64,000 bases of DNA, taken from positions 124,001 to 188,000 of the forward strand of contig NZ_FMBK01000005.1 in NCBI RefSeq assembly GCF_900095025.1. Reading direction: 5' to 3'. The notes beneath the pieces are model-generated. The model was not told where the DNA came from. It saw only the letters and a list, made by a program, of their open reading frames with translations, and did not search any database. Numbering within the stretch: position 1 is the stretch's first letter; each line of letters begins with the position of its first letter. Shown here piece by piece: positions 1-64,000 of this stretch. The position numbers and the translations under genes are program-made. The DNA is from Acinetobacter albensis (lineage in GTDB: Bacteria > Pseudomonadota > Gammaproteobacteria > Pseudomonadales > Moraxellaceae).

Positions 1-173
1 CCACAACTCCAAATGTCATGGCCAGTTTACAAGCCCATCATGCTTTGTTGTATTTAGGTTTGGGTAAAACACCACTGAAGCAAAAACTGATGCTTTGGGA
101 TGGTTTAACGATGAAGCAACGTATACTTGCTTTCGAAAATGATACAGATTGTCTAACCTGTCAGGCAAGATAA
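1..173 (+). CDS. ThiF/MoeB/HesA-family adenylyltransferase, C-terminal end (partial)
   Basis: The reading frame is open from the window edge and ends at TAA 171-173, so only the last 56 residues are present. They contain PNVMASLQAHHALLYLG, then LWDG and a terminal C-x-x-C (DCLTCQ). This matches the C-terminal part of E1-like ThiF/MoeB/HesA enzymes, where a 'GSLQA..AL' helix precedes the adenylation-domain tail and paired cysteines bind zinc. These enzymes adenylate the C-terminal glycine of a sulfur-carrier protein for thiamin or molybdopterin synthesis. Which branch this one serves cannot be told from the fragment. Confidence 0.6.
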   Translation, partial: TTPNVMASLQAHHALLYLGLGKTPLKQKLMLWDGLTMKQRILAFENDTDCLTCQAR

Positions 174-231
174 GCCTGCAAAATACTATTTTTTTGCTAC
201 ACTCACTACAATTTAATTCTACGCTGACATT

Positions 232-1530
232 ATGAAAAACAATATTTGGTTGGATGGATTGCGTTCAGTCGCCCGTGTGGGTGAAACAGCAGTCATTGCA
301 GCAAAAGCTGGTATTAAGTACGCCACAGAAAAACCCAGCAATGCAAAATTGATGCGTGAAACGTTTGAATCTTTGGGTTCAACCTACATTAAACTTGGGC
401 AATTTATTGCCAGCACACCTTCATTGTTTCCAAGAGAATATGTAGAAGAGTTTCAAGGTTGTTTAGATCAAACCCCATCTTTGCCATTTAGCTATGTGCA
501 GGGGGTTTTAGCATCTGAATTTGCAGGCAGAAATTTAGATGAAATCTTTACCTCTATTGATGAAAAACCTTTAGCTTCAGCCTCTATTGCACAAGTTCAC
601 GCAGCTAGACTGGTAACTGGTGAAGATGTTGTTATTAAAGTACAAAAACCTGGTGTAGAAACCATTTTGTATACCGACTTAAATGTATTACATTGGGCGG
701 CCAAAATTTTAGAAAAAGCAGTTCCGAAAGTTAAATTTGCTTCACTTGCGGATATTGTAGATGAAATCAAAACGCGTATGGTTCGTGAAGTTGACTTCAT
801 TGAAGAAGCACAAAATCTCGATGATTTTGTCGATTATTTGAATGTGACACAAAATACCAAAGCAACAGCACCCAGAGTTTACCATCAGTATTCGACCCGC
901 CGCATTTTAACGATGCAACGATTGTATGGCGTACCATTGACCGACTTTGATGTGGTTAAAAAAGTATCCAAAGATCCGTCTCAAGTATTAATTACTGCTA
1001 TGAATACTTGGTTTGGTAGTCTAATGATGTGTAAGAGTTTCCATGCTGATTTACATGCTGGAAATCTAATGCTGCTTGAGGATGGTCGTGTCGGCTTTAT
1101 TGACTTCGGTATTGTTGGACAGCTTAATCCTGAAGTTTGGACGGCATGTATTGCATTTATGGATGCACTGCAACGTACTGATTATCAGGCCATGGCAAAA
1201 AATATGTTAAATATGGGTATGACAGACCATAAAGTTGATACTCAAGTGCTTGCGGCCGATTTAGAACGCTTATTTGGTGGCGTGTTGCTGAGCGATCCGC
1301 AAGAATTACTGAGCTCAAATCCTGCAGATTTAAACGATATCATGATGGATATGGTGGCTGTAGGGGAGCGTCATGGTATTCGTTTCCCGCGTGACTTTGC
1401 TTTGCTGTTTAAACAAATGTTGTATTTTGATCGGTTTATGCGCATCCTCGCACCTTATACCGATATTTATGCAGACCAGCGTCTACAAATGGTGCAGACT
1501 CTGGATCCAAATGTGTTGTTAAAAAATTAA
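232..1530 (+). CDS. ABC1/UbiB-family atypical kinase
   Basis: A 432-residue member of the ABC1/ADCK/UbiB family, atypical kinase/ATPases that support ubiquinone biosynthesis. Family motifs are in order: the KxGQ motif at about 54-57 (YIKLGQ), the alanine-rich loop with SIAQVH at 118-123, the VIKVQKPG lysine strand near 136, the HADLHAGN catalytic loop at 271-278 and DFG at 291-293. It is shorter than enterobacterial UbiB (about 546 residues) and has no obvious C-terminal transmembrane pair. It may therefore be a UbiB-like paralogue rather than the main ubiquinone UbiB. The ubiquinone gene coq7 lies 1.6 kb away, but a shared role is only inferred. Confidence 0.85.
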   Translation: MKNNIWLDGLRSVARVGETAVIAAKAGIKYATEKPSNAKLMRETFESLGSTYIKLGQFIASTPSLFPREYVEEFQGCLDQTPSLPFSYVQGVLASEFAGRNLDEIFTSIDEKPLASASIAQVHAARLVTGEDVVIKVQKPGVETILYTDLNVLHWAAKILEKAVPKVKFASLADIVDEIKTRMVREVDFIEEAQNLDDFVDYLNVTQNTKATAPRVYHQYSTRRILTMQRLYGVPLTDFDVVKKVSKDPSQVLITAMNTWFGSLMMCKSFHADLHAGNLMLLEDGRVGFIDFGIVGQLNPEVWTACIAFMDALQRTDYQAMAKNMLNMGMTDHKVDTQVLAADLERLFGGVLLSDPQELLSSNPADLNDIMMDMVAVGERHGIRFPRDFALLFKQMLYFDRFMRILAPYTDIYADQRLQMVQTLDPNVLLKN

Positions 1531-1659
1531 TTTAAATCTTTTTTGAATTTTAAAACAAAGCAGTAAAATTGATGGCTGAATTGATTTTATTGCTCAAGGC
1601 TTTAAAGCAAGAATTTAGAAAAGATGAGTGAAAATTTGAATTTATTTTAGGGCTAGATC

Positions 1660-2040
1660 ATGGATGCAATCATCATTGAAGGTTTAAAGATAGATACTGT
1701 GGTTGGATGTTTTAATTGGGAACGTCAAATCATTCAACCTTTAATGCTTGATCTGATTATTCAGACCAGCTTAGAACAAGCTTCTAATTCGGATAAGTTA
1801 GAACACACATTAAATTATGCGGAAATTTGTGAGATTTCTACCAAAGTGATTCAAAAAAAACAACCCGAATTGATTGAACATGCAGCAAAACTTGTTCTCA
1901 ATACGCTTTTTACTACCTTTCCTAGGATTGAATCGATTATGATTACAGTCCGTAAGCCTGCCATTATCGCGCAAGCAAATTCTGTAGGAATTCGTCTTGA
2001 ACGCCACCGAAACGATATTCGCCTTAGCTCTGGCGAGTAA
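1660..2040 (+). CDS. folB: dihydroneopterin aldolase
   Basis: A 126-residue FolB, which converts 7,8-dihydroneopterin to 6-hydroxymethyl-dihydropterin and glycolaldehyde in folate synthesis. It has the short tunnelling fold, with an N-terminal IIIEGLKIDTVVGCFNWER strand where GVxxxER is usual, the LNYAEI substrate segment near 51-56, the ELIEHAA helix and the VRKPAIIAQANSVGIRLER tail. The length is normal. The next gene, the folK homologue, starts inside its 3' end, so both are probably translated from one mRNA. Confidence 0.9.
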   Translation: MDAIIIEGLKIDTVVGCFNWERQIIQPLMLDLIIQTSLEQASNSDKLEHTLNYAEICEISTKVIQKKQPELIEHAAKLVLNTLFTTFPRIESIMITVRKPAIIAQANSVGIRLERHRNDIRLSSGE

Positions 2041-2428
2041 TGATCATCCCGAACAACATTTTCAACAGGTTTATCGCCAAATTGCTGAAATGGGACAGGT
2101 TCAATTCTCTCAAATTTATTTAATTCCATGCCGAGATGGTGTAGGCGCTGAGTATTGGAACTCTGCGTGCTTACTCAGAAGTAGCCTGAGTGTAGATGCT
2201 GTTGTGCTGATCTTAGAAGACATGGAAGAAAAATCTGGTCGTGTGCGTCCATCGCATCAAATTTCTTTAGATATTGACTTGATTGCTTGGGGAGATGATT
2301 TGACGGATATGCAATTTAATCCTAAAAAATTGCCTCTCGCTACAGATGTCAAAATTCCGATGTCAGATATTTGGCAACATGCAATGTTTCCTCAACAGCA
2401 ACATCATTTTCAAACTGTGCGCTGTTGA
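1997..2428 (+). CDS. folK: divergent 2-amino-4-hydroxy-6-hydroxymethyldihydropteridine diphosphokinase (HPPK)
   Basis: A 143-residue HPPK homologue; HPPK transfers pyrophosphate from ATP to 6-hydroxymethyl-dihydropterin, the step after FolB. The fold signature is visible: an N-terminal ALALASND stretch in place of ALGSN, then EYWNSACLLRSSL and GRVRPSHQISLDIDLIAWGD. The metal-binding LDID aspartates are kept. The usual RWGPR sequence before them is replaced by PSHQIS, so catalytic efficiency is uncertain. The start is TTG 1997, with TAGGA about 8 bases upstream, overlapping folB by 44 bp. Synteny with folB supports the call. Confidence 0.72.
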   Translation: MNATETIFALALASNDHPEQHFQQVYRQIAEMGQVQFSQIYLIPCRDGVGAEYWNSACLLRSSLSVDAVVLILEDMEEKSGRVRPSHQISLDIDLIAWGDDLTDMQFNPKKLPLATDVKIPMSDIWQHAMFPQQQHHFQTVRC

Positions 2429-2514
2429 GCGCCTATTAACATATAACAAATTGAGCCGTATTTATTCTGTTTTAGAATAGTTCAATATCTTGTTTAGCAG
2501 AGTGATAAAAATAT

Positions 2515-3024
2515 ATGAAAACTCAATTTTTACTGATTCCGATATTGAGTGTTTTTATCGGGGCTTGTAGCTCTAATTTACCCGTGAAATCATCTACAGC
2601 AATGCAAGAGATAGAGGTTTCACCTAAAAATAATCCAGCTTTGATAAGAGCAATCAATACCTACACGAATGCTCAGACAGATTTTGATGTGGCTTTATTT
2701 GATTTGAATCAAGATGGTTTAAAAGATGCAGTGGTACTTTTGAAGGGTTCAAATTGGTGTGGTTCTGGTGGTTGTACCATGATCGTGCTTAAGGCTATAT
2801 CCAATGATCAATTTCAACCTCACAGTAAATTAACGGTCACTGATCGTCCAATTTATGCGCTATCCAGTCAAACACAAGGTTGGCATGATTTATCTGTATA
2901 TACCCGAGGAACAGGACAAGTATTATTAAAGTTTAATGGGATAAGTTATCCAAGCAATCCATCTTTAGCACCTGCTTATGTAGATCTACTCAATCAAAAT
3001 GGAAATAAAGCGTTGCTGCCTTAA
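2515..3024 (+). CDS. putative lipoprotein
   Basis: A 169-residue protein that begins with a lipoprotein signal peptide, MKTQFLLIPILSVFIGAC, with lipobox I-G-A-C and the lipidated Cys at residue 18. The mature part contains the repeat-like phrase DVALFDLNQDGLKDAVVLLKG, reminiscent of FG-GAP/VCBS calcium-loop segments, and a C-x-x-x-x-C pair (WCGSGGC). No enzymatic family is recognised. An intrinsic terminator follows, so it is probably monocistronic. Confidence 0.75.
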   Translation: MKTQFLLIPILSVFIGACSSNLPVKSSTAMQEIEVSPKNNPALIRAINTYTNAQTDFDVALFDLNQDGLKDAVVLLKGSNWCGSGGCTMIVLKAISNDQFQPHSKLTVTDRPIYALSSQTQGWHDLSVYTRGTGQVLLKFNGISYPSNPSLAPAYVDLLNQNGNKALLP

Positions 3025-3054
3025 GTGATTGATGAAGTGAAATACTGAAAAATA

Positions 3055-3080
3055 AAAAGCAGTGTATCAACACTGCTTTT
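3055..3080. terminator. bidirectional intrinsic terminator
   Basis: A perfect 10-bp stem AAAAGCAGTG / CACTGCTTTT with a 6-nt loop (TATCAA). It has A-runs on one side and T-runs on the other, so it can terminate both the lipoprotein gene on the plus strand and coq7 on the minus strand. Confidence 0.85.
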
Positions 3081-3101
3081 TATCATTTCAAGAGATGGAT
3101 G

Positions 3102-3737
3102 TTAAATGTAATAACTGGTCTTAGTCATTAACTTTGAAATCGTAGTCATGGTCATTCGTACAGGGGCTGGTAAATCGACACCACCTGCATTCAGTGCAGT
3201 GTCTCTATGCGCCAATTCATCTTGATGCATTTGCACTAAAATTTTACGCGAACGTTCATCTTGTTCGGGTAATTGACGAATATGATCTTGTAAATGCATG
3301 CTGACTTGACGCTCAGTTTCAGCCACAAAACCTAAACTATATTTATCGCCAGCAATGCCAGCAATTGCACCCATTCCAAAAGAAAGTCCGTACCACACTG
3401 GATTGAGTAAACTGGTATGACTGTCTAACTCTTTTAAACGCTCTTCACACCACGCCAAATGATCTTGTTCTTCAACAGCAGCTTGCTCCATTTCATGGCG
3501 TACATTCGGTAATTTTGCAGTAAGTGCTTGACCCTGATAAAGCGCTTGTGCACAGACTTCTCCGCTGTGATTCACACGCATTAATCCTGCAACATGACGT
3601 GCTTCACTCACGCCCAATTGGGTTTCAACATCATGACTTGGATTGTCGCGTTGTGCAGAGGTTGTTCCTGGAACCAAGCTACGTAAGGCTTGGTCGAACG
3701 AATGAATAAACTTGTCGATACCTGTATATTGACGCAT
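3102..3737 (-). CDS. coq7: 3-demethoxyubiquinol 3-hydroxylase (Coq7 di-iron monooxygenase)
   Basis: A 211-residue ubiquinone-biosynthesis hydroxylase. The ferritin-like di-iron ligand motifs are in order: E in RVNHSGEVCAQ, E-x-x-H in VEEQDHLAW, E in FVAETERQ, and E-x-x-H in MHQDELAHRD. The length matches bacterial Coq7, the protein used instead of UbiF in Acinetobacter and relatives. It is 4 bp downstream of the MFS transporter on the same strand, so the two may be cotranscribed. The 3' end faces the bidirectional terminator. Confidence 0.93.
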   Translation of the reverse strand: MRQYTGIDKFIHSFDQALRSLVPGTTSAQRDNPSHDVETQLGVSEARHVAGLMRVNHSGEVCAQALYQGQALTAKLPNVRHEMEQAAVEEQDHLAWCEERLKELDSHTSLLNPVWYGLSFGMGAIAGIAGDKYSLGFVAETERQVSMHLQDHIRQLPEQDERSRKILVQMHQDELAHRDTALNAGGVDLPAPVRMTMTTISKLMTKTSYYI

Positions 3738-3741
3738 AACA

Positions 3742-5064
3742 TTAATCCTCTAAAACATCTTGTTGATGTGCAGCAAGCAGGGGTTTGAGTCTAAATAAAA
3801 GCCATGTGGTGAAAATAGCGCTCAAAATAGCAGTAATACTAAAAAGAATCTTAATATCAATTTTGAAGATACTTAAAATAATAATTGAAAATATTGCTGA
3901 AGACACCATGAATACTGCATTTAAAATATTATTTGCAGCGACCACTCGCGCTCTATGTGAGCGTGGGGAAAAAGCTTGCATCATTGCATATAAAGGAACG
4001 ATATAAAAACCACCACTAATTCCCAATAAGGTCACGGCAAACATAACGTGATAGTAACTTAAGCCTAGGGTAAATATCTCTTTCAAACCTAACATTTCAC
4101 CCGTGCGCTCGGGTACAAAAGCCAAACTGGCAGCCAGATAAAATGCAAAAAAAGTTAATCCTATCGCGCCAATAGGGACCATTTTTAAATTAACCTCTGA
4201 TCCACCAATTTTACGACACAATAATGAACCGACACCAATGCCAACCGAGAAAAAAGTCAATAAAAGGCTGACTACATTTTCAGAAGCATGTAGGTTCTGT
4301 TGTGTTAACTGCGGAATTTGCGTGAGATAAGTCGCGCCATAAAACCAATACCAAGAGTTACCAAGCAATATTAAAAAAACAATCGGTAAACTTTTGGCAT
4401 ATTTTAAGGTTTGTAAACTGGTTCTGAAAAAATTCCAATCTATTTTCAAATCAGGGGATGTGACATTTTGTTTTAAAACAAAACGACTAGAGATATAGCC
4501 TAAAATAGCAATGGTCACAACCGTCAGACTAATCCAGATTAAATTACCTTGTGATGCTGAAATGACCGCACCACCTAAAATCATACCAATTAAAATGGCA
4601 ATTGATGTACCAGACTGAAATAAAGCATTGCCTGACATCAGCTCATTTGGTTTTAAAATTTCAGGCAAAATGGCATATTTGATCGGACCAAAAAAGGTAG
4701 AATGCGTCCCCATTAAAAATAAGGCCAAAAGCAACAGCCATAAATGGCCCAATAAAAAGCCGGCTGAACCGATTAGCATAATCACAATTTCTAAGGTTTT
4801 AATGCCTCGTACTAATTGTGAGCGTTCATACTTATCGGCAATTTGACCAGCTGTCGCAGAAAAAATAAAATAAGGTAAAATAAACAACAACGCTGCAAGA
4901 TTATTCAGTGTGCTGATATCAGCACTTTGTTGATTAATCCACCCATACGTAATGACCAACAACAATGATTGTTTATAGACATTGTCATTAAGTGCCCCAA
5001 AAAACTGGGTGATAAACATCGGTAAAAATCGACGTGTCGCTAAAAGATTTTCATTTTTTTCCAT
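3742..5064 (-). CDS. MFS transporter, LplT-like
   Basis: A 440-residue polytopic membrane protein with about 12 hydrophobic helices. The N-terminus ITQFFGALNDNVYKQSL is the signature of the LplT/lysophospholipid-transporter branch of the major facilitator superfamily. The loop AGQIADKYERSQLVRGIK carries the D-R-K-like cytoplasmic motif of MFS proteins. LplT flips lysophospholipids across the inner membrane for reacylation, but substrate identity here is inferred from similarity only. Residues are diagnostic for the family, not for the cargo. Confidence 0.8.
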   Translation of the reverse strand: MEKNENLLATRRFLPMFITQFFGALNDNVYKQSLLLVITYGWINQQSADISTLNNLAALLFILPYFIFSATAGQIADKYERSQLVRGIKTLEIVIMLIGSAGFLLGHLWLLLLALFLMGTHSTFFGPIKYAILPEILKPNELMSGNALFQSGTSIAILIGMILGGAVISASQGNLIWISLTVVTIAILGYISSRFVLKQNVTSPDLKIDWNFFRTSLQTLKYAKSLPIVFLILLGNSWYWFYGATYLTQIPQLTQQNLHASENVVSLLLTFFSVGIGVGSLLCRKIGGSEVNLKMVPIGAIGLTFFAFYLAASLAFVPERTGEMLGLKEIFTLGLSYYHVMFAVTLLGISGGFYIVPLYAMMQAFSPRSHRARVVAANNILNAVFMVSSAIFSIIILSIFKIDIKILFSITAILSAIFTTWLLFRLKPLLAAHQQDVLED

Positions 5065-5243
5065 GGTTTCTGGACTTCATTGAGTTTTATTAAGAAATGT
5101 GATCATTTGGTAAAACACGATAAAAAATCATGTATGATGTTTTCACCCTATACTTTAGTGAAAATTCCGATAGAATTGAGTTTGTTAGCGGGCTTTCATT
5201 GGGCAATTTCCATTACAAATATTATACGAGTTTAGAGTTCTTT

Positions 5244-7973
5244 ATGCCTTCAAAACTTAGTTTTAAAAAGTCGACTCTTACCCAAAGTGTGAGTTCCATC
5301 ATACAGTGGAATGATGAATATAAACGTTTTTGTTTGAGTCTGTTTGTAATATTGCTTGCCCAACAAAGTTTTGCAGAAGAAGTGTCATCAGATAAGAATG
5401 TATCTCAGGCAGGCTTTGAAGAACAACTTAAGGATGAAGCTGCAAAACAAGGCATGGACAGTCCTGAAAATATTGAGAAAATAGAAAGTTTTCAACAAGA
5501 GCAGACAGGCCCTGATAGTCTATCGATGCTGCAACAACAAGAACAAGCTGTTCAGTCAATAGATGAATTTAAACCAATTGAATTTGAAAACTTAGAAGAA
5601 CTACCAGTTCAACCCGTTAGCCAATCAATGGCTGATGAAATTTTTCGAGTTGCTGAAGATGCCAAAAATCAAGCACAACAATATCGTGCTGGGCAATCTA
5701 CCGAGGTAATCATCTCAGATGTAACACAACAAGAATTGGTCGAAATTAATCAATCGCCAGTCAATGTTGATCAATTGATGAATACTATTGAAGCGGATAG
5801 CCGAATAGTCGTGGAAGCAAATGAATCAGGTAGAACTTTGCCTGAATTAAGCGTTGCAAACGAATTAGAAGAAGAAACAGGATTTTTTAAACGTTGGTTA
5901 AATAAAATAACACCTTCGCGTCCGATGAATGCTGCAAAAGTTCCTCGTATTAGTGCCGATGTGGTGATTGCATCACAGCAAAATGACAGTAATATTGCAA
6001 AAAAAGACTACAATCAAGCATTAGAAAACTTACAAGCCAATATTAAAGGTAAATTATCCAGTTTCACACAAGAATCGTTTAGCGATTTTCCATCAGCCTT
6101 GCCCCAATTACGAACTTTGTCGAATCAAGCAGCACAAGCAGTGGGTTTTTATCAGGCTGAATTTAAGTTTGAAAAATTAAGTGACAGTCGTGTTCGAGTC
6201 AACGTTACTCCGAATTCTCCAGTTCAGATTAAAGCGCAAACTGTTGAGTTTAGTGGCGCTGGTGAAAATCAGCCACAGTTCCAAGTGATTGGTGTTTTGC
6301 CTGATCAAGATGTCGACGATATTTTTAATCACGGTTTGTATGAAGAAACTAAAAATCGCATTAATGAAGCCTCGACCAATAATGGTTTTTTTGATGGATA
6401 TTGGCGTTTACATGATGTGAAAGTCGCACAACCACAAAATACCGCAGAAGTAAATTTACGCTACGAAACGGGCGAGCGTTATAAATTAGGACCTGTCGAA
6501 TTTCGGATGAGTGATCCTTCAAAACCTTTTCCGATTGATATGGATGTTTTGCAAAGTATGGTGTCATGGCAAGATGGCGCAGACTATACTTTTTGGCGTG
6601 TAAATGGTTTAGCCAATAATTTGACTAACTCACGTTATTTTAATTACACCTTAGTGGATGCTGTACGACCTGACCCAATTGAAAAACCCTTAGAGCTTCC
6701 ACCTGATATTCAGGCTTTGGTCGATCAACAGAAAGTGAATGAAAATGAAGTTTTACCTGATGCTAAGCGACAGGTTGTTTCAGCAAAAGAAGTCACACAG
6801 TCTGTGGTAGATGAAGGGCAATTTGCGGGTACTGCAAATAATGAAGCTGATCAAAACATGCGTCATTTGAGTGTTAAGCAAGATACCCAAGAAAGTGAAG
6901 AAGAACGTTTAAAAACCCAAGCACGAGAAGAAAAGAAAATTCCAGTGGTGGTGACTTTAAACGCAGACCGTCTGAACAGTGCTGAAATGGGATTAGGCTA
7001 TGGTACAGATACAGGTGTCCGTTTACGTGGTCAGTATCGTCGGGCGATTGTAAACCGCCGTGGTCATTCTTTTGATGCCAATCTAGAGCTTTCTGAAATT
7101 CGTCAGGCCATTGATGGTCGTTATAATATTCCTTATAAGCATCCACTCAATGACTATATTAGTCTGGTCGGTGGCTATGAACGCGAAGAACGTGAAGACG
7201 TTGCTCAAGGTAACGGATTAATGATTGAATCTGCTGTGGCAGGTGTCGATCGAATTATTAAAAACCCGCGTGGAAGTTGGCAACATACGTTTGGCTTGCG
7301 TTATCGTTTGGATCAGCTTACCCAAGATGGCTTAACAGATTTTGATGAGATTCCAGATGCTTTCTTAGCCAATTCGAACGAAGAGCAGCAATCTTTACTG
7401 TTTGGTTATGAAGTTTCCCGTACCACCAGTGATAAGCGTGTTAACCCGACCAAGGGCTTTAAGCAAACCTATAAAGCAGAAATTGGTAGTGAGACTTTAT
7501 TGTCTGATGCAGATATGGCTATTATCAATGCAGGTTGGCGTTTTATTTATTCATTAGGTGAAACTGATGATCATCAGTTTGTGGGGCGTGGTGATTTAGG
7601 CTATATCTTCACCGAAGATTTTAACAAAGTACCTTATAATTTGCGTTATTTTACCGGTGGTGATCAAACACTACGTGGTTTTGATTACAAAAGTTTATCG
7701 CCAGAACAAAACGGATTCAAAATTGGTGGGCAGGCTTTAGCTGTAGGATCTTTAGAATATAATTACCAGTTTAAAGAAGGTTGGCGTGCAGCTGTATTTA
7801 GTGATGTGGGAAATGCATATGATCAGGATTTCAATACTCCGACTGCTTATAGTTTCGGTTTAGGCGTGCGTTGGGCATCACCGATTGGACCTATTCGGAT
7901 TGATGTCGCGTCGGGTATTTCAGATGATAACCACCCGATACGTATACATTTCTTTATTGGCCCCCAACTATAA
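5244..7973 (+). CDS. tamA: TamA-like Omp85 outer-membrane assembly protein
   Basis: An Omp85-family protein partnering TamB in the translocation and assembly module that inserts some outer-membrane proteins and helps lipid transport. I prefer ATG 5244 (909 residues) to the in-frame ATG 5130 because it leaves one signal peptide (FCLSLFVILLAQQSFAEE) closer to the N-terminus; the 5130 start would give 947. An acidic, glutamine-rich region of about 190 residues precedes the POTRA-like part. The C-terminal barrel carries the lid-lock motif LRGFDYKSL and ends FFIGPQL. tamB starts 22 bp downstream, so they form an operon. Confidence 0.87.
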   Translation: MPSKLSFKKSTLTQSVSSIIQWNDEYKRFCLSLFVILLAQQSFAEEVSSDKNVSQAGFEEQLKDEAAKQGMDSPENIEKIESFQQEQTGPDSLSMLQQQEQAVQSIDEFKPIEFENLEELPVQPVSQSMADEIFRVAEDAKNQAQQYRAGQSTEVIISDVTQQELVEINQSPVNVDQLMNTIEADSRIVVEANESGRTLPELSVANELEEETGFFKRWLNKITPSRPMNAAKVPRISADVVIASQQNDSNIAKKDYNQALENLQANIKGKLSSFTQESFSDFPSALPQLRTLSNQAAQAVGFYQAEFKFEKLSDSRVRVNVTPNSPVQIKAQTVEFSGAGENQPQFQVIGVLPDQDVDDIFNHGLYEETKNRINEASTNNGFFDGYWRLHDVKVAQPQNTAEVNLRYETGERYKLGPVEFRMSDPSKPFPIDMDVLQSMVSWQDGADYTFWRVNGLANNLTNSRYFNYTLVDAVRPDPIEKPLELPPDIQALVDQQKVNENEVLPDAKRQVVSAKEVTQSVVDEGQFAGTANNEADQNMRHLSVKQDTQESEEERLKTQAREEKKIPVVVTLNADRLNSAEMGLGYGTDTGVRLRGQYRRAIVNRRGHSFDANLELSEIRQAIDGRYNIPYKHPLNDYISLVGGYEREEREDVAQGNGLMIESAVAGVDRIIKNPRGSWQHTFGLRYRLDQLTQDGLTDFDEIPDAFLANSNEEQQSLLFGYEVSRTTSDKRVNPTKGFKQTYKAEIGSETLLSDADMAIINAGWRFIYSLGETDDHQFVGRGDLGYIFTEDFNKVPYNLRYFTGGDQTLRGFDYKSLSPEQNGFKIGGQALAVGSLEYNYQFKEGWRAAVFSDVGNAYDQDFNTPTAYSFGLGVRWASPIGPIRIDVASGISDDNHPIRIHFFIGPQL

Positions 7974-7995
7974 CATTTAATTTTCAGAGAGTATT

Positions 7996-10900
7996 ATGGC
8001 TGAAGTAGAACAACAACAAGACACGAAAACACCTCGGCCAAAAAAACGTCGGATTTTAAGGAGTGTTTTACTCACTTTACTGATCGTGTTGGTTTTGCTT
8101 GTTGCTTCTTTTGCCGTGATGTTTAGCACTGATAAGGGCAGTAAGTTTCTACTTGATCGGGTTTTAGAACGCCAGCAAATTATTCATTACGAATATGAAG
8201 GCGGAAATTTATTACAGGGCATTATTCTTAAAAATGTTTTAGTGACCTTAAAACCAGTTGATGTAAAAATTGATCGTGCGGATATCAAATTAGGTTGGCG
8301 TGCAATTCTTAAAAAAGAAATTCATCTTAATCGTGCTGATGTGCGTAATTTGCAAGTCATTTCTAAAAATCCGTCGAGCGATGAACCCTTTAAGTTCAGT
8401 GAAATCCGTCTACCTTTTGTGCTGCGTTTAGATAGTGCTGATATTGATCATTTGGTCATCAAAACATCAACCTCTAGCATACAATTTAAAGATGTATATT
8501 TAAGTGATGCACTCTGGTCGGGAACTGAACTGAAATTTGAAAACTCTCGCATGGATATGGGATATTTGGCAGTTAAAAATGCTACAGGTAATATGAAATT
8601 TGAAGGGAAGTACCCATTAAATGCTGTTGCAGATGTCAATCTTCCATCCTTAAACAAAAATTTAAATATTCATGATATCAAAGTGGTTGCCAAAGGGACT
8701 TTAGATACTATTCAAGCTGGCATTGCGACAAATACCCCGGATTTACTAACAGGTTGGGCGGTTGTGCATCCTGTGCGTAAAGACGTGCCTATGTTTGGGG
8801 AGTTACAGTTTAAACAATATCATTGGCCATTAATGTTAGAACAACAACTGTTCAGTAAAAATGGTAATGCAAAATTCAAAGGTGATATTCAACGTTTAGA
8901 TATTGATGTTATTACAGATTTAAGTGGAAAAAATATTCCCGAAGGTCAGTACAATGCTTCTATGTTTACCGATTTGGTGCAGCAATTAGACATCACCAAT
9001 CTAAATGGTCAACTCATGAATGGTGCGGTGAATCTTGCGGGTATCGTTGGCTGGAAAGATCACGTTACTTGGGATGTGAATGGTCGCTTGGATAAGATCA
9101 ATCCTAAAGACAAATTGATTCCACAAGCCATTCAAGATTTTTTACCCCCGAGTCTAGATGCTAAAATTGCCTCTAAGGGCGCTTTAGATAAAGGCATGCA
9201 TTTGACAGCTTTGATCGATTTCGATCGCTATGAAACATGGAATTTAAAGCTGGATCAAGCTGAACAGAAAAGCAATAAACCCAATCCGATGCAGTTAAAT
9301 GTTGCTTGGCAAAATATTAATCGCGCCGTACCTTATGTGGGCTGGTTAAATAGCCAGTCGGGTGATGTTAAATTGGCATTAGTCGAAGGTCAGCAAAATA
9401 TTCATGTTGCAACCTATGTGACTCGGCATGATCAAGGCGCTTTACCTGAGGGTTTGTATACAGCTCAACTCAATCTTAAAAATAATGATTTAAATGTACC
9501 GCAATTTAGTTATGTGGCTGGAAAAGGCAGTTTAAGTGGGAGTGCGAAAGTAGACTTGCCTTCAGATAAGCGTCAATTAAAATGGAATGCCATTCTAAAT
9601 GCGAAAAATTTTAATCCGCAAAGTGTAGCTGTAGCAGCACCAGTAAACTTGTTAAATGGACAAATCAAAGCAAATGGTTTTGCTAAGCCTAATCAGCAAT
9701 TGATTAATTTTAATGCCATTAATCTAACGGGTCGGTTGGCACAACAAAATAACAATGAAACAGTTCGCTTAACTGGTCGTAGTACAGCAGCCATTCTATT
9801 CCATGATGCAAAGGCTGGTGGTGGTTTTAAAAGTTTTGCAGTAAATTATGATGGTGCATTAAATGCCAGTCAAATTGCAGCCAGTGAAGGTTTACTTAAA
9901 ATTAAAGTTTCTGGTACACCCGAGCTGATTAAAATAGCCGAATTACAGCATTCAGGTATTGCTGGAAAAATATTTGCAAGTGGTCTAGTCAACCTGAAAA
10001 AGGGTATTGGTTGGAATGTAAATGCATCTCTAGTTCGGTTTAAACCGCATTATTTCATTTCCTCTGTTCGAGGTGAACTATCAGGTAATGTCAAAACACA
10101 AGGTGTTTGGTCAGATGCACTCAAAAGAATTAATATTGAAAAACTAAATTTGGCTGGCGTGATAAACAATAAACCTGTTCGTGGTACAGGAAATTTAGCA
10201 GTGGTCTTAAATTCAAATCAAAAAGGTTTTTTACCGCAACAATTTGAAGCCAATAACTTATATTTGGCCTATGCTAAAAACCAAATTCAAGCCACAGGAA
10301 ATGCACAAAATTTAAGATTGAAAATCAATGCACCTGCACTTTATGAGGTTTATAGCGGACTTCGTGGTCGAGCTTATGGTTACTTAAATGTTCAGTCACA
10401 ACCACGCTTACAAGCAACTGCAAATTTAGCAGTAGATGACTTCGGTTTTAATAATCTATTAAGCATTAAAAAATTACGTATTCAAGGTGAATTACCAACA
10501 TCTGCGCGAACACCAACTTTATTAACTGCAAAAATGGACAGTTTGAAAAGTGGCTCACGTGAAATTCAGCAAGGTGAAATTTCTTTAGCGGGTACTCGTG
10601 AAGCACATATTTTAAAAGTTCAGGCACAAAATAAACTGTCAAAATTTTATGTACAGCTGGCAGGTGGTTTTAATGCACAAAATAATTGGCTCGGTCAAAT
10701 TCAAAAGGGTGATTTTGACTCTTTACGTGCACGTTTGGTGCAACGTCAAAATGCATCCGTTATTTATAATTCAGCCAAAACGGAAGTCTTTGTAGGCGCA
10801 CACTGCTGGACCAGTCAACAAAGTGAATTGTGTTTCGATCAACCGATTCGTGTAAGTAAAATCAAAGGTAATGTATCTTTTGTCACTAAAAATGTTGATT

Positions 10901-12510
10901 TAAATGATTTTGCTGCTTTCATGCCAGAAGATTTGGCAATTACTGGCAAAGTCAATGGGTATGCCAAAGCCGTGTGGGCACAAGGAACTAAACCTAAAAT
11001 TGATGCCAGATTGGTGACTCGAAATGGTGTCATTGGTTTAGCAGCAGAAGACCCTCAAGATGTAGGCTCTACGTTAAGCTACAATGAAATTGGCTTAATT
11101 GCCAAAAGTGTTTCAGAAGGTTTACAAGTACGACTTGATGTTAAAACACCTGATATTGGTACAGGTTATGCCAATGTTATTATTGATCCATATAAAGACA
11201 GTAAACCCATGCGTGGTGAAATTGCTTTTAATGAAGTGCAATTAAAAGTTTTCAAACCTTTTATTCAAGATGTGCGTGCATTGAGTGGAACCTTATCTTT
11301 GGCAGGAAAAATAGCAGGAACTTTAACGCAACCTTTATTTAATGGTGAAATGCGTCTTAAAGATGGTGCCATTAGTATGATTTCATTACCCGTAAATTTG
11401 AATAACATTCAAGTTTATTCCTCTATTCGCCAAGATCGTGCCAGTATCAATGGTGCATTTAATAGTGGACAAGGTGTGGGATTAATAACAGGCAATATTG
11501 ATTGGAAAAATGATCCACGTATTCAGTTGCATTTAAAAGGTGAAAATTTACTTGTACGCCAAGCGCCACTCATCACTGCGGTTATTACACCAGATTTAAC
11601 ACTTGATGTTTTGCCGATGCAGAAAAAATTAACGTTAAACGGTAAAGTTGAAGTACCACGTGCTTTAATTTCCATGCCAGAAGCTTCGGCACCCGTGGTT
11701 AATTTATCTTCTGATGTGCGTATAGTGCATGAGGGTGATGATCAATTGGCAATATTGAAAGCGGCAAGACCTTGGGATATTCGTGCAGATATTATGGTAA
11801 ATTTAGGTAATCAAGTCATCTTCCAAGGTTTTGATAGTCGTATTCCTTTACTTGGACGCTTATATCTTTCACAACGCGGGCTTGAAACTGCAATGCGTGC
11901 TAATGGGGCGATTGGTGTTAGTCAACGAGTGAAAATTGAAGCCTACGGACAAAGTTTAGATCTAAACCGTGCTATTGCACGCTTTAATGGTCCATTATCG
12001 AATCCAACACTCGATGTTGATGCTAATAAAAATGTGCAAGGAAGTCTGGTTGGTGTTCGTGTCACAGGAACTGCAACTAGTCCAAATATTCAAATTTATA
12101 ATGAAGCTGGGTTATCAGAACAAGAAGCCCTAAATGCTTTGGTTACAGGGCGAATTAACGAGGGAAGTAGTGGAATCAGTCAGGCAGAAGGTTTCAAATC
12201 AGATGTCAATAATACCATTGCTGCCGCGGGAATCAGCATGGGCTTAGGTGGGACACGTGCTCTAACCAATCAAATTGGACGTACTTTTGGTTTAAGTGGC
12301 TTGGCCTTAGATGCACAAGGTACAGGAGATGATACACAAGTCAGTGTAACGGGTTATCTTACTCCAGATTTATTTATCCGTTATGGGGTGGGTGTATTTA
12401 CACCAGTCAATAAATTAACTTTACGTTATCAAATGAATAAACGCTTGTATTTAGAAGCCAGTCAGTCTTTAGAAAGAGCGATTGACGTGTTTTATAATTG
12501 GAGATTCTGA
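7996..12510 (+). CDS. tamB: TamB-family translocation/assembly module protein
   Basis: A very large (1504-residue) periplasm-spanning protein of the AsmA/TamB group. One N-terminal transmembrane anchor is visible (SVLLTLLIVLVLLVASFAVM, about 26-45), followed by a long stretch of repeating beta-strand sequence. The C-terminal DUF490 region (about the last 350 residues) ends in a terminal aromatic, YNWRF. TamB forms a hydrophobic groove between the membranes and works with TamA, encoded immediately upstream. An AGAGAG ribosome site precedes the ATG. Length and order are typical for the pair. Confidence 0.93.
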   Translation: MAEVEQQQDTKTPRPKKRRILRSVLLTLLIVLVLLVASFAVMFSTDKGSKFLLDRVLERQQIIHYEYEGGNLLQGIILKNVLVTLKPVDVKIDRADIKLGWRAILKKEIHLNRADVRNLQVISKNPSSDEPFKFSEIRLPFVLRLDSADIDHLVIKTSTSSIQFKDVYLSDALWSGTELKFENSRMDMGYLAVKNATGNMKFEGKYPLNAVADVNLPSLNKNLNIHDIKVVAKGTLDTIQAGIATNTPDLLTGWAVVHPVRKDVPMFGELQFKQYHWPLMLEQQLFSKNGNAKFKGDIQRLDIDVITDLSGKNIPEGQYNASMFTDLVQQLDITNLNGQLMNGAVNLAGIVGWKDHVTWDVNGRLDKINPKDKLIPQAIQDFLPPSLDAKIASKGALDKGMHLTALIDFDRYETWNLKLDQAEQKSNKPNPMQLNVAWQNINRAVPYVGWLNSQSGDVKLALVEGQQNIHVATYVTRHDQGALPEGLYTAQLNLKNNDLNVPQFSYVAGKGSLSGSAKVDLPSDKRQLKWNAILNAKNFNPQSVAVAAPVNLLNGQIKANGFAKPNQQLINFNAINLTGRLAQQNNNETVRLTGRSTAAILFHDAKAGGGFKSFAVNYDGALNASQIAASEGLLKIKVSGTPELIKIAELQHSGIAGKIFASGLVNLKKGIGWNVNASLVRFKPHYFISSVRGELSGNVKTQGVWSDALKRINIEKLNLAGVINNKPVRGTGNLAVVLNSNQKGFLPQQFEANNLYLAYAKNQIQATGNAQNLRLKINAPALYEVYSGLRGRAYGYLNVQSQPRLQATANLAVDDFGFNNLLSIKKLRIQGELPTSARTPTLLTAKMDSLKSGSREIQQGEISLAGTREAHILKVQAQNKLSKFYVQLAGGFNAQNNWLGQIQKGDFDSLRARLVQRQNASVIYNSAKTEVFVGAHCWTSQQSELCFDQPIRVSKIKGNVSFVTKNVDLNDFAAFMPEDLAITGKVNGYAKAVWAQGTKPKIDARLVTRNGVIGLAAEDPQDVGSTLSYNEIGLIAKSVSEGLQVRLDVKTPDIGTGYANVIIDPYKDSKPMRGEIAFNEVQLKVFKPFIQDVRALSGTLSLAGKIAGTLTQPLFNGEMRLKDGAISMISLPVNLNNIQVYSSIRQDRASINGAFNSGQGVGLITGNIDWKNDPRIQLHLKGENLLVRQAPLITAVITPDLTLDVLPMQKKLTLNGKVEVPRALISMPEASAPVVNLSSDVRIVHEGDDQLAILKAARPWDIRADIMVNLGNQVIFQGFDSRIPLLGRLYLSQRGLETAMRANGAIGVSQRVKIEAYGQSLDLNRAIARFNGPLSNPTLDVDANKNVQGSLVGVRVTGTATSPNIQIYNEAGLSEQEALNALVTGRINEGSSGISQAEGFKSDVNNTIAAAGISMGLGGTRALTNQIGRTFGLSGLALDAQGTGDDTQVSVTGYLTPDLFIRYGVGVFTPVNKLTLRYQMNKRLYLEASQSLERAIDVFYNWRF

Positions 12511-12940
12511 TAATTTAAAAAGATAGGATTTAGTAAATTATTATTATGTATATTACTTTATTGGATTTTATCTACACTTTAAATTGGTGTGTAGACTGTT
12601 GAGTAGTTTCAGGTTTAATCGGGAAATTTCGAATATACAGATTAAGTTTGAAATGAAACTCAATTAAGTCTCATTTTGGTGTTACTAGATTGTTAAAAAG
12701 GGCAGTCTCTAATAGACCGTGAACCATTTAATTATGGAGACGTTATAAGTACTTTAATAATCTTATAGATCCTAAAGCTTATTTTACTTAAATCTTTGTA
12801 TTCTAATGACTATTAGCAGACTACACAGCTCATTCTTTTTTAAGAAAATGGCTATCAATCTTGGTGCATGGTAGAGGAATTGAAAAACTTCTTTGGATGA
12901 GGAAGAATTTCAGGTAATTACTCTTATTCATTCGTGAACA
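12511..12940. other. 430-bp intergenic gap, no recognisable gene
   Basis: AT-rich sequence with stops in all frames. A weak hairpin (TCTACAC at 12571-12577 with GTGTAGA at 12589-12595) follows tamB, but lacks a T-run. Nothing else is recognisable. Confidence 0.5.
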
Positions 12941-13522
12941 TTACTTTATTGTTCCTGCTTTTCGCATTTCCTGATAAAGCTGATCAAGATAATGTTGCTG
13001 TTGCAAATTATTTTTAAAATAGCGTTGATAATTGACACTGCAACTGTCTATATCAGCAATATTATTGAGATTAAAGGTCCAATCATCGGTATTTCTAACA
13101 CTGATGCCTAAGTTGTCATCACATTTTTGCCAAAGTTGAGAAAACCTCGTCTGCTGATTGCTCGGAATTTGTTCGAAACGTGCATATACAGAAAAACCTT
13201 TCATTTCTGAGTTAAAATATTTGTTAATAGTGCCAATCGGTACACCAGCCCAATTCATTGATTGATCTTTTGGGAAGTAAATAGCAACCAGTTTTTTCTC
13301 ATTAAGTAACGAATTTTGCTGTCCTGATTTAAAATATTGTTCTTCATATTCTAGTTTTGTACCTACAGGTATAGGAATCTTTTTTACAATTATCGGTTGT
13401 GTAGTGACGTAATAGGGATAATCAGGTCGACTATTGCCACCTGTTGGATTCATATTGCCTACACATGCTCCCAAGTTTAAGAGTGTGACGATACAAAATA
13501 TCATTTTTAGTTTATTATTCAT
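12941..13522 (-). CDS. putative lipoprotein of unknown function
   Basis: A 193-residue protein with a lipoprotein signal MNNKLKMIFCIVTLLNLGAC (lipobox L-G-A-C, Cys 20). The mature part has no family I can name. It has a PIPVGTKLEYEEQYF segment and several aromatics, and cysteines near 134 and 161. It stands alone between two gaps and is convergent with tamB. It is probably a real gene, given the clean signal peptide. Confidence 0.7.
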   Translation of the reverse strand: MNNKLKMIFCIVTLLNLGACVGNMNPTGGNSRPDYPYYVTTQPIIVKKIPIPVGTKLEYEEQYFKSGQQNSLLNEKKLVAIYFPKDQSMNWAGVPIGTINKYFNSEMKGFSVYARFEQIPSNQQTRFSQLWQKCDDNLGISVRNTDDWTFNLNNIADIDSCSVNYQRYFKNNLQQQHYLDQLYQEMRKAGTIK

Positions 13523-13831
13523 TATTGACCCTACGAATTAAGTTTATTTTCAGATATTTAATGTGTTTAAAACTAATATAGTACACCTTATTAGAAACTG
13601 TCTAAATTTTTATCAGCATTGAGTTATAGAAGATATGCTTGCATACCAGATATCCAACACTAGCCAAACACGCTGCTGATTCGAAGCGCTTGAGTATAGA
13701 TAGCGTAAAATATGACTAATTGCTGGTGTTTTTTACTTATATATGAATACTTTTAACTAATTAATTTTTTATTAACATAGAAATATGGATTACGCTAGGT
13801 AACCCATTTAGCCTGAGCAATATGATTTAAG
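13523..13831. other. 309-bp intergenic gap
   Basis: AT-rich, with no supported gene. A short region around 13630-13700 has a higher-GC patch with an open minus-strand stretch that could be debris of an old insertion, but I cannot assign it. Confidence 0.4.
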
Positions 13832-15052
13832 TCATTTTTTACTACAGAGATTTGTGACCTTTTCCTTCTCAACTGAATTTATAAAGTCTCCAATTAAGAA
13901 TTCGCTTTGTTTCAAAGAGTCACGATGATCGCCATCCTTGATAGAATGAAATTTAATAGGTTTTTGTGCAGTACAAATTTGTTGATAGTATGCATACGTG
14001 CCTCGTGAATCTACTAAATGGTCTTTTTCACCCTGAACAAGCATCACTGGAACAGTGGGAATCATATTTTCAATAGATTGTTTTTTTAAATAGTGAATCA
14101 AAGGGTTTAGATTTGCATTTGGTTTGAAAACAGACTTGGGAGATTCTTTTAAGTTAGATTGCAATTCAGACAAACAACGACTACGTGCAGTATTAAGAAT
14201 TTTCTCCATGTCTGGACTAATTAAATTTGCAGGCGCAAGGTTTGGGTCTGCTGCTTCAGCACCTAAAAGCACGATCGGGAAGAATGCAGCAACACTTTTG
14301 TCAGGTTCAGGATTATTGACCACGTATTCGGCAATTCCTTGATATTGATAGCCACCAGGTGCGAGTGCTATTGCACCACGTAAATTAAGCTCGGGTGCAT
14401 CTTTTTGTCCATACGCTGCGACAGCAAGAGAGGCAGCGCCTCCTTGACTATGCCCCATGACAAACCAGTTCTTACTTAACTGATTTGGCTTTAAAAGGTG
14501 AATCGCCCTGACAGCATCAACGACAGTATGTAATTGACTCCGAGCATTCATATATGGATGTTCGCCGGGTGTACCTAGACCTTGATAGTCTGGTGCTACT
14601 ACTACATATCCACGAGCAAGCCAAGCATTTAATGCTTTTGCTACGACTTGTTGATAAGCGTGGACAGGTCCATCTACATAATCACCCGAGGGAGCACAAG
14701 TATCCGCAACACCAGTTGTGCCGTGCGCCCAAGCTAAAATTGGCCAACCACCTTTTGGTGCTTTCCCTTTAGGTAATAGGATAAATCCAGAAGCTACAAT
14801 CGGTTCTGATTGTATTCCACGACTCCGATAGGTCATTAAAAATCGTTGTGATGCATTTGAAAATAAATCTGTTGGTTGTGGTTGTAGGGATAATAAAGTT
14901 CCTGGATTTGTAAGTAATACAGTTGGTATTTGAGCTGTGCTGGGAGAAGAAATTGATGGAGATGCAATTACGGATGCAGAACTTATGCTTAAACAGCCTA
15001 ATAATATTTTAAGAACATGATTTTTTATTTTATTCAAGTGAATGTACTCCAT
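13832..15052 (-). CDS. secreted alpha/beta-hydrolase, secretory-lipase (LIP) type
   Basis: A 406-residue serine hydrolase with an N-terminal signal peptide (hydrophobic ILLGCLSISSASVIA, then SPS). The oxyanion region is LAWAHGTTGVADTCAPS, the nucleophile elbow GHSQGGAA, the acid KDHLVDSRG and the histidine DGDHRDS, giving a complete Ser-Asp-His triad. The pattern matches secretory lipases/esterases acting on triacylglycerols or esters outside the cytoplasm. Exact substrate is unknown. It is monocistronic. Confidence 0.82.
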   Translation of the reverse strand: MEYIHLNKIKNHVLKILLGCLSISSASVIASPSISSPSTAQIPTVLLTNPGTLLSLQPQPTDLFSNASQRFLMTYRSRGIQSEPIVASGFILLPKGKAPKGGWPILAWAHGTTGVADTCAPSGDYVDGPVHAYQQVVAKALNAWLARGYVVVAPDYQGLGTPGEHPYMNARSQLHTVVDAVRAIHLLKPNQLSKNWFVMGHSQGGAASLAVAAYGQKDAPELNLRGAIALAPGGYQYQGIAEYVVNNPEPDKSVAAFFPIVLLGAEAADPNLAPANLISPDMEKILNTARSRCLSELQSNLKESPKSVFKPNANLNPLIHYLKKQSIENMIPTVPVMLVQGEKDHLVDSRGTYAYYQQICTAQKPIKFHSIKDGDHRDSLKQSEFLIGDFINSVEKEKVTNLCSKK

Positions 15053-15480
15053 TCTTTATCAATCTTATTCTAAATATATCAGCATTTTTACTTATATCTG
15101 ATCATAATTTATTTTAAAATTTTTTAATATTTCTATTGGTTTAAAGTGGCTTCCAATTCTTAGATTTATTCTAGGTTATGCTGTTTAATCATCTAATGAA
15201 TACAGGAAATTATTCTTATTTAATAATGATGTCATGTTTATATAAAGAATATTTGATGTATATCTAAAATATTGAAAATGATCCAAAATTTTTGGTCAAT
15301 AATCCCATTTATAATTAAATTTAAAAAATTATTTTTTATATTATAAGAAACTATACCAATTCAGAGGAATTGTATTGTCCAATATTATTTTGTCTAAACA
15401 AATTGTAGGTAATTCTAAAAAACAGGAAGTAAAAGAAGGTCAGGGTAAAATTTTAATTATTATGGATAAAATAAATACAA
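15053..15480. other. intergenic gap
   Basis: Very AT-rich. It holds the lipase promoter side and nothing I can name. A TTG-initiated 44-codon frame from 15375 runs into the csp terminator and is treated as chance. Confidence 0.45.
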
Positions 15481-15507
15481 AAAAGCGAGAGTCAACTCTC
15501 GCTTTTT
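15481..15507. terminator. intrinsic terminator downstream of the cold-shock gene
   Basis: An 11-bp perfect stem AAAAGCGAGAG / CTCTCGCTTTT with a TCAA tetraloop, about 40 bp past the csp stop on the minus strand and followed by A/T runs on both sides. Confidence 0.85.
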
Positions 15508-15546
15508 AAATCTTCAATTATCTTAACAAGTAAGAATAATTTTAAA

Positions 15547-15756
15547 TTATAGTGCTACGATGTTTACAGCATTCGGGCCTTTTTGACCTTGAGTAATGCT
15601 GAATTCAACTTGTTGGCCTTCAGCCAAAGTTTTGAAACCAGAGTTAGCGATTTCGCTGAAATGAGCAAAAACGTCAGGACCGTTCTCTTGTTGAATAAAA
15701 CCGAAACCTTTAGTTTCGTTAAACCACTTAACAGTACCTTTAACAGTATTAGACAT
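15547..15756 (-). CDS. cold-shock domain protein (CspA family)
   Basis: A 69-residue single-stranded nucleic-acid-binding protein. It has [16 protein letters not shown] (RNP1 as KGFGFI) and DVFAHFSEI (RNP2 as VFAHF), the canonical OB-fold binding strands. Its length is exactly that of CspA-family proteins, which melt mRNA structure during cold or growth-phase shifts. The divergent gap upstream exceeds 500 bp, allowing the long regulatory 5' leader known for csp mRNAs. Confidence 0.94.
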
Positions 15757-16273
15757 AATACAATCCTATAAACCTTAATATTTTTTGGCTTAATTAAAAG
15801 CCTGATGACAACTTGAAAATAAGAATGTAACTTTAAATCTGAAAAAACGAAGGATTATGACTAAAACTGCGAAATACAAAAAGATTTACCAGAACACACT
15901 ATTTTTCTAGTTGAGATCTATAATACAGCTGTATTTAATAAGATGCAACTAATTATCACACTAATTGTGCTTTTATCTGAATATCAGTTTTAATTTGTAT
16001 ATAAATCAATTAATTATTTAAATTTTTTTTAAAATAATTATTGTAGTTAACAAAGCGAAAATTAAAGTAGGTATGCTAGATTTTTTAGCGGACGATATTA
16101 TTTATTTAGCTAATATATTGAAATTTATATTAATATATAAATATTGCTGCAATTTGATACGGATTGAACACCTATGAGTACAGCGATGTGCTAGCTAAAA
16201 GTTTTATTTTTATCCTAAATTAAAGTAAAGGTTGCTTTATTACGTACTAAAGCGTATAAAGCACACTCGTTGA
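15757..16273. other. csp leader and tRNA promoter region
   Basis: 517 bp without a gene. The minus-strand side next to csp likely contains its promoter and leader. The right end contains the promoter of the plus-strand tRNA. No ORF of note. Confidence 0.45.
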
Positions 16274-16350
<77 letters not shown>

Positions 16351-16372
16351 ACGAAAAAGATTCAAAGTTTAT

Positions 16373-16403
16373 AGCCTAATCTACCCAGATTAGGCTTTTT
16401 TTA
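16373..16403 (+). terminator. tRNA-fMet terminator
   Basis: A 10-bp perfect stem AGCCTAATCT / AGATTAGGCT with loop ACCC, followed by a run of seven T, 22 bp after the CCA end. Confidence 0.9.
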
Positions 16404-16503
16404 TGTTCATTATTTATTTTTCAAAAATATTTCTTGTAAGGGTAAAATGAAGTTTCGCATTTCTCTTCAGTTTGATTATGATAAGGAAAATAGGAGATTA
16501 TTC

Positions 16504-16863
16504 ATGAATAAATTACTGGTTGTAGCGTTATCACTGAGTGTAATCGGCTGTGCAGAAAAAAAACCATTGACCGTTGAAGAGCAGTGGAAAGGCTATTGTA
16601 CAAGTGTCGGCAATGCAGCAAGCACAATCATGTTTGATCGCCAAAATGCAATTGATAAAAAAGCAGCTTTAGAACATGCCAATAAAGTTGAAGATAACAC
16701 TACAAAAACATTTATTTTAGATACGATTGAGCAAGTTTATGCTTTTCCGTTAGAGCAGATTAAGGCAGATCCAGAGGGCACACGTAAGCAATTTAAGCAA
16801 AAAATGACAGATAAGTGTTTGGCAACGCCACATGACACCTTACCAAACTACAAGCCGTTTTAA
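16504..16863 (+). CDS. small putative lipoprotein
   Basis: 119 residues from ATG 16504, chosen over the longer frame from 16447 because AGGAGA sits directly upstream and the protein then begins with a clean lipoprotein signal, MNKLLVVALSLSVIGC (lipobox V-I-G-C, Cys 16). The mature protein is a short alpha-helical polypeptide with two further cysteines (GYCTSVGN and DKCLATP). The family is not recognised; the function is unknown. Confidence 0.72.
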   Translation: MNKLLVVALSLSVIGCAEKKPLTVEEQWKGYCTSVGNAASTIMFDRQNAIDKKAALEHANKVEDNTTKTFILDTIEQVYAFPLEQIKADPEGTRKQFKQKMTDKCLATPHDTLPNYKPF

Positions 16864-17545
16864 TAACCGGGTTGTCAACACAAAAAGCATAAACAAAATA
16901 GCCTAAGCGAAAAATTAATGTTAAATTTTTAACAGTTATCTTTAATAACTATTTAAAATTAATACATAGCGTAAGGTGAAATTTGAGTTTTAAAAATTAA
17001 ACCTAACGCATCAGTTTAATGTCATGACTAGAATATTATTGTTAAAGCAGCTTATTCACTGGGTTATCATATAACTATCAAATTCTATATAAAGCTTAAA
17101 AAATCAGAATTGAATAGGGAGATATCAAAATATAAGTTTGTTCAAGTTCTAATTTTTATTTGCTAGTAGAGAACATGCTATGCTGAATAAAGATGTTTTA
17201 GAGGTTTATCGCTAAAAACTGAAGGTTATAATCCAATATCTAGCAGTACTAAATATTGGATTGGAATCCACTAAGGTGGTATTTTGAAAAGCAATTCAAT
17301 CAGGCATTATGTTTATCATTATTTATGATGAAAAGTTATTTAACTTTAATCGCTTAAAAATCAGCCGTGAAATCAGCTTACTCATTATCATCATTTATTT
17401 AGTAAATAATGGGCATCATGAATAAACACCCATATAGCATTAACTTTTGCCTTGATTTTTAGTAAAATTTGACAGTCCATATTGCTCTTGAGGCTTTGAA
17501 CAAGCTGGAATTCATGAGTAATTTTTTAAAAAGAGGAATAACACT
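16864..17545. promoter_or_regulatory. acnB upstream region with hairpins
   Basis: 682 bp with no ORF. Close to acnB it contains a hairpin (CCAATAT near 17233 with ATATTGG near 17253) and immediately after it a CCAC-TAAG-GTGG hairpin near 17268-17279. These could be leader or small-RNA structures; nothing proves it. The 15-mer AAAATAGCCTAAGCG occurs at 16895-16909. Confidence 0.4.
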
Positions 17546-20185
17546 GTGCTAGAAGCTTACCGCCAACACGTAGAAGAACGTGCCGCACTCGGAGTCCCAC
17601 CGAAGCCACTTGATGATGCTCAAACTGCTGAGTTGGTTGAATTGTTAAAAAATCCACCAGCTGGTGAAGAAGCATTCCTCGTTGATTTAATTGAAAACCG
17701 TGTGCCAGCAGGTGTTGACCAAGCTGCATATGTTAAAGCTGCTTTCTTGGCCGCTTTGGCTAAAGGTGAAGCAACTTCTCCACTATTATCTAAAGAACGT
17801 GCTGTTTACTTGCTAGGTACTATGCTTGGTGGTTATAACGTTGCTCCTTTAGTTACTCTTCTAGATGATGCAGAGCTTTCTGAACTTGCTGCTGAAGCTT
17901 TGAAAAAAACTTTACTTGTATTTGATGCGTTCCATGACGTTGCAGATAAAGCAAAAGCAGGTAACGTAAATGCACAAGCTGTTATGCAGTCTTGGGCTGA
18001 TGCTGAATGGTTCACAAGTCGTCCAGACGTTCCATCTGAAATTAAACTAACGGTTTTCAAAGTAACTGGCGAAACCAACACAGACGACTTGTCACCTGCA
18101 CAAGACGCGTGGAGCCGTCCAGACATTCCATTGCACGCAAATGCAATGCTTAAAAACGTACGTGACGGTATCAACCCAGAAGTTCCTGGTGAAGTTGGTC
18201 CATTAAACCAAATTAAAGACTTGATCGCGAAAGGCAACCAAGTTGCTTACGTAGGTGATGTTGTTGGTACGGGTTCAAGCCGTAAATCTGCAACGAACTC
18301 TGTACTTTGGTTCTTTGGTGATGATATTGCGCACATCCCGAACAAAAAAGATGGTGGTTACTGCCTAGGTTCTAAAATAGCTCCGATTTTCTTCAACACC
18401 ATGGAAGATGCTGGCGCGTTACCAATTGAGATTGATGTTGCAAACATGAACATGGGCGACGAAATCGTTCTAAACATTGATCATGCTGCTGCAAAAGTTT
18501 CTGCGTCTAAAGACGGTGCGGTGATTGCTGAAGCTGAACTTAAGACTCCAGTACTTCTAGATGAAGTTCGTGCGGGTGGCCGTATCAACTTAATCGTTGG
18601 TCGTGGTTTGACCACTAAAGCGCGTGAAGCTTTAGGTCTTGCTGCATCTACTTTATTCCGTGTTCCAGTTCAACCTGCTGCGACTGGCAAAGGTTTCACT
18701 CAAGCGCAGAAAATGGTAGGTCGCGCATGTGGTCTTCCTGAAGGTCAAGGCGTACTTCCAGGTACTTACTGTGAACCTAAGATGACGACTGTTGGTTCGC
18801 AAGATACGACTGGTCCAATGACGCGTGATGAATTGAAAGACTTAGCTTGCCTAGGTTTCTCAGCTGATCTTGTAATGCAGTCTTTCTGTCATACTGCGGC
18901 TTATCCAAAGCCAGTTGACGTTCAAATGCAACATACGCTTCCTGATTTCATTATGAATCGTGGTGGTGTGTCTTTACGCCCAGGTGACGGTATTATTCAC
19001 TCGTGGTTAAACCGTATGTTAATGCCAGATACTGTTGGTACAGGCGGTGATTCACATACGCGTTTCCCAATTGGTATTTCATTCCCAGCGGGTTCTGGTC
19101 TTGTAGCGTTCGCTGCTGCGACTGGTGTTATGCCACTTGATATGCCTGAATCTATCCTTGTTAAGTTCAAGGGTAAAATGCAACCTGGTATCACTCTACG
19201 TGACCTAGTACATGCAATTCCTTACGTTGCGATTCAGCAAGGTGACTTAACTGTAGAGAAGAAAGGTAAGAAAAACATCTTCTCTGGTCGTATTCTAGAA
19301 ATTGACCTTACAGAAATGGAAACTGACCTAACTGTTGAGCAAGCATTCGAACTTTCTGATGCTTCTGCTGAACGTTCTGCTGCAGGTTGTTCTATCACGC
19401 TTTCTGAAGAGAAAGTTGCTGAATACCTGAAATCAAACATCACAATGTTGAAGTGGATGATTTCTGAAGGTTATGGCGATGCGCGTACGATGGCTCGTCG
19501 TGTTGAAAACATGGAAAAATGGTTAGCGAATCCATCACTTCTTAAAGCTGATGCTGATGCTGAATACACGAAAGTGTATGAAATTGACCTTGCTACAATT
19601 ACTGAACCAGTTCTTTGCTGTCCAAACGACCCAGATGATGCGAAATTGCTTTCTGATGTTCAAGGCGTGAAAATTGACGAAGTATTCGTTGGTTCATGTA
19701 TGACGAACATTGGTCACTTCCGTGCAACTGGTAAGTTGTTAGAGAAAGTTCCTGGTGGCGTATTGTCAACTCGTTTGTGGATTGCTCCACCTACGCGTAT
19801 GGACGAACGTCAATTGATGGAAGAAGGTTTCTATAACATCTATGGTAAAGCTGGCGCGCGTACTGAAATGCCAGGTTGTTCATTATGTATGGGTAACCAA
19901 GCACGTGTAGCGCCGAACACTACTTGTGTATCGACTTCTACGCGTAACTTCCCGAACCGTTTAGGTCAAGGTGCGAACGTTTACTTAGCTTCTGCTGAAC
20001 TTGCATCTGTTGCTGCTGTATTGGGTAAATTGCCAAGTCCAGAAGAATACCAACAATATGCAGCTCAAATTGACAGCATGTCAGCTGACATCTATCAATA
20101 CTTAAGCTTTGACAAAATGAGCGACTATACTGACGCTGCTAAAGATGTTGATACGAAGAAAATTGCTGCTGCTCAATTGTCTTAA
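17546..20185 (+). CDS. acnB: aconitate hydratase B / 2-methylisocitrate dehydratase
   Basis: 879 residues; AcnB interconverts citrate and isocitrate in the TCA cycle and can hydrate 2-methyl-cis-aconitate. Domain order is the AcnB one: N-terminal HEAT-like domain (about 1-160), swivel domain with VVGTGSSRKSATNSVLWFFG, then the 4Fe-4S core with SFCHTAAYPKP, VGSCMTNIGHFRATG and MPGCSLCMGNQARV supplying the cluster cysteines. It starts at GTG with AAGAGGAA 10 bases upstream. Codon use is more GC-rich and regular than the neighbours, as in a highly expressed gene. Confidence 0.96.
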   Translation: MLEAYRQHVEERAALGVPPKPLDDAQTAELVELLKNPPAGEEAFLVDLIENRVPAGVDQAAYVKAAFLAALAKGEATSPLLSKERAVYLLGTMLGGYNVAPLVTLLDDAELSELAAEALKKTLLVFDAFHDVADKAKAGNVNAQAVMQSWADAEWFTSRPDVPSEIKLTVFKVTGETNTDDLSPAQDAWSRPDIPLHANAMLKNVRDGINPEVPGEVGPLNQIKDLIAKGNQVAYVGDVVGTGSSRKSATNSVLWFFGDDIAHIPNKKDGGYCLGSKIAPIFFNTMEDAGALPIEIDVANMNMGDEIVLNIDHAAAKVSASKDGAVIAEAELKTPVLLDEVRAGGRINLIVGRGLTTKAREALGLAASTLFRVPVQPAATGKGFTQAQKMVGRACGLPEGQGVLPGTYCEPKMTTVGSQDTTGPMTRDELKDLACLGFSADLVMQSFCHTAAYPKPVDVQMQHTLPDFIMNRGGVSLRPGDGIIHSWLNRMLMPDTVGTGGDSHTRFPIGISFPAGSGLVAFAAATGVMPLDMPESILVKFKGKMQPGITLRDLVHAIPYVAIQQGDLTVEKKGKKNIFSGRILEIDLTEMETDLTVEQAFELSDASAERSAAGCSITLSEEKVAEYLKSNITMLKWMISEGYGDARTMARRVENMEKWLANPSLLKADADAEYTKVYEIDLATITEPVLCCPNDPDDAKLLSDVQGVKIDEVFVGSCMTNIGHFRATGKLLEKVPGGVLSTRLWIAPPTRMDERQLMEEGFYNIYGKAGARTEMPGCSLCMGNQARVAPNTTCVSTSTRNFPNRLGQGANVYLASAELASVAAVLGKLPSPEEYQQYAAQIDSMSADIYQYLSFDKMSDYTDAAKDVDTKKIAAAQLS

Positions 20186-20201
20186 TGAGCTAGGATCGAG
20201 A

Positions 20202-20217
20202 AAAGCCGAAAGGCTTT
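20202..20217 (+). terminator. short hairpin after acnB
   Basis: AAAGCC-GAAA-GGCTTT with a GAAA tetraloop and weak T tract. It probably contributes to termination or mRNA 3'-end stability. Confidence 0.55.
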
Positions 20218-20278
20218 CCCTAGCGCAAGAGCATATCTATGATTTACTTTGAAAATTAAGTAATAAGCAGTATATGAT

Positions 20279-20305
20279 AAGGGCTGAGTAATCAGCCCTT
20301 TTTTT
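20279..20305 (+). terminator. strong intrinsic terminator between acnB and the AbiC-like gene
   Basis: A 9-bp perfect stem AAGGGCTGA / TCAGCCCTT with loop GTAA and seven T. It insulates the next gene, whose start lies within 35 bp. Confidence 0.88.
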
Positions 20306-20338
20306 AGATTTATGCCGAAAATATTATTTGAAAGACTA

Positions 20339-21397
20339 ATGAGTGACAAACCAAATTATTGGTTGACATATATACTATGCTTTTTTAGTTTTTTAGGATG
20401 TATAGGTATCTTAATAGGTATTTATATGTTTATAGAATACTCAGGGTTTGAAAAAAAAGAATATTATATTGAGAATCTTGGCTATTTAGGGAGTTACTTT
20501 TCGGGTTTAACAAGTTTTTTTATTTTGTTCTTAACTGTACTTGCAGTGTACTTTTCTAATAAAACATATAAGAAAGAGGGCTTGAGAGTTAAGCAACAGC
20601 GATTTGAAGATCATTTTTTTCATCTTTTACAAGTTCATCGTGAAAATGTTAAAAATATAGAGATCAATACAATTACAGGTAAAGAAATAAAAGGTGTAAA
20701 AGCAATTCTTTTGATGTTTAGAGAGTTAATGCTAATTTTGGAGTTAATTAATAATAAGCATACAGAAGAATTCAATAATATTAGGCGTTCAATATTTTCT
20801 TTGAAAAGACAGCAAGTTTTTTTTAAAGAAAAACTAGAAAATAAATATTTAGTTGAAATTTCTTTTTATTGTTTTTTCATTGGAGTAGGTAAGCGTTCAA
20901 ATAGAACGCTGAAATATTATTTAGAATCTAGATTTGGAGATAAGTTGTATGTTTCTAATGTCGTAGATTTTCTCTCAAACAATAGAATCCGTGAAAAAAT
21001 TCGTAAGAAAAAAGATTTTCCTTACAAATTGTTTGGAGGTCATCAGACACGTTTAGGACATTATTATCGTCATTTGTTTCATACAATAAAAATGATTGAT
21101 AGCTATCAAGAGGGAGAAGAGAATGATGAAATATATAAAGATTATGTAAGGAAACTAAGAATTCAACTGAATACGTATGAACAAGCATTACTTATTGTAA
21201 ATAGCTTAAGTGTTTTTGGTAAAGGGTGGGAACAATATATTTGGAAATATAAGCTTGTAAAAAATCTTCCTAAAGATTTTTATGATAAAGAAAAAGAGCT
21301 AGATTTAGAGAAAATTATTAAGGATATTTCTTTTAATTATAATGCAGAAAGTAATAAATACTTTGAATATGAAGAACAAATAATTGAAAAGCTTTAA
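20339..21397 (+). CDS. putative phage abortive-infection protein (putAbiC family)
   Basis: 352 residues from ATG 20339 (MSDKPNYW), preferred over ATG 20312 because the latter abuts the terminator T-run while GAAAG precedes 20339. Two N-terminal transmembrane helices (LTYILCFFSFLGCIGILIGI and a second at SGLTSFFILFLTVLAVYF) are followed by a cytoplasmic domain with FEDHFFHLLQVHRENVKNI and RLGHYYRHLFHTIKMID. This is the pattern of putative AbiC-type proteins (PF16872 as I recall). Members are thought to trigger abortive infection. The gene is much more AT-rich than acnB and stands alone, suggesting transfer. Confidence 0.72.
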   Translation: MSDKPNYWLTYILCFFSFLGCIGILIGIYMFIEYSGFEKKEYYIENLGYLGSYFSGLTSFFILFLTVLAVYFSNKTYKKEGLRVKQQRFEDHFFHLLQVHRENVKNIEINTITGKEIKGVKAILLMFRELMLILELINNKHTEEFNNIRRSIFSLKRQQVFFKEKLENKYLVEISFYCFFIGVGKRSNRTLKYYLESRFGDKLYVSNVVDFLSNNRIREKIRKKKDFPYKLFGGHQTRLGHYYRHLFHTIKMIDSYQEGEENDEIYKDYVRKLRIQLNTYEQALLIVNSLSVFGKGWEQYIWKYKLVKNLPKDFYDKEKELDLEKIIKDISFNYNAESNKYFEYEEQIIEKL

Positions 21398-21503
21398 TAA
21401 TAATTACTATAGCTTTTCAAAGTTGGATTTTATTATTTGTTAGACTTTACAGTTAAAGCAATAAATCGTTTAATCGCCGCATTGAAAATAATTTAAAAAG
21501 TTG

Positions 21504-21728
21504 ATGTATCAAATGGCAAAACAAGCACGGTTTTTATGTATTGGTGGTTTTTTAAATGGGTCAGGCTTGAAAGATCAAGGTGAAAAATTTGAATGTACAG
21601 AAAGTGCAAAGCAAGTAACTTATCGAAAGCTTCAGATCAGTCATCCAGATGTTTGGGAGGACTATTACTATGTGTGTGAAACCACTACAGATAAACAAGC
21701 TAGAAATTGGGTATATGATATCGAATAA
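21504..21728 (+). CDS. hypothetical protein
   Basis: 74 residues from ATG 21504 (a second ATG is at 21513). Basic and aromatic, with no signal peptide: CIGGFLNGSGLKDQGEKF, then CTESAKQVTYRKLQISHPD and YYYVCETTTDKQARNW. The internally spaced cysteines and compact charged sequence look like a real cytoplasmic protein. The family is unknown and no clear ribosome site is present. Confidence 0.5.
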   Translation: MYQMAKQARFLCIGGFLNGSGLKDQGEKFECTESAKQVTYRKLQISHPDVWEDYYYVCETTTDKQARNWVYDIE

Positions 21729-21923
21729 AAGTGCGTACTTATTTATTATATTTTAATCGTTCACTGTAAGCTTTTTATTAATTATCTGCATTATAGAGAT
21801 GTATTTTATCTATGATAATATTTGTACAAATGAGACCTAGATAGGCTAAGAATAACAATAACATCTTGTTCGTAACTGATGATTCTGTTTAAAATTAATT
21901 AAATAAGCATCATTGGATATCTC

Positions 21924-23147
21924 ATGAATTATCAATTCGATGCATTTTTGACTATAGTTGCAGCGGTTTGCGTATTATTGGTCGGGTATGTATTTGTCAA
22001 TAAAGTCAGTATACTAAAAAAATACAATATACCCGAACCTGTTGCAGGTGGTTTAGTCGCGGCTGTAATTACTTATTTTCTATTTAAAAGTTTTAATATT
22101 ACGGTGAATTTTGACACCAATATTCAGCAAATTTTTATGCTGATGTTCTTTACCTCCGTGGGATTAAGTGCAAGTTTGGTCAAGCTTAAAGAAGGTGGTA
22201 AATCACTACTGGTCTTCTTAGTTTGTGTAATTATATTTGTACTCTTACAAAATGTTGTAGGAATCAGTCTGGCCAAAGTTTTGGGATTAGATCCACTCAT
22301 TGGCTTAATCACAGGTTCAGTGACCTTAACTGGTGGACATGGTACGGCAGGTGCTTGGGGTAGTATCTTTGAACAAGAACATGGTGTACAAGGCGCAGTT
22401 GTATTAGGCATGGCCAGTGCGACATTTGGATTGGTGATTGGCGGTATGATGGGTGGGCCTGTCGCAAAGTTTCTTATACGGCGCTATCAATTAGCTGAAG
22501 AAGTTTCACCTGAAACTGGTCGTAATGAAGCACCACCTGCATCGCAAACAGCACCGTTCGAGTACCCAGAAAAAACCCGTCTAATCACCGCAGATGATGC
22601 TGTAAAAACGATGGGTATGTTTGCGGTTTGCATTAGTTTTGCTTATTTCATGACTGCAATTGCCAAAGGGCAATGGTTTGAATTACCAACGTTCGTTTGG
22701 GCACTCATGTGTGGTGTGATCTTACGTAATATTCTAGAGCATGGTTTAAAAGTTCAAGTGTTTGACCGTTGCATAGATGTTTTTGGGAATGCATCTTTGG
22801 CACTATTTCTATCGATGGCTTTAATGTCATTACAGTTATGGTTACTAGCAGACTTGGCAGGGCCTTTGGTGATTATTCTGATTGTTCAGACCGTTTTCTT
22901 AGCTTTGTATCTATATTTTGTGACCTTCCGTGTGATGGGCAAAACTTATGATGCTGCGGTATTGTGTGCCGGTCAATGTGGCGTAAATTTAGGTGCCACT
23001 CCAACGGCAATTGCTAATATTCAAGCAGTGACAAATACTTATGGGGCATCTCATAAAGCTTTCTTAATTATTCCACTGACGGGTGCATTCTTTGTCGATA
23101 TTGTGAATGCATTTGTGATCCAATTTTCAATTGGGATCTTGAACTAA
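21924..23147 (+). CDS. gltS: sodium/glutamate symporter
   Basis: A 407-residue polytopic inner-membrane carrier. It shows the ESS-family signature: N-terminal NIPEPVAGGLVAA, then the first reentrant loop TLTGGHGTAGAWG and the C-terminal copy CAGQCGVNLGATPTAIANI. The two inverted GG-containing loops are the Na+/glutamate transport core. Length is typical (about 400). It is monocistronic with a strong terminator 28 bp downstream. Confidence 0.94.
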   Translation: MNYQFDAFLTIVAAVCVLLVGYVFVNKVSILKKYNIPEPVAGGLVAAVITYFLFKSFNITVNFDTNIQQIFMLMFFTSVGLSASLVKLKEGGKSLLVFLVCVIIFVLLQNVVGISLAKVLGLDPLIGLITGSVTLTGGHGTAGAWGSIFEQEHGVQGAVVLGMASATFGLVIGGMMGGPVAKFLIRRYQLAEEVSPETGRNEAPPASQTAPFEYPEKTRLITADDAVKTMGMFAVCISFAYFMTAIAKGQWFELPTFVWALMCGVILRNILEHGLKVQVFDRCIDVFGNASLALFLSMALMSLQLWLLADLAGPLVIILIVQTVFLALYLYFVTFRVMGKTYDAAVLCAGQCGVNLGATPTAIANIQAVTNTYGASHKAFLIIPLTGAFFVDIVNAFVIQFSIGILN

Positions 23148-23174
23148 TTCATCTATTACGAATTCTTAAAAATA

Positions 23175-23198
23175 AAAAAGCACCATTAGGTGCTTTTT
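23175..23198. terminator. gltS terminator
   Basis: Perfect 10-bp stem AAAAAGCACC / GGTGCTTTTT, loop ATTA. Confidence 0.9.
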
Positions 23199-23980
23199 TA
23201 TGACTTATCAATTTTTATAAATTATTAATTTTAGAAAAAAACACCCCATAGTTAAGTTTTTTATAATTTTTGGTTTTGGGGTGGCATAGTTAGTTAATTT
23301 GCAGTTAATTTAAAAAAACAATTAAAAACAAAAAATTATTTTCATATTAATGAGTGTGAAAAGCAGTTGATTAATAAGGTTCTTTTTATTTTATTGGTCA
23401 TTTTATCTATTTTAGACGTAGTTTACGTTAAATTAGCTCACACTTTACACCAAGATTAGGCCCAATAATTAAACCTCCTAAAGCTAAAAAAGTGATGAGT
23501 CATATCAAATTAAACTTATGTTTAATGGCAGGCGTATTAGTGCAATAACAGATTTTTTGAACTTCGCACCATCATTCTCACGATACTTTTTAGATAAAAC
23601 CAAGTGTGTTAGCCAAATTTTAAAGCTGATAAAGTGTTTGTTTTTAATTTCGAATCTTAGCTTTCACTCATACTGGCTCATCAAAAGCTACGCATATAAC
23701 TTCTTGAACCGTATTGAGGTATTCACCTGGAGAAAGCTGAAATCAACCATAAAATAGAACGAATATTTAGATGATGAAAGTATTATATAATCAATAGTTT
23801 AAAGGCAGTGTGGATATATTGACCTTGCGCAAGGGATATGGCCTATTTCAGCTATAGTGGACGTAGCTATAGTAATTCACTTAGGATTTCAAAAGAAGTT
23901 CGCAGAAATGTGGGCTTTTTTGACATTGATTGGTCATACAAATAAAGGATAATAGGCACTTTATTTTTGAACTCTTTTTT
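23199..23980. other. 780-bp AT-rich gap
   Basis: No convincing gene. A 79-codon frame (23518-23757) has random-looking composition and no ribosome site, and was left out. A short direct repeat AGCTATAGT occurs twice near 23852-23876. A CACCCC / GGGGTG hairpin lies near 23242-23285. Confidence 0.45.
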
Positions 23981-24220
23981 ATGCCCACAGTTGATGTTAA
24001 TAAGTTAAACACTATTTTTAGTGATGTAATAGCAAGAAATAAAAAACCTGAAAAAATATTAATAGGCTATAAAGTTTACGCAGAGTTGATGAATGATCGC
24101 AGCTTCTTTGAAGAAGTAGTAGGCTCCGCAATGGATCCAAATAAGCGGACATACAAAAAAATTAAAATTAAAATTACTCAAGATGACAGTCAGCTTGAAG
24201 TAAAGTGTTCAAGGGAATAG
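23981..24220 (+). CDS. hypothetical protein
   Basis: 79 residues from ATG 23981 (MPTVDVNKLNTIFSDVIARN); the frame also extends to a TTG at 23930, but that part is poor in codon quality. A mixed-charge cytoplasmic protein with IGYKVYAELMNDRSFFEEVV and a basic KKIKIKIT strand. No family recognised. A good intrinsic terminator follows, supporting a real transcription unit. Confidence 0.5.
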   Translation: MPTVDVNKLNTIFSDVIARNKKPEKILIGYKVYAELMNDRSFFEEVVGSAMDPNKRTYKKIKIKITQDDSQLEVKCSRE

Positions 24221-24234
24221 ATTTAAATATCAAC

Positions 24235-24263
24235 AAAAGCTCATTGAAAAGGTGGGCTTTTTT
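24235..24263 (+). terminator. intrinsic terminator
   Basis: Stem AAAAGCTCA / TGGGCTTTT (one G-T pair), nine-base loop, six T. Confidence 0.75.
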
Positions 24264-24362
24264 ATAGCGATATCTTTAGTCGTAGTGGTTTAAATTGAAT
24301 GCTGCCACGAGATAATTTAATTAGTATCACTTATTGCTGATATAGTACTTTCTTACTAGGAC

Positions 24363-24659
24363 ATGTCTAATATGAAAGATACTTATAGATATCTATATAC
24401 TCGTATCAGTATATTTGGTTTTTTACCGACGCATAAAGTGTTTGTGAGTAATACCAGTAAAAAATCAAAATTAATTTTTGCTGATAATACGTTTATGTAT
24501 GGTCTTATTTCTGATTGGGCTTTGAATAATTCAGATTTTGGTAGTGATAAAGTTACATGGCTAGAAGAGCCTAAATCCTATTTAGAGAATGAAATAAAGA
24601 AATTGGGGTTATATCGATCTTCTCATCCTGAATTTATAACAGAATCAGAAATTCATTAG
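24363..24659 (+). CDS. hypothetical protein
   Basis: 98 residues beginning MSNMKDTYRYLYTRISIFG, with AGGAC just before the ATG. A soluble protein with SKKSKLIFADNTFMYG and an acidic C-terminus (PEFITESEIH). No family recognised. It lies in the decayed stretch between gltS and a pseudo-tRNA, and its promoter or partner genes are not evident. Confidence 0.5.
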   Translation: MSNMKDTYRYLYTRISIFGFLPTHKVFVSNTSKKSKLIFADNTFMYGLISDWALNNSDFGSDKVTWLEEPKSYLENEIKKLGLYRSSHPEFITESEIH

Positions 24660-24754
24660 ATTTATTTGCATTATCTAGATATTAAAATGATTTTGGATTT
24701 AAATTAATAAAGATTGTATTAGACCTAATAAGACGTATACAGGCGCCTCGTTGA

Positions 24755-24831
<77 letters not shown>

Positions 24832-24853
24832 ACGAAAAAGATTCAAAGTTTAT

Positions 24854-24887
24854 ACCCTAATTAGTTTTATGCTTCTTAGGGTTTTTT
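24854..24887 (+). terminator. terminator of the pseudo-tRNA unit
   Basis: Stem ACCCTAA / TTAGGGT with a 15-base loop and six T. Relative to the intact copy, the second stem pair changed from G-C to C-G on both arms, so pairing is kept. Confidence 0.6.
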
Positions 24888-24967
24888 AAGATCTAGATTT
24901 TCGCTGTGATCGCTTACTGATTGATCAAAACTTTTACATTTTATAAAGTCTACCTAATTCCGCAAAT

Positions 24968-25158
24968 TTATTGAGTAAGCTTGGAGTAATCGGGTATTGT
25001 CCAATCTAAACCATATAATTTAATGAGGCTCTAAATAAGGCCTGTAACCATTCAGTAGTAGGATCAAACCAAATCGAAAGTTTTCCTCGATTGATTAAAG
25101 TTCGATTGTAAAAGCACCAATTCTTTGTATAGTAGATTATAGTTGTAAGCCTATTCAT
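24968..25158 (-). pseudogene. IS5-family transposase remnant
   Basis: On the minus strand ATG 25158 opens a 50-codon frame containing YYTKNWCFYNRTLINRGKLS, then IWFDPTTEWLQALFR. This is the N-terminal signature of IS5-group transposases (W-x-x-Y-N-x-x-L-I-x-R-G-x-L-x-I-W). It stops at 25006, but one base away the other frame continues LDWTIPDYSKL, the conserved 'PDYS-x-L' segment that follows in these proteins. The spacing implies an internal deletion plus a frameshift. Only a fragment remains; no intact ends are identified. Confidence 0.72.
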
Positions 25159-25505
25159 TCGGAAATGATATTGCTGAACAACCTTTTATGGGAGGTTGGT
25201 ACAACAAAGTAGTTGCAAGCTGTGGATAACTTTATTATTTCGCTTGATTTACGCCAATTAGTTGTAAGTTGTTCATTTTAGACAATAAAAAACCCCATGG
25301 TTAGGGGTTAGTCGTATACAAGTCAAGCTCATATACTGTAAGAGGCTCATCTCAAACTGAGGGTATTAAAACATAAAAATAATTCAAAAACATCAAGTGA
25401 TTGCTTTTAAATTCTATATTATTGAAAGTTAAAAATAAAAATGTATACTCAGGACTGAGTTTTAAAATAATGCCTAAAATTAACCTTTACAAAAGAAATT
25501 TATAA
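25159..25505. other. gap with IS debris and a weak hairpin
   Basis: Probably the outer part of the same IS remnant, then AT-rich DNA. A hairpin AACCCC / GGGGTT lies at 25291-25309. No gene. Confidence 0.4.
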
Positions 25506-25718
25506 ATGAAAGAATATAAAGTTGTTATTTATCAAGAGGGGTTATTGGGATCTTTACTGTTTGGTTCATCCAAAGTAGACCCAGTAAAATTTACCAATTT
25601 TTTAAATCAAAATGCTGCACAAGGTTGGTCTGTGATCACGATGGAAAAAGATATTCGCCGTATGTTACTGTTTTGGAAACGTGAAGCTTATGTGGTTATT
25701 TTGGAAAGAATGAAATGA
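25506..25718 (+). CDS. DUF4177-family small protein
   Basis: 70 residues, MKEYKVVIYQEGLLGS, then NQNAAQGWSVITMEKD and a C-terminal YVVILER. The 'N...A.GW.V' core and the terminal hydrophobic strand are the DUF4177 pattern. Function of the family is unknown. Its last codons overlap the next gene through an ATGA, so translation is coupled. Confidence 0.72.
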   Translation: MKEYKVVIYQEGLLGSLLFGSSKVDPVKFTNFLNQNAAQGWSVITMEKDIRRMLLFWKREAYVVILERMK

Positions 25719-25948
25719 AGTATGGTGTGATTAGTTCACTGACAATTTCAGTTTTATGGGCTTTACTTGCAATTGTCCAATTATGGTTTTCAGTTTTAAC
25801 GAGTGAAAACTTTATGAAAATCACGATATCTGCAGCAATTTTGGTTGGAGTTATTGTGATCGTTAGCTTAGTTGTCCGAGAATATTTGTCTGATAAAAAA
25901 CTCAAAAAGAAGGTTTTATTGATGAATAATAAAATCAAAAAACAATAA
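25715..25948 (+). CDS. small two-helix membrane protein
   Basis: 77 residues with two hydrophobic segments (SSLTISVLWALLAIVQLWFS and ITISAAILVGVIVIVSLVV) and a strongly basic cytoplasmic tail (KKLKKKVLLMNNKIKKQ). The start codon overlaps the DUF4177 stop by four bases, so the pair forms a two-gene operon. The function is unknown. A long hairpin follows. Confidence 0.65.
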   Translation: MKYGVISSLTISVLWALLAIVQLWFSVLTSENFMKITISAAILVGVIVIVSLVVREYLSDKKLKKKVLLMNNKIKKQ

Positions 25949-25967
25949 ATGGGTCATTAAGATAAAG

Positions 25968-25998
25968 ACTCCTAAAATGAAAATATCATTTTAGGAGT
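25968..25998. terminator. 13-bp stem hairpin, bidirectional
   Basis: Perfect stem ACTCCTAAAATGA / TCATTTTAGGAGT, loop AAATA, between convergent genes; T tract weak. Confidence 0.7.
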
Positions 25999-26009
25999 TT
26001 AAATCAAAG

Positions 26010-26885
26010 CTAAACAACCAATTGTTGTTCAATGACTGACCATAAATTTTGATGTGATTTTTTGAACATAAGCATATGACCAATGGCTTTATGCGCATAG
26101 TGTTTAGGTTTTAGTTCAATCATTTGGGTATTGGCGTTCGGATATAAGCGCAATAAATCTTTTACATTGGCTTCTGTCGCAATTTCATCATCTGATGACC
26201 AGATTGAGATAATAGGACAATTAATTTCGGCATGGTAATCTTGAAATACAGTTTTACCTATCGCATTCAGGACATATCCAGGTTTGCTGCAAAATTGTGC
26301 CCATTGTTGAGCAACATCTTTAGGTAAGTTCTCACCCATACCAATCGCTTGAGTTGGCCCATATCCTTGCGTAATACGTGCTAATGGAAAAATAACATTA
26401 AACATCAACGGTGCCAGTAATTTCGTTTTACCTTTTAAACCTTTGATATGTCCAGTTGAGCCTGAAACAGCAATTACTTTGGCAACTTTTTGATAATTTG
26501 GCACAATTCCCAGAAGCTGACCGCCTGCGCTATGACCTAATAATATTACTTGCTCTGCTTGAGTTTTACATAAGAGCGTGTCAATTGCAGCAGGAATATC
26601 AAGTTGTCCCCACTGTACAATACTAGCTTGAGATTGCTTGAGCGGGCCATGTAAAGAACGGCCAATACCACGAAAATCAAAGCTTAAAACATCATAACCT
26701 TGAGTAGTTAGCCATTCTGCAAACGCTTGGTAAAAGTGTTGGGTAATACCTGTAGCAGGACAAATTAAAACAGGATAGCGCTTATGATTGGTTTTTTGAT
26801 TGGGATAAAAACGTCCACTTAAGCAATAACCATCTTTGCAGTTAATTTCTAGGCTTTCAAAAATAGTCATATTAAATACGCACAT
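26010..26885 (-). CDS. alpha/beta-hydrolase (COG4757-like)
   Basis: 291 residues. Visible are ICPATGITQHFYQAFAEWL (oxyanion side), FDFRGIGRS, the nucleophile elbow LGHSAGGQ, an acid region IWSSDDEIAT and a late histidine (AIGHMLMF). The 'C-P-A-T-G' opening resembles predicted cytoplasmic alpha/beta-hydrolases of COG4757. No signal peptide is seen. ATG 26870 is a possible alternative start. Substrate unknown. Confidence 0.75.
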   Translation of the reverse strand: MCVFNMTIFESLEINCKDGYCLSGRFYPNQKTNHKRYPVLICPATGITQHFYQAFAEWLTTQGYDVLSFDFRGIGRSLHGPLKQSQASIVQWGQLDIPAAIDTLLCKTQAEQVILLGHSAGGQLLGIVPNYQKVAKVIAVSGSTGHIKGLKGKTKLLAPLMFNVIFPLARITQGYGPTQAIGMGENLPKDVAQQWAQFCSKPGYVLNAIGKTVFQDYHAEINCPIISIWSSDDEIATEANVKDLLRLYPNANTQMIELKPKHYAHKAIGHMLMFKKSHQNLWSVIEQQLVV

Positions 26886-26992
26886 TCATTTTTCTTAGTT
26901 GTACTGTACCCAAATTCTAAAAACAAACTTGCATAATTCATGACTTTAAAGTCAGAATAGCGTTCTAAAAATAAGGATATAAATCAATTAGT

Positions 26993-27451
26993 ATGGAAAA
27001 TTTAAATTATTCAGTGATCTGGGCAATTGTATTTAGTGGGATTTTTCTTTGGGTAGGTATGCTTACTGGCGTATGGAAATATTATCAAATCCGTTGTTCA
27101 GCACAAGCGCGCGCTCATTATTACGTCGATATTGCACATAGAAGCAGTTTATTGTACGCACCAGCCAGTTTAATTCTTGCTGTCTTGGCTTATTTTTCAG
27201 TATGGATAGAAGAAATAAACTTAATCTTTGTCTTCATTAATCTTTTCTTTTTTAGCTTTTCAATTTTAAGCTATATATTGCATGGCTGGTTAAAAGACAC
27301 TACGAATCAATTTAAACAACCTCACCAAATGGGACGTTGGCACTTACCCAAATGGATGTTAAGCAGCGCTATGTTGTTATTGGTTATAGGCGAATTGGTG
27401 GCTACAGCCGGATTATTAGGTGGTGCGATGATTGGTCTATTTAAACTTTAA
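26993..27451 (+). CDS. four-helix integral membrane protein
   Basis: 152 residues with four predicted membrane segments: SVIWAIVFSGIFLWVGMLTG, LLYAPASLILAVLAYFSVW, LIFVFINLFFFSFSILSYIL and MLLLVIGELVATAGLLGGAM. A conserved-looking basic loop (KYYQIRCSAQARAHYYVDIA) follows helix 1. No function can be assigned. It is divergent from the hydrolase upstream and ends at a strong hairpin. Confidence 0.68.
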   Translation: MENLNYSVIWAIVFSGIFLWVGMLTGVWKYYQIRCSAQARAHYYVDIAHRSSLLYAPASLILAVLAYFSVWIEEINLIFVFINLFFFSFSILSYILHGWLKDTTNQFKQPHQMGRWHLPKWMLSSAMLLLVIGELVATAGLLGGAMIGLFKL

Positions 27452-27481
27452 TATAATTTTTATTATTTTATTTTTTCTTAG

Positions 27482-27504
27482 GATGGGTGAGTGGCTCACC
27501 CATC
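27482..27504. terminator. bidirectional hairpin terminator
   Basis: 10-bp perfect stem GATGGGTGAG / CTCACCCATC, loop TGG, between two convergent membrane-protein genes. Confidence 0.8.
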
Positions 27505-27506
27505 TT

Positions 27507-27749
27507 CTATTCTGTAGAGTTACTCTGTTTCTGGTAACGATACTTTTGATCGACCACTGCCCAAATGTAAAAGGCAATTGAAGCAATAAAAGCATACATA
27601 AAGAATTCTGGTTTCAGATTACCTTGAATTAAACCATGCATGATCAGAATCACCATGAGACCAACAGTGGTACTTAAATAGGTGACCATATTTTTGTTTG
27701 CTTTTAGAGCGTTAATGAAGACTTGCTTGTTGAAATGTAATGATAACAT
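27507..27749 (-). CDS. small two-helix membrane protein
   Basis: 80 residues from ATG 27749; an upstream in-frame ATG at 27797 is rejected because AGGAGGGGTGGAG lies directly before 27749. Two helices (TYLSTTVGLMVILIMHGLI and FFMYAFIASIAFYIWAVVD) and a basic tail. Unknown function; resembles small DUF-type inner-membrane proteins. Confidence 0.68.
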   Translation of the reverse strand: MLSLHFNKQVFINALKANKNMVTYLSTTVGLMVILIMHGLIQGNLKPEFFMYAFIASIAFYIWAVVDQKYRYQKQSNSTE

Positions 27750-28205
27750 CTCCACCCCTCCTATAATTTTCGACTTAAACCAAATTGTTTTAGTCAACTT
27801 CGTTCTAATGTTTTACTTCTTATTTTGGTGTATTTCAAGGGCTGTTTTCATAATTTTGCAATAAAACTATGCTAATGCGAACTTATGTATGACTATTTTA
27901 TTTTAAATGTAAATATATGGTATTTTTTAAGAGCATAACCTGAGTTATTTTATTATTGATCAGAAATTAAAAGATTCATCATGAGAATAAATAGTTTATT
28001 GAAATTACGATAATAAGGACGATCGTGCATCATTCAAAAAGTGAACACAATATATGGTTGAAATTATTCACGCCATGTCTAAAGAATTTTTCAATCTACT
28101 GATGATGTAAACAATAAAACTCTGTTTGGGTAAAACACGATGCTTTATTGATTGGGTTAAAATCAGGTTTGGGTAAAACTTGATTTTAAATACTATCAGT
28201 TTTGC
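27750..28205. other. gap with brnQ-side hairpin
   Basis: 456 bp without a gene. GGGTAAAAC recurs at about 28126 and 28170. At 28158-28188 TAAAATCA pairs with TGATTTTA and an inner GTTT/AAAC, forming a likely terminator for brnQ on the minus strand. Confidence 0.55.
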
Positions 28206-29498
28206 TTATTTTCCGACCTTATCTAGCACAATCGCAATCACTAGCACACATAGAGAAGGAATAAGCCATGCTAAATTTTGTTCGTTTAAAGGTAAATGTT
28301 GAATAAAATTAGGTAAATATGATTCAAAACCAGCCACTTTTACAGCATCGAATAAACCAAATAAAAATGCAATTGCAGTAACAGGTGCAACGACAGAGGA
28401 AGGACGATTAAAAAATTTCCAAAAGAAACTCAGTAATATAACCACAATTGCAGGTGGGTAAATCGCACTTAAAACAGGCACTGAAACAGTAATCAGCTTG
28501 GTCAAGCCTAAGTTAGAGATAATAAACGAGAAGCCAATTAAGATAAAAACTAAAATTTTATACGGAATTTTAGTCAGTTCAGAAAAGTACTCTGCGCATG
28601 CACAGGTTAAACCGATCGCGGTGACCATACAGGCCAGAAAAATCATCGCTGTTAAAAATAACGATCCCACATCACCAAACGCATGCTGTACATAGGCATG
28701 TAAAATAACAGCTCCATTTGCAGCATTGGGTGCAACTTCGTGACTGCCTAAACCCAGCTTAAATAAGCTTAAATAGACTAAGGTTAAACCTACACCTGAA
28801 ATTAAACTGGCGATGACAGCATATTTAGTGACCAGCTTTTTATCAGTTACTCCGCGCGAATGAATGGCATGAATAATTACAATACCAAAAACCAAAGCAC
28901 CTAAAGTATCCATGGTTAGATAACCATTCACGAAACCTTCGGAGACTGGAGCAGTAACATAATTATTAATTGCAGGTGGGATAAATCCAGCAGGTATCGC
29001 AAATGCAGCAATTCCGAGTATCGCTAAAGAAATAATTTTTAATGGTGCGAGAAAATGCCCCACTGTATCAAGGAGTTTATTTGGATAAAGTGATACGACA
29101 GTCACGATTGCAAAATAAATAGCACTATAAATAAGTAAGCTGCTACTTGATGTACCAAAATATGAAGAAAATCCAATTTCATATGAAACCGTTGCTGTAC
29201 GAGGCGTTGCAAACAAAGGTCCAACCGCTAAATAACACACCACAGTTAAAATTAAACTTGCTATTTTACCTAAGGGTGAACTTAAATTTTGGATAGAACC
29301 CTCAACGCGTGATAAAGCTATAATGGTGATGACAGGTAGACCAACGGCCGTGATTAGAAAGCCAAATGCAGCCAACCATACATGTTCACCCGCTTGTTGA
29401 GCGACAATAGGAGGAAAGATAATATTGCCAGCACCAATAAAAAGTGCAAAGGTCATAAAACCTAAAGCAACAATATCTCGAGTACGAAGATTTGTCAT
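28206..29498 (-). CDS. brnQ: branched-chain amino-acid Na+/cation symporter
   Basis: A 430-residue LIVCS-family transporter for leucine, isoleucine and valine. ATG 29498 is chosen (a TTG six codons upstream gives no better ribosome site). The N-terminus [20 protein letters not shown] with GNIIFPP is diagnostic of BrnQ. About 12 membrane segments follow. It is monocistronic, with a hairpin 20-50 bp past the stop. Confidence 0.92.
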
Positions 29499-29843
29499 AG
29501 AAAGGGAGAGGGTCAAGCAAAAAGGGCAATTTTAGAGGATACACAAAGTTTTGGGTACTTTATTTTATGTAAGTTGTAGATTTTATTTATAAACAAATAA
29601 AAAGCTATATTAAATAAAAAAATAAAATTTTATTTATATTACTGATTTTTTTATTAAAAAAAGATAATTTATTTTTTACTTTATTTATAAACCTCTTTTA
29701 GCGAGGATGATCGCAAGTTTAAAAATTATACATTCAGCGTGGGGGAATCGTTATGCTGAATAATGAATGACTTAATAATCTGTAATTAAACAAAAAAATA
29801 ATAAAAGGTTTATAATCTTAATGATCCCAGATGAGAATAAATA
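29499..29843. other. divergent promoter region brnQ/map
   Basis: About 345 bp, extremely A/T-rich. It must hold the promoters of both genes. No other feature seen. Confidence 0.45.
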
Positions 29844-30638
29844 ATGAAAGCTTCTACTATTACAATTAAAACTGAGCAAGATATCGAAAAACTCCGTATT
29901 TCTGGGCGATTGGCTGCTCAAGTTTTAGAAATGATAGGGAAGTATGTTCAGCCGGGTGTGACGACAGAATATTTGGACGATATTTGTAATGATTATATTG
30001 TAAATACTTTAAAAGTGACGCCAGCCAATGTTGGCTATTATGGTTACACCAAAACGACGTGTATTTCCCCAAATGAAGTGGTGTGTCATGGTATTCCCTC
30101 AGCAGCAACTATTTTAAAAGATGGGGATATTCTGAATATTGATGTTGCGATTATCAAAGATGATTATTTTGGCGATACCAGTCGCATGTATTATGTTGGC
30201 AGTGTTAAACCTGAAGCGAAAAAATTGGTTGAAACGACTTATGAAGCAATGGTTGCGGGGATTCATGCAGTAAAGCCAGATGCAACCTTGGGCGATATTG
30301 GATTTGCCATTCAATCAGTAGCACAGCGCGAAGGCTATAGCATTGTTCGTGAATATTGTGGTCATGGAATTGGTAAAATTTATCATGAACAACCTAATGT
30401 TCTGCATTATGGGCAAGCAGGACAAGGTTTAAAACTGAAGAAAGGCATGGTCTTTACAATTGAGCCTATGGTCAATGCGGGTAAAGCACGAGTAAAAGAG
30501 CTTAAAGATGGTTGGACTGTGGTGACAGCAGATGGTTCATTAACAGCACAATGGGAGCATATGGTTGCTGTAACGGATACAGGTTTTGAGTTATTGTCAC
30601 CTTGGCCAGAAGGAACAGGTTCATATCCAGCAATTTAA
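29844..30638 (+). CDS. map: methionine aminopeptidase, type I
   Basis: 264 residues; removes the N-terminal methionine from nascent proteins. All five metal ligands of the pita-bread fold are visible: D100 (LNIDVAI), D111 (FGDTSR), H174 (CGHGIG), E207 (TIEPMV) and E238 (QWEHM), plus the substrate histidine H82 (VCHGIP). No N-terminal extension is present, as in bacterial type Ia. rpsB-tsf do not flank it, so it may be an additional or relocated copy. Confidence 0.94.
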   Translation: MKASTITIKTEQDIEKLRISGRLAAQVLEMIGKYVQPGVTTEYLDDICNDYIVNTLKVTPANVGYYGYTKTTCISPNEVVCHGIPSAATILKDGDILNIDVAIIKDDYFGDTSRMYYVGSVKPEAKKLVETTYEAMVAGIHAVKPDATLGDIGFAIQSVAQREGYSIVREYCGHGIGKIYHEQPNVLHYGQAGQGLKLKKGMVFTIEPMVNAGKARVKELKDGWTVVTADGSLTAQWEHMVAVTDTGFELLSPWPEGTGSYPAI

Positions 30639-31025
30639 AAGATTTATTTAAATGATAAAATATGGCTTTAGACTTTAGTAGAACTAAATTCTGATTCCAC
30701 ATAAATAAAGTGTTTTAAACGATAAAAACTTCCTGCAATATCTGATTTTATTTGGTGTTTGACTGTTTTTGAGTAAATTTTAAGATATTTTATCTATTAG
30801 ATAAAAGTGTGTTTTATTTGTATTATAGACAAATAGAATCTAGCTGTAGTTTCTTATCTTAGTTTATAAGCTTATCCACCTCGGGTAAGCTTTTTTTTAT
30901 CAAAAATTTTCTTCAGTGAGAAGAATGAGCTGATTGTCGCTTTGAGCTAGATTCAAAATTAGAAATTTTCAATTTTAATCATTTATTGTTTAAGCTTTCT
31001 ATCATTACGATAGATCACAGCCATC
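30639..31025. other. 387-bp gap with terminator
   Basis: AT-rich, no gene. Its strongest signal is at 30868-30898: stem AAGCTTATCC / GGGTAAGCTT (one G-T pair), five-base loop and eight T, 230 bp after map. Confidence 0.55.
30868..30898 (+). terminator. intrinsic terminator
   Basis: 10-bp stem with T-run, the only good stop signal downstream of map. Confidence 0.8.
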
Positions 31026-31925
31026 TTAATATTTGCTGAGTTGCTTGACCAAATAGTCGATAAGTACACGTACAGCTGGAAGTTGTCCGCGTCGTGAAGG
31101 ATAAACTGCGTGTAGAATACCATGGGGCGCTTTCCAGTTAGGCAACACACGCACCAGTTCACCACTTTCAATATAGTCTTGAGCAATGGTATCTGGTAAG
31201 AGAGCAATGCCACAATTTTGTCGGGCCAGTTGTGCCAACATCATTAAATCAGAACCCATCACGACTGGATTAACTTTAATTTTTTTCTGATGATTGTCTT
31301 CATCGTGCACCACAATATGTTGATCTAAATGCTCATCGACCATACTCAGAATACGATGCTCACTTAAGTCTTCAGGCTGTTTCAAGTCACCGTATTGGTT
31401 CAAATAAGCTTGGCTTGCAAATAAGTGCTGTTCAATTTTTTCAAATTTGCGTAGCACTAAAGTGGGATCATCATCAAGATTAGAGCGAACTCGAAGCGCA
31501 ATATCAATGCCTTCATTAATAATATCGACACGGCGATTACTGACAATTAACTGAACTTTAATTTCAGGATAGGTTTTTAAAAACTCAGGCAAAATTTTTG
31601 CAATTTCATTTTGTGCAATCGAAACCGGTAGACTCATTTTAATGACCCCACGTGGTTGAATACTCAAATGATCAACCAAATCATGAGCAGCTTGAGCCGC
31701 AGTCATCATCACTTGTGCATGACGATAAACATTCATCCCAATATCGGTCACTGCAAAATGACGTGAACTGCGCTGAATTAGGCGAACACCCAAACGCTCT
31801 TCAAGATTGTGTACTCGACGACTTAATTTGGATTTTGGAATATCGGTTGCGCGTTCTGCTGCACTAAATCCACCATGTTCGACCACCATAGCAAAGCAAT
31901 AAAAATCATCAAGATCGGACAGCAT
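31026..31925 (-). CDS. LysR-family transcriptional regulator
   Basis: 299 residues. The N-terminal winged helix-turn-helix reads HGGFSAAERATDIPKSKLSR then LEERLGVRLIQRSSR, the classic LysR DNA-binding segment. The C-terminal periplasmic-binding-like effector domain follows (IDIALRVR, SDLMMLAQLARQNCGIALLP). These proteins usually control a divergent gene; none is directly divergent here. It lies 87 bp downstream of the hydrolase and PadR genes on the same strand. Effector unknown. Confidence 0.9.
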   Translation of the reverse strand: MLSDLDDFYCFAMVVEHGGFSAAERATDIPKSKLSRRVHNLEERLGVRLIQRSSRHFAVTDIGMNVYRHAQVMMTAAQAAHDLVDHLSIQPRGVIKMSLPVSIAQNEIAKILPEFLKTYPEIKVQLIVSNRRVDIINEGIDIALRVRSNLDDDPTLVLRKFEKIEQHLFASQAYLNQYGDLKQPEDLSEHRILSMVDEHLDQHIVVHDEDNHQKKIKVNPVVMGSDLMMLAQLARQNCGIALLPDTIAQDYIESGELVRVLPNWKAPHGILHAVYPSRRGQLPAVRVLIDYLVKQLSKY

Positions 31926-32012
31926 TTAAAAATTCCATTGATGCAACAATCCCGTTAATTAAAGATTTATCGTTGCAATTTGTCAATTTTAAATTTTGTT
32001 TATCTGAATTAT

Positions 32013-32921
32013 TTATACAGGATTTTTTAAAAAACGAGCAATTTCACGGCTAAATTTAATTGGTTCACTAATTAAAGGAGTATGCCCAGATTTTTTAAAT
32101 ATAATTTGGGTTGAATTTTGCACACTATTCGCAATGATCTTTTGGCCCTGAGAGGGGTATAAAGAAGATTTTTCACCTATAAAGAAAGTTGTTGGACAAT
32201 CAAGTTGTGCCACTGCTTCGCGATAATCCTCGTTATGGTTCAGGTAATTATTGATATACCAAGCCAGATAATCTAAACGTTGAATGGGTAAAATTAATGG
32301 TTGTAATTTAGGTTGCTTTAATGCCACTTTAAACAGAAGCGGTACAATTTTATTGCTGGCTTGTAATTCAATAAAACTGAGCCAAAGTTTCATCAGTTCT
32401 TGTTGAGGTGTTGGCTCTAGATCTTTAAATAAACGTGTTTGCGGGTTGGATGCCAGCAAGATGGAAATTTGAGCTAAAAGCGCTTTAAATTCACCTTGAC
32501 GCTGACTGAGCAAACCATATTGCCATGTTTCATCTACTGAAATTTTAGGGGTTTGATCAATATGCAGATAAGACTTTATCTTTTGATGAAAATTGCCATA
32601 TTGCATGCCATGCATGGCAGTAGATGCCCCCATTGAATAAGCAATTACAGAAAATTGATCTAATTTAAATTGTTCAATCAGACTTGTGATATCAGTCCAA
32701 TGACTTGAAATTGCATCTAGAGTTGGGATGCGGCAATTATGTGAACCACCAAAACCACGCCAGTCTGGAATAATAAATTTAAATTTTTGAGTATGAGGAT
32801 ATAAAAAAGGTAACCATTGCCAACTTTGCATGCCTAAACCAGATAGAACCAATACGGGCTTCCCTTGGCCAAACTCTCGTACAAAAAGTAGCTCACCATC
32901 TGGCATAGCATAGTAGGACAT
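32013..32921 (-). CDS. alpha/beta-fold hydrolase
   Basis: 302 residues. Motifs: LVLSGLGMQSWQW (oxyanion), PDWRGFGGSH, nucleophile elbow AYSMGAST, acid FIGEKSSLYP and histidine SGHTPLIS. No signal peptide, so probably cytoplasmic. It starts 18 bp after the PadR gene on the same strand and is presumably cotranscribed and controlled by it. Substrate unknown; family members include esterases and C-C hydrolases. Confidence 0.8.
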   Translation of the reverse strand: MSYYAMPDGELLFVREFGQGKPVLVLSGLGMQSWQWLPFLYPHTQKFKFIIPDWRGFGGSHNCRIPTLDAISSHWTDITSLIEQFKLDQFSVIAYSMGASTAMHGMQYGNFHQKIKSYLHIDQTPKISVDETWQYGLLSQRQGEFKALLAQISILLASNPQTRLFKDLEPTPQQELMKLWLSFIELQASNKIVPLLFKVALKQPKLQPLILPIQRLDYLAWYINNYLNHNEDYREAVAQLDCPTTFFIGEKSSLYPSQGQKIIANSVQNSTQIIFKKSGHTPLISEPIKFSREIARFLKNPV

Positions 32922-32939
32922 GTTTATTATTTCCTTAGA

Positions 32940-33485
32940 TTATTCTTGTTCATCAAAAATTTTTAATTGCGGAATAAGCATCTCTAACCAGCTAATCCAG
33001 CCTATTTCTAAATCAATTCCAAGTTGTAAAATCATTTTATGGATAAATTGTGTTCGATTATGATTATGCCCATCTGCAAAATCTTTTGCAAAAATAGTTT
33101 GATAGGTTTTGAGCTTTTGTTGATGTAAGCGTAGATGACGCTCGAGTTCAGGCAACAAACTTTTTCCACCTAACTGAGCTTCAGCCCTTAAACGCACCAT
33201 GAGTTCTTCACGTAATTGCGCGGGTGGACTTTGTTTGACCATCCAATCAGCTAATTCGATACGTCCTAACGCTTCAACCTGATAGGTTTTTTTTCGACTG
33301 CTGCTGTCGGGCTGTTCAAGCGTCGATATCCATTTTTTTTCTTGCATACCGCTGAGTTCGCGATAAATTTGTTGATGTGTTGCATTCCAGAAAAAGCCCA
33401 TAGAACGATCAAAACGACGTGCTAAATCAATACCTGTACTGGGTTTCTCAATTAAGCTGGTCAATAAAACATGGGCTAAAGACAT
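32940..33485 (-). CDS. PadR-family transcriptional regulator
   Basis: 181 residues, the length of the two-domain PadR/Vir subgroup. The N-terminal winged helix shows VLLTSLIEKPSTGIDLARRF and FFWNATHQQIYRELSGMQEK, typical of PadR. The C-terminal helix (residues about 110-180) is the dimerisation tail. It is the first gene of a unit with a hydrolase and is divergent from fadH. Two identical-geometry palindromes lie in between and are its likely operators. Confidence 0.9.
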   Translation of the reverse strand: MSLAHVLLTSLIEKPSTGIDLARRFDRSMGFFWNATHQQIYRELSGMQEKKWISTLEQPDSSSRKKTYQVEALGRIELADWMVKQSPPAQLREELMVRLRAEAQLGGKSLLPELERHLRLHQQKLKTYQTIFAKDFADGHNHNRTQFIHKMILQLGIDLEIGWISWLEMLIPQLKIFDEQE

Positions 33486-33518
33486 AGACGGCTCAGTCAG
33501 TAAATATTTACCTAATCA

Positions 33519-33538
33519 TTATGCAACATGTTGCATAA
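33519..33538. promoter_or_regulatory. 20-bp perfect palindrome, likely PadR operator 1
   Basis: TTATGCAACATGTTGCATAA, core ATGCAA-CATG-TTGCAT, 33 bp upstream of the PadR start codon. Confidence 0.72.
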
Positions 33539-33561
33539 AAATCAAATCTAGAATATAAAAT

Positions 33562-33577
33562 ATGCAACAAATTGCAT
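33562..33577. promoter_or_regulatory. likely PadR operator 2
   Basis: ATGCAA-N4-TTGCAT, the same half-sites and 4-bp spacing as operator 1, 41 bp away and nearer fadH. Confidence 0.65.
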
Positions 33578-33605
33578 TAATTGAAATATAAGCCAGCTGT
33601 ATTAA

Positions 33606-35648
<2,043 letters not shown>

Positions 35649-35656
35649 ACAGACAA

Positions 35657-35681
35657 AGTCCTCTCCCTTTGGGGGAGGACT
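35657..35681 (+). terminator. GC-rich hairpin after fadH
   Basis: 11-bp stem AGTCCTCTCCC / GGGGGAGGACT (one G-T), loop TTT; no T tract, so it may be a 3'-end stabiliser rather than a full terminator before the next gene. Confidence 0.6.
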
Positions 35682-35769
35682 AAATCAATGGATTTCAAGT
35701 AGAAAAAAAATGATAGAAACAAAGAACTCTTTTCTCTCAATTGAAATATAAAATTATAAGGAAATAAAA

Positions 35770-36180
35770 ATGGCTTTAGCAAATACGCAAACTGCCGTAC
35801 AGCGCTGGCATGAAATGCTAGAAACCCGCGATATGTCAATATTGAATGATTTACTTGCAGATGATGTGATCTTTCGTTCACCGGTTGCATTTAATCCCTA
35901 TGTTGGTAAACAAATTGTATTTTTCATTTTATCAAACGTGATTGAGATTTTTGAAAATTTTACTTACCACCGAGCGTTTTATACCTCAGACGGAATGAGT
36001 GTTGTACTTGAGTTTTCGGCTAATGTAACCGAAAAAAAATTAAAAGGCATTGATATGATTTGCTTTAATGATCAAGGAAAAATTATTGATTTTGAAGTGA
36101 TGCTACGTCCTAAAAGTGGGCTAGAAGCTTTGGCTGCACAAATGGGACAGCGTTTGGCGGCATTTACCCCAAAAGTTTAA
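35770..36180 (+). CDS. NTF2-like / SnoaL-type protein
   Basis: 136 residues with the cone-shaped NTF2-like pattern: helix TAVQRWHEMLETRDMSILND, then LLADDVIFRSPVAFNPYVGK, and strands to DFEVMLRPKSGLEAL. The family includes polyketide cyclases, isomerases and orphan ligand-binding proteins. No catalytic diad can be picked with confidence. It follows fadH by 120 bp on the same strand and could share its transcript; a role with fatty-acyl substrates is only a guess. Confidence 0.75.
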   Translation: MALANTQTAVQRWHEMLETRDMSILNDLLADDVIFRSPVAFNPYVGKQIVFFILSNVIEIFENFTYHRAFYTSDGMSVVLEFSANVTEKKLKGIDMICFNDQGKIIDFEVMLRPKSGLEALAAQMGQRLAAFTPKV

Positions 36181-36291
36181 CTGAGTAAAATTTTAAGGTA
36201 AAAATTGAGATAACAGATCGTGTAAATGATTTAGGGTGAATATGAAGCCTATTATTTTAAATTTGCATTAATCTCCCAAGGTGAAATACAC

Positions 36292-37395
36292 ATGAAATTG
36301 CCGGTCAAAAAAATAACGCACTGGGTACAAAATATTGTTGATCAGTTATCTGGAGCCGAAATACCGAAATTGTATTTTGATCCAAAAGGACAGGCGCAAC
36401 AATGGATTGATCAATTGCCTCAACTCAATCACAAATATCGTCCAACACCATGGTTGTCTAATACTCATCTGCATTTAATGTATTTTGATTTGATTAAGAA
36501 AAAGAATGTTCAGCTACAGTATGATGCAATTGAGCACTTACACATGGCTGACGGTGGTATTACTGCTATTGCATGGTACGGATTACATTTGCCTGAAAGT
36601 ACACCGACGATTGTCCTTATGCATACCTTAACGGGAACGCCTGAAAGCATGTCTGAGGTAGTTCACGATTTACATCGTTATACGGGTTGGCGGATTGCAT
36701 TATGTTTACGCCGTGGTCATGCAAACTTACCTATGATAGTTCCTAAAATCTCTATTTTTGGTTCGACCTCTGATTTGCGCGAACAAATTGAATATATTCA
36801 AACCAAATTTGCTCATTCTACTTTGTATGCTGTCGGATCGTCAGCAGGGACAGGGCTATTGGTACGATATTTAGGGGAACAAGGCGAGCAAACGCCGTTT
36901 AAAGCTGCTTTTGCACTTTGCCCAGGCTATGACACAGAACTGGGCTTCAAAAATGTGCATCCCTTTTATAGTAAAATTATGACCAAAAAATTATTTCAGT
37001 CATTTATTCATCCTTATTCGACCACATGGCAAAAAACAGCGTCACTCACTCAAGTGCTTGCCACTCGAAGTTTGGCTGACTTCCAGTACCGTTATTTTGA
37101 AATGGCAGGTTATCAGAGCTTTGAAGCTTATAATCAGGCCACCAATCCTATTTTTGTATTTGAAAAAATTACCATTCCACTGATGGTGTTAAATGCAGAA
37201 GATGATCCTGTGTGTCGTATACAAAATCTAGAACCGTATAAAACGGTGATTCAGAACATGCCAAATATTATGGTGGTCACCACGAAAAAGGGCAGTCATT
37301 GTGGATTTTACGAAGGATTAAAACAAACTAATTCTTGGGCGACACGATTAATTTCTGATTTTTTAATCAATCAGCATCAACAAGAATTACTTTAG
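36292..37395 (+). CDS. alpha/beta-hydrolase, YheT/COG0429 type
   Basis: 367 residues. Motifs typical of the YheT/EMB8 group: WLSNTHLHLMYF near the N-terminus (the 'N-x-H' stretch), GITAIAWYG, VLMHTLTGTPES (oxyanion), CLRRGHANLP, the nucleophile elbow VGSSAGTGLL, acid NAEDDPVCR and histidine GSHCGFYEG. The family has poorly known esterase activity. It has its own upstream space and a AAGG-type ribosome site. Confidence 0.82.
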   Translation: MKLPVKKITHWVQNIVDQLSGAEIPKLYFDPKGQAQQWIDQLPQLNHKYRPTPWLSNTHLHLMYFDLIKKKNVQLQYDAIEHLHMADGGITAIAWYGLHLPESTPTIVLMHTLTGTPESMSEVVHDLHRYTGWRIALCLRRGHANLPMIVPKISIFGSTSDLREQIEYIQTKFAHSTLYAVGSSAGTGLLVRYLGEQGEQTPFKAAFALCPGYDTELGFKNVHPFYSKIMTKKLFQSFIHPYSTTWQKTASLTQVLATRSLADFQYRYFEMAGYQSFEAYNQATNPIFVFEKITIPLMVLNAEDDPVCRIQNLEPYKTVIQNMPNIMVVTTKKGSHCGFYEGLKQTNSWATRLISDFLINQHQQELL

Positions 37396-37611
37396 CGGTC
37401 TTGATGAAATATTTAGATGCAATTAATATGAGCAAGGCTGATGGTTTAATAAGAATTGAATCAGTTTTTCTGTTATACTTATTGCAACAAGTATGAAAAT
37501 GTTCTCTTTTTGAAATTGATAGAAATATTATATTAGTCTAAGTGATCGAAATAAAAGTTGTTTTGAAATGCCAATGGTGGTGTTTCTGTAGATGTTAAAA
37601 AATTGGTGTAA

Positions 37612-37842
37612 ATGTTGAATAATATAGAAAATTTAATTGCAAAATCTGTAAATGGTAGTGAAATAATTGTATCGTTGGTTCCATCAAAAAAGATGCAAAG
37701 TACGCGTGATGGGTTTAAATGGGTTGAAGTTGGAAAAAAAGTATTACTTCAATCTGGTGTAGAAATTGATTTAAACCTTGATGGTCGTAGCTTCTATACA
37801 GATGTAAATGAAATGTTTAAATTCACTTCTCGTGTAAATTAA
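37612..37842 (+). CDS. hypothetical protein
   Basis: 76 residues: MLNNIENLIAKSVNGSEI, then SKKMQSTRDGFKWVEVGKKV and GVEIDLNLDGRSFYTDVNEM. A soluble alpha/beta protein with a plausible small fold. Family unknown. A strong terminator 22 bp after the stop supports a real gene. Confidence 0.55.
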   Translation: MLNNIENLIAKSVNGSEIIVSLVPSKKMQSTRDGFKWVEVGKKVLLQSGVEIDLNLDGRSFYTDVNEMFKFTSRVN

Positions 37843-37863
37843 ACCACATTAAAAATGCTCTTT

Positions 37864-37887
37864 AAAACCGCCATAAGGCGGTTTTTT
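37864..37887. terminator. intrinsic terminator
   Basis: Stem AAAACCGCC / GGCGGTTTT with loop ATAA, six T. Confidence 0.9.
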
Positions 37888-38051
37888 GGTTTTCAAAGTA
37901 CTGTGTATATTTTTAGATGTTTTATGCGTATTTAAGAAATCAATTTTTACAATTTTATGTTGTTATGAGCACTTTTTGTCACTTTTTGTCATTATTAAGT
38001 AATCATAATCCCCGTATAACTAATACTTCACTTTCAAGAAGTGAGTGGGGT

Positions 38052-38144
38052 ATGAGAACTTTAGAATTATTATTAACATCATCATCTGCTGTTTTACTTA
38101 TGCTAGTCATTTATGCATTTGGGCAAATGTCTAATTCATTATAA
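38052..38144 (+). CDS. small membrane protein, 30 residues
   Basis: MRTLELLLTSSSAVLLMLVI YAFGQMSNSL: one transmembrane helix. GTGAGTGGGG precedes the ATG and a terminator follows 10 bp after the stop. An in-frame extension to 37917 (75 residues) looks like intergenic sequence. Unknown function. Confidence 0.5.
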   Translation: MRTLELLLTSSSAVLLMLVIYAFGQMSNSL

Positions 38145-38153
38145 ATAACCAAT

Positions 38154-38177
38154 AAAAAGCACCAAAAGGTGCTTTTT
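38154..38177. terminator. intrinsic terminator
   Basis: Stem AAAAAGCACC / GGTGCTTTTT, loop AAAA. Confidence 0.88.
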
Positions 38178-38279
38178 ATTTAAGTAGGGTCATCAAATTG
38201 AGGAATAGTAAAATTGAAAGATAAATTTAAAGTATAAAAATAAATCAAATATAAATTAATTTTTATTGTGGGGTTGAGT

Positions 38280-38435
38280 GTGAATACTAAAAAATTAAGG
38301 GTATTGTTATCGATGTTAGTATTTTTGAGTGTAGTACTAGGTTTGTATATTCATCAACAAAATAAGGAAAAAAGAAAAAATGAAATTAAGCAGTTGGTTT
38401 TTGAGGCAGAACAAAGTTTATTGCAATTGAACTAA
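38280..38435 (+). CDS. small single-helix membrane protein, 51 residues
   Basis: GTG start with GGGGTTGAG upstream. MNTKKLRVLLSMLVFLSVVL is a positively charged N-terminus with one helix; a charged cytoplasmic or periplasmic tail follows (NKEKRKNEIKQLVFEAEQSL). Too short for normal ORF cut-offs, but the composition is that of a real membrane anchor. Unknown function. Confidence 0.5.
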   Translation: MNTKKLRVLLSMLVFLSVVLGLYIHQQNKEKRKNEIKQLVFEAEQSLLQLN

Positions 38436-38568
38436 GTGGTGATAAGCCCAATAGAGTTTTTTTATGATTTTGACCCAAAGTAAATAGAAATAGACTTATA
38501 TTTGAACGCATAGACGAAGCGATTAATTTTATTTATGATGAGTTACATAGGCAAAAAAGTATAAAATT

Positions 38569-38826
38569 ATGAATTTTAAACAATTTAAAATCGTGAATGT
38601 CATTTTGGCTATTATTGGAGTTGCTGCATTTTTATATTTCCAAGAATCTATACGAACGCAAGACAAAGAGCCTTTTAAACAAGGTACTTCGGAGTATGCG
38701 GGTTATCATTATGCACAAGAAAATAAATTAGCTGGTGCAGATCAATGTAAAAATGCAAAAGATAATGCGGTTAAAGTATTTAATGCAGAATTTTTAGCAG
38801 GTTGTAAAAGATTTTTTGATCAGTAA
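38569..38826 (+). CDS. small membrane-anchored protein
   Basis: 85 residues with one N-terminal helix (FKIVNVILAIIGVAAFLYFQ) and a hydrophilic exported-looking domain holding two cysteines (DQCKNAKD and AGCKRFF) that could form a disulfide. The pattern 'SEYAGYHYAQENKLAGADQC' repeats Ala/Gly-Tyr spacing seen in small periplasmic proteins. Unknown function. Confidence 0.6.
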   Translation: MNFKQFKIVNVILAIIGVAAFLYFQESIRTQDKEPFKQGTSEYAGYHYAQENKLAGADQCKNAKDNAVKVFNAEFLAGCKRFFDQ

Positions 38827-38917
38827 TGATAATTTTACATTTGTTGTGTAAAAATAAAACTGTGTATTTATTCTAGGTCTTATATTCTGTTTAATTCTGA
38901 GTATATGAGAGTCAATA

Positions 38918-39040
38918 ATGAAAATAATGATCGTAGTAGGACTATTGGTGATGGTTGGACTCACAGGTTGCCAAAAACGTGATACTGATAATAGTCAGCA
39001 AGACAAAACCACTACACCACATTCGATGGACAAAGATTAG
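38918..39040 (+). CDS. small lipoprotein, 40 residues
   Basis: Signal MKIMIVVGLLVMVGLTGC with a textbook lipobox (L-T-G-C, Cys 18), then a 22-residue hydrophilic tail rich in Asp, Gln and Thr. It is below normal length cut-offs. A terminator follows 16 bp after the stop. Such tiny lipoproteins (entericidin-like in size) are poorly known. Confidence 0.6.
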   Translation: MKIMIVVGLLVMVGLTGCQKRDTDNSQQDKTTTPHSMDKD

Positions 39041-39056
39041 TACAATCCATTAAATT

Positions 39057-39079
39057 AAGCCCATTTTTATGGGCTTTTT
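39057..39079. terminator. intrinsic terminator
   Basis: AAGCCCAT / ATGGGCTT, loop TTTT, T-run. Confidence 0.85.
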
Positions 39080-39159
39080 AATTGCAAAAAATTCTTTCAA
39101 GTTTGCATTATTATGAGACTCATAAAAATAGTTCAAGGACATAGAGTGATCTTGACGTG

Positions 39160-40650
39160 TTATATGTGAATTTGGTTATAACGATTTAACCATGGCTGAG
39201 CTTGTTCGAGTTGAGCCGCAAGTTGTAGTAATCTGTCTTCTTGAGCGAAAGGTGCAATAAATTGAGAGCCCAAAGGAAGATGATCTTTATTCCAATACAG
39301 TGGCACTGACATTGCAGGTAAACCCGTAATATTGGCCAATTGGGTAAAAGGAACCCATTTTAGATTGTCTTTAACAATTTGATCGACCAGTTTCCCTTGA
39401 GCAAGCAAATGCGCTTTTCCTAATTTGATTAAACTTTTTAAAATAGGTTTTTGCCATTGTGGAAGTTTGATTTCGCCATTTTTAGGTGCAACTGATGCAG
39501 TGGCAGGTGTTAAATATAAATCATAGCGATCAAAAAAATGATTCATTTGTGTGGTGTATAGTCCCCAATTATTGAGATTATGGATATATTGAGCTGCACT
39601 GGTTTGAGCTCCAAATGCGGCCAATGCCAATGAGTCGAGTTCAAAATCCCCATTTTTACTTTGATATTGTTGTTTGATTTGTTCCAGCATATAAGAAAAC
39701 TGACTAAACCAAGTGGTAATAAAATCTCGAGCTAAAGCCAGTCCGTCAATAGCAGGAGTATCTTCTATTAACGTATGTCCTAAAGATTCTAGTAATTTCA
39801 CGGTATGATGTACTGCGGCTATGGCGTCTTCAGAAACTTTTGTACCGATTGGAGATTGGGTACTAAATGCAATCTTTAATTTTTTGGGTGGAAACTGAAT
39901 TGCTTCTAAATAAGTGGATTCAGGTGATTTAATTTTAAATAATGAGCTATGTTCAGGGCCATGCGTTACATCTAACATTGCAGCACTATCACGTACTGTT
40001 TTGGTCAATACATGTTGAATTGCAGCACCATGCATCGCTTCACTCATGTTTGGCCCCCACGGGGTACGGCCACGGCTAGGTTTTAACCCAAATAAACCAC
40101 AATAAGATGCTGGAATACGTATAGATCCACCGCCATCTCCTGCACCAGCCAGAGGAACGATGCCTGCTGCAACAGCAGAAGCAGAACCACCTGATGATCC
40201 ACCACTATTATGTTTGAGATTCCAAGGGTTATGACACGTACCCCAAGCATCGGGCTCGGTAATGCCTTTAATGCCAAATTCTGGTGTATTGGTACGCCCA
40301 AAAGTGACAATACCTGAGTTTTCCCAGCGATTTACAATTTCAGAATTTTGTTCAGCAATATAATGGATTCGTTTTAATCCTGTGCAGCCATATGACGTGG
40401 GATAGCCTGCATATTCTTGAAATAAATCTTTCACTAAAAAAGGGACACCAGCAAAAGGCCCAGTTAATGCTTGTTGAGTGCGTGTCTTTGCATAGTCATG
40501 CATAGGAATAATAATGGCATTCAATTTGGGATTGGTGTCTGCGGCGCGTTGTAATGCTAAATTAAGCAATTCTGAAGAGCTCACTTGTTTTTTAGCCACC
40601 AATTCGGCCAATCCTAGTCCATCATATTGAAGATATTCAGAAAGTTTCAT
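39160..40650 (-). CDS. amidase (amidase-signature family)
   Basis: 496 residues; an amide hydrolase with the Ser-cisSer-Lys triad. Lys is in [10 protein letters not shown], the cis-Ser in [11 protein letters not shown] and the nucleophile in [11 protein letters not shown], all in order. The end of the domain reads [16 protein letters not shown]. The family includes 6-aminohexanoate-cyclic-dimer hydrolase-like enzymes and GatA; the length fits a stand-alone amidase, not GatA of a GatCAB operon. Monocistronic; substrate unknown. Confidence 0.88.
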
Positions 40651-40908
40651 AGTGTCCTTATTTAATTTTTTTAAACCTCTGTTTTTGTAAGCGATTTTAT
40701 CTTAATAAGCAAGACTGTTTTTTTATTCAAAAAAATGAGAGTTGGCTATTCAAAACCAGACCATTTAAAGCTATTTTTTTGACAGTCAAATAACTGATTT
40801 TTATGTTCAATAGACTAAATATATTGTTGTAATATGGTGATAAATACTGGTTTTTCATAAAAGCATGCTAACTTGTAGTTAAGGATTTTAGTTTTGAATT
40901 TTAAACGT

Positions 40909-41388
40909 ATGAAAAAAAAATATCTGACCATTTTTCTCGTATTATGCTCATCAATTGCGATGGCAAATGAAAGTAAATCAGTGGTAGCAAACGAAAAAGT
41001 AAAACCAACAGAAAATTCGAATAGTATTCGTATTGTGACGCGTCCAGAGATTGTAGGATTGTGGGGAATGCAAATTCCCAATAATAAAAAATGTATTGAA
41101 TATTACAATTTTAAAAGTAATAACGATGTGATGATTAAGAGTGGACAAGAGTGGTCATCGGGAATTTACGATTACCAACCACCTCAAGAGGAACGTACCT
41201 TATTGCCAGCCCTGATCTTGCAAGTCAAGTATGATAATAATGAAAAGGATTGCTCAGGCCTTCAGCAGGATCAAAGTGGCGAAATTTCCCAGTATTTTGT
41301 CCAATGGAAAAATCCATCAACCATTCATTTTTGTACGAATGAAAAGGCAGAACAATGTTTTGCTACTTTAAGCCGTGTCTTGCCTTAA
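40909..41388 (+). CDS. exported hypothetical protein
   Basis: 159 residues from ATG 40909; the frame extends to a TTG at 40894, but 40909 gives a clean Sec signal (MKKKYLTIFLVLCSSIAMAN, cleavage after AMA). The mature protein has ETVGLWGMQIPNNKKCIEYY-like lipocalin-style features ('GLWG' early) and four cysteines. It may be a small periplasmic binding protein. No family is certain. Confidence 0.62.
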   Translation: MKKKYLTIFLVLCSSIAMANESKSVVANEKVKPTENSNSIRIVTRPEIVGLWGMQIPNNKKCIEYYNFKSNNDVMIKSGQEWSSGIYDYQPPQEERTLLPALILQVKYDNNEKDCSGLQQDQSGEISQYFVQWKNPSTIHFCTNEKAEQCFATLSRVLP

Positions 41389-41406
41389 AACTTAAATAAT
41401 TTTTAT

Positions 41407-41436
41407 AAAAAAACCGCTCATTAGAGCGGTTTTTTT
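41407..41436. terminator. bidirectional terminator
   Basis: 13-bp stem of A-run plus CCGCTC / GAGCGG plus T-run, loop ATTA, between two convergent genes (the exported protein and accC). Confidence 0.9.
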
Positions 41437-41449
41437 ATGTTTATATATT

Positions 41450-42817
41450 TTAAGCGTTTTCTTTTACATGACCTTCTAATTTTTGAAGCAAATGCTTTTC
41501 AAGATAATGAATATCCATTGCTTGAGAGCAAAAGTTTTTATCTTCTAAAATTAGATCTTTATGCAAAGGAATATTGGTTTTAATTCCTGTCAGAATGATT
41601 TCTTCTAAGGCTTGTTTCATACGCGCAATACAGGTTTTCCGGTCTTTACCATGTGCAATGAGTTTAGCAATCATTGAATCATAATAAGGAGGAATGCTAT
41701 AACCTTCGTAAATATGCGAATCTAAACGAATACCTGCACCACCTGGAGTATAGAAGTGCTCAATTTTACCCGGTGATGGCATGAAGTTGGTTGGGTCCTC
41801 AGCATTGATACGACATTCCATGGCATGACCATGACATTGAACATCGGACTGTTGAATGTTTAGACCAAGACCGCCTGCAATCAGCAATTGTTGTTCAATA
41901 ATATCGATACCTGTAACCATCTCGGTCACTGGATGTTCAACTTGAACACGCGTATTCATCTCAATGAAGAAAAACTCATCATCTTCAAACAAGAATTCAA
42001 ATGTTCCCGCTCCACGATACTGCATGAGCTTACATGCATTTACGCATGCTTCCAAAATGTCAGCACGGGCTTGTTCTGGTAAGCCTGGCGCTGGCGCTTC
42101 TTCAAGTACTTTTTGATGGCGACGTTGCAAAGAACAGTCACGGTCAAAAAGATGAATCGCATGGCCGTTACCATCCGCTAGAACTTGCACTTCAACATGA
42201 CGTGGTTTTTGTAGGAAACGTTCCATATAAACCGTATCATCACTAAACCACATTTCTGCATCACGCTGTGCGGCTTGAACAGATTCAAGTAATGTGTCTA
42301 CACGCTCTACAATACGCATACCACGACCACCACCGCCTGAAGCAGCTTTAATGATCAATGGGAAGCCAATTTCTTTGGCTTCAGCTAGCGCATTGCTAGT
42401 GGTCACTGCGTGTGCAGAACCTGGAACAGTTGGAACGCCTGCTTTACGCATCGCGGTAATGGCAGAAACCTTGTTTCCCATTAGGCGAATGTGTTCAGGG
42501 CGTGGTCCGATGAAAATAAAACCTGAACTTTCAACAATTTCTGCAAATTCAGCATTTTCAGATAAGAAGCCATAACCTGGATGGATCGCATCTGCACCTG
42601 TAATTTCAGCAGCAGTAATAATTGCTGGGATGTTTAAATAGCTTTCACTACTTGCACCCGGACCAATACATACGGCTTCATCAACAAAACGAAGGTGCAT
42701 GAGGTCTTTATCGGCATCGGAATAAATACCAACGGTTTTAATTCCTAAAGTTTTGCAAGCTCGGGTAATGCGTAAAGCGATTTCACCCCGGTTTGCAATT
42801 AATACCTTTTGCAACAT
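41450..42817 (-). CDS. accC: acetyl-CoA carboxylase, biotin carboxylase subunit
   Basis: 455 residues; carboxylates biotin on AccB with ATP and bicarbonate, the first step of fatty-acid synthesis. N-terminus [20 protein letters not shown]-grasp glycine loop [28 protein letters not shown] and the carboxylation site region are all present. It is 17 bp downstream of accB in the order aroQ-accB-accC, a standard gamma-proteobacterial operon. Confidence 0.97.
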
Positions 42818-42834
42818 GATAAATCCTCGTGGTT

Positions 42835-43251
42835 TTACGCGCGATAGCGGAAAAGAGGTTGACCGAATTGAATCACTTCGCCATTTTTCACTAAAATTTC
42901 TTCTACCACACCGCTTTGCGTCGCTTCAATTGGGTTCATGATTTTCATGGCTTCAATGATGCCTAACGTTTCACCTGCTGAAATGGTTTGACCCACTTTA
43001 ACAAATGGCGGTTCACCTGGGCTTTGAGCAGCATAAAATACCCCAACCATCGGAGAGGTTTCTACCGCACCGCGCGGCGTTTTTGCTACAGGCGCAGCAG
43101 CAACAGCTGTAGGGATGCTTTGAACACCTGCCGCAACCACTGGATTACGACGCGTTAAAGCGATAGATTGATCACCTTCTTTAACTTCTATCGCTTGTAA
43201 GTCAGATTCAATCATCAGGTCGATGAGTTTCTTGATTTTACGGATATCCAT
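42835..43251 (-). CDS. accB: biotin carboxyl carrier protein
   Basis: 138 residues; the carrier whose Lys103 in EAMKIM is biotinylated. N-terminal alpha-helical interaction segment ([20 protein letters not shown]), a Pro/Ala-rich linker at about 38-66, then the biotinyl hammerhead with [20 protein letters not shown] and the terminal half after EAMKIMN. Slightly short linker. Works with AccC, encoded directly downstream. Confidence 0.97.
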
Positions 43252-43267
43252 GAGACAATATTCCTAA

Positions 43268-43723
43268 TTATGGTTGCGTAGTAGGTTGAATTTTTTCGAT
43301 AGCGTAATCGAGAGCAAATGAATAACCTTTTGCTCCTAAGCCACAAATCACGCCAACGGCTTTATCAGATAAATATGAGTGATGTCTAAATGCTTCGCGA
43401 GCATGAACATTCGATAAATGAACTTCAATATAGGGGATAGCTACACCAAGAAGAGCGTCACGAACTGCAACAGAGGTATGCGTCAATGCTGCGGGATTGA
43501 TGAGGATGAATTTCACAGCTTCTAATTGTGCTTGATGAATTCTGTCAACAATTGCGCCTTCCCAGTTACTTTGGAAAGTATCTAAATGAATTGCTGCTTT
43601 TTGTGCCTGAATAATGAGCTGCTGATTGATGTCATCCAAAGTGAGATGCCCATAAACATCTGGTTCACGCTTTCCTAGCAAATTAAGATTCGGTCCATGA
43701 ATGACCAAAATGCTCGAATTCAT
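43268..43723 (-). CDS. aroQ: 3-dehydroquinate dehydratase, type II
   Basis: 151 residues; dehydrates 3-dehydroquinate in the shikimate pathway. Visible: [17 protein letters not shown], catalytic loop with the essential Tyr (VYG), [31 protein letters not shown] and [17 protein letters not shown]. First gene of the aroQ-accB-accC operon (16-bp gaps). Confidence 0.96.
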
Positions 43724-43959
43724 TCAGCTTGCTCCATTTTTAAGTTGCACCAATATCTTGCAAGATACCTGCAAAATTTGCCCATTATGGCACGAAATCC
43801 TACATTTTTATTATAACTTGCTTAATTTTGACGTAGAGTTTGTGTGTCATATCTGTGCTATATATTGAGAACTTTGCAAGTAAATGGCAATGTTAAAAAA
43901 TGACATTTTTTATCGTTTTTATTTATTTCAATATTGTAAACCGAATTGACCAAAACAGT

Positions 43960-45276
43960 TCATGTGATTTGTGTAACTGCCATCGAAGAATCATCAATGC
44001 TCAGCATTTCTTGCCAACATGTGGTGTAGCGTGGGGAGCGATATTGTTGCCTCATTTTCCATATTTTGCTGTTTGAATGATAACCCAACTGAATGCATTC
44101 GGCTCCATAGCGTTGTTTCATCGTTAGCAAGGTTTTCATTAAATGATCGCGTTGTTGAATCAGTTCTATGGGGTGCCATAAATCTTGAATATGTTGTTGC
44201 TTAGGTTGAAGTGCGGTCAACATAATTGAAACTTTCATATATTTTTTATTTTCTTTAAATAAAACATCTACTTGATTTAATACTGTTTGATTTAAAATGA
44301 TCAAATCATCGGTGGCATATTCAAGTCCTACAGTATGAGAAATACTGATTTTATAGGGCGGATGGGAAGATTTTTCATAGAGGGAAACATGCACGCAGGC
44401 GCATAATTGCTGTTGCCTCGTTAAGCGCTTATAAGCACGGTCAATATGAAAAATTAAAGCCTGCTTCAGAATGCTCTTTTGATTGGTGGCGGTTGCAAAA
44501 CTTCGCGATGAAAGAATACTTTTTGAGGGTATAGATGGATCTTCTAAGGCAATGCAAGAGTGACCTTTTAGCTCACGAATAGTCCGTGTAATAAGCACAG
44601 AGAATTGCTTAGTCAGATGCTGTTCATTGGCAAAAGTTAAGTCATAGCCAGTATATATTTCATAATCCTGCAGTTTTTTGCTGATTTTACGCCCAATCCC
44701 CCAAATTTCAGCCACTGGAGTTTCTTGAAGTAGGTTTTCGTAGCTACATAAATCTAGGTGAGGTAAATAACATAAAGAGTTAAAACCTGTTTTTTGTTTT
44801 GCAAAATGATTGGCCAGTTTGGCTTGCGTTTTTGTGAAACCAATACCAATACAGCAAGGTAAGCCTATCCATTGATTAATTGTATTTATCAGTTCACGAC
44901 AGTATTGTTCAAGGTCAAGCGTTTTCGCATAAGGCGTTAGATTGATAAAACATTCATCAATTGAATAGGGTTCAATATCTGCACTATGAAAATGTTTGGC
45001 TAAAATGGCAAAAAAACGTCGAGACATATCTCCATATAAAGCGTAGTTACTCGAAAAAACTTTAACATCTGCTTGCAGTGCTTGTTTTTCAATGGTGTGC
45101 CAAGCAACGGCCATGCCTATATTTAAGGCTTTTGCTTCATTGCTACGTGAAACCACACAACCGTCATTATTTGAAAGCACAACCACAGCTTTTCCATTGA
45201 GTTTTGGATTGAACACACGTTCGCAACTGACATAGCAGTTATTAATATCAATGAGAGCGAATAATTGTTTGTCCAT
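43960..45276 (-). CDS. umuC: translesion DNA polymerase V catalytic subunit
   Basis: 438 residues; Y-family error-prone polymerase for SOS mutagenesis. Active-site motifs: FALIDINNCYVSCERVFNP (metal-binding D), VVLSNNDGCVVSRSNEAK and EPYSIDECFINLTP (catalytic SIDE), then the helix-hairpin-helix thumb IWGIGRKISKKLQ. An operator-like palindrome sits 7-28 bp upstream of the start. umuD is about 560 bp away on the same strand, not directly joined, as in Acinetobacter. Confidence 0.94.
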   Translation of the reverse strand: MDKQLFALIDINNCYVSCERVFNPKLNGKAVVVLSNNDGCVVSRSNEAKALNIGMAVAWHTIEKQALQADVKVFSSNYALYGDMSRRFFAILAKHFHSADIEPYSIDECFINLTPYAKTLDLEQYCRELINTINQWIGLPCCIGIGFTKTQAKLANHFAKQKTGFNSLCYLPHLDLCSYENLLQETPVAEIWGIGRKISKKLQDYEIYTGYDLTFANEQHLTKQFSVLITRTIRELKGHSCIALEDPSIPSKSILSSRSFATATNQKSILKQALIFHIDRAYKRLTRQQQLCACVHVSLYEKSSHPPYKISISHTVGLEYATDDLIILNQTVLNQVDVLFKENKKYMKVSIMLTALQPKQQHIQDLWHPIELIQQRDHLMKTLLTMKQRYGAECIQLGYHSNSKIWKMRQQYRSPRYTTCWQEMLSIDDSSMAVTQIT

Positions 45277-45283
45277 TTTTATC

Positions 45284-45304
45284 TTGAATTTGTAACTTTT
45301 TCAA
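45284..45304. promoter_or_regulatory. UmuDAb-type operator upstream of umuC
   Basis: Inverted repeat TTGAA at the left and TTCAA at the right, with GTAACTTTT between. It matches the site at 46448 at 20 of 21 bases, and resembles published Acinetobacter UmuDAb boxes. Confidence 0.75.
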
Positions 45305-45573
45305 ATTAAGAATAACGTGTAATTCAATAAATTCCAAATTTAAAAATCAATGAATGGGGAGAAGCATTTAAACTTGTGTAACTATGAGTGTAATTACAGT
45401 TAAACATGTAAATCACTCTTTTATGGATTAAATAAAAATCAATACATTAACAGTAGCGCTATTACAGTGTATTAAATAGACACAGTTGTAGGCTTGGCGA
45501 ATTCAAAATATTCATTAGATTGGTAGAAGTCGTAAAGTTAGTGCGACATATCCCAAAAAATTAAAGGATGGAT

Positions 45574-45759
45574 ATGAAAATGGCTAATCAACAACACAAC
45601 CAACAAAATCATAATCAGGGTCAACAGCAGCAAGACCAGCAACGTCAACAAAATAGACAGCCTAACCAGCAAAATGACAATCAGCATCAACAACAGCAAA
45701 ACCAACAAGACAATCAACGTCAGCAGAAGCAACAAAAAAACCCTCAACAACAACGCTAA
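45574..45759 (+). CDS. glutamine-rich mini-protein
   Basis: 61 residues from ATG 45574 (KMANQQHN...), about half glutamine, plus Asn, Arg and Lys. AAAGGA lies 6-10 bases before this start and a strong terminator follows 12 bp after the stop, so the frame is likely translated. Low-complexity, with no signal or helix; disordered. The minus-strand frame is poly-leucine and judged a shadow. Function unknown. Confidence 0.55.
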   Translation: MKMANQQHNQQNHNQGQQQQDQQRQQNRQPNQQNDNQHQQQQNQQDNQRQQKQQKNPQQQR

Positions 45760-45771
45760 GATTTACCAAGA

Positions 45772-45801
45772 AAAAAGCCTCAATTAATATTGAGGCTTTT
45801 T
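45772..45801. terminator. bidirectional terminator
   Basis: 13-bp perfect stem AAAAAGCCTCAAT / ATTGAGGCTTTTT, loop TAAT; serves the plus-strand mini-gene and umuD on the minus strand. Confidence 0.92.
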
Positions 45802-45831
45802 AATAATTAATAATTTAAATTGTTGATTTAA

Positions 45832-46434
45832 TTAACGTAATTTTTTTAAAATACACGTTACTACGCCCCAAATAACAAGTTCTTCTTCACTCTGTAAATA
45901 AATGTCGGGATATTCTGGATTTTCTGCTTTTAACCAAACTTTATATTGATGTTGATGCGTTTTCTCTTTCATGAATCGTTTGACAGTAAATTCATTGTTA
46001 ATCATGGCAAGAACAATATCGCCATGCTCGGGGGTTAAACTTCGATCAATAATAATTTGGTCATCGATATCAATGCCTGCATTTTTCATAGACAGTGAAT
46101 TCACGCGTAATATAAATGTACTTAATGGATTATGAATCAGATGTTCATTGAGATCGATAAAGTCTTCAGTATAATCTTGAGCAGGCGAGGGGAACCCCGC
46201 AGCTACTGACTCGAGTGGATAGGCAATTTGTAAATGAGTTCGAGCTTCAATTGGTTGAAGTTCAATATTTTTAGAACGGTCGTCTTTGGGAATCGGTTTT
46301 AACCACGCTTTTATTTTCACTACTTTAGATTCTGGCACACGCATGACGACTGTTTTTTCTTGATAATGCGTTTTCCGGCCAGCATTTTTACGTTTTCCGC
46401 CGTGATTAGGAATTTGGTGCAGTGAGTCTATCAA
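45832..46434 (-). CDS. umuD: UmuDAb SOS repressor / DNA polymerase V UmuD-like protease
   Basis: 200 residues; a LexA/UmuD-type protein that represses SOS genes in Acinetobacter and self-cleaves after DNA damage. N-terminal basic region GGKRKNAGRK is the putative DNA-binding part, a feature of UmuDAb not of E. coli UmuD. Cleavage pair Ala79-Gly80 (SVAAGFPS), nucleophile Ser115 (NSLSMKN) and Lys152 (FTVKRF) are all present, each 4 lower than the published UmuDAb numbering as I recall it. The only start available is TTG 46434. Operator box 13-34 bp upstream. Confidence 0.92.
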   Translation of the reverse strand: MIDSLHQIPNHGGKRKNAGRKTHYQEKTVVMRVPESKVVKIKAWLKPIPKDDRSKNIELQPIEARTHLQIAYPLESVAAGFPSPAQDYTEDFIDLNEHLIHNPLSTFILRVNSLSMKNAGIDIDDQIIIDRSLTPEHGDIVLAMINNEFTVKRFMKEKTHQHQYKVWLKAENPEYPDIYLQSEEELVIWGVVTCILKKLR

Positions 46435-46447
46435 CTTTAGTTTCTTC

Positions 46448-46468
46448 TTGAATATGTAACTTTTTCAA
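46448..46468. promoter_or_regulatory. UmuDAb-type operator upstream of umuD
   Basis: TTGAA ... TTCAA palindrome with central GTAACTTTT, one base different from the box before umuC; likely autoregulation. Confidence 0.75.
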
Positions 46469-46558
46469 GATTAGCAGAAGCAGAACAATTTAAAAAGAGG
46501 CTTTATATATAAAGAATGTAGAGTAAAATACCTTATTTATTTTGATTGGTAATAAACA

Positions 46559-46915
46559 ATGACTCAAAAATCTCCTTTAGAAGAATTAATCGCAGAACAA
46601 AAATTGCTGTGCGAGGAATACGACTCTGCTTATATTCAAGTCCAAGGAGATGATGTCGTAGCCATCGCTGTGGATAGTTTAAACCAAGAACCTATCGTTG
46701 GAATTCGTAAAAAACCTGAAACTGAAGAAAATGTTGCTTGGTTTATTTATGGCGGTGAATTAGGTGAGGAGCAAGATGTTTTTCAAACCATGACCGTTCG
46801 TGAGTTACAGGATATTTTACCTGAAGTTCTCCCATACTTGGCTTTAGCTGAAGGTTATCGCTTTATGATTGATCGTGAAGATTACGAAGATGTATGGAAG
46901 GAAGGGAGTATCTGA
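46559..46915 (+). CDS. DUF2185/Imm33-like small acidic protein (tentative)
   Basis: 118 residues, very acidic. The core PIVGIRKKPETEENVAWFIY, then GGELGEEQDVFQTMTVRELQ and ILPEVLPYLALAEGYRF resembles DUF2185/Imm33-type immunity-related proteins in spacing (P-x-G, W-x-x-x-G-E, the late 'PYL'). Divergent from umuD across the operator; the SOS-linked ddrR of other Acinetobacter would be expected here, but this does not look like it in length. Assignment weak. Confidence 0.42.
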   Translation: MTQKSPLEELIAEQKLLCEEYDSAYIQVQGDDVVAIAVDSLNQEPIVGIRKKPETEENVAWFIYGGELGEEQDVFQTMTVRELQDILPEVLPYLALAEGYRFMIDREDYEDVWKEGSI

Positions 46916-47070
46916 TTTTACTGTTATAGAGTCGTTTTTATTAAAGTTTTTACCTCGTTTTAAAGCTTTAGCGTTATGCATTACATTTCTATATTGATGT
47001 ATAAATAGACAATAGTCTGCGCTATTGCTAGAATACAATGAAATAAATCAAGTCGAAAGGGAGTTGTTTT

Positions 47071-47325
47071 ATGACAGCTTATACCATCATGAAAGCAGGT
47101 CAGTATGAGGATGACATGATTCCTAAACTTGCTATGCATGCTTTTCGACATGCTTTTAATAAAGCCTGCTCTGTAGCCACTGTAGTGTATACAAAAGATC
47201 TAAGACTCGTACAACGTGACACCAATGGGCACGAAAGCATGATCCAAGATTTGTCTCATGCTTACATTGCTGCTGATCATGTACCTAAAGTGTTAAAGCG
47301 CCATAAAAAAGAGGCTGTTGTATAA
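47071..47325 (+). CDS. candidate antitoxin of a zeta-type module
   Basis: 84 residues: MTAYTIMKAGQYEDDMIPKL, then RHAFNKACSVATVVYTKDLR and SMIQDLSHAYIAADHVPKVL. No DNA-binding motif is obvious; I recognise no family. It sits 4 bp upstream of the zeta-like kinase, the position of the epsilon/PezA antitoxin. GAAAGGGAG precedes its ATG. Confidence 0.55.
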   Translation: MTAYTIMKAGQYEDDMIPKLAMHAFRHAFNKACSVATVVYTKDLRLVQRDTNGHESMIQDLSHAYIAADHVPKVLKRHKKEAVV

Positions 47326-47329
47326 TTTA

Positions 47330-48082
47330 ATGCCTCAACCTAGAATTAGAATGTTTGCTGGTCCAAATGGATCGGGGAAAAGCACAATTAAAGAATATCT
47401 ATTGCCCCATCATATTGGGGCTTATTTAAATGCAGATGAGCTCGAACAGAATTTAAGTGCCACGCATCAATTAGATTTAATGATCTATCATCCCGCTTTA
47501 AAAGCACAAAATTTAATCCATTTTTTAAACCAAAAAAAACGGCCTCAAGCTGGGAAATTGCTACCTTTGCTTAAATTACAGCCCTCAATATTAGAAGATG
47601 GTCAAATACGGTTTGACCTTTCAGAAATTGACTCTTATTTGTGTGGCCGTATTATTGATTATATTCGTTTGGAGTTTTTACGTTTAAAGATTAGTTTTAC
47701 TTTTGAAACAGTCATGTCACATATTTCCAAAGTTGAATTTTTACAAGAAGCAAAACGTCAAGGTTTTAAAACCTATTTATATTATGTCTCGACTGTCGAT
47801 CCGATTATTAATATTGCGCGTGTTCAATATCGAGTGAGAATGGGAGGGCATGCTGTACCAGAACAAAAAATTGTTGAGCGTTACTATCGAAGTATAAATT
47901 TACTGATGCAGGCAGTTGATGCAAGCGACCGAACATATTTATTCGATAATTCTTCAAATGGTGAAAATGCAGCCTTCCTTGCAGAAATTCAATCGGCAGA
48001 AATCCTTAAAATAAATCCTGATGTGCAGCAGCTTCCATGGTGGTTTGCAGAAAAGGTACTTAAGGATTTTACAGCAGAATAA
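47330..48082 (+). CDS. zeta-toxin-like P-loop kinase (COG4185)
   Basis: 250 residues from ATG 47330 (TTG 47318 also possible, overlapping the upstream gene). Walker A GPNGSGKST at 11-19, then NADE (ALNADELEQN-type aspartate) and a late module RMGGHAVPEQKIVERYYRSI. The R-x-x-x-GGHxVPxxxIxxRYxRS pattern is that of COG4185/zeta-type kinases, some of which phosphorylate UDP-N-acetylglucosamine or other sugar nucleotides. Toxicity is inferred. Confidence 0.75.
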   Translation: MPQPRIRMFAGPNGSGKSTIKEYLLPHHIGAYLNADELEQNLSATHQLDLMIYHPALKAQNLIHFLNQKKRPQAGKLLPLLKLQPSILEDGQIRFDLSEIDSYLCGRIIDYIRLEFLRLKISFTFETVMSHISKVEFLQEAKRQGFKTYLYYVSTVDPIINIARVQYRVRMGGHAVPEQKIVERYYRSINLLMQAVDASDRTYLFDNSSNGENAAFLAEIQSAEILKINPDVQQLPWWFAEKVLKDFTAE

Positions 48083-48256
48083 AGTTATTCAGCTTTTTGT
48101 GGCTGGGTTTTGAGTTTTATTATTTGAGTTCAAAATAGGTTATGGGTTTGAGTACCCTGAGCTTGGTTAAAATAAAAGTGTATAAATAGAAAAATAATCA
48201 CAATAGCATCACTTTAATGATGGGTGATCAACTTTCAAAATATAAGGAATTTTAGA

Positions 48257-49132
48257 ATGCAAAATCCGAAAATACAGCATTTTTTTGATGAGCACACCAA
48301 TACCTTTAGTTATGTCATATCTGATGTGATAAGCAAGCGCTGCGCAATTATTGATAGTGTTTTAAATTATGATGCGCCGTCAGCGACAAGCTCTACAATT
48401 CAAGCAGATTTAATCATTCAATATATTCATGAAAATAGCCTAAGCGTAGAGTGGATTTTAGAAACACATGTTCATGCAGATCATTTAACTGCTTCACAGT
48501 ATTTAAAAAAAGAATTAGGTGGAAAAATTGCAATGAGTCAAAAAATTGCAATTGTACAAGAAACATTTAATAAAATTTATAATATGAATATTCATAGTAC
48601 CGCTGACAATCAGATATTTGATTATCTTTTTGAAGACTACGAACAGTTTCATATTGGCCAATTAAATGCATACAATATCCCAACGCCAGGGCATACACCT
48701 GCATGCATCAGCTATGTGATAGAAAACTGTGTATTCGTCGGTGATACTTTATTTATGCCCGACTATGGTACAGCTCGGTGTGATTTTCCTAAGGGGAGTG
48801 CATCTGAGCTTTATGATTCGATTAAGCGTTTATATGAATTAGATGAAAATATGCGTGTTTTGCTGTGCCATGATTATTTACCTGAAAACAGGGATGAATA
48901 TTGCTGTGAAAGCAGTATTTATGAGCAAAAAAATAAAAATATTCATTTAAATCGCAACACCACTAAAACAGAATTTATTGAGATGCGTAACCGCCGTGAT
49001 GCCACGCTTTCTATGCCTAAACTTATTTTACCTGCGATTCAGATTAATATGAATGCAGGTAAATTTCCGGCACTAGAATCCAATGGAATTCGATATTTAA
49101 AATTACCTTTTAATTATTTTAAGCAAATGTGA
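48257..49132 (+). CDS. MBL-fold metallo-hydrolase, persulfide-dioxygenase (Blh)-like
   Basis: 291 residues from ATG 48257 with AAGGA upstream (the frame also opens at 48224). HVHADHLTA (H-x-H-x-D-H), PGHTPA, GDTLFMPDYGTARCDFP and LLCHDY provide the mono- or di-metal ligands. The 'GTARCDFPKGSASELYDSIK' stretch matches ETHE1/Blh persulfide dioxygenases that oxidise glutathione persulfide in sulfide detoxification. No sulfur-handling partner gene is adjacent here, so role is inferred from sequence alone. Confidence 0.8.
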   Translation: MQNPKIQHFFDEHTNTFSYVISDVISKRCAIIDSVLNYDAPSATSSTIQADLIIQYIHENSLSVEWILETHVHADHLTASQYLKKELGGKIAMSQKIAIVQETFNKIYNMNIHSTADNQIFDYLFEDYEQFHIGQLNAYNIPTPGHTPACISYVIENCVFVGDTLFMPDYGTARCDFPKGSASELYDSIKRLYELDENMRVLLCHDYLPENRDEYCCESSIYEQKNKNIHLNRNTTKTEFIEMRNRRDATLSMPKLILPAIQINMNAGKFPALESNGIRYLKLPFNYFKQM

Positions 49133-49260
49133 GATGTTTCTAAATAAATACTATTTTTGTGGGAACCAATATTATCCACTAGATTCTAAATCAAAATAGC
49201 CTAAGCGTTTTTTTTGTATAATAAAAGGCAATTGATTAAATTTCTAATATAACTAAAATT

Positions 49261-49308
49261 AAAGTAATCTAAAAAAGTAATCTAAAAAAGTAATCTAAAA
49301 AAGTAATC
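49261..49308 (+). repeat. 13-bp tandem repeat, 3.7 copies
   Basis: Unit AAAGTAATCTAAA repeated at 49261, 49274, 49287 and partly 49300, ending 6 bp before the start codon of the next gene. No other ribosome-binding site is visible there. Confidence 0.9.
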
Positions 49309-49314
49309 AAAGCT

Positions 49315-50082
49315 ATGATTTTAAATCACGAAATTAATCAAAACAAACATGCCAAAGAAAAAATACCTCTTGTTTTTATTCATGGTCTTTTTGGTAGTTT
49401 AAGTAATTTAGGAATGATTGCACGTAAATTCTATAAATCACATGTTGTCATTCAAATTGATGTAAGAAATCATGGGTATTCACCAAGATCTTCAGAAATG
49501 GACTATCTGGTAATGGCACAAGATATTTTAGATACCTTGGATTTACTTGAAATTGAAAAATTTTCTGTAATAGGGCATTCAATGGGCGGGAAAATTGCTA
49601 TGCAGCTAACTGCTCAAGCCAGTGAACGTGTTGAACAAATAGTTGTTTTAGATATAGCACCGATTGCTTATACGGAAAATCACCATGATCAGGTTTTTAA
49701 AGCTTTATTTGCGGTACAAGATGCAAAAATTGAAACGCGTTTAGACGCCACTAAAATTATGCGTGAATACTTAGATGAAGAAATGGTCATACAGTTTTTG
49801 ATGAAATCATTTCATAAAGGCCAATGGTTATTTAATGTAGAGGAATTATTTCATCATTATACTGATATTTTAGGATGGCATAATATCCAGATATGCCATA
49901 AAGAAATACTTTTTATTCGCGGTGGTGATTCTAGTTATATGAGTCAAGATCAACATTTTCAAGCAGTTATGCATCAATTTTCTAATGCTCAAATTAAAGT
50001 GATTGAAAATGCAGGACACTGGTTACATGCAGAAAAACCACAACAAGTTATTGATGAAATTAGCAGGTATATGGAAGTTTGA
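49315..50082 (+). CDS. ybfF: alpha/beta-hydrolase, YbfF-like esterase
   Basis: 255 residues. FIHGLFGSLSNLGMIARKF is the YbfF-family signature; RNHGYSPRS, nucleophile elbow VIGHSMGGKIAM, ILFIRGGDSSY and AGHWLHAEKP complete the fold with Ser-Asp-His. Acyl-CoA and ester hydrolysis is known for E. coli YbfF. The start follows the 13-bp tandem repeat, so copy number could alter spacing and expression. Confidence 0.86.
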   Translation: MILNHEINQNKHAKEKIPLVFIHGLFGSLSNLGMIARKFYKSHVVIQIDVRNHGYSPRSSEMDYLVMAQDILDTLDLLEIEKFSVIGHSMGGKIAMQLTAQASERVEQIVVLDIAPIAYTENHHDQVFKALFAVQDAKIETRLDATKIMREYLDEEMVIQFLMKSFHKGQWLFNVEELFHHYTDILGWHNIQICHKEILFIRGGDSSYMSQDQHFQAVMHQFSNAQIKVIENAGHWLHAEKPQQVIDEISRYMEV

Positions 50083-50321
50083 GATGTAGGTCTATAACAA
50101 ATGGTTCCGTGTTTATTACCAGTCAAATTTCATGAAGATCATTTCTATCTATTTGAAGCATATAGAGGTTTTATAGGTCGTGTTGTTGCGGTTCAGGTTT
50201 TAATGTCTACATGGATCGTAATATTTATTATAAAACGGCTGGAAACGGTCAACCAATGGACTTAATAGATAAACCACCAACATTGGAAAAACCTGTGTAG
50301 TATAAAAGACTTAATTATACC
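50083..50321. other. gap with an unexplained open frame
   Basis: A frame with no start codon is open from 50166 to TAG 50298-50300 and reads CCCGSGFNVYMDRNIYYK, then TAGNGQPMDLIDKPPTLEKP. It looks protein-like and may be the truncated C-terminus of a displaced gene next to the dif array. Confidence 0.35.
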
Positions 50322-50350
50322 ATTGCGTATAATGTCGCATTATGTTATTT
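50322..50350 (+). other. dif-like XerC/XerD site 1 (direct)
   Basis: XerC half ATTGCGTATAA, 7-bp centre TGTCGCA, XerD half TTATGTTATTT. It shares a 26-bp identical segment (50310-50335) with the site at 51792, including 12 bp of outside flank. Confidence 0.75.
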
Positions 50351-50365
50351 GCCCTAGTCGTTGAT

Positions 50366-50394
50366 AAAAAAGCCCAGTTTATACTGGGTTTTTT
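50366..50394. terminator. hairpin inside the paired dif sites
   Basis: Stem AAAAAGCCCAG / CTGGGTTTTTT (G-T in the middle), loop TTTATA; can act as terminator and as the inner part of the folded single strand. Confidence 0.75.
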
Positions 50395-50430
50395 GTCAAT
50401 GATGCGACCATTTTCAACGCACGAGCAGGG

Positions 50431-50459
50431 CATTTAACATCAATGTCGATTATACGAAA
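50431..50459 (-). other. dif-like site, inverted (inner partner of site 1)
   Basis: On the minus strand: XerC half ATTTCGTATAA, 7-bp centre, then TGATGTTAAAT. Opposite orientation to 50322, 80 bp apart. Confidence 0.65.
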
Positions 50460-50460
50460 T

Positions 50461-50530
50461 CGAGTCTGTGGGGCGGGGCGCGTCCGTCGCTGAGGGCTCG
50501 CAAGCGATCGGCGTTGACACGATCCCACAA
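50461..50530. other. GC-rich structured segment, possible phage origin or packaging signal
   Basis: A strong GC spike in an AT-rich locus. TGTGGG at 50467-50472 pairs with CCCACA at 50524-50529 and encloses TCGCT / AGCGA. No coding content. Confidence 0.45.
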
Positions 50531-50696
50531 CTAGATATTTGTTTATATTTTCAACGTTTTTGAGGAGGCACACTACTGTCTAATAGTGTGCCTGACTGCG
50601 GAAAGTTTTTCCAATTTTGCTCTATGAGCTATATATAACGGAGTTTTCAGAGTTATTGATAATGTTTCGGATTAAACCCCGTTTTTTCCTCAATTT

Positions 50697-50900
50697 TTAT
50701 TTTTTTGTTTCTACTTTTACTATTCCATCTCGATTAACTTCAATTATTCCATCTAGTAAAGTTTGTTTAATAATTTCATGGAATATTTCTGTATCTCTTA
50801 ATGGTTTTTTACCTGCTTTTACTAAGTCTCTATTCAATTTCAAAGCCACTTCATTTAGGGCTTGCTCTTCTTCATCAGTAAATCGAAATGTCTTAGCCAT
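50697..50900 (-). CDS. ribbon-helix-helix type regulator of element 1
   Basis: 67 residues: MAKTFRFTDEEEQALNEVAL, then KAGKKPLRDTEIFHEIIKQT. Length and the 'xxxFRxxDEEE' N-terminal strand resemble Arc/CopG-like DNA-binding proteins. It shares 'DEEE-x-x-L-x-E-x-x-L' and a late 'H-x-x-I' with the protein at 52695 in element 2. Divergent from the rep fragment, it is probably the element's repressor. AAATCAC / GTGATTT at 50916-50947 is a candidate operator. Confidence 0.6.
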   Translation of the reverse strand: MAKTFRFTDEEEQALNEVALKLNRDLVKAGKKPLRDTEIFHEIIKQTLLDGIIEVNRDGIVKVETKK

Positions 50901-50988
50901 TACATCATCCTTTTAAAATCACTAGATTCTAAATGAATTTGTGATTTATGCTTTTCTTCATATTTATTTCAGTTAATTAAACTGCAAG

Positions 50989-51453
50989 TTGAACAGCCAG
51001 AATTATTGCTACATCAGTAAAGTCACTCGCTGCCTCTGGCACGTAGCTTTTGACCCAATCTTAGAGGCAATGAAGGGTAAATATATGAATTTTTCATCAG
51101 ATGGAGAAATCTTAGATTTACTCAAATCTAAGTTAGTCACTTATACCAAGACAAATAAACCAAGCTATACCAAAGCAAATAATGCTTTTAAATTCTATTC
51201 CTTGATGCGCCAAGTTGGCTTTCAAGCAACTAAAAAGTTGTACAGCGAACCCCAGTTTTATAAATGTCTAAATGCTCTTTTAGACTGTGAAATTAGCAAA
51301 TCACACCTACAAAATCTCAATAAAAATCCGAACGGTAAAGTAATCCCATTTGTTCGAATGTTCGAACTCAAAATGTGCGATCAGATGCCATCTGACTATC
51401 AAATTCCAGTTTCACAATACAGTCCAAAATCGGGCTTATATCTAGTGGCTTAA
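50989..51453 (+). CDS. inovirus replication initiation protein (II/X family), C-terminal fragment
   Basis: 154 residues, starting TTG (frame closed at 50974). It aligns in pattern with the C-terminal domain of filamentous-phage gene II/X replication proteins: DPILEAMKGKYMNF, YTKANNAFKFYSLMRQVGFQ, QFYKCLNALLDCEISKSHLQ and IPFVRMFELKM. Full-length proteins are roughly 350-400 residues with an N-terminal nicking domain, absent here. The gene is thus truncated at the 5' side, unless the N-terminal part is not needed. Confidence 0.68.
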   Translation: MNSQNYCYISKVTRCLWHVAFDPILEAMKGKYMNFSSDGEILDLLKSKLVTYTKTNKPSYTKANNAFKFYSLMRQVGFQATKKLYSEPQFYKCLNALLDCEISKSHLQNLNKNPNGKVIPFVRMFELKMCDQMPSDYQIPVSQYSPKSGLYLVA

Positions 51454-51487
51454 TAAAATAGCCTAAGTTACCAATGAGGTTTTAACC

Positions 51488-51784
51488 ATGCAAGTTCAAT
51501 TTAATACTCGTACCATTTTACCGTCTGTTTACCGTTCAGAGAAAGACGGGGTCGAAAAGGTCTATTTGTCTACAACCGTGTTTTCACCGCAACGCTACAA
51601 CTTAACGCCAGCAGCTGGAGTTATGCCAGTCGAACAGATTCAAGCTGTATTAGCAGAATGCGCAGACAACGCACAGGAAGTAGAAATTCAATTTGTAGAG
51701 TCACAAACCAAGTTTGGCGCACAGATGCAGATATTTAGTGTTAAGCCATTACCTAAGAAAAACCCAACTGATTCAAAGCCTTAA
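51488..51784 (+). CDS. small protein in the place of inovirus ssDNA-binding protein
   Basis: 98 residues: MQVQFNTRTILPSVYRSEKD, VYLSTTVFSPQRYNL and VEIQFVESQTKFGAQMQIFS. A compact beta-rich protein following rep by 34 bp with AATGAGGTT before the ATG. Position, size and strand pattern match the gene V-type ssDNA-binding proteins of filamentous phages; similarity itself is a judgement. It ends 7 bp before the next dif site. Confidence 0.6.
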   Translation: MQVQFNTRTILPSVYRSEKDGVEKVYLSTTVFSPQRYNLTPAAGVMPVEQIQAVLAECADNAQEVEIQFVESQTKFGAQMQIFSVKPLPKKNPTDSKP

Positions 51785-51791
51785 TTATACC

Positions 51792-51819
51792 ATTGCGTAT
51801 AATGTATATTATGTTAAAT
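51792..51819 (+). other. dif site 2 (direct, canonical 6-bp centre)
   Basis: XerC half ATTGCGTATAA, centre TGTATA, XerD half TTATGTTAAAT. This is the gamma-proteobacterial dif pattern, and the best candidate for the chromosome's own dif. Confidence 0.82.
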
Positions 51820-51913
51820 AGAATATCAAAGACTGTAGCCTACACAACCTAAGTTGTTGCCATAGCTCGGCATCGTAAATCTTTAAAATTGTATTCACGA
51901 TGCCGAGTATTCT

Positions 51914-51941
51914 AAATAACATAATATACGTTATGCCGAAA
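51914..51941 (-). other. dif-like site, inverted
   Basis: Minus strand: TTTCGGCATAA, centre CGTATA, TTATGTTATTT. The stop codon of the gene at 51931 lies in its XerC half. Confidence 0.68.
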
Positions 51942-52143
51942 TCTGACGCGCTATGTGGTGATCTAACCGAATAAACAATATTTTTAACTTTGTGATTTCT
52001 TCATCATGATCTAAATCTGATTCTTGCATTTGCACAAGCACGCTCTCCAGTAGATCACGCATATAGATAAAATCATCTCTGGTTAAAACGCCTTTCTTTC
52101 TGTCATAGCTTACAGATTTATACAGATGTCTATTTTGAATCAT
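51931..52143 (-). CDS. hypothetical protein of element 2, gene 4
   Basis: 70 residues from ATG 52143 (IQNRHLYKSVSYDRKKGVLT). An alpha-helical charged protein with DFIYMRDLLESVLVQMQESD and FIRLDHHIARQ. It starts inside the preceding gene and ends in the dif-like site. Function unknown. Confidence 0.55.
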   Translation of the reverse strand: MIQNRHLYKSVSYDRKKGVLTRDDFIYMRDLLESVLVQMQESDLDHDEEITKLKILFIRLDHHIARQISA

Positions 52144-52273
52144 CAATCTTTACCGGCATCTTATTAATGGGGGTATTTAATTCCAACCCCCACTGTAAAC
52201 TCGGTGTTTTTGACTTTTCGAAAGTCTCACCGAAGAAAGATTCATTGAGCGACCAAACTGGATTCTTTTTCAT
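52130..52273 (-). CDS. hypothetical protein of element 2, gene 3
   Basis: 47 residues: MKKNPVWSLNESFFGETFEK, SKTPSLQWGLELN and NKMPVKIDDSK. It begins 2 bp after the previous stop and overlaps the next start. A short hydrophilic protein with conserved-looking Trp residues. Not named in any family I know. Confidence 0.5.
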   Translation of the reverse strand: MKKNPVWSLNESFFGETFEKSKTPSLQWGLELNTPINKMPVKIDDSK

Positions 52274-52275
52274 GA

Positions 52276-52374
52276 TCAAAGCACCCCAACTAAATCAAGA
52301 AAAAAGGCAGCTGCAATAAAAGCCATTGCAAAAGAGCAAATCGCAAAATATATGTTGAAGCGATCCAATTTCAT
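52276..52374 (-). CDS. tiny membrane protein of element 2, gene 2
   Basis: 32 residues, MKLDRFNIYFAICSFAMAFI AAAFFLDLVGVL: one transmembrane helix. Its ATG overlaps the stop of gene 1 by ATGA, indicating translational coupling. Similar in size and topology to small hydrophobic inovirus proteins, but no homology is claimed. Confidence 0.52.
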   Translation of the reverse strand: MKLDRFNIYFAICSFAMAFIAAAFFLDLVGVL

Positions 52375-52592
52375 TCATCTATCCCTAAATCACGCATGTG
52401 ATCATTTTCTTGTTTTACAGCATCGCAATATTCAGAAACTAAAGCGGACTTATAGCCCCACTCGTTCATACACATTTCAATATGGAAAAGAACCTTTTCA
52501 GATTCAAAAGCAGGATTGCCCCCAACGATCAATTGACACGCCTTGTCAAAGATGATTTTGGAAACGATTTCGAAAGCTAGTTCTTTTTCCAT
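52371..52592 (-). CDS. hypothetical protein of element 2, gene 1
   Basis: 73 residues: MEKELAFEIVSKIIFDKACQ, GGNPAFESEKVLFHIEMCMN and LVSEYCDAVKQENDHM. Soluble and helical, with three cysteines. First in a four-gene overlapping cluster transcribed away from the ribbon-helix-helix gene. The shared region 52593-52694 holds imperfect palindromes. Confidence 0.55.
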   Translation of the reverse strand: MEKELAFEIVSKIIFDKACQLIVGGNPAFESEKVLFHIEMCMNEWGYKSALVSEYCDAVKQENDHMRDLGIDE

Positions 52593-52594
52593 TT

Positions 52595-52613
52595 GTAATT
52601 TGTCACAAGTTAC
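52595..52613. promoter_or_regulatory. candidate operator in element 2
   Basis: GTAATTTGT-C-ACAAGTTAC, 8 of 9 positions symmetric, between the divergent genes; TGTAAT and ATTACA recur near 52655-52674. Confidence 0.5.
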
Positions 52614-52694
52614 ATTTAACGAGAAAATAACATGTTAGATGTTGTGAAACAATATGTAATACGATATAAATTACAAATCACATAGAGAACGATT

Positions 52695-52886
52695 ATGTCC
52701 ACTACAGTTAGACTTAGAGATGAAGAGGAAGAAATGCTTCAAGAATTGACTTTAAATATGATGATTGAAACCAAACTTAGGATTAAAGAATCAGATGTAC
52801 TTCATACACTTATAAGAAAACACCTTAAAGATATAAAAACATCTGATGTAATGAAATACAGAGAAGAAGTTCTTAAAAAAGATTAA
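52695..52886 (+). CDS. ribbon-helix-helix type regulator of element 2
   Basis: 63 residues: MSTTVRLRDEEEEMLQELTL then ESDVLHTLIRKHLKDIK. The N-terminal strand (TTVRLRD) and helices fit CopG/Arc-like regulators, and it is a distant relative of the element 1 protein. Divergent from the tiny-gene cluster, so the likely repressor. Strong terminator downstream. Confidence 0.62.
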   Translation: MSTTVRLRDEEEEMLQELTLNMMIETKLRIKESDVLHTLIRKHLKDIKTSDVMKYREEVLKKD

Positions 52887-52921
52887 TTATCTATGTTGAT
52901 CCTGATTATTAGAATTATAAA

Positions 52922-52942
52922 AAGGGCCATTTATAGGCCCTT
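52922..52942 (+). terminator. terminator after the element 2 regulator
   Basis: AAGGGCC / GGCCCTT stem, 7-base loop, with T/C-rich tail. Confidence 0.75.
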
Positions 52943-52956
52943 CTCTTTTGCGCTTG

Positions 52957-52985
52957 ATGTCGCATAACGTAATTTTATGTTAAAT
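52957..52985 (+). other. dif-like site 3 (direct)
   Basis: XerC half ATGTCGCATAA, 7-bp centre CGTAATT, XerD half TTATGTTAAAT. Confidence 0.75.
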
Positions 52986-53018
52986 AGATATTATGAACAT
53001 TTGGAGAATCAAAGAATC

Positions 53019-53302
53019 ATGCTTACGTTTTTAGAAATTCAAGCTAAGGTTGATCAAATTTGTGAAAAATTGAGTTGGAAAAAAGAAGAGTTTGGCCCGA
53101 AGTTCAGAATGGTGGAGCTCCATATGTATTAATCCATGAAAACAAATATTTGTATATTTCTGAAGAACGAGGAGGAGTTATTTTTGAAAAAACAACCAAG
53201 GATTTTGAAGAGTTACTTTATTGGAGAATGGATAATTTTATATCTAGCTATTCATATGAGTTTGAACTTAAAAAGGCTTTGTTGGACAAACTTACCCTTT
53301 AA
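53019..53302 (+). pseudogene. Imm63-like immunity protein, frameshifted
   Basis: ATG 53019 opens LTFLEIQAKVDQICEKLSWK and stops at 53133. A one-base shift near 53085-53100 enters a frame with NGGAPYVLIHENKYLYISEE and then FEELLYWRMDNFISSYSYEF, ending at 53302. 'PYV-I...Y-ERG...T-D-DELLYW' is the Imm63 pattern. Either a broken immunity gene or a sequencing error. No toxin gene is adjacent. Confidence 0.62.
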
Positions 53303-53391
53303 AAACTTTTTCAGCAATATAATTTCCAAATAAAGAAGCCTGCCCCTAAAATTTATCGCACGACCAATTGGTCCTCGTATAACCGAGCCTC

Positions 53392-53889
53392 TTAATAAGA
53401 AATTGTAATGTTAATATTATCACTATAATTCCCAGCTTTAACTGCTGTTTGATTAGCAGGGATATCCCCATAAATAGTATGATTAACCGTTACTGTTTGT
53501 AACAATCGCAAAAATGCAATTTGACCACTTACCGAGCTTGTACCACCTGTGCCATTTCCCCAAATTTGAGTACGCGCGGGTGAAGTATATAAGTTATATT
53601 TTAATGCATTTGGGTCGTTAGGGGCGGACATTCTACGATCATTAAAAGCCGGCCCATTTCCTTTACTTAAAGAAATTGTATAAGGTGCATCCAGCAAGCT
53701 AATTAGAGCCCGACAAGTGACTGTAATAGTTCCCACTGTATTTGATGGTACATTGGCGATAGGGTTATATGTGCCAAAGGCAACAGAGTTGCTATTTACT
53801 GAACATGAACATCCTAAACAAAGTGCCATAATAGACTGCGAGCATATGCTCATGCCTAATATCGACAGCATTCCTATTATTTTTTTCAT
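53392..53889 (-). CDS. spore-coat-U-domain pilus subunit, terminal gene
   Basis: 165 residues with a signal peptide (MKKIIGMLSILGMSICSQSI ending ALC) and one SCPU domain: CSVNSNSVAFGTYNPIANVP, VGTITVTCRA and a C-terminal NITISY beta-strand used in donor-strand exchange. Last of a four-gene archaic chaperone-usher operon. In Csu the tip adhesin CsuE is about twice this size with an extra N-terminal domain, lacking here. Confidence 0.85.
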   Translation of the reverse strand: MKKIIGMLSILGMSICSQSIMALCLGCSCSVNSNSVAFGTYNPIANVPSNTVGTITVTCRALISLLDAPYTISLSKGNGPAFNDRRMSAPNDPNALKYNLYTSPARTQIWGNGTGGTSSVSGQIAFLRLLQTVTVNHTIYGDIPANQTAVKAGNYSDNINITISY

Positions 53890-54025
53890 ACGTGTACTCC
53901 CTGTTAAACTTGTTCGAACTTCACATCAGCCTATTTATTGATGACATTTATAAAAAATAATCCTTTCTTCACTTATTCATCTGAAAATATACTTTCTCTA
54001 GATAATACCGATTTTAAGGAAGTCA

Positions 54026-56467
54026 CTATTGTAATGCTGTGCAGATCACCGGTGGTGGGTCAGTGTTATTCGACATATTTAAGTCTAATGTCACTTCAAA
54101 TTTGCACTGTTCGTTTTGCCATGTGACAGTGATATAATTTTTTTCTGCTAAATCTGTTAAATAGACTTCCCCTCTTTTTCCTACTATAAACTCCTCTTCC
54201 CGTCCTGCTATTTTTACTTTTGCCCCTAAGGGCATAATCGAGTGGTCGGCCCGTAAAATAGTCATTAGGATATGGTTTGATCGACGTACAGGTAAATTCA
54301 CAAATATTCCACTCTTAGCATAGGGTTGTGGAAAGTCTTCAACTCCCTGTATTTCTGCCTCTAAAGGGAGCTCTGCCGGGTCAATACTAATTTTATTTTT
54401 TTGATAAGGTAATAGATTGGGAACTAGGGCTAAGCCTTGACTGTTAGTATGTGCAGCCAGTTGGTTACTGCGATATATTGGAATGTTTGAAAAATCCCCG
54501 ACTTTCACCACAGCAAAGCTCTGCTGACCAATATTTTGTGTAGCAAAAAATAAATCATTAAACCAACCGACTGACCCTTTAGCTGCTAAGCGCACAGATG
54601 TATTCCAATCTGAATTTTCCACAGCTTCTGCAATCAGCTGCCCCTTATCTGTGTTCCAAATGAGATTGGTATAGAGCCTTTGTTGAGGATCATCACTCAC
54701 ACGCACACTCCAACCTAATCCCGGCCCCGACGGAACAGACTGGTTCAGTTCTGCCGTAGTAATCGATTGCCTGTTCTGATCATGAGTTATACGGGTGACG
54801 GCACTACGCTGCTGATCAAGCGGGATGGTAAGACTTAATCCTCCACTCCATCCCTGATCAGCCTCTAAGCTTTTTGTTGCATAGGTGTTTAGAAATATAT
54901 TTTGTGCAAGCGAGACGTTTAAGCTTACCGAAAGCAACTGAAATATATTCCCTTCCCAATCTGACTGACCAGTATAATTAAGACCTGCTGAAATATGCTG
55001 AGCAATGGGTAATCCATAACCGGCAAAAACACGTTGTTTAGGTCTAATTTCACCTTCGATTGAAGCAAATTGATTGTAGTCTTTATCAAAATATTCCCAT
55101 CGCATCGATCCACTTCCAACCAAACTGGTACGATCCAGACCTACTAAATAACGGTTCCCTTGTAGATCTTTGTTATTTGATATTCCACCGCCGATACGTA
55201 AAATAGCGACATCACCCAAGATATGATTGACTATCCCTCCAATCGCTTGGCGATCTTTCTGTAATTCAATTCGACCCTCTACTGTGGTTAATTTACTCAG
55301 ACCCTGTCGCCACTGGGCGGATGAGAAGAAATCGCTATAATCATTACTTCTCACTCCATAATTTTCTCTCAGAAAACCAGCCTGAAATGAAAAATCGATA
55401 ATATCTTTTTCCAATAACTGGGGAGAAGTGTAGTAACTTTTAGTAATGAGTGTTTCTTGTCCCAACAAATTCCGGACGATTAAATTTAATTCGCCAGAAC
55501 CTGTGATCACTGGAATATTCGTTAAGTCAAAAGGTCCGGGACTCACTGTTTGCGTTTGAGTTTTTTGATTATTGACTAAAATATCAATGGTAGAAGGTAA
55601 AGCAGCAGACCCAGAAATTGAAGGCATCGGATAAGAAATATAACCCGGCTGGAGTGAAAAATCCCGTCCCCAACGGACACCTGCAAATCGTGCTGGACGA
55701 CTCCAATCACTAGCAAAGTCGATAGTATCTCCAATCACCAATGACTGCATTCGAGTAGGTAAATCTTTTTGCCAATAGCTTTCTGTCCGTATCGTTTCCT
55801 TATGATGATCGTTAACACGCATAACGGCGCCTACCATCGCTGTTCCCCAATTATTAAAGACGGTTCCTTCGATTAAGCCCGCATAGCTATTTTCATACTC
55901 GCCATGAATCGCATTCAGATCATAATTTATAAAAATTCCGGGAGAAGTCTTTTTAGCTAATTGATCAGCCTTTGGACGTACGTTGACTGAGTTAGTTTGG
56001 AAAGCTTGTATAGGCGCATGAATCTCTAAAGTTAAAGTTTGTCGATCAAGTTTATATTTAAGACTTTGAATTGAGTCTAGTGTATAGCCCTGGTTATTAT
56101 CGATTAATCTCATCAGTTCTGAAACAGGATGCAATCGAGTTGACTGCCAAACCGCTAAAGGCATTGCCAGACGACCATCTTGCAATTTTTCAACACGATA
56201 GATATCAGGTAATTGTTGGTTATTAATAATAATATTAACTAAAAGTGTTTCAGTCTGATCCTTAGCTTTCTCTGGAGCTAAATCCCCCTGATTCGGCAAA
56301 TCATTTCGTTCTGTAGTTAAGAACGAAGAGGAGATATGAGGCTCTGCAACCAATCCAGCATTTACTATAGACGGAGTTAATATATGAAATACAATTATCC
56401 ATGAAATTGGCTGGGGGCTAGGCCAAAAACTGTGTAATAAGGAGTGCCCTGAAAAAGATATATGCAT
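54026..56467 (-). CDS. archaic chaperone-usher pilus usher (CsuD-like)
   Basis: 813 residues; the outer-membrane channel that assembles pilus subunits. N-terminal signal-like MHISFSGHSLLHSFW, an N-terminal domain with DIYRVEKLQDGRLAMPLAVW, barrel strands (RTESYWQKDLPTRMQSLVIG), plug and C-terminal domains ending in DPPPVIC. The 29-bp gap to the chaperone and overall order match the Csu-type operon. Length normal for this usher clade. Confidence 0.9.
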   Translation of the reverse strand: MHISFSGHSLLHSFWPSPQPISWIIVFHILTPSIVNAGLVAEPHISSSFLTTERNDLPNQGDLAPEKAKDQTETLLVNIIINNQQLPDIYRVEKLQDGRLAMPLAVWQSTRLHPVSELMRLIDNNQGYTLDSIQSLKYKLDRQTLTLEIHAPIQAFQTNSVNVRPKADQLAKKTSPGIFINYDLNAIHGEYENSYAGLIEGTVFNNWGTAMVGAVMRVNDHHKETIRTESYWQKDLPTRMQSLVIGDTIDFASDWSRPARFAGVRWGRDFSLQPGYISYPMPSISGSAALPSTIDILVNNQKTQTQTVSPGPFDLTNIPVITGSGELNLIVRNLLGQETLITKSYYTSPQLLEKDIIDFSFQAGFLRENYGVRSNDYSDFFSSAQWRQGLSKLTTVEGRIELQKDRQAIGGIVNHILGDVAILRIGGGISNNKDLQGNRYLVGLDRTSLVGSGSMRWEYFDKDYNQFASIEGEIRPKQRVFAGYGLPIAQHISAGLNYTGQSDWEGNIFQLLSVSLNVSLAQNIFLNTYATKSLEADQGWSGGLSLTIPLDQQRSAVTRITHDQNRQSITTAELNQSVPSGPGLGWSVRVSDDPQQRLYTNLIWNTDKGQLIAEAVENSDWNTSVRLAAKGSVGWFNDLFFATQNIGQQSFAVVKVGDFSNIPIYRSNQLAAHTNSQGLALVPNLLPYQKNKISIDPAELPLEAEIQGVEDFPQPYAKSGIFVNLPVRRSNHILMTILRADHSIMPLGAKVKIAGREEEFIVGKRGEVYLTDLAEKNYITVTWQNEQCKFEVTLDLNMSNNTDPPPVICTALQ

Positions 56468-56496
56468 TCGTCATTTTCATTTATTTTTTAATTAAA

Positions 56497-57192
56497 TTAT
56501 GGGTGTTGAACTGGCTCTATCATTCCATTCGCAGTTTTTAATTGAATTTTGATTGGCGTGGAATCATTACTTGGCAGATCATAAGTCCATTGTTTCCAAG
56601 CCCCTGCGAGGACCGTATCATTGACCTTTAGATTCCGTTGCCAGTCTTTTCCCTGAATATGCACGTCAGAAAAATGAATCCGTTGATTTCCGGTATTTTC
56701 AATTCGAATGCAGCCTTGACCTGTCGGCGCTTTACATTGGATCCAGCGTGATGAAATGTTAGTCTGATGAACTGGCGCAATAAAAACTGGAATATTGTGG
56801 CTAATACGAAAAATAATCTCATTGGCTTTTATTGAGCTAGAGGGTATTTCTGCGGTTAAGTTTTCGAGTACCAGCCGATAACTCTTTTCCACGTTATTGC
56901 TCTGTGGGTAGCGAGGAGTCACTCTAAATATTTGGGTGGCGCCAGGAGCTATTTCCACCATTGGGGGAACCACTAATAACTCTTTGCTCTCCTGATAATG
57001 GTTTTTGCCATCCACTTGCACCCAAGACAAGCTATTCGCTTGATATCTCAGTTTCTGACCTGAAGTATTTACCAAGGTAATCGAAACTACTTTTTTTTGT
57101 GGCGTCAGATCTACCAGAACTGGTGAAATACTCATTGCATAGCTGACTGAAGTACTGAAAAGAAGGCCAAATCCTCCTATCTTTAAAAACAT
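56497..57192 (-). CDS. pilus periplasmic chaperone (CsuC-like)
   Basis: 231 residues; two Ig-like domains that stabilise pilins by donor-strand complementation. Signal peptide to YAMS, then ISPVLVDLTPQKKVVSITLV, the hydrophobic strand (RVTPRYP) and KANEIIFRISHNIPVFIAPV of the archaic clade. Lies between pilin and usher. Complete in length. Confidence 0.9.
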   Translation of the reverse strand: MFLKIGGFGLLFSTSVSYAMSISPVLVDLTPQKKVVSITLVNTSGQKLRYQANSLSWVQVDGKNHYQESKELLVVPPMVEIAPGATQIFRVTPRYPQSNNVEKSYRLVLENLTAEIPSSSIKANEIIFRISHNIPVFIAPVHQTNISSRWIQCKAPTGQGCIRIENTGNQRIHFSDVHIQGKDWQRNLKVNDTVLAGAWKQWTYDLPSNDSTPIKIQLKTANGMIEPVQHP

Positions 57193-57218
57193 TAACCGAC
57201 CTCCTTAAATAAAAATTA

Positions 57219-57713
57219 TTAATAAGAAATAGTCAGGTTTGCTGTACCTGTATAATTACCAGTCGTTACTTGCTGATTTTGTGGAATTACGCCATAAAGA
57301 TCAATTGATTGAGTCACACCTGTCCCTGTTACTGGAATAGTATCGCCTGCATCTGTAGTACCTAATATAGTATCTCGACTTGCAGTAGTATAAAGTTGAT
57401 AATTCAGTACTGAACCAGTGCTATTCGTCATGGTTCTTTGGGCAGTTGGAGTCGTTGAGAAGAGTTGAGCAATAGTACCATTTGTACACGTTACTCCTAC
57501 CGTAGTAGCACCATCTAGATTAGCGTTCGCATGTGTGGTTACTGGAAGATATTCACCAAAAGCTAGAGTTGCATTATTAATTACGCATGCAGATAGAACA
57601 TTGGCTGTGACCGTTAGTGTACTTGTTGCAGTAGCTGCATTTACTGAAGAGGAAATTCCAATAAAAATCAGAGTTCCTAATAATTTAGGTGTTATTCTAA
57701 ACAATTTTTTCAT
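57219..57713 (-). CDS. major pilin-like SCPU subunit (CsuA/B-like)
   Basis: 164 residues from ATG 57713, with AAGGAT upstream; ATG 57737 is in frame but is less good. Signal peptide to SVNA, then ATATSTLTVTANVLSACVIN (donor strand) and a Cys pair around ACVI and VTCTN. First gene of the operon pilin-chaperone-usher-SCPU. Archaic pili of this type mediate attachment to abiotic surfaces in Acinetobacter. Confidence 0.88.
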   Translation of the reverse strand: MKKLFRITPKLLGTLIFIGISSSVNAATATSTLTVTANVLSACVINNATLAFGEYLPVTTHANANLDGATTVGVTCTNGTIAQLFSTTPTAQRTMTNSTGSVLNYQLYTTASRDTILGTTDAGDTIPVTGTGVTQSIDLYGVIPQNQQVTTGNYTGTANLTISY

Positions 57714-57989
57714 CTTTTTAATCCTTACTATTAGCACTTTTATTATATGAATAGTATAGCTATTTTTGTTTGTGTCCTACTGATGTGTAAACTTATATTG
57801 TTAAATTAAGTAAAGAAATATGTAGTGCCAATTTATGCATATTAATGAGATGAATTATTCATTAGTAACAAGGTAAGTTTTTAAATAAATACTTTTTATC
57901 GTGTTTCAGCTATGAGAAAAATGCTTTGAAATTACTGAAATGAGAACATTTATACCAAATGGAAATAAAGATAATTTCCAAGATACTGA

Positions 57990-58184
57990 GTTGAGCTGTT
58001 CGGACTCTTAAAGGCTTTGTTGCATAAAGAGCTGAAAGATAGAGTTCCCCTAATCCCGGCAGAGTTTGCTGTACGCTTGCATATCAGCGAGAGAACCCTA
58101 CAAAACGGGAACAAGGGTCGCTATCCGACTGGTCCTGCAGCGACTCTAATTCGCATTCTGGATGCTCATCCAACTCTGATTTAA
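57990..58184 (+). pseudogene. truncated XRE/HigA-like helix-turn-helix remnant
   Basis: No clear start. The frame reads VPLIPAEFAVRLHISERTLQ then NKGRYPTGPAATLIRILDAH, the 'eFA-x-x-L-x-vS-x-RTLQ-N-W-E-q-G-r-x-P-tG-aA-x-LLRI' pattern of type II antitoxin-like regulators, but with the WEQ bases changed. The 5' side is lost. A sequence GGCTTTGTTGCATAAA at 58013, like an IS end, is embedded. Confidence 0.5.
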
Positions 58185-58192
58185 ATATTTTA

Positions 58193-58408
58193 GATAATAA
58201 AAAAGCCCAACATCCTGTTGGGCTTTTTTACATATTTGATGCGTTGGTATAACTCCTGTCGTACCTGCATTCTCCGTTGCTGTCTTTTCTTATTCTTATC
58301 TGGAGTATCCTGCTCTCTATGTCCCCATGATAGGCAATCAGGGTGCGGTCGTATAGCCGCAAAAACCCTAAATCTCTGTACGCTTTGGCGTACAAAAATG
58401 AATAAAAA
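58193..58408 (-). other. unexplained open frame with structured ends
   Basis: 72 codons open on the minus strand without a start: HPDCLSWGHREQDTPDKNKK, then RQQRRMQVRQELYQRIK. Very basic. It overlaps the hairpin of 58199-58229. Looks like the remnant of a small nucleic-acid-binding protein. Confidence 0.3.
58199..58229. terminator. intrinsic hairpin terminator
   Basis: 14-bp perfect stem AAAAAAGCCCAACA / TGTTGGGCTTTTTT, loop TCC. Confidence 0.85.
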
Positions 58409-58442
58409 CTATCCCAGTTTTATCCGCAGAAATTGGGGATAA
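58346..58442. repeat. cluster of three short hairpins
   Basis: GCGG / CCGC around 58345-58360, GTACGC-TTTG-GCGTAC at 58378-58393 and ATCCC / GGGAT at 58411-58440, in tandem inside a small GC-richer patch. Resembles a replication or RNA-structure element; no assignment. Confidence 0.4.
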
Positions 58443-58524
58443 TTTAAGATCTCGGTGCATTGATAACACAGAAAAAAACTTAAGAACGATTGAATATTGA
58501 TCAATTTTATTGGCGAAATATATA

Positions 58525-58580
58525 AGAAATGGTTTAAAAAAGCCGACTTAGACACAAGTCGGCTTTTTTAAACCATTTCT
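58525..58580. terminator. 25-bp perfect inverted repeat terminator
   Basis: Arms 58525-58549 and 58556-58580 are exactly complementary with loop AGACAC; inner A-run and T-run suggest termination in both directions, about 190 bp past the porin. Confidence 0.88.
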
Positions 58581-58769
58581 TTATTAGATAAATTTTTGAA
58601 ACTTAATGCTATTTTTAAAATCATTTTGTATAAACACGATTATATTAAATAACAATTAAATTTTCATACACCAAATTTTATAATACTTCATTTAAATTAA
58701 AGAAAAAGATTGTTGGTATCTACATAGAAATGAAAAAAATGATTTATAAAAAAACTCTAATATTGCCAA

Positions 58770-59798
58770 TTAAAAGAGTTTATATTTGAAATCATATTTC
58801 ACACCAATTCCAAAACCGCGTGCCGTTTGATCATCTTTAAAATCATTTTTATCGTAATGATCATAATATGTCTGTAAAGCCAGATTCTTATTTACCTTAT
58901 AAACATAAGCTAATTGATAACGCTTTTGTTTCGCACCTACTAACTTTTGTACATCTTTTTCCATATAGTTGATAACAAGAGAGTTTTTATCCTTATTAAG
59001 CTTAAATCCAGTAATCCAATAATGAATATCCTTTTGGCTTGTTATGGTATTGTTATAAAACTCTTGACCGTAAAGAACATAGGGCTGAAATAAGTCTAGC
59101 GTGGTACTTCGCAGACCAAATTGCCACTTCCAGTCCATTTGATTCACTTTAGCATCTGATTCACTCCAATCTTTAGCAAACCCTAAACCCAATTTAAAAT
59201 CATCATTTTTATAATCTGCTCCAAAATCAGCTGAACGTGTTGGATCTTCAGCCGCAAAATTGAATATGGATTTACCTGTATGATGATATCTAGCACTTAA
59301 ACGCCATCCTTCATATTCAGGAGATTTATAACCCACTGAATTGGAGGTTCGGTTTCTGGCATTGGCAATATTGGTTCCTATCGCAGTAAGACCAGCATCA
59401 TTACCAGCATAACTCACGATACTGCCTAACTGGCTATACAAGGGAGAACCTGTTGGATTACCTGAATCTAAACGCCCAATAGCAAAACTTCCCCAGACTT
59501 CACTACTTAAACCAATATAGAAATTTCGTGGATAATCTGTTTCTTCACCAGTTCTTAAATTAAAACCTTCTTCTAAACCAAAATCTAATTTCAAATCAGG
59601 TTTTAAGTCATAGAATCCTTTCACGCCGACACGGGTGCTATTATCATCCATTTCTGATCGTAACTTTTCACCATCGACTTTTTGATGTTCGTAGGCAGGT
59701 CTTAAACTGCCATAGATCAGTACTTCACTGGCAAAGTTGGAAGTGTTCATCAGCACACAGCAACTGGATAAACAGAGTGATTTAAATGTAAAGTCCAT
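58770..59798 (-). CDS. outer-membrane porin (Porin_4 type)
   Basis: 342 residues from ATG 59798 (the in-frame extension starts TTG). Signal peptide to NFAS, then EVLIYGSLRPAYEHQKVDGE, the 'GLEEGFNLRTG' barrel-turn, RNFYIGLSSEVWGSFAIGRL and an ending FGIGVKYDF plus an unusual KYKLF tail rather than a clean terminal Phe. Trimeric general porins of gamma-proteobacteria. Probably transcribed with the hydrolase and transporter upstream (136-bp gap). Confidence 0.86.
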   Translation of the reverse strand: MDFTFKSLCLSSCCVLMNTSNFASEVLIYGSLRPAYEHQKVDGEKLRSEMDDNSTRVGVKGFYDLKPDLKLDFGLEEGFNLRTGEETDYPRNFYIGLSSEVWGSFAIGRLDSGNPTGSPLYSQLGSIVSYAGNDAGLTAIGTNIANARNRTSNSVGYKSPEYEGWRLSARYHHTGKSIFNFAAEDPTRSADFGADYKNDDFKLGLGFAKDWSESDAKVNQMDWKWQFGLRSTTLDLFQPYVLYGQEFYNNTITSQKDIHYWITGFKLNKDKNSLVINYMEKDVQKLVGAKQKRYQLAYVYKVNKNLALQTYYDHYDKNDFKDDQTARGFGIGVKYDFKYKLF

Positions 59799-59933
59799 TT
59801 TTTTTAAAGCCTCGTTACCCCTTAGATCCAAAGTATCTAAAGTAAAAATTAAATAAAAAGATTTACATACTTACATCAGCATTTCATTATGCAAAAATGC
59901 AAAGTATGTAATAGAAACAAACAATAAAAAGGC

Positions 59934-61763
59934 TTAATTCACTTCAGCGATATGAAGATGAATTGCAGATGGATAATCCCTGCCTGCATAGATCGTATTA
60001 TTCGCCTTACGTGTTGCCTCAAGCCCTTGATGCTGAAAATCAGCATGATTGAAATTCAAATCAAAATGAGGGAAGTTACTGCTCGAAATGTCCAAACGAA
60101 TTCGATGGCCTTTCTTGAATAAATTACAACAGTCGAAAGCTTGAATTTCTACTTTCACGACTTCACCTACCGACAATGGCTCAGAATGCTGCCAACTGTT
60201 GCGAAAGCGCGATCGAATAATGCCATCACTAACATTCATTGCAAATCCATCTGGATAGTCCTCAGAAGATGGATAGACATCAATTAATTTAGCTGTAAAA
60301 TCAGTATCTGCGACATCGCTACTAACCCATAACTCAACCTTGACTGGGCCTGCCACCAAAACGTCTTGCTCAAGTATCTCAGTTTCAAAAACCAAGATAT
60401 CCGGGCGATTCGACAAGGGTTGGTTATTTTCAGCACTGCCAAAGAACCCGACTTTCTCACGCTGATCAAATGCTCCACCCCAGAAAATTGGTTTTCCCGA
60501 AGTTATTGCACCACCGATGGTTGGTACAGGATATGCGGGATCATAACAATAATCATAATGTGCTTGGAGAGCTTCAGGTTGTGTAGAAAGCTTCTCCTCC
60601 GCTGATAAATATAATGCTTTTGGTGTCGTTGCAGCAATCGGCCATGACTGTGCCTTTATCCAATGGCCACCGTGGTTCAAGGTATTATCTGCTAATTTCT
60701 CACCCGATCCTCCGCCCATAACAAATACATTTACATCATGTGCATCAGATTGCTTTTTGTCTTGTAAATGCTTTTTAAACCAGTCAATTCGGTAATCAAC
60801 CCAATCCCTTTGAAAGTGTTGTTCAAAAGCGGCTTGTACACCGAACTCAACCTCCCCACTCTGTGTGTTATTACGATCACCATGTAACCACGGCCCCATA
60901 ATCACTTTATGTTTAGCCACACGATCTAAGGTTGAAAATGCTAGAAAATTATTTAATGTACTGGTCACATAAGCATCGTACCAACTGGACATAAATAATA
61001 CTGGAATATCAGGGATATCATCAAAATAACCCTTAGCATGAATCCCTATTTTTTCCCAGTACTCACTAAAGCAATCTTGTGACCATTGTTCAAATAAATA
61101 ATCTTCATACTCAGGCATATGTCGCAGTGGTGAATGGCCTTTTTTCCACGGCATTTGCTTAAACCACTGATCTAAATCTTCAGCTTCCAACAATGCTAAT
61201 AAATCGTTATCGCCTGTAGACTTTACTTTATTAATTGCTTGACGATAGGCCCATGTAGCTTGCTTTAATTCAAAAGCTCCACCCTGACGGATACCGCATT
61301 GAAAGGCTTCATAAAAACCACCAGAATCTAATATCATGGTTTTTAATGCTTTCGGATTTAAACAAGCCAATGCTAATTGCGTATGTGCAGCATAAGATAA
61401 TCCCATACTGCCAATATCGCCATTACACCAACTTTGCTGTTGAATCCATTCTAAACTGTCTAGACCATCTTCAGCTTCATTAATATATTTAACAAACTCG
61501 CCTTCAGAGTGATAACGCCCGCGGCAGTCTTGAAAAATAATAGCAAAACCTTGATCTGTAAATCGTTTTGCCATATCTAAACGATTAATCAGCGTACCAT
61601 CTAATTGAATTTCAGAGCGGGATTGTGCCTCTTTATCGTAGGGCGTACGTTCGATTACTACTGGCCATTGTTGTGTGGTTTCCGTATATTCTGGCAAATA
61701 AATATCAGTCGCAAGATGGATACCATCCCGCATACGAATCATTTGATTCTTTATAGCTTTCAT
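59934..61763 (-). CDS. CocE/NonD-family (X-Pro dipeptidyl-peptidase S15-like) hydrolase
   Basis: 609 residues. ATDIYLP, RTPYDK, FQDCRGRYHSEGEF, the nucleophile elbow GSMGLSYAAH, a PWLHGDRN segment and a C-terminal jelly-roll (MNVSDGIIRSRFR) match the CocE/NonD enzymes that cleave amide and ester bonds such as cocaine or glutaryl-7-ACA. No signal peptide. Lies 15 bp after the YfcC transporter, so likely acts on what it imports. Confidence 0.87.
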   Translation of the reverse strand: MKAIKNQMIRMRDGIHLATDIYLPEYTETTQQWPVVIERTPYDKEAQSRSEIQLDGTLINRLDMAKRFTDQGFAIIFQDCRGRYHSEGEFVKYINEAEDGLDSLEWIQQQSWCNGDIGSMGLSYAAHTQLALACLNPKALKTMILDSGGFYEAFQCGIRQGGAFELKQATWAYRQAINKVKSTGDNDLLALLEAEDLDQWFKQMPWKKGHSPLRHMPEYEDYLFEQWSQDCFSEYWEKIGIHAKGYFDDIPDIPVLFMSSWYDAYVTSTLNNFLAFSTLDRVAKHKVIMGPWLHGDRNNTQSGEVEFGVQAAFEQHFQRDWVDYRIDWFKKHLQDKKQSDAHDVNVFVMGGGSGEKLADNTLNHGGHWIKAQSWPIAATTPKALYLSAEEKLSTQPEALQAHYDYCYDPAYPVPTIGGAITSGKPIFWGGAFDQREKVGFFGSAENNQPLSNRPDILVFETEILEQDVLVAGPVKVELWVSSDVADTDFTAKLIDVYPSSEDYPDGFAMNVSDGIIRSRFRNSWQHSEPLSVGEVVKVEIQAFDCCNLFKKGHRIRLDISSSNFPHFDLNFNHADFQHQGLEATRKANNTIYAGRDYPSAIHLHIAEVN

Positions 61764-61778
61764 TGAACAACCTATTTG

Positions 61779-63185
61779 TTAAACACCTATTGCAACCGAA
61801 ATCATCAATAAAACAATCGAAATAGCCATGAAAATAAAGAACAGCGGAAATACAAATCTAATCCAAGAAGTCCAGCCAATTTGTGCTGCAGCCAATAGAA
61901 CTAAGAGCCCTGTAGAAGTTGGCGTGACGAGGTTCATTAAGCTATGGCCATAAAGGAAAGCTTGAACTGTTGTTTGCGGTGGAACACCTGATAATTGTCC
62001 TAATGGCGCCAAAATAGGCATGGTCACAGCAACCGAGCCACTGGTCGATGGAATAAGTACATCAGTAATCGCTTGTGATACGAACATGCCAAAGGCAGAA
62101 ACATAGGGACCATGTTGACCAATTAAATGGACTAGGCCATTAATCACAGAATCCATGACTTGAGATTCAGACAAAATAATTTCAACTGAACTTGCAAAAC
62201 CAATTAACAAACCTGCAACCAATACATGTTTCATACCACTGATAAAAGCATCAATATTTTCATCAACTTTTGCATGACTCACGATGCCTAAAATAATACT
62301 GAGAAATAAATAATAGGTCGCTAAGTCGATATTCTTCCATGACCAATGATCTGAGGCAAAAACCATAAAGACAACGCCCAAACCCAAGGTGATCCAAATC
62401 ATTTTATGACGCTTTGATAAGGGTTTATTGTCTAAAACAATCGGTTCAAACTGTGTATTTGAGATTTCTGCTTGTCTTGCTTTATATAAAACAAAGGCGA
62501 TACCCACTAATAAGAAGATAATAAAACTGGCCAAACGGAATGACATGCCACTAAAAACGGGAACCCCAACTAGAGGTTGTGCAATACCTAAAACTGCAGG
62601 AATGACAACAGCACCCATATATCCAATTTTTACTGCAATAATTACAATCGCACCGCCTAAAATATCAGGCATTCCAAGTCTTTTAACCAACAGAATGACC
62701 ATCGGAATCACGATTAAATATTCTTTAGCAAAACCTAAAATAGTACTACCTAGTGCAAAGATTCCCATTAATACTGGAATCAGTACCCATTTATTACCAC
62801 CAGTTAAACCAAGCATTCGATCTAGACCAGATTCTACGGCACCCGACTTAGTGAGCACACCAAACATACCGCCAATAAATAGAATCATTAAAATCATATC
62901 GATTTTTTTAGCAATTCCCTGTGGTATCGCTTTTAAGCCATCAACTAGACTTAGAACCTTGACCTGCTCACTTGAATCAGTATTACTCGTAGAATTAATA
63001 CCTAAAACTTTTTCTAATGTTACGGTTTTATCTATTACATGATAACTATTTGGAATAACGAGCTTTTCATCCCGTTCAAAACTGCCTGAATTAACAAAAT
63101 ATGTGGCTAAAAGTGAGATAAATACAACAATACTCATCACTATAATCGGATTAATAGGCTTCCCTATTACTGCATTCCCTGACAT
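61779..63185 (-). CDS. YfcC/DcuC-family transporter
   Basis: 468 residues with 12-14 predicted helices. GFAKEYLIVIPMVILLVKRL and VKIGYMGAVVIPAVLGIAQP are the loops typical of YfcC (PF03606, C4-dicarboxylate carrier superfamily). Substrates in this group include short peptides, arginine, ornithine or acids; not determined. Preceded by the IclR gene with a 23-bp gap. Confidence 0.8.
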   Translation of the reverse strand: MSGNAVIGKPINPIIVMSIVVFISLLATYFVNSGSFERDEKLVIPNSYHVIDKTVTLEKVLGINSTSNTDSSEQVKVLSLVDGLKAIPQGIAKKIDMILMILFIGGMFGVLTKSGAVESGLDRMLGLTGGNKWVLIPVLMGIFALGSTILGFAKEYLIVIPMVILLVKRLGMPDILGGAIVIIAVKIGYMGAVVIPAVLGIAQPLVGVPVFSGMSFRLASFIIFLLVGIAFVLYKARQAEISNTQFEPIVLDNKPLSKRHKMIWITLGLGVVFMVFASDHWSWKNIDLATYYLFLSIILGIVSHAKVDENIDAFISGMKHVLVAGLLIGFASSVEIILSESQVMDSVINGLVHLIGQHGPYVSAFGMFVSQAITDVLIPSTSGSVAVTMPILAPLGQLSGVPPQTTVQAFLYGHSLMNLVTPTSTGLLVLLAAAQIGWTSWIRFVFPLFFIFMAISIVLLMISVAIGV

Positions 63186-63208
63186 TGTATAACTTCCTTA
63201 TTTAATGA

Positions 63209-63967
63209 CTAATTTATCAAAATCTCATTAGAGTTAAGACTGATTCCGATCCGACCGGCTGCTTCAGCCAATTGTTTTACGATAGACTCGATCACCTGTT
63301 CATCCTTACGAACTTCAGGTAAAGAGCAACTAATAGCCGCAATCAATACGCCATCTCTTGAAAATATAGGCACAGCAAGAGCTATTACGCCTTTGGTCAA
63401 TTCACCATTACTACGATAAAAACCATCACGTTGAATCTGTGCTAATTCAGATTGATTTATAGGTTCTTGAGGATGGGCTTGTATAAATGCGTTAAGTACA
63501 TCTTCAGCCGCATAAGCGAGTAAGACTTTTCCTGAAGCGCCTTGTCCTAAACTACGTAAAGTGCCGAATTGACTCATCACACGTAGCACCTGAGTAGAGC
63601 CACGACGATAAATTTGTGAAATTTTAAAATTTGGTTGGTTGATATAAACCTGAAAACTTTCATTAAAAGTTTGCTGTAAGCGATCAACTTCTTGCACGAC
63701 AACTTTCATTAAATGACTTTGATTTAATGATTGCTGACCAATCTTCGCAGCTTGATATCCCAAGCGATAAGCTTTGGTATTTGCATCCTGTTCCACATAT
63801 CCGGCCTTATTCAACGTTGTTAATAATCGATAACAACGTGATTTATTCAGATTGACGCGTCTTGCGACTTCGCTCAATCCGATATCAGGCGAATTTGCAA
63901 TAAGGTTCAAAAGCTCTAAAGCAGTTATGACGCTTCCTACATCATTTGAATTTGTATCATCCTTCAT
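63209..63967 (-). CDS. IclR-family transcriptional regulator
   Basis: 252 residues. N-terminal winged helix: SVITALELLNLIANSPDIGL then EVARRVNLNKSRCYRLLTTL and GYVEQDA. The GAF-like effector domain has LGQGASGKVLLAYAAEDVLN and ALAVPIFSRDGVLIAAISCS. First gene of the presumed operon iclR-yfcC-cocE-porin and probably its regulator. Confidence 0.92.
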   Translation of the reverse strand: MKDDTNSNDVGSVITALELLNLIANSPDIGLSEVARRVNLNKSRCYRLLTTLNKAGYVEQDANTKAYRLGYQAAKIGQQSLNQSHLMKVVVQEVDRLQQTFNESFQVYINQPNFKISQIYRRGSTQVLRVMSQFGTLRSLGQGASGKVLLAYAAEDVLNAFIQAHPQEPINQSELAQIQRDGFYRSNGELTKGVIALAVPIFSRDGVLIAAISCSLPEVRKDEQVIESIVKQLAEAAGRIGISLNSNEILIN

Positions 63968-64000
63968 ATTGGATTACCTACCGAACCAATGGTTTGTTTT

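What the first reader, a model, noticed from the sequence alone, without database searches (positions are those of the whole stretch)
51792..51941. CTX-phi attP-like inverted dif pair
Two dif-like sites face each other 95 bp apart with an 11-bp perfect inner stem. Folded as single-stranded DNA they would rebuild a paired XerC/XerD site, the arrangement known for CTX-phi attP(+) in Vibrio cholerae. I know of no described Acinetobacter version.
Basis: partly seen in the sequence, partly recalled or inferred. Interest (0 to 1): 0.85.

Follow-up and report, generated by a model that had tools for sequence, protein, structure and literature searches.

The report
Folded XerD-side phage attachment site
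Next to the spot where this Acinetobacter's chromosome copies are separated sits the end of a decayed filamentous phage whose attachment sequence can fold on itself like the cholera-toxin phage's, but whose joints suggest it was inserted from the opposite side by the partner enzyme XerD.

Summary
The inverted pair is real: 51792-51819 and 51914-51942, 94 bp apart, z about -7 on either strand. The reading changes. Site 1 is the one dif with central region TGTATA found in this genome and lies where GC skew flips. Site 2 is the inner arm of the attachment site of a filamentous-phage family ("B"); the window holds a 1.2-kb B remnant ending in a second junction at 52956-52985. In relatives the sequence from the D arm to site 2 folds, with the phage's own right end, into a ~150-nt three-way structure (18 sites: 97.6% of cells paired, 15 pairs with two-sided changes). 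It lies between the zot end and the regulator end, as CTX attP does. Junctions mirror CTX: 36 of 36 left junctions with a non-B C arm keep the dif central region (two with one base changed), and 20 of 20 B arms carry the phage's own, so exchange was at the central-region/D-arm border, XerD's cut. The neighbouring family "A" (second hairpin, 50322-50460) shows the XerC/CTX pattern on the other side of dif. A folded, XerD-only site fits none of the three classes in the papers seen. Junctions and covariation are shown; XerD as catalyst and ssDNA as substrate are inferred.

The parts
51792..51819 (+). Chromosomal dif: C arm 51792-51802, central region TGTATA 51803-51808, D arm 51809-51819; also left junction of the B remnant and right junction of the A remnant
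   Evidence: only one of three dif-like pattern matches in the genome with TGTATA; GC skew flip; coordinates
51820..51913 (.). Inner part of the B attachment site: short hairpin a (from about 51832) and hairpin b (51866-51876 / 51897-51907)
   Evidence: folds; covariation in relatives; hairpin a is not in the window's own minimum-energy fold
51914..51942 (-). Inverted dif-like site 2 (D2 arm, central region CGTATA read on -, C2 arm), inner arm of the B attP
   Evidence: found in relatives
51931..52146 (-). ORF, 71 aa, phrog_13740 (an ORF of this kind lies after zot in B phages L039 and L043)
   Evidence: phrog E 2e-13; alignment, 22-29% identity to the first row
52371..52592 (-). ORF, 73 aa, phrog_20873; resembles by eye the 82-103-aa ORF next to rep in L039, L062 and L219
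   Evidence: ORFs
52695..52886 (+). ORF, 63 aa, phrog_5219 (unknown function), in the position of the phage regulator
   Evidence: role inferred from position
52956..52985 (+). Right junction of the B remnant: phage arm GATGTCGCATAA, widened spacer CGTAATT, D arm TTATGTTAAAT
50322..50460 (+). Second inverted pair: family A attP hairpin with 7-nt spacers (CTX pattern)
   Evidence: (-34.3 kcal/mol), coordinates
50697..50900 (-). Family A regulator-like ORF, phrog_5642 (unknown function)
   Evidence: role inferred from position
50989..51453 (+). Truncated replication protein, C-terminal part only
   Evidence: PF05155 E 1e-10; phrog_702 matched from position 239 of 382
51488..51784 (+). Family A orf6, 98 aa, phrog_19820, in the place that RstB holds in CTX phage (recalled); its end abuts the dif C arm
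   Evidence: relatives

Best explanation
The pair is the left end of a decayed filamentous prophage or satellite of a family (here called B) that inserts on the D-arm side of the Acinetobacter dif. In the free phage the attP is C_R - 7-8 nt spacer - D1 - two hairpins - D2' - cr2' - C2'. The (+) single strand folds it into a dif-like duplex with a small bulge next to the XerD cut. XerC and XerD of the host bind it together with dif. XerD alone swaps one pair of strands at the border of central region and D arm; XerC cannot act because the bases on its side do not match dif; replication finishes the job. The result is host C arm - TGTATA (a working dif is kept) - phage - C_R - phage spacer - D arm. 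Shown from sequence: the anatomy, the exchange point, and the matching of the two ends of each phage unit. Inferred: XerD as catalyst, the folded single strand as substrate, completion by replication.
For: (1) Junctions: after removing the duplicate records I recognised, 56 B hairpins have a readable upstream site; 36 have a non-B C arm and all keep the dif central region (34 TGTATA, 1 TAGATA, 1 TATATA); 20 have the B arm and all carry a phage spacer. L062 (7.5 kb, with Zot and a replication protein) and L078 (shorter) are inserts between dif and the chromosomal flank that directly follows dif in L044 and L047 and, with small differences, L038. (2) Two-end matching: in 21 of 22 non-redundant units with both ends the phage spacer on the right matches the inverted site on the left (CTT/AAG, CGTA/TACG, CGAA/TTCG); score 74, shuffled mean 45.4, maximum 66 in 20,000. 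In mixed tandem arrays (L212, L031) the match follows the phage unit, not the junction. (3) Fold: 18 joined attP sites, 97.6% of cells paired, 15 pairs with two-sided changes against 6.4 in shuffles, 0 of 500. (4) The site lies between the zot end and the regulator end; Das 2014 places CTX attP between ctxB and rstR. (5) The genome has a XerD gene (over the family cut-off) and a XerC-like gene (320.7 bits, below the cut-off of 335.15).
Against: No experiment. Double-stranded XerD-first exchange followed by replication would leave the same junctions. In the C stem only two pairs covary, through three sequence classes, so few independent events. One unit (L215) breaks the match. In the 7-nt spacers the base next to the XerD cut differs from dif on one of the two exchanged strands. 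Seven relic hairpins abut a different conserved flank instead of dif. The window copy is degenerate.
Confidence: 0.68

Rival explanations
1. The B attP is used as double-stranded DNA: XerD swaps one strand pair on the phage circle (TLC-like start, replication finish), and the palindrome serves another phage step such as complementary-strand origin or packaging signal.
For: Would give exactly the observed junctions. Filamentous phages need hairpins for other functions (recalled).
Against: Does not explain why the central-region bases next to the two XerC arms match within each phage unit, nor why the inverted arm keeps Xer arms of dif sequence. In the 7-nt spacers the dif strand would meet a mismatched first base in the duplex form but a matched one in the folded form (my reading of the sequences).
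Confidence: 0.22
2. CTX-type: the folded (+) strand is joined by XerC.
For: Arrangement, spacing, fold and gene position match CTX attP(+) as described in PMC4246890.
Against: The exchange point is on the other side of the central region: 36 of 36 left junctions with a non-B arm keep the dif central region and 20 of 20 B arms carry the phage spacer. The neighbouring A phages show the CTX pattern (L012: host arm + phage spacer on the left, phage arm + TGTATA on the right).
Confidence: 0.05
3. A chance or non-Xer inverted repeat at dif (terminator or cruciform) without a role in integration.
For: Hairpin b is a strong stem; genes converge on it in the circular order.
Against: Dif-like arms at both ends, conservation across phages, covariation, no T-run seen after hairpin b, and the element boundaries fall exactly at the arms.
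Confidence: 0.05

Closest known systems
CTX phage attP(+) class of IMEX (CTX, RS1, Ypf phage; PMC4246890, passages seen)
   Same: Two inverted dif-like sites about 90 bp apart, about 150 nt, fold to a bulged dif-like duplex, placed between the late genes and the repressor, arrays and small satellites at dif
   Different: Exchange at the central-region/D-arm border instead of C-arm/central-region border; phage lies on the D side of dif; a canonical dif is kept on the left; inner part is a three-way junction with two hairpins
TLC phage class (XerD first, then XerC, dsDNA; PMC4246890 and PMC5357621, passages seen)
   Same: XerD-side exchange, satellite-like elements, working dif kept
   Different: TLC attP is one 28-bp site with C arm and central region like dif and a divergent D arm; here the D arm is perfect, the central region differs, the site can fold, and there is no sign of XerC exchange
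VGJ phage class (XerC, dsDNA, 29-bp site; same passages)
   Same: One-recombinase exchange completed by replication, because only one side of the central region matches dif
   Different: Mirror side; two inverted sites instead of one
pdif hairpin model for Acinetobacter plasmid modules (PMC7399989, passages seen)
   Same: Inverted XerC/D sites proposed to fold into a Xer site in Acinetobacter
   Different: A plasmid resistance module with binding tests of hairpin oligonucleotides; no phage and no XerD-side junctions in the passages seen
Acinetobacter filamentous phages Af and M02 (PMC11209303 passages; OQ693633 record)
   Same: Same phage world; the authors suspect host machinery, as for CTX and Ypf at dif, for those flanked by replication genes
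   Different: The word attP does not occur in the main text of PMC11209303; no folded site or XerD side in the passages seen

Membership tests
[quoted passage not shown]
[quoted passage not shown]
   XerD gene and XerC-like gene present, activity untested
CTX class | Two inverted dif-like sites about 90 bp apart folding into about 150 nt | tested here: met
CTX class | Exchange next to the XerC arm only (phage central region on the left) | tested here: not met
   0 of 36 non-B left junctions carry a phage spacer
CTX class | (+)ssDNA is the substrate | not testable with these tools
   covariation is indirect support
TLC class | Exchange at the XerD side | tested here: met
   position of the exchange only; the enzyme was not tested
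TLC class | Single 28-bp attP with dif-like C arm and central region and divergent D arm | tested here: not met
   D arm TTATGTTAAAT identical, central region CTTCATT, CGTAATT and others, inverted partner present
TLC class | XerC completes the exchange | tested here: inconclusive
   no junction shows a moved central region, as expected if XerC never exchanges, but heteroduplex fate cannot be seen
VGJ class | Single site, XerC exchange | tested here: not met
Inoviridae | Zot-type assembly ATPase and phage replication initiator in the element | tested here: met
   Pfam hits for L039 Zot and Rep_trans (right end not in that contig; L062 holds ORFs of the same length and near-identical sequence between both ends) and for the G2P-type protein of L238; absent from the 1.2-kb window remnant

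The most novel reading that the evidence does not exclude
A fourth class of Xer-exploiting phage: a folded single-strand attachment site that is joined by XerD alone at the D side of dif, mirror image of CTX phage, so that XerC-type (A) and XerD-type (B) filamentous phages dock on opposite sides of one dif and leave it intact between them.
Probability: 0.55. Interest if true: 0.76.

Novelty: new variant of a known kind. Interest (0 to 1): 0.64.

Why it matters
In the passages seen (PMC4246890, PMC5357621, PMC9765430) XerD is switched on by FtsK or, for TLC phage, works without FtsK with the help of a phage-coded factor, and folded attachment sites are described only with XerC. A folded, XerD-only site would show another way to use XerD, explain how phage arrays grow on both sides of dif without destroying it, and give a simple substrate to test what sets the order of strand exchange.

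Tried and rejected
CTX-type XerC exchange for this element was rejected on the junctions. 'Chromosomal flank of dif' for the hairpin was considered because several species carry it close to the VF530 gene (L010, L015, L219); rejected because phages carry it inside their boundaries (L062, L238) and several dif sites without it show another flank (L012, L014, L020, L038, L044, L047). 'Phage in inverted orientation by accident' was replaced by the XerD-side reading, which explains the orientation. The variable-gap scan of viral contigs hit 53 stretches that I did not follow. Phage and plasmid searches with orf6 and Zot gave leads only.

Rows dropped before the counts: of 98 hits to the C2 pattern (duplicates L017, L063, L067, L074, L099, L233 removed first), 42 had no readable upstream site: 23 are viral contigs without the hairpin, 19 are truncated, decayed or relic copies; among these L235 (second hit) has a one-base variant of the B arm with the spacer CTTCATT. 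One search lists 60 sites because it still held four duplicate rows. Of 23 units with both ends (25 rows less two of L099), three gave no composite (L104 cut by the contig end, L208 first unit with another flank, L240 with a deletion) and two of L219 were identical, leaving 19; L238 was left out of the covariation count because its inner hairpins are longer. One second hit of G080 (contig C237) was not fetched.

Full report
What is there. The window is part of a genome of 3.05 Mb in 30 contigs; it is Acinetobacter by its nearest named relatives. The flagged pair is at 51792-51819 and 51914-51942 and folds well on either strand. An exact dif-like pattern matches three times in the genome and only here with TGTATA; the place marks the change from mostly positive to negative GC skew. 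I take site 1 to be the chromosomal dif.

Left of dif. A truncated phage replication protein (50989-51453), orf6 (51488-51784) and a small minus-strand ORF in regulator position (50697-50900) belong to a filamentous phage family called A here. orf6 was found in 7 genome loci and 45 viral contigs. Family A has its own inverted pair with widened spacers (7-13 nt on the first side): one search lists 38 distinct hairpins, of which three (two from L060, one from L031) are B forms and one (L046 minus strand) looks like chance. The window copy is 50322-50460. L012 shows the boundaries: host arm plus phage spacer on the left (5842), an internal copy (12704), a second copy of the replication gene and orf6 (13625-15144), and phage arm plus TGTATA plus host flank on the right (15168). 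This is the XerC pattern of CTX phage.

Right of dif. The sequence from the D arm through site 2 continues into three small ORFs with phage-family matches (none in Pfam) and ends in GATGTCGCATAA-CGTAATT-TTATGTTAAAT at 52956-52985. In relatives the same kind of left end is followed, on the minus strand, by phage genes: in L039 a 13740-type ORF, a small ORF, Zot, coat-like ORFs (by position) and a Rep_trans replication protein (right end not in that contig); in L062 the Zot, replication and neighbouring ORFs between both ends, 7.5 kb; in L238 a 163-aa ORF, Zot, coat-like ORFs and a G2P-type replication protein between both ends, with three extra ORFs near the right end. Call this family B. L062 and the shorter L078 are followed by the chromosomal flank that directly follows dif in L044 and L047 and, with small differences, L038.

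Survey. A site-2 pattern with 17 fixed bases occurs in 39 of 175 genomes of the genus, a lower bound because only exact matches count. I fetched regions from 37 of the other 38 (all but G070, whose hits lie at contig ends) plus G056 and pooled them with the viral-contig and named-genome loci. After removing the duplicates I recognised, 98 pattern hits include 56 with a readable upstream site. Of these, 36 have a C arm that is not B's and keep the dif central region (34 exact, L213 TAGATA, L232 TATATA); 20 have B's arm (GAAG, AATG, GATG or GAAA before TCGCATAA) and carry a phage spacer. None is the other way round. No two of the 56 hairpins are identical. If XerC alone acted the phage spacer should stand behind host arms, and if both strands were swapped it should do so in about half of the cases.

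Two ends match. For 25 units with both ends (two of them the L099 duplicate of L212) the bases of the right-end spacer next to the XerC arm were compared with the inverted site at the left end: CTT goes with AAG, CGTA with TACG, CGAA with TTCG. 21 of 22 non-redundant units match (exception L215); score 74, shuffled mean 45.4, maximum 66 in 20,000 shuffles. In mixed arrays (L212, L031) the junction between two phages is mismatched while each unit matches itself. So the pairing appears to be kept in the free circle.

The fold. Joining the two ends of each unit gives 19 distinct sites. Their minimum-energy folds share a C stem, a small internal loop, a D stem, a 7-bp stem and hairpin b; hairpin a is missing from the folds of the window and of the second L212 unit, the C stem is shortened in L215, and L238 has longer inner arms. 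On 18 of them (without L238) 97.6% of cells pair (shuffled 91.1%), 15 pairs have two-sided changes (6.4), covariation 0.203 (0.084); 0 of 500 shuffles reach any of these, and slid structures fall to 28-44% paired. Most pairs with two-sided changes are in hairpin b (9) and hairpin a (4); two are in the C stem. The D-arm part barely varies and says nothing. The structure was read from these folds, so the slid control leans in its favour, and relatedness of the sequences is not removed by the shuffles.

Mechanism. The (+) strand of B (sense of zot and rep) is the window's minus strand. Folded, its 3' arm D1'-cr1'-C_R' is the strand XerD would cut; joining there gives exactly the observed junctions. 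The opposite arm mostly ends in ATA before the D arm, like dif, so the incoming dif strand finds a match; bases on the XerC side do not match dif. Das 2014 states that ligation needs such base pairing. For the 7-nt spacers one of the two joins has a first-base mismatch, which is a weakness of the model. A double-stranded XerD reaction would leave the same junctions; the matching ends and the covariation are what favour the fold.

Known or new. The passages seen in PMC4246890 and PMC5357621 describe three classes (CTX ssDNA XerC; VGJ dsDNA XerC; TLC dsDNA XerD then XerC), and PMC7399989 counts three classes. Searches of the held library for Acinetobacter filamentous phages with dif and XerC, for TLC phage with XerD, dif and attP, for XerD with single-stranded filamentous phage hairpins, for inovirus with Acinetobacter and dif site, and for IMEX listed no paper whose title or abstract opening describes a folded XerD-side site; I looked into passages of six papers. 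Most subscription papers are not in that library. I therefore file it as a new variant within IMEX, not as a CTX or TLC member.

State of the window copy. The B element here is 1.2 kb, lacks rep, coat and zot, and is either a remnant or a small satellite; units with 1.1-1.3 kb between the ends occur in arrays in L208, L219 and L230.

Noticed in passing
window 52986 to G000:C14:203433 (L005 about 17434): A segment of 26.4 kb separates the B remnant at dif from a second, 98% identical copy of the hairpin that lies beside a VF530 gene; in L010, L015, L031 and L219 VF530 follows dif within about 0.3-5.6 kb. It may be an island inserted on the D side.
   Followed up: partly
L005:17434, L204:13246, L208:2086, L210:1412, L211:2093, L217:1628, L235:2311 (and L005:18377 without the hairpin): A conserved end of about 30 nt, GAACTAGA-N-TTTAGGTAAACATAAG with variants, abuts the outer half of the D arm (TTAAAT) before the hairpin in otherwise mostly different contexts; it looks like the end of another D-side element.
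   Followed up: partly
G000:C13:19012 and 77891: Two direct dif-like sites with GCGCCA between arms, 59 kb apart; resemble plasmid pdif sites.
   Followed up: no
L219:2834-8150: Two nearly identical 2.0-kb B units in tandem, each with a truncated replication ORF and a YfbU-domain gene, then a third unit with other cargo: RS1-like satellites on the D side.
   Followed up: partly
L009 (OQ693633) 5927-6243: The deposited circular genome of Acinetobacter phage M02 contains a canonical dif followed by sequence like the host's dif flank in L055, and similar stretches near both ends; it may include chromosomal sequence.
   Followed up: no
L012:5842-15190: The family A prophage ends with a second copy of the rep-orf6 module, as if an RS1-like module were integrated beside the full phage; the full phage also has a single dif-like site after orf6.
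   Followed up: partly
L060:3713-5329: The replication gene is split by an inverted segment, either a real inversion or an assembly chimera (ORFs).
   Followed up: no
window 53075-53302: An Imm63-type immunity gene stands just right of the B remnant; no partner toxin was looked for.
   Followed up: no
G000:C30:254-367: A third, 89% identical relic covering only part of site 2 and the 13740 ORF region, next to an ORF that looks like undecaprenyl-diphosphatase by eye.
   Followed up: no
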